Positions 1 through 5,484 of a stretch of 5,484 nucleotides of DNA are shown here, in pieces (positions within the stretch are counted from its first letter, which is position 1; each line of letters opens with the position of its first letter). The stretch is from the NCBI GenBank assembly GCA_021808665.1, contig JAKBBA010000196.1, positions 1 through 5,484 on the forward strand, read 5' to 3'. The notes beneath the pieces were generated by a model. That model was not told the origin of the DNA. It made no database searches and was given only the letters and a program-made list of their open reading frames with translations. The DNA is from Actinomycetes bacterium (GTDB lineage: Bacteria; Actinomycetota; Acidimicrobiia; Acidimicrobiales; Palsa-688). The translations under genes were made by a program, and so were the position numbers.

Positions 1-2
1 GC

Positions 3-206
3 CAACCGAAGCTCGCCAACATTCGCCGCCACGACCTCCGCCACGCCGCCTGCTCCTGGTGGCTTCGCGAAGGTGTCGACGCCGTCGTCTGCCAGCGCTG
101 GTCCGGGCACAAAACGCTCTCGGTATTCCTCGACATCTACCAAGGTGTAGCACCCGGCCGCGAAAGCGAAGGGGTAAGCCGACTCGCAGCCAGCCTCACC
201 AACTGA
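3..206 (+). CDS. Tyrosine recombinase (phage/island integrase), C-terminal fragment
   Basis: Only the last 67 residues of this site-specific DNA recombinase are inside the window; the gene starts further left. The frame reads through the catalytic C-terminus: HDLRH at residues 10-14 of the fragment (box II His and Arg), the pair GH at 35-36 inside WSGHKTLSVF (second catalytic His), and the nucleophilic Tyr at 46 in LDIYQG. The spacing Arg-23-His-10-Tyr fits the family; XerD has 23 and 9, and 10 is common in phage integrases. These enzymes cut and rejoin DNA through a 3'-phosphotyrosine link to integrate or excise an element. The stop is TGA at 204-206. No other phage or conjugation gene is visible, so this could be an island integrase or a prophage remnant. 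The visible catalytic residues are intact, so nothing here shows decay. The family call is secure; the target site is unknown. Confidence 0.93.
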   Translation, partial: QPKLANIRRHDLRHAACSWWLREGVDAVVCQRWSGHKTLSVFLDIYQGVAPGRESEGVSRLAASLTN

Positions 207-427
207 TCCTGCATCCCTGGAGAGTTTGCTCGATTGCCAAACCGATGCAACGTGGAGCACCTCAGCGTGGGAATTGCCCCAGAGCTTCCAAGGGGGTCCA
301 GGACAATCTAGAACGGCAGGTCAGCGACGTGGAGGACGACAATAGATGTCCATGCATTTTGTGGGATGCGGGATGAATACGGGATGATCCTCAATAGGCT
401 GTGCGCTATGGCTGCCTTCGACTGGAA
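207..427. other. Non-coding stretch after the integrase
   Basis: No gene in this 221-bp gap can be supported. A plus-strand frame open from 59 to 376 runs out of frame through the integrase, has no family signature and no clear ribosome binding site, and is taken as chance. No tRNA, tRNA 3' fragment or strong hairpin followed by a T-run was found. Because recombinase genes often lie next to their attachment site, this gap is a reasonable place to look for an attachment core, but only one end is in view, so no core can be defined. The only repeat that stands out is a cluster of GGGATG copies at 363-386. Confidence 0.5.
363..386. repeat. Three GGGATG copies (short iteron-like cluster)
   Basis: GGGATG occurs at 363-368, 370-375 and 381-386, all in the same orientation, within 24 bp. 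The last two copies start 11 bp apart, about one helical turn. Such spacing suits a protein binding one face of DNA, for example integrase arm-type sites or a regulator, but the motif is short and chance is possible. Confidence 0.35.
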
Positions 428-595
428 CTAGGACAACGTGCGCGCTCGGTTGATCACGGCTCCCGCCGCTGCACCGAGGAGGACCAACTCCATTGCGCTC
501 AGCCCCAAGAATGCGGCTTCCTGTTTTGCTAACTGCTGGGCGATCGCTCCAACAGCAACTGCGCCGATGAGTATGAGCCAAGTTTCTTTCTTCAT
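428..595 (-). CDS. Small two-helix membrane protein, 55 aa, function unknown
   Basis: This gene encodes 55 residues starting MKKETWLILIGAVAVG. A positively charged start (two Lys) leads into a hydrophobic helix at about residues 6-20, then a short polar stretch (QQLAKQE) and a second hydrophobic helix at about 28-47. The protein ends in a basic tail (NRAR) before the TAG stop. The layout suggests an inner-membrane hairpin with both ends cytoplasmic. The ATG at 595-593 was chosen over one 60 bases upstream (655-653) because GGAG (609-606, minus strand) sits 10 bases before it, while the upstream ATG has no ribosome binding site and overlaps a -10-like box. No family is recognised. It is transcribed divergently from the MerR-like gene at 718 and shares its promoter region, so the two may be co-regulated. 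Holin-like, toxin-like or envelope-sensing roles are possible but unsupported. Confidence 0.6.
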   Translation of the reverse strand: MKKETWLILIGAVAVGAIAQQLAKQEAAFLGLSAMELVLLGAAAGAVINRARTLS

Positions 596-632
596 CTGGA
601 TCTGTCTCCAATCTGCATAGGGGTGAAACACC

Positions 633-675
633 GTCCCGACCTGGGACAATGTCATGATAACCCTGGCTACCTGGG
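633..675. promoter_or_regulatory. Candidate operator region between the divergent genes
   Basis: Three overlapping patterns lie in the gap between the two divergent starts. One is an inverted repeat, GTCCC (633-637) and GGGAC (643-647), with a 5-bp spacer. A second is the dyad GACA-A-TGTC (645-653). The third is a directly repeated 7-mer ACCTGGG at 639-645 and 669-675, exactly 30 bp apart (about three turns). The last dyad adjoins the minus-strand -10-like box at 654-659. A natural candidate to bind is the MerR-like protein encoded next door, since MerR regulators bind dyads in their own promoters, but each pattern alone could be chance. Confidence 0.35.
654..659 (-). promoter_or_regulatory. 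Possible -10 box for the membrane miniprotein gene
   Basis: On the minus strand this reads TATCAT, five of six matches to the TATAAT consensus. It would start a transcript near 647 with a leader of about 50 bases before the ATG at 595. No good -35 box is seen about 17 bases upstream, so the promoter would be weak or activator-dependent. Confidence 0.35.
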
Positions 676-704
676 TCGTTCCTGCACTGTCTCGCGTAGG
701 GCTG

Positions 705-710
705 TAAAGT
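705..710 (+). promoter_or_regulatory. Possible -10 box giving a leaderless mRNA
   Basis: TAAAGT fits the TANNNT pattern of actinobacterial -10 elements and is preceded by TG two bases upstream (TGTAAAGT overlaps an extended -10 shape). The ATG at 718 follows with 7 intervening bases, which is where transcription would begin, and there is no good ribosome binding site before that ATG. This suggests a leaderless transcript. No clear -35 box is seen. Confidence 0.4.
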
Positions 711-717
711 GGGACCT

Positions 718-1857
718 ATGCGAAACGGTGTGGACGGTACGGAGACCGCGGAGGTTTTGCTACGTGCCGCTGTGGCTGCCGGGTACTCGGTTAGCCGCGA
801 CCAGTTGGTGCGGTGGCACCGGACTGGCCTTCTTCCTCGGCCCTCCACCGCCGGTCTTGGACAGGGGCGGGGTACCGTGACTCTTTACACAGTGGGGACT
901 AGTCGGCAGCTGATAGCCCTGTGCGAGATTCGCAAGAGGTACCGCCGCCTCGATGATGCTGGCTGGCTGCTCTGGTGGCAGGGCTACGAGGTTCCAGAGA
1001 TGGTCGTCACCAAGTACGTCCAGAAGGTTGCCAGCCGGTATGTGGATCTGTGGGCGAAGGCCCTCACCCCAGAAGGAACGCCCACAGAGCTGATGGACGA
1101 ACTTCTCGATCAGGCGCACGAAGTACGCTTGGGCAAGACCCTTGGCAGAGTGCGCCGCCGAGTTGGATCTGAAGAGTTTGAGCGTGTACTGGAAGCGATC
1201 CTCGCAGTCGCCGGAGGCGGGGCGGATCAACTCACTGACAGTGAGGTTGCGTTATTAGAGCATGCAACTGCTCTCGACCGAGGTAGGGTCTCGACCCCAG
1301 GCTCACCACAGGGCTGGATCTCCGGAGACTTTCGCGAGACCATAGTCGCCTGTTCGAAGGTCCTTGGTCCATGCAACCTGGCAGCCTTGGCCATCGAATC
1401 CGACATGTCTGCCCTTTGGCAGGCAGCCTCGGAAGTAAAGTCGTTTGCGAGGGTCATCCTTGCCTTTGCCCGTTTAGTTGCGCCGGTAGATCGTTGGGCC
1501 TATGGGTTTGGCATGCTCGGAACGGCTCTGGAAGAGATGCTGGAAAAGCCTGACTCCCAAGCAATGGCTGTCCTCTTCCTGGTTGCCGCCAGAGCAGCGG
1601 GGCTGGGGGATGGAATCGACACAATCACCCACCTGGGGAAAGTTGCTGACCAGATCGCAACAATGTCCGCAGTCTTGGGCGCTATCCGGCAGGAAATTCC
1701 GGGTGCAGCCGAGGCCCTTCCGGAGCGGCTCGTAGCTGCGGCTGCGATACGTCCGGATCGCCAAGCCGAGCTCGCTAAGCGGGTCGGCAAGCTACGAGCT
1801 GATGATCCGGAGGCGATGGATGCGGTCCTCGCTAGGTTCCCCGAGATTCGAACTTGA
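718..1857 (+). CDS. MerR-like winged-helix DNA-binding protein with long C-terminal domain of unknown function
   Basis: The protein has 379 residues if started at ATG 718. Residues about 24-42 (YSVSRDQLVRWHRTGLLPRP) match the MerR-type helix-turn-helix, where a turn, a Trp and a Gly-Leu-Leu-Pro precede the wing. The wing is probably 47-58 (GQGRGTVTLY), followed by a helix at 62-90 with WLLWWQGY, in the place MerR proteins carry their second helical pair. The remaining ~290 residues are mostly helical and unrecognised, with hydrophobic stretches at about 243-273 and 281-296 and two cysteines at 212 and 219. Ordinary MerR regulators are about 110-280 residues, so this is long. GTG 709 is an alternative start (three residues more); a TAG at 697-699 closes the frame above it. 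It probably regulates its own promoter, the divergent membrane gene, and perhaps the helicase operon downstream; this is inferred from position. Ligand and targets are unknown. Confidence 0.85.
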   Translation: MRNGVDGTETAEVLLRAAVAAGYSVSRDQLVRWHRTGLLPRPSTAGLGQGRGTVTLYTVGTSRQLIALCEIRKRYRRLDDAGWLLWWQGYEVPEMVVTKYVQKVASRYVDLWAKALTPEGTPTELMDELLDQAHEVRLGKTLGRVRRRVGSEEFERVLEAILAVAGGGADQLTDSEVALLEHATALDRGRVSTPGSPQGWISGDFRETIVACSKVLGPCNLAALAIESDMSALWQAASEVKSFARVILAFARLVAPVDRWAYGFGMLGTALEEMLEKPDSQAMAVLFLVAARAAGLGDGIDTITHLGKVADQIATMSAVLGAIRQEIPGAAEALPERLVAAAAIRPDRQAELAKRVGKLRADDPEAMDAVLARFPEIRT

Positions 1858-1886
1858 CCGTCAGCCTCCGTCTTCCTACCGATATT

Positions 1887-1902
1887 TGCTGAAATCTCAG
1901 CA
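1887..1902. terminator. Small perfect inverted repeat; weak terminator or operator
   Basis: TGCTGA-AATC-TCAGCA forms a 6-bp perfect stem with a 4-base loop, 29 bases after the MerR-like gene's stop codon. Only TTT follows (1903-1905) and the stem is short, so termination would be inefficient; a 16-bp operator is an equally good reading. Confidence 0.35.
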
Positions 1903-1953
1903 TTTACAAGTAGTCGGGGATTATCAGGAGCAGAGAAACGCGAGGGCGCCGAC

Positions 1954-2094
1954 ATGCCAGTGCCAGCTTGGCGGTACTTGAGGGAGGGTCGATCGAGACA
2001 AGTCGGCTTTCGCCAGCTACTACGACGTGGTCGGATTCTCTTTCACGGATCCTGCGTAAGTGTGCAAACGCAGGCGCCGAACGACAGTCGATAG
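1954..2094 (+). CDS. Possible small basic protein, 46 aa (doubtful)
   Basis: The ORF starts at an ATG with GAGGG seven bases upstream (1942-1946), a good ribosome binding site, and ends at TAG 2092-2094. The product is strongly basic in its middle, with RSRQVGFRQLLRRGRILF at residues 13-30, and has no recognised family. Its 3' part overlaps the inverted repeat at 2051-2074. It could be a small regulatory peptide, a leader peptide whose translation affects that hairpin, or chance. Support is the ribosome binding site and position only. Confidence 0.25.
   Translation: MPVPAWRYLREGRSRQVGFRQLLRRGRILFHGSCVSVQTQAPNDSR
2051..2074 (+). promoter_or_regulatory. 7-bp inverted repeat in the helicase leader
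   Basis: CCTGCGT (2051-2057) is exactly complementary to ACGCAGG (2068-2074) across a 10-base loop. No T-run follows, so it is not an intrinsic terminator. In RNA it would make a GC-rich stem-loop about 110 bases before the helicase start; in DNA the 17-bp centre-to-centre spacing of the arms could suit a dimeric regulator. Confidence 0.4.
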
Positions 2095-2097
2095 CTC

Positions 2098-2187
2098 GTG
2101 AGCGTGGACAAGCTCGCCGCACGTCGCGTAGTCCCAGCTCTGCAATACTTCGTGGTCGTGGCGGAGAGGGGCGGACGGGCCCAATGA
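2098..2187 (+). CDS. Possible 29-codon ORF coupled to the helicase start (doubtful)
   Basis: Starting at GTG 2098 (or GTG 2104), this frame ends in TGA at 2185-2187, overlapping the helicase ATG as ATGA. That overlap is typical of translationally coupled genes. It lies in the same frame as the 46-codon ORF above, separated from it only by a TAG and one codon. There is no good ribosome binding site before either GTG. The stretch PALQYFVVVAERG loosely resembles the start of LysR-type regulators, but the match is too short to mean descent. It is listed because of the ATGA overlap only. Confidence 0.18.
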   Translation: MSVDKLAARRVVPALQYFVVVAERGGRAQ

Positions 2188-5100
2188 GACTCGAAGAGCT
2201 GTTCCCGGGTGTGGTGGTTCGTGGCCTGGTGCCAGACGTCCCGGTGACGGTGGTGGCTAACCGGCCGGCCGGCAAGCAGGCGACGGTGATCACCTACCGC
2301 TCTCCGGACGGCAGCGTCGACGAGGTGGTGGTTTACCGGGCCCAGGAGCCTGACTTGGAGTCCGACGAGGAGTGCCGCCCGTGGTCGTTTACTGCAGACC
2401 CGGCCCTGTTTCGTCTCGCGGCGGAGGCTCGGAGGATTCATCTGGCCTACTTGTTTGACAGCCGGATGGCTATCCACTTGTCCAAGATCGATCCGCTGCC
2501 CCATCAGATCAGCGCGGTGTACGGGGAGATGCTGCCGCGCCAGCCGCTGCGGTTCTGCCTGGCCGACGATCCGGGCGCGGGGAAGACGATCATGGCGGGT
2601 TTATACATTAAGGAGCTGGCCCTTCGAGGTGACATGCAGCGCTGCCTGATCGTGGCTCCGGGTGGCTTGGTGGCCCAGTGGCAGGACGAGCTGGACGACA
2701 AGTTCGGCCTCAGCTTCGACATCCTGACCCGGGATTTGATTGAAGCGTCCCGCACGGGGGATGCTTTTGCTGAGCGCCCGCTGCTGCTGGCCCGCATGGA
2801 CCATCTGTCGCGAAACGATGACCTGGTGGAGAGGCTGGCCCAGACCGATTGGGATCTGGTGGTCGTCGACGAAGCACACCGGATGGCGGCGCATTATTTC
2901 GGCAACGAGGTCAAGGAAACTAAGCGCTACCGGCTGGGGAAAGCTCTCGGCTCAGTGAGTCGCCACTTCCTTTTGATGACTGCGACTCCTCATGCCGGCA
3001 AGGACGAGGACTTCCAGTTGTTCATGGCGCTGCTCGACTCGGACCGCTTCGAGGGCAAACCCCGTGACGGGGTCCATGTGGCCGACACGTCGGATCTGAT
3101 GCGCCGCATGGTCAAGGAGAAGCTGCTCCGCTTCGACGGCCGCCCGCTGTTTCCCGAGCGGCGGGCGTACACCTTGTCCTACGACCTCTCCGACGCCGAG
3201 ATGTTGCTTTATCGCGAGGTCACGGACTATGTCGCCGAGGAGATGGGCCGGGCCGACCAGCTTCTTAGGGAGGGGGAGGGCCGGCGGGGCAACCGGGTGG
3301 GTTTCGCTGTCACGGTCCTTCAGCGCCGTCTGGCTTCTAGTCCCGAGGCTATCTTTCAGTCCCTGTCCCGGCGGCGCAAACGTCTCGAGGACACCGCCCG
3401 GGACCTGAAAGCCCACGCGAGAGGCGGTCGGGTCCCCGCGGAGGCGGCCGGCGGGTCATCGCGGCTGCTCGTAGCCGTGGACGTGGACGCCGAGACCGGC
3501 GAATCCGACATCGACGACCTCGACGGCGAAGAGCTTGAGGAGCTGGAGGAGCGCCTCGTCGACGACGCGACGAACGCCCGCACCTTGGTCGAGCTGGACG
3601 CCGAGATCGCCACGTTGAAACGGTTGGAGGCCCGAGCTGACCAGGTCCGCCAGTCGGGGGTGGACCGCAAGTGGACGGAGCTGCTCGGCTTGTTGGGCGA
3701 CGAGCCGGAGATGTTCGAGCCGGACGGGACTCGTCGCAAGCTGATCGTTTTCACCGAGCACCGTGACACGCTCAACTATCTGGTCCGCAAGCTCACCGCC
3801 TATCTCGGCAGGGCCGAAGCGGTGGTGGCGATCCACGGCGGCGTCGCTCGCGAGGAGCGGCGGGTTGTCCAGGAGCGCTTCACGACCGACGCCTCCTGTC
3901 AGATTCTGGTGGCGACTGACGCGGCGGGGGAGGGCTTGAACCTTCAGCGGGCTCATCTGTTGGTCAACTACGACCTGCCGTGGAACCCGAACCGGATCGA
4001 GCAGCGCTTCGGCCGGGTGCACCGCATCGGCCAGAGCGAGGTGTGTCACTTGTGGAACCTGGTGGCGACCGAGACCCGCGAGGGCATGGTCTACGCGAAG
4101 CTTCTGGCCAAGCTCGACGAGATGCGCGAAACCCTCGGCGTCGACCAGGTTTTCGACGTCCTCGGCGACGCCCTGCCCGGCCAGGAGCTGCGCCAACTGC
4201 TGATCGAGGCGATCCGCTACGGCAACCAGCCTGAGACCAGGGCGAAGCTGGACCGGGTCATCGACGAGCGCGTCGGCGAAGGCCTGGCCGAGCTGATACG
4301 CGACCACGCCCTCACCTCCGAGGTGCTCTCCGCAGCAGACTTGGAGCGGCTACGGGCCGACATGCTCGAAGCTCAGGCCCGACGCCTGCAGCCCGGCTAC
4401 GTCCAGGCGTGGTTCGCAGACGCCTTCGCCCGTCTCGGCGGCCGGATGGCCGAACGTGAGCCCGGCCGTTTCGAGATCACCTTCGTACCTGCCGACATCC
4501 GCAACCGGGACCGCCAGATCGGCGTCGGAGCGCCGGTCATGCCCCGCTACCAGCGTGTCACCTTCGAGAAGGCACTTATGCGGGTCGACGCCAAACCGCC
4601 GGCCGGGTTGTTAGCCCCCGGCCATCCACTCCTCGAAGCGGTTATCGACCTGATATCTGAGCGTCACGGCCCTCTCATCAAGGAGGGCGCGGTCCTCGTC
4701 GACGACGCCGATGCGGGCAGCGGGGCGCGGGTCCTGGTGTTCCTCGAGCATGCCGTCATCGACGCCCGCACCGAGAGGTCCGGTAAGCGGCGTACGGTGT
4801 CGCGCCGTTTCGAGTTCGTCGAGATCGCCGAGTCTGGCGACCCGCGCCCCGCCGGTTACGCCCCCTACCTCGACGCGCGCCCCCCGACTACCGAGGAGGC
4901 GCCGGTCATCGCCGAGCTGGTCCAACGCATGGCCTGGCTGGGCGGCAACCTGGACGTCCGGGCCGGTGACTACGGCATCGAAGTACTCGCCGCCGAGCAT
5001 CTGGCCGAGGTCCGCGGCCACACGCTGGAAAGGGTCGCCAAGGTGCGCGCCGCGGTGCATGCCCGTCTCACCAAAGAGATCGGCTACTGGGATCACCGCG

Positions 5101-5484
5101 CCGCCGCCCTCGACCTGCAAGCGCAGGCCGGAAAGACGCCCCGCATGAACCCCGACCGGGCCGAAGCGCGCGCCGAGGAACTGCGGCGGAGGCTCGCCGC
5201 GCGGATGGCCGACTTGGACCGCGAAGCCCAACTCGCCTCGCAGCCTCCCCTCGTCGTCGGCGGCGCGCTCGTCCTGCCCGCCGGTCTGCTCCGCCAAGCC
5301 GCCGGCCTCCCCGCGCCGCCCGCGCCCTCCCACACGGTCGACACCGCTGGCGTGGAGCGCCGCGCCGTCGACGCCGTCCTGGCCGCCGAGGCGGCCCTCG
5401 GCAACAGTGCGGTCGAGATGGCCCACAACCATCCCGGCTACGACATCCGCTCCACCCGCCCCGACCGCCAGGTCAACTTCATCG
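2184..5484 (+). CDS. SNF2/RapA-like SF2 helicase with DUF3883-type C-terminus (DrmD-like), 3' end outside the window
   Basis: The frame is open for 1100 codons and runs off the window. It encodes an ATP-dependent DNA translocase of superfamily 2. Motifs in order: PLPHQ 104-108; Walker A variant DDPGAGKT 128-135 (Lys134); motif Ia IVAPGGLVAQW 156-166; DEAH 229-232; motif III TATPH 266-270; motif IV around KLIVFTEHRDT 519-; motif V TDAAGEGLNLQ 578-588; motif VI QRFGRVHRIGQ 607-617 with both arginine positions. A small domain (1-60) precedes the core, and an acidic, coiled-coil-like insert (about 434-505) separates the two RecA lobes. From 1057 the sequence resembles the DUF3883/NOV domain, with PGYDIRS at 1084-1090. 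ATG 2184 is the first start in frame for at least 150 bases; a weak GGA lies 8 bases upstream. Related helicases (DrmD of class 1 DISARM and DUF1156/DUF499 clusters) belong to anti-phage systems. The role here is inferred, as the partners lie outside the window. Confidence 0.95.
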   Translation, partial: MRLEELFPGVVVRGLVPDVPVTVVANRPAGKQATVITYRSPDGSVDEVVVYRAQEPDLESDEECRPWSFTADPALFRLAAEARRIHLAYLFDSRMAIHLSKIDPLPHQISAVYGEMLPRQPLRFCLADDPGAGKTIMAGLYIKELALRGDMQRCLIVAPGGLVAQWQDELDDKFGLSFDILTRDLIEASRTGDAFAERPLLLARMDHLSRNDDLVERLAQTDWDLVVVDEAHRMAAHYFGNEVKETKRYRLGKALGSVSRHFLLMTATPHAGKDEDFQLFMALLDSDRFEGKPRDGVHVADTSDLMRRMVKEKLLRFDGRPLFPERRAYTLSYDLSDAEMLLYREVTDYVAEEMGRADQLLREGEGRRGNRVGFAVTVLQRRLASSPEAIFQSLSRRRKRLEDTARDLKAHARGGRVPAEAAGGSSRLLVAVDVDAETGESDIDDLDGEELEELEERLVDDATNARTLVELDAEIATLKRLEARADQVRQSGVDRKWTELLGLLGDEPEMFEPDGTRRKLIVFTEHRDTLNYLVRKLTAYLGRAEAVVAIHGGVAREERRVVQERFTTDASCQILVATDAAGEGLNLQRAHLLVNYDLPWNPNRIEQRFGRVHRIGQSEVCHLWNLVATETREGMVYAKLLAKLDEMRETLGVDQVFDVLGDALPGQELRQLLIEAIRYGNQPETRAKLDRVIDERVGEGLAELIRDHALTSEVLSAADLERLRADMLEAQARRLQPGYVQAWFADAFARLGGRMAEREPGRFEITFVPADIRNRDRQIGVGAPVMPRYQRVTFEKALMRVDAKPPAGLLAPGHPLLEAVIDLISERHGPLIKEGAVLVDDADAGSGARVLVFLEHAVIDARTERSGKRRTVSRRFEFVEIAESGDPRPAGYAPYLDARPPTTEEAPVIAELVQRMAWLGGNLDVRAGDYGIEVLAAEHLAEVRGHTLERVAKVRAAVHARLTKEIGYWDHRAAALDLQAQAGKTPRMNPDRAEARAEELRRRLAARMADLDREAQLASQPPLVVGGALVLPAGLLRQAAGLPAPPAPSHTVDTAGVERRAVDAVLAAEAALGNSAVEMAHNHPGYDIRSTRPDRQVNFI

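Follow-up and report, generated by a model that had tools for sequence, protein, structure and literature searches.

Two questions are raised by this locus: to which defence system the helicase gene at the right end belongs, and whether the gene ahead of it has a role in that system. The window, that is, the whole 5,484-nt stretch of DNA analysed, ends within the helicase frame (Table 1), which the original prediction had described as a DrmD-like helicase. The results presented here correct this DISARM reading to Hma: the protein is very probably the helicase-nuclease HmaA, encoded in a defence operon of the Hma type (Type-1 BREX-related, DUF1156/DUF499) that probably comes from an actinobacterium. 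Hma is an already described kind of system, and the helicase therefore represents one more Hma locus. Its regulation may matter more, since the MerR-type gene before hmaA is a concrete candidate for an Hma regulator.

Table 1. Coordinates of the features in the window.
Feature	Position	Strand	Remarks
Tyrosine recombinase (integrase), C-terminal end	3..206	+	runs off left edge
Rare protein, 382 aa	709..1857	+	start GTG 709, or ATG 718 as in P0001
Gap between MerR-type gene and hmaA, 326 bases	1858..2183	.	possible operator/promoter
hmaA, SF2 Swi2/Snf2-type helicase	2184..5484	+	C-terminal end lost at right edge of window
LPHQ motif of hmaA	2496-2507		text search
Helicase core, motif I (ADDPGAGKT) to motif VI (QRFGRVHRIGQ)	2562..4034	+	text search and Pfam ResIII, SNF2-rel_dom, Helicase_C
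ADDPGAGKT motif of hmaA	2562-2588		text search
DEAH motif of hmaA	2868-2879		text search
TATPH motif of hmaA	2979-2993		text search
IVFTEHRDT motif of hmaA	3744-3770		text search
ATDAAGEGLNLQ motif of hmaA	3912-3947		text search
QRFGRVHRIGQ motif of hmaA	4002-4034		text search
NOV_C (DUF3883-like) domain, first half	5352..5483	+	residues 1057-1100; Pfam below cut-off

According to open-reading-frame analysis, the helicase frame, read from ATG 2184, reaches the right edge of the window after 1100 codons, and it is also open from TTG 1968 to the window end. Counting from ATG 2184, the match begins at residue 1, 2 or 3 in 78 of the 80 loci compared (the best 80 of at least 583 confirmed ones), while in the remaining two the contig begins within hmaA. 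Position 2184 is therefore the likely start codon, as judged from these alignments. The closest relative among the matches listed (locus L001, 86% identity) has an hmaA frame of 1090 residues beginning at about residue 101, as its contig starts inside the gene, and from it the window was estimated to hold 1100 of about 1190 residues.

The helicase motifs were located by plain text search, the first and last of the core being motifs I and VI. Four Pfam families scored above their cut-offs, namely Helicase_C (7.2e-23), ResIII (1.1e-11), SNF2-rel_dom (1.6e-11) and DEAD (5.2e-8), and the SF2 motifs are intact, as had been proposed. The predicted DUF3883-like end was borne out in part. Positions 1–45 of the 91 in NOV_C align to the last residues of the frame, but with an E of 0.051 and a score of 14.1 bits, below the cut-off of 22.1, the domain being cut by the window edge. 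The sequence stops right past GYDI...FI, where text search finds EVKGR coming next in L001, and in the L001 helicase NOV_C is whole (E 4.9e-19, 68.6 bits against the same cut-off). We infer that this domain corresponds to the PD-(D/E)XK nuclease of published Type-1 BREX-related (BR) helicases.

Profile searches and a tree, both proposed with the original prediction, were used for the identity of the protein. The PADLOC HmaA profile gave 1441.4 bits over residues 1–1093. With the same profile, the Hma helicases of L002 and L008 reached 1535 and 1629 bits, and other helicases from BREX and DUF1156/DUF499-type loci 304–427 bits, with the exception of a Planktothrix DUF1156-locus helicase at 697 bits. 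In the tree, the window helicase pairs with that of L001 (support 100/100) and is nested in a clade of 21 HmaA proteins (100/99), while RapA, the BREX helicases and a pair of genuine DrmD proteins (scoring 1260 and 1009 bits for DrmD) fall outside; this tree contains several long outgroup branches, and E. coli RapA stands apart on a very long one. Assignment to RapA was rejected on the curated profile (160.4 bits, cut-off 576) and on the tree.

DrmD was the next-best PADLOC family, its best model scoring 410 bits, and the protein has its SF2 branch and domain order in common with DrmD. Both points would suit a DrmD of class 1 DISARM working with DrmA, DrmB, DrmC and a methylase. This identity, the one first proposed, is nevertheless extremely improbable, since the protein reaches 353.1 bits with the NCBI DrmD model, whose cut-off is 610, and lies apart from the two true DrmD proteins. 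In addition, the three proteins encoded after hmaA in L001 gave no match to the DrmA, DrmB, DrmC or PLD models at E 0.001, against the DISARM partners that had been expected as one of two sets. The other candidates were the BREX helicases BrxHI and BrxHII, or the helicase of another DUF499-type BREX-related subtype. PADLOC scores of 336 bits for BrxHI and 267.5 bits for BrxHII agree with this, as does the kinship of these systems set out in passages of PMC12839542. It is still a highly improbable assignment, because an annotated BREX-5 helicase scored 1928 bits with BrxHII and 358 with HmaA, a pattern that is reversed in the window helicase, and because the tree also speaks against it. Furthermore, Type-2 helicases reportedly lack the C-terminal nuclease (same passages), whereas the window protein has the start of NOV_C.

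Since the window ends within hmaA, its own partner genes are unseen and the evidence on partners comes from relatives. In L001, hmaA is followed by an AAA ATPase gene (AAA_16), hmaB and hmaC. HmaB scored 1074 bits and carries DUF1156; HmaC, truncated by the contig end, scored 449 bits and carries an N-terminal HEPN domain (HEPN_Swt1) and DUF499. In the best 80 of at least 583 confirmed loci, HmaB was found downstream of hmaA in 67 and HmaC in 54, so that the alternative partner set of the original prediction, a DUF1156 methyltransferase with a DUF499 ATPase, is the one that relatives carry. Neither outcome named beforehand as speaking against that prediction occurred, as judged from relatives for the absence of such partners and from the tree for a position with RapA. 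The annotation of a [Kitasatospora] papulosa plasmid likewise reads helicase, DUF1156, DUF499. HmaB was not found in L061, L059 and L003, which extend 3.7, 5.1 and 9.7 kb past the helicase, nor was it seen in ten further loci, each with less than 1.5 kb of sequence there. These three roomy loci, the unseen partners of the window and the other genes that often fill the hmaA–hmaB interval would leave space for an hmaA that stands alone or has been rearranged to work with different partners, which would make a new system type. With HmaB kept in so many relatives, including the closest one, such an arrangement is very improbable. Further afield, 667 plasmid records matched the helicase, each below 60% identity, and two distant relatives were found in viral contigs (50 and 45% identity).

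For an Hma operon, the family literature suggests a division of labour in which adenine methylation by HmaB would mark the cell's own DNA, the HmaC ATPase would help to recognise unmarked foreign DNA, and HmaA would travel along that DNA, its C-terminal nuclease domain cleaving it. The anti-phage activity of Hma is reportedly supported by a single paper (Liu et al. 2024). A place as first gene of an anti-phage operon, as originally predicted, fits the helicase.

Features expected of an Hma, or Type-1 BR, system are an HmaA-family helicase, HmaB, HmaC, and a C-terminal nuclease and an N-terminal TUDOR domain in the helicase; of these, the window shows the HmaA-family helicase. The passages of PMC12839542 on the Type-1 DUF499-centred BR system describe a helicase with a C-terminal nuclease, a DUF1156 N6-methylase and a DUF499 ATPase, often with HEPN, which is the tripartite Hma system under another name. 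The locus resembles the Hma of PADLOC, as given in part of PMC8565338, in its HmaA score and in the HmaB and HmaC that follow in relatives. It differs in the AAA_16 ATPase gene that separates hmaB from hmaA in the nearest relative, and in the MerR-type gene ahead of hmaA in the window. HmaB is termed an m5C methylase in that part of PMC8565338; PADLOC's HmaB model is described as a DNA-adenine methylase. No operon regulator for Hma or BR is named in these passages of the two papers, and the word "MerR" occurs zero times in PMC12839542.

The product of the gene upstream of hmaA had been predicted to be a DNA-binding regulator. A Pfam search returned no family at E 0.1; structure prediction suggests a putative MerR-type winged helix at about residues 9–97, followed by a long all-helical C-terminal part. 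Five relatives were found in the databases, and nine with a profile. A first structure model from six sequences had a pLDDT of 48, and its fold search gave one weak MerR row only; a second model from 17 sequences reached 81, and MerR structures head its VIA-align list. The helical C-terminal part, barely tested by this tool, had no standout match. Two family members, L119 (E 0.0017) and L120 (E 0.0042), also showed MerR_1 with scores below the Pfam cut-off.

The family is present in 7 of the 395 genomes of the class sample and HmaA in 30. Two of those seven members (L119 and L121) immediately precede an hmaA of the same orientation. When the 12,054 open frames from 82 loci were searched with the regulator profile, the single match was the L004 gene immediately before hmaA, whose stop overlaps the hmaA start. 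L004 nearly duplicates L121, and with this pair counted once the arrangement recurs in two further lineages (L004/L121 and L119). Because of the predicted fold and this recurring place, the protein is a candidate operon regulator, and it is somewhat more probable than not that operon expression is under its control, through binding to DNA nearby.

The competing explanation, to which we give a substantial though lesser chance, is that the gene is unrelated to the operon and lies there by chance as cargo of an integrase-bearing element. The gap before hmaA fits this, as no sigma-70-type site was found in it and its best inverted repeat was equalled in 44 of 200 shuffles, which is not beyond chance. 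So do 11 of the 13 other family places examined, which are not next to hmaA, and 31 more hmaA upstream regions from the class, none with a family member (five of them shorter than 1 kb). Yet chance would have to place two of seven members of a rare family directly upstream of a gene that is itself rare, and the sole profile match among the frames of 82 loci directly before it.

Other members of the family adjoin Cas1-like genes. If the regulator role is true, Hma control would be tied to proteins found next to Cas1-type genes. More tentatively, the protein may belong to a small undescribed family of MerR-type switches with a long helical, perhaps sensory, C-terminal part, recruited repeatedly before Hma operons in Actinomycetota and elsewhere serving Cas1/PolB (casposon-like) elements. 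A single family of regulators would then connect a restriction-like defence operon to a mobile element. The candidate regulator was compared by type and length with CvkR (PDB 7xn2; PMC9938897), the MerR-type regulator of a CRISPR-associated transposon, which has 148 residues instead of 382 and no counterpart to the long helical part.

The integrase end at the left edge is a neighbour that stands outside the defence system. It had been foreseen as an integrase fragment and passes Phage_integrase narrowly (28.1 bits, cut-off 27.1). No tRNA that could serve as attachment site occurs within the window, and DNA similar to the integrase end was found in 5 of 98 relatives of G001.

The reading frame that opens at the ATG at 2184 runs uninterrupted for 1100 codons to the right edge of the window, and its G+C at codon positions 1, 2 and 3 (0.74/0.44/0.85) is distributed as in genuine genes of G+C-rich DNA. 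A genome scan confirmed at least 583 relatives of the encoded helicase, the best 80 of which were kept as loci; in 78 of these 80, the match begins at residue 1 to 3 of the frame. Helicase_C, ResIII, SNF2-rel_dom and DEAD were found above the Pfam cut-offs, and the SF2 motifs, correctly described as intact in the original prediction, were located in this frame by sequence search. The DUF3883-like end proposed there does begin, as the first half of NOV_C matched below the Pfam cut-off, but the window edge cuts the domain mid-way: the sequence breaks off after GYDI...FI, where L001, the nearest of the relatives listed, continues with EVKGR.

The DrmD-like label given to this helicase named the wrong family. 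In the profile search proposed for DrmD and other defence helicases, the best PADLOC profile was HmaA, the helicase of the Hma system, with 1441 bits over residues 1–1093 of 1100, followed by DrmD (410 bits), BrxHI (336 bits) and BrxHII (268 bits). The NCBIfam models gave 353 bits for DrmD against a cut-off of 610, and 160 bits for RapA against a cut-off of 576. The PADLOC scoring was repeated on nine comparison proteins. With the HmaA profile, the Hma helicases of loci L002 and L008 reached 1535 and 1629 bits, a Planktothrix helicase 697 bits, and four further helicases from BREX, DUF1156/DUF499 or unnamed loci 304–427 bits. In an annotated BREX-5 locus, the helicase scored 1928 bits with BrxHII and 358 bits with HmaA, while E. 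coli RapA had no PADLOC match at the 1e-60 limit. Since non-Hma helicases also obtain a few hundred bits with HmaA, such scores indicate kinship only, and 1441 bits is far above them.

The tree, also proposed originally, contained 32 proteins: 20 from the best 80 loci of at least 583, the window helicase and 11 others. The window helicase pairs with L001 (support 100/100) in a ten-member group from Actinomycetota and Dormiibacterota (100/99), nested in a 21-protein HmaA clade (100/99). Genome G001, to which the closest relative listed belongs, encodes two true DrmD proteins, and these form a separate pair (100/100); the outgroup branches are long, RapA the longest, and the order among the outgroups is unsure. 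These two proteins (loci L091 and L095; 1260 and 1009 bits) exceed the DrmD cut-off, so DISARM and Hma coexist in G001.

The window ends inside hmaA, and the partner genes were read in relatives, where the alternative set of the original prediction, a DUF1156 methyltransferase and a DUF499 ATPase, was recovered. L001, the closest among the matches listed (8.7-kb contig, 86% protein identity), carries hmaA without its start, an AAA_16 ATPase, HmaB (1074 bits; DUF1156 at E 1.2e-32) and HmaC as far as residue 507 (449 bits; HEPN_Swt1 and DUF499). Among the best 80 of at least 583 relatives, HmaB lies downstream of the helicase in 67 and HmaC in 54. Ten of the 13 loci lacking HmaB have less than 1.5 kb beyond the helicase; HmaB was not found despite longer flanks in L061 (3.7 kb), L059 (5.1 kb) and L003 (9.7 kb). 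Ahead of hmaA, L003 has another frame that resembles a helicase. A [Kitasatospora] papulosa plasmid is likewise annotated with helicase, DUF1156 and DUF499 genes.

No relative of the L001 AAA_16 ATPase was identified in the open frames of the remaining 79 loci. By a crude open-frame count in the same best 80, the hmaA–hmaB distance exceeds 500 bases in 42 of the 67 HmaB loci and is at most 200 in 25; this stretch is a helicase fragment, not an insert, in at least L034 and probably in L060. Where all three genes are present (n = 54), the gap exceeds 500 bases between hmaA and hmaB in 33, between hmaB and hmaC in 15 and at both junctions in 14. Domains in the 31 inserted frames scanned, out of 89, were AAA_21 (7), HATPase_c_4 (7), SLFN_AlbA_2 (5), GmrSD_N (3), Sacsin (3), SAVED (1) and DncV-like (1). 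By this crude count, other genes of defence type (Schlafen-type, AAA/OLD-like ATPases, GmrSD, Sacsin-like, CBASS-type) are frequent at the hmaA–hmaB junction. Auxiliary nucleases within or near Type-1 BREX-related loci are already reported in PMC12839542.

The Hma system is already known, and only the present copy is new. PMC8565338, which named Hma in 2021, gives in its portions on the system 1,638 three-gene operons in 26 phyla, frequently with Septu, and the phage tests described there concern other systems. In the corresponding portions of PMC12839542, Hma is called Type-1 BREX-related, its methylase is treated as N6-adenine, and one experimental report is cited (Liu et al. 2024). The helicase layout given is TUDOR, Swi2/Snf2 core, inactive nuclease and alpha+beta domain, with an active C-terminal PD-(D/E)XK nuclease in 79% of that paper's taxa, which we infer to be NOV_C. 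According to the family literature, HmaB would mark self DNA, HmaC would help to sense unmarked DNA, and HmaA would translocate and cut with its nuclease; where HmaC carries a HEPN domain, this may contribute a suicidal RNase.

The system itself is ordinary; the part of interest is a possible regulator. A profile of the family of protein 709-1857, encoded upstream of the helicase, was run on 82 loci with 12,054 open frames and gave a single match, L004:9030-9992 (E 2.9e-8), with a stop codon that overlaps the start of hmaA. Of up to 82 loci, 72 have at least 600 bases ahead of hmaA. In the class to which G001 belongs, 7 of 395 genomes carry the family and 30 carry HmaA (at E 1e-150), and two of the 7 family members lie directly upstream of hmaA. 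In one (L119, genome G341), the gene is spread over two frames and lies about 1.7 kb ahead of the HmaA match; hmaB and hmaC follow. The other (L121, on G001:C14) was counted with L004 as one case, since their DNA is 97% identical across 8.5 kb. Three lineages, window included, therefore have a family member ahead of hmaA. Another 31 sequences from upstream of hmaA, five of them shorter than 1 kb, contained no member, so the link is occasional. The likeliest reading, held with moderate confidence, is that the predicted MerR-type protein 709-1857 regulates the Hma operon. In the literature searched, no description of a MerR-type regulator for Hma was found, and the word 'MerR' is absent from PMC12839542. 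Three of the 25 papers matching HmaA, HmaB or HmaC there deal with this system. Just before hmaA in L010 (8835-9944) and L006 (9365-9973) stands a regulator-like gene with an IrrE/M78 peptidase domain, in L010 also with an N-terminal HTH_3, unrelated to the MerR type.

Besides L004 and the window, 13 places of the family were examined (L115-L121, L190-L195); the neighbour is hmaA in 2, a directly adjoining Cas1-like gene in 5 (four identified by Pfam) and neither in 6. A protein near the L190 member matches DNA_pol_B marginally, at 23.4 bits for a cut-off of 23. These Cas1-like neighbourhoods, L190 with its marginal PolB included, look like casposon-like elements in Actinomycetota. Five papers in the literature searched contain both 'casposon' and 'MerR', and none has either word in its title.

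Coordinates of the L001 accessory gene and of distant 709-1857 family members beside Cas1-like genes
Feature	Location	Basis
AAA_16 ATPase, 391 aa, between hmaA and hmaB	L001:3308-4483	Pfam
Distant family member adjoining Cas1-like gene	L190:7428-10073	PF01867
Distant family member adjoining Cas1-like gene	L191:5680-8397	resemblance to L190
Distant family member adjoining Cas1-like gene	L192:7553-10035	PF01867
Distant family member adjoining Cas1-like gene	L195:3340-6176	PF01867
Distant family member adjoining Cas1-like gene	L118:4928-7556	PF01867

A 75-aa open frame with a hydrophobic stretch (window 428-655, minus strand) has no Pfam match and only weak NCBIfam matches; it may encode a small membrane protein or have arisen by chance. 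Of 98 relatives of G001, 5 contain DNA similar (75–83%) to the integrase end at window 3-206, suggesting that the host belongs to this lineage.
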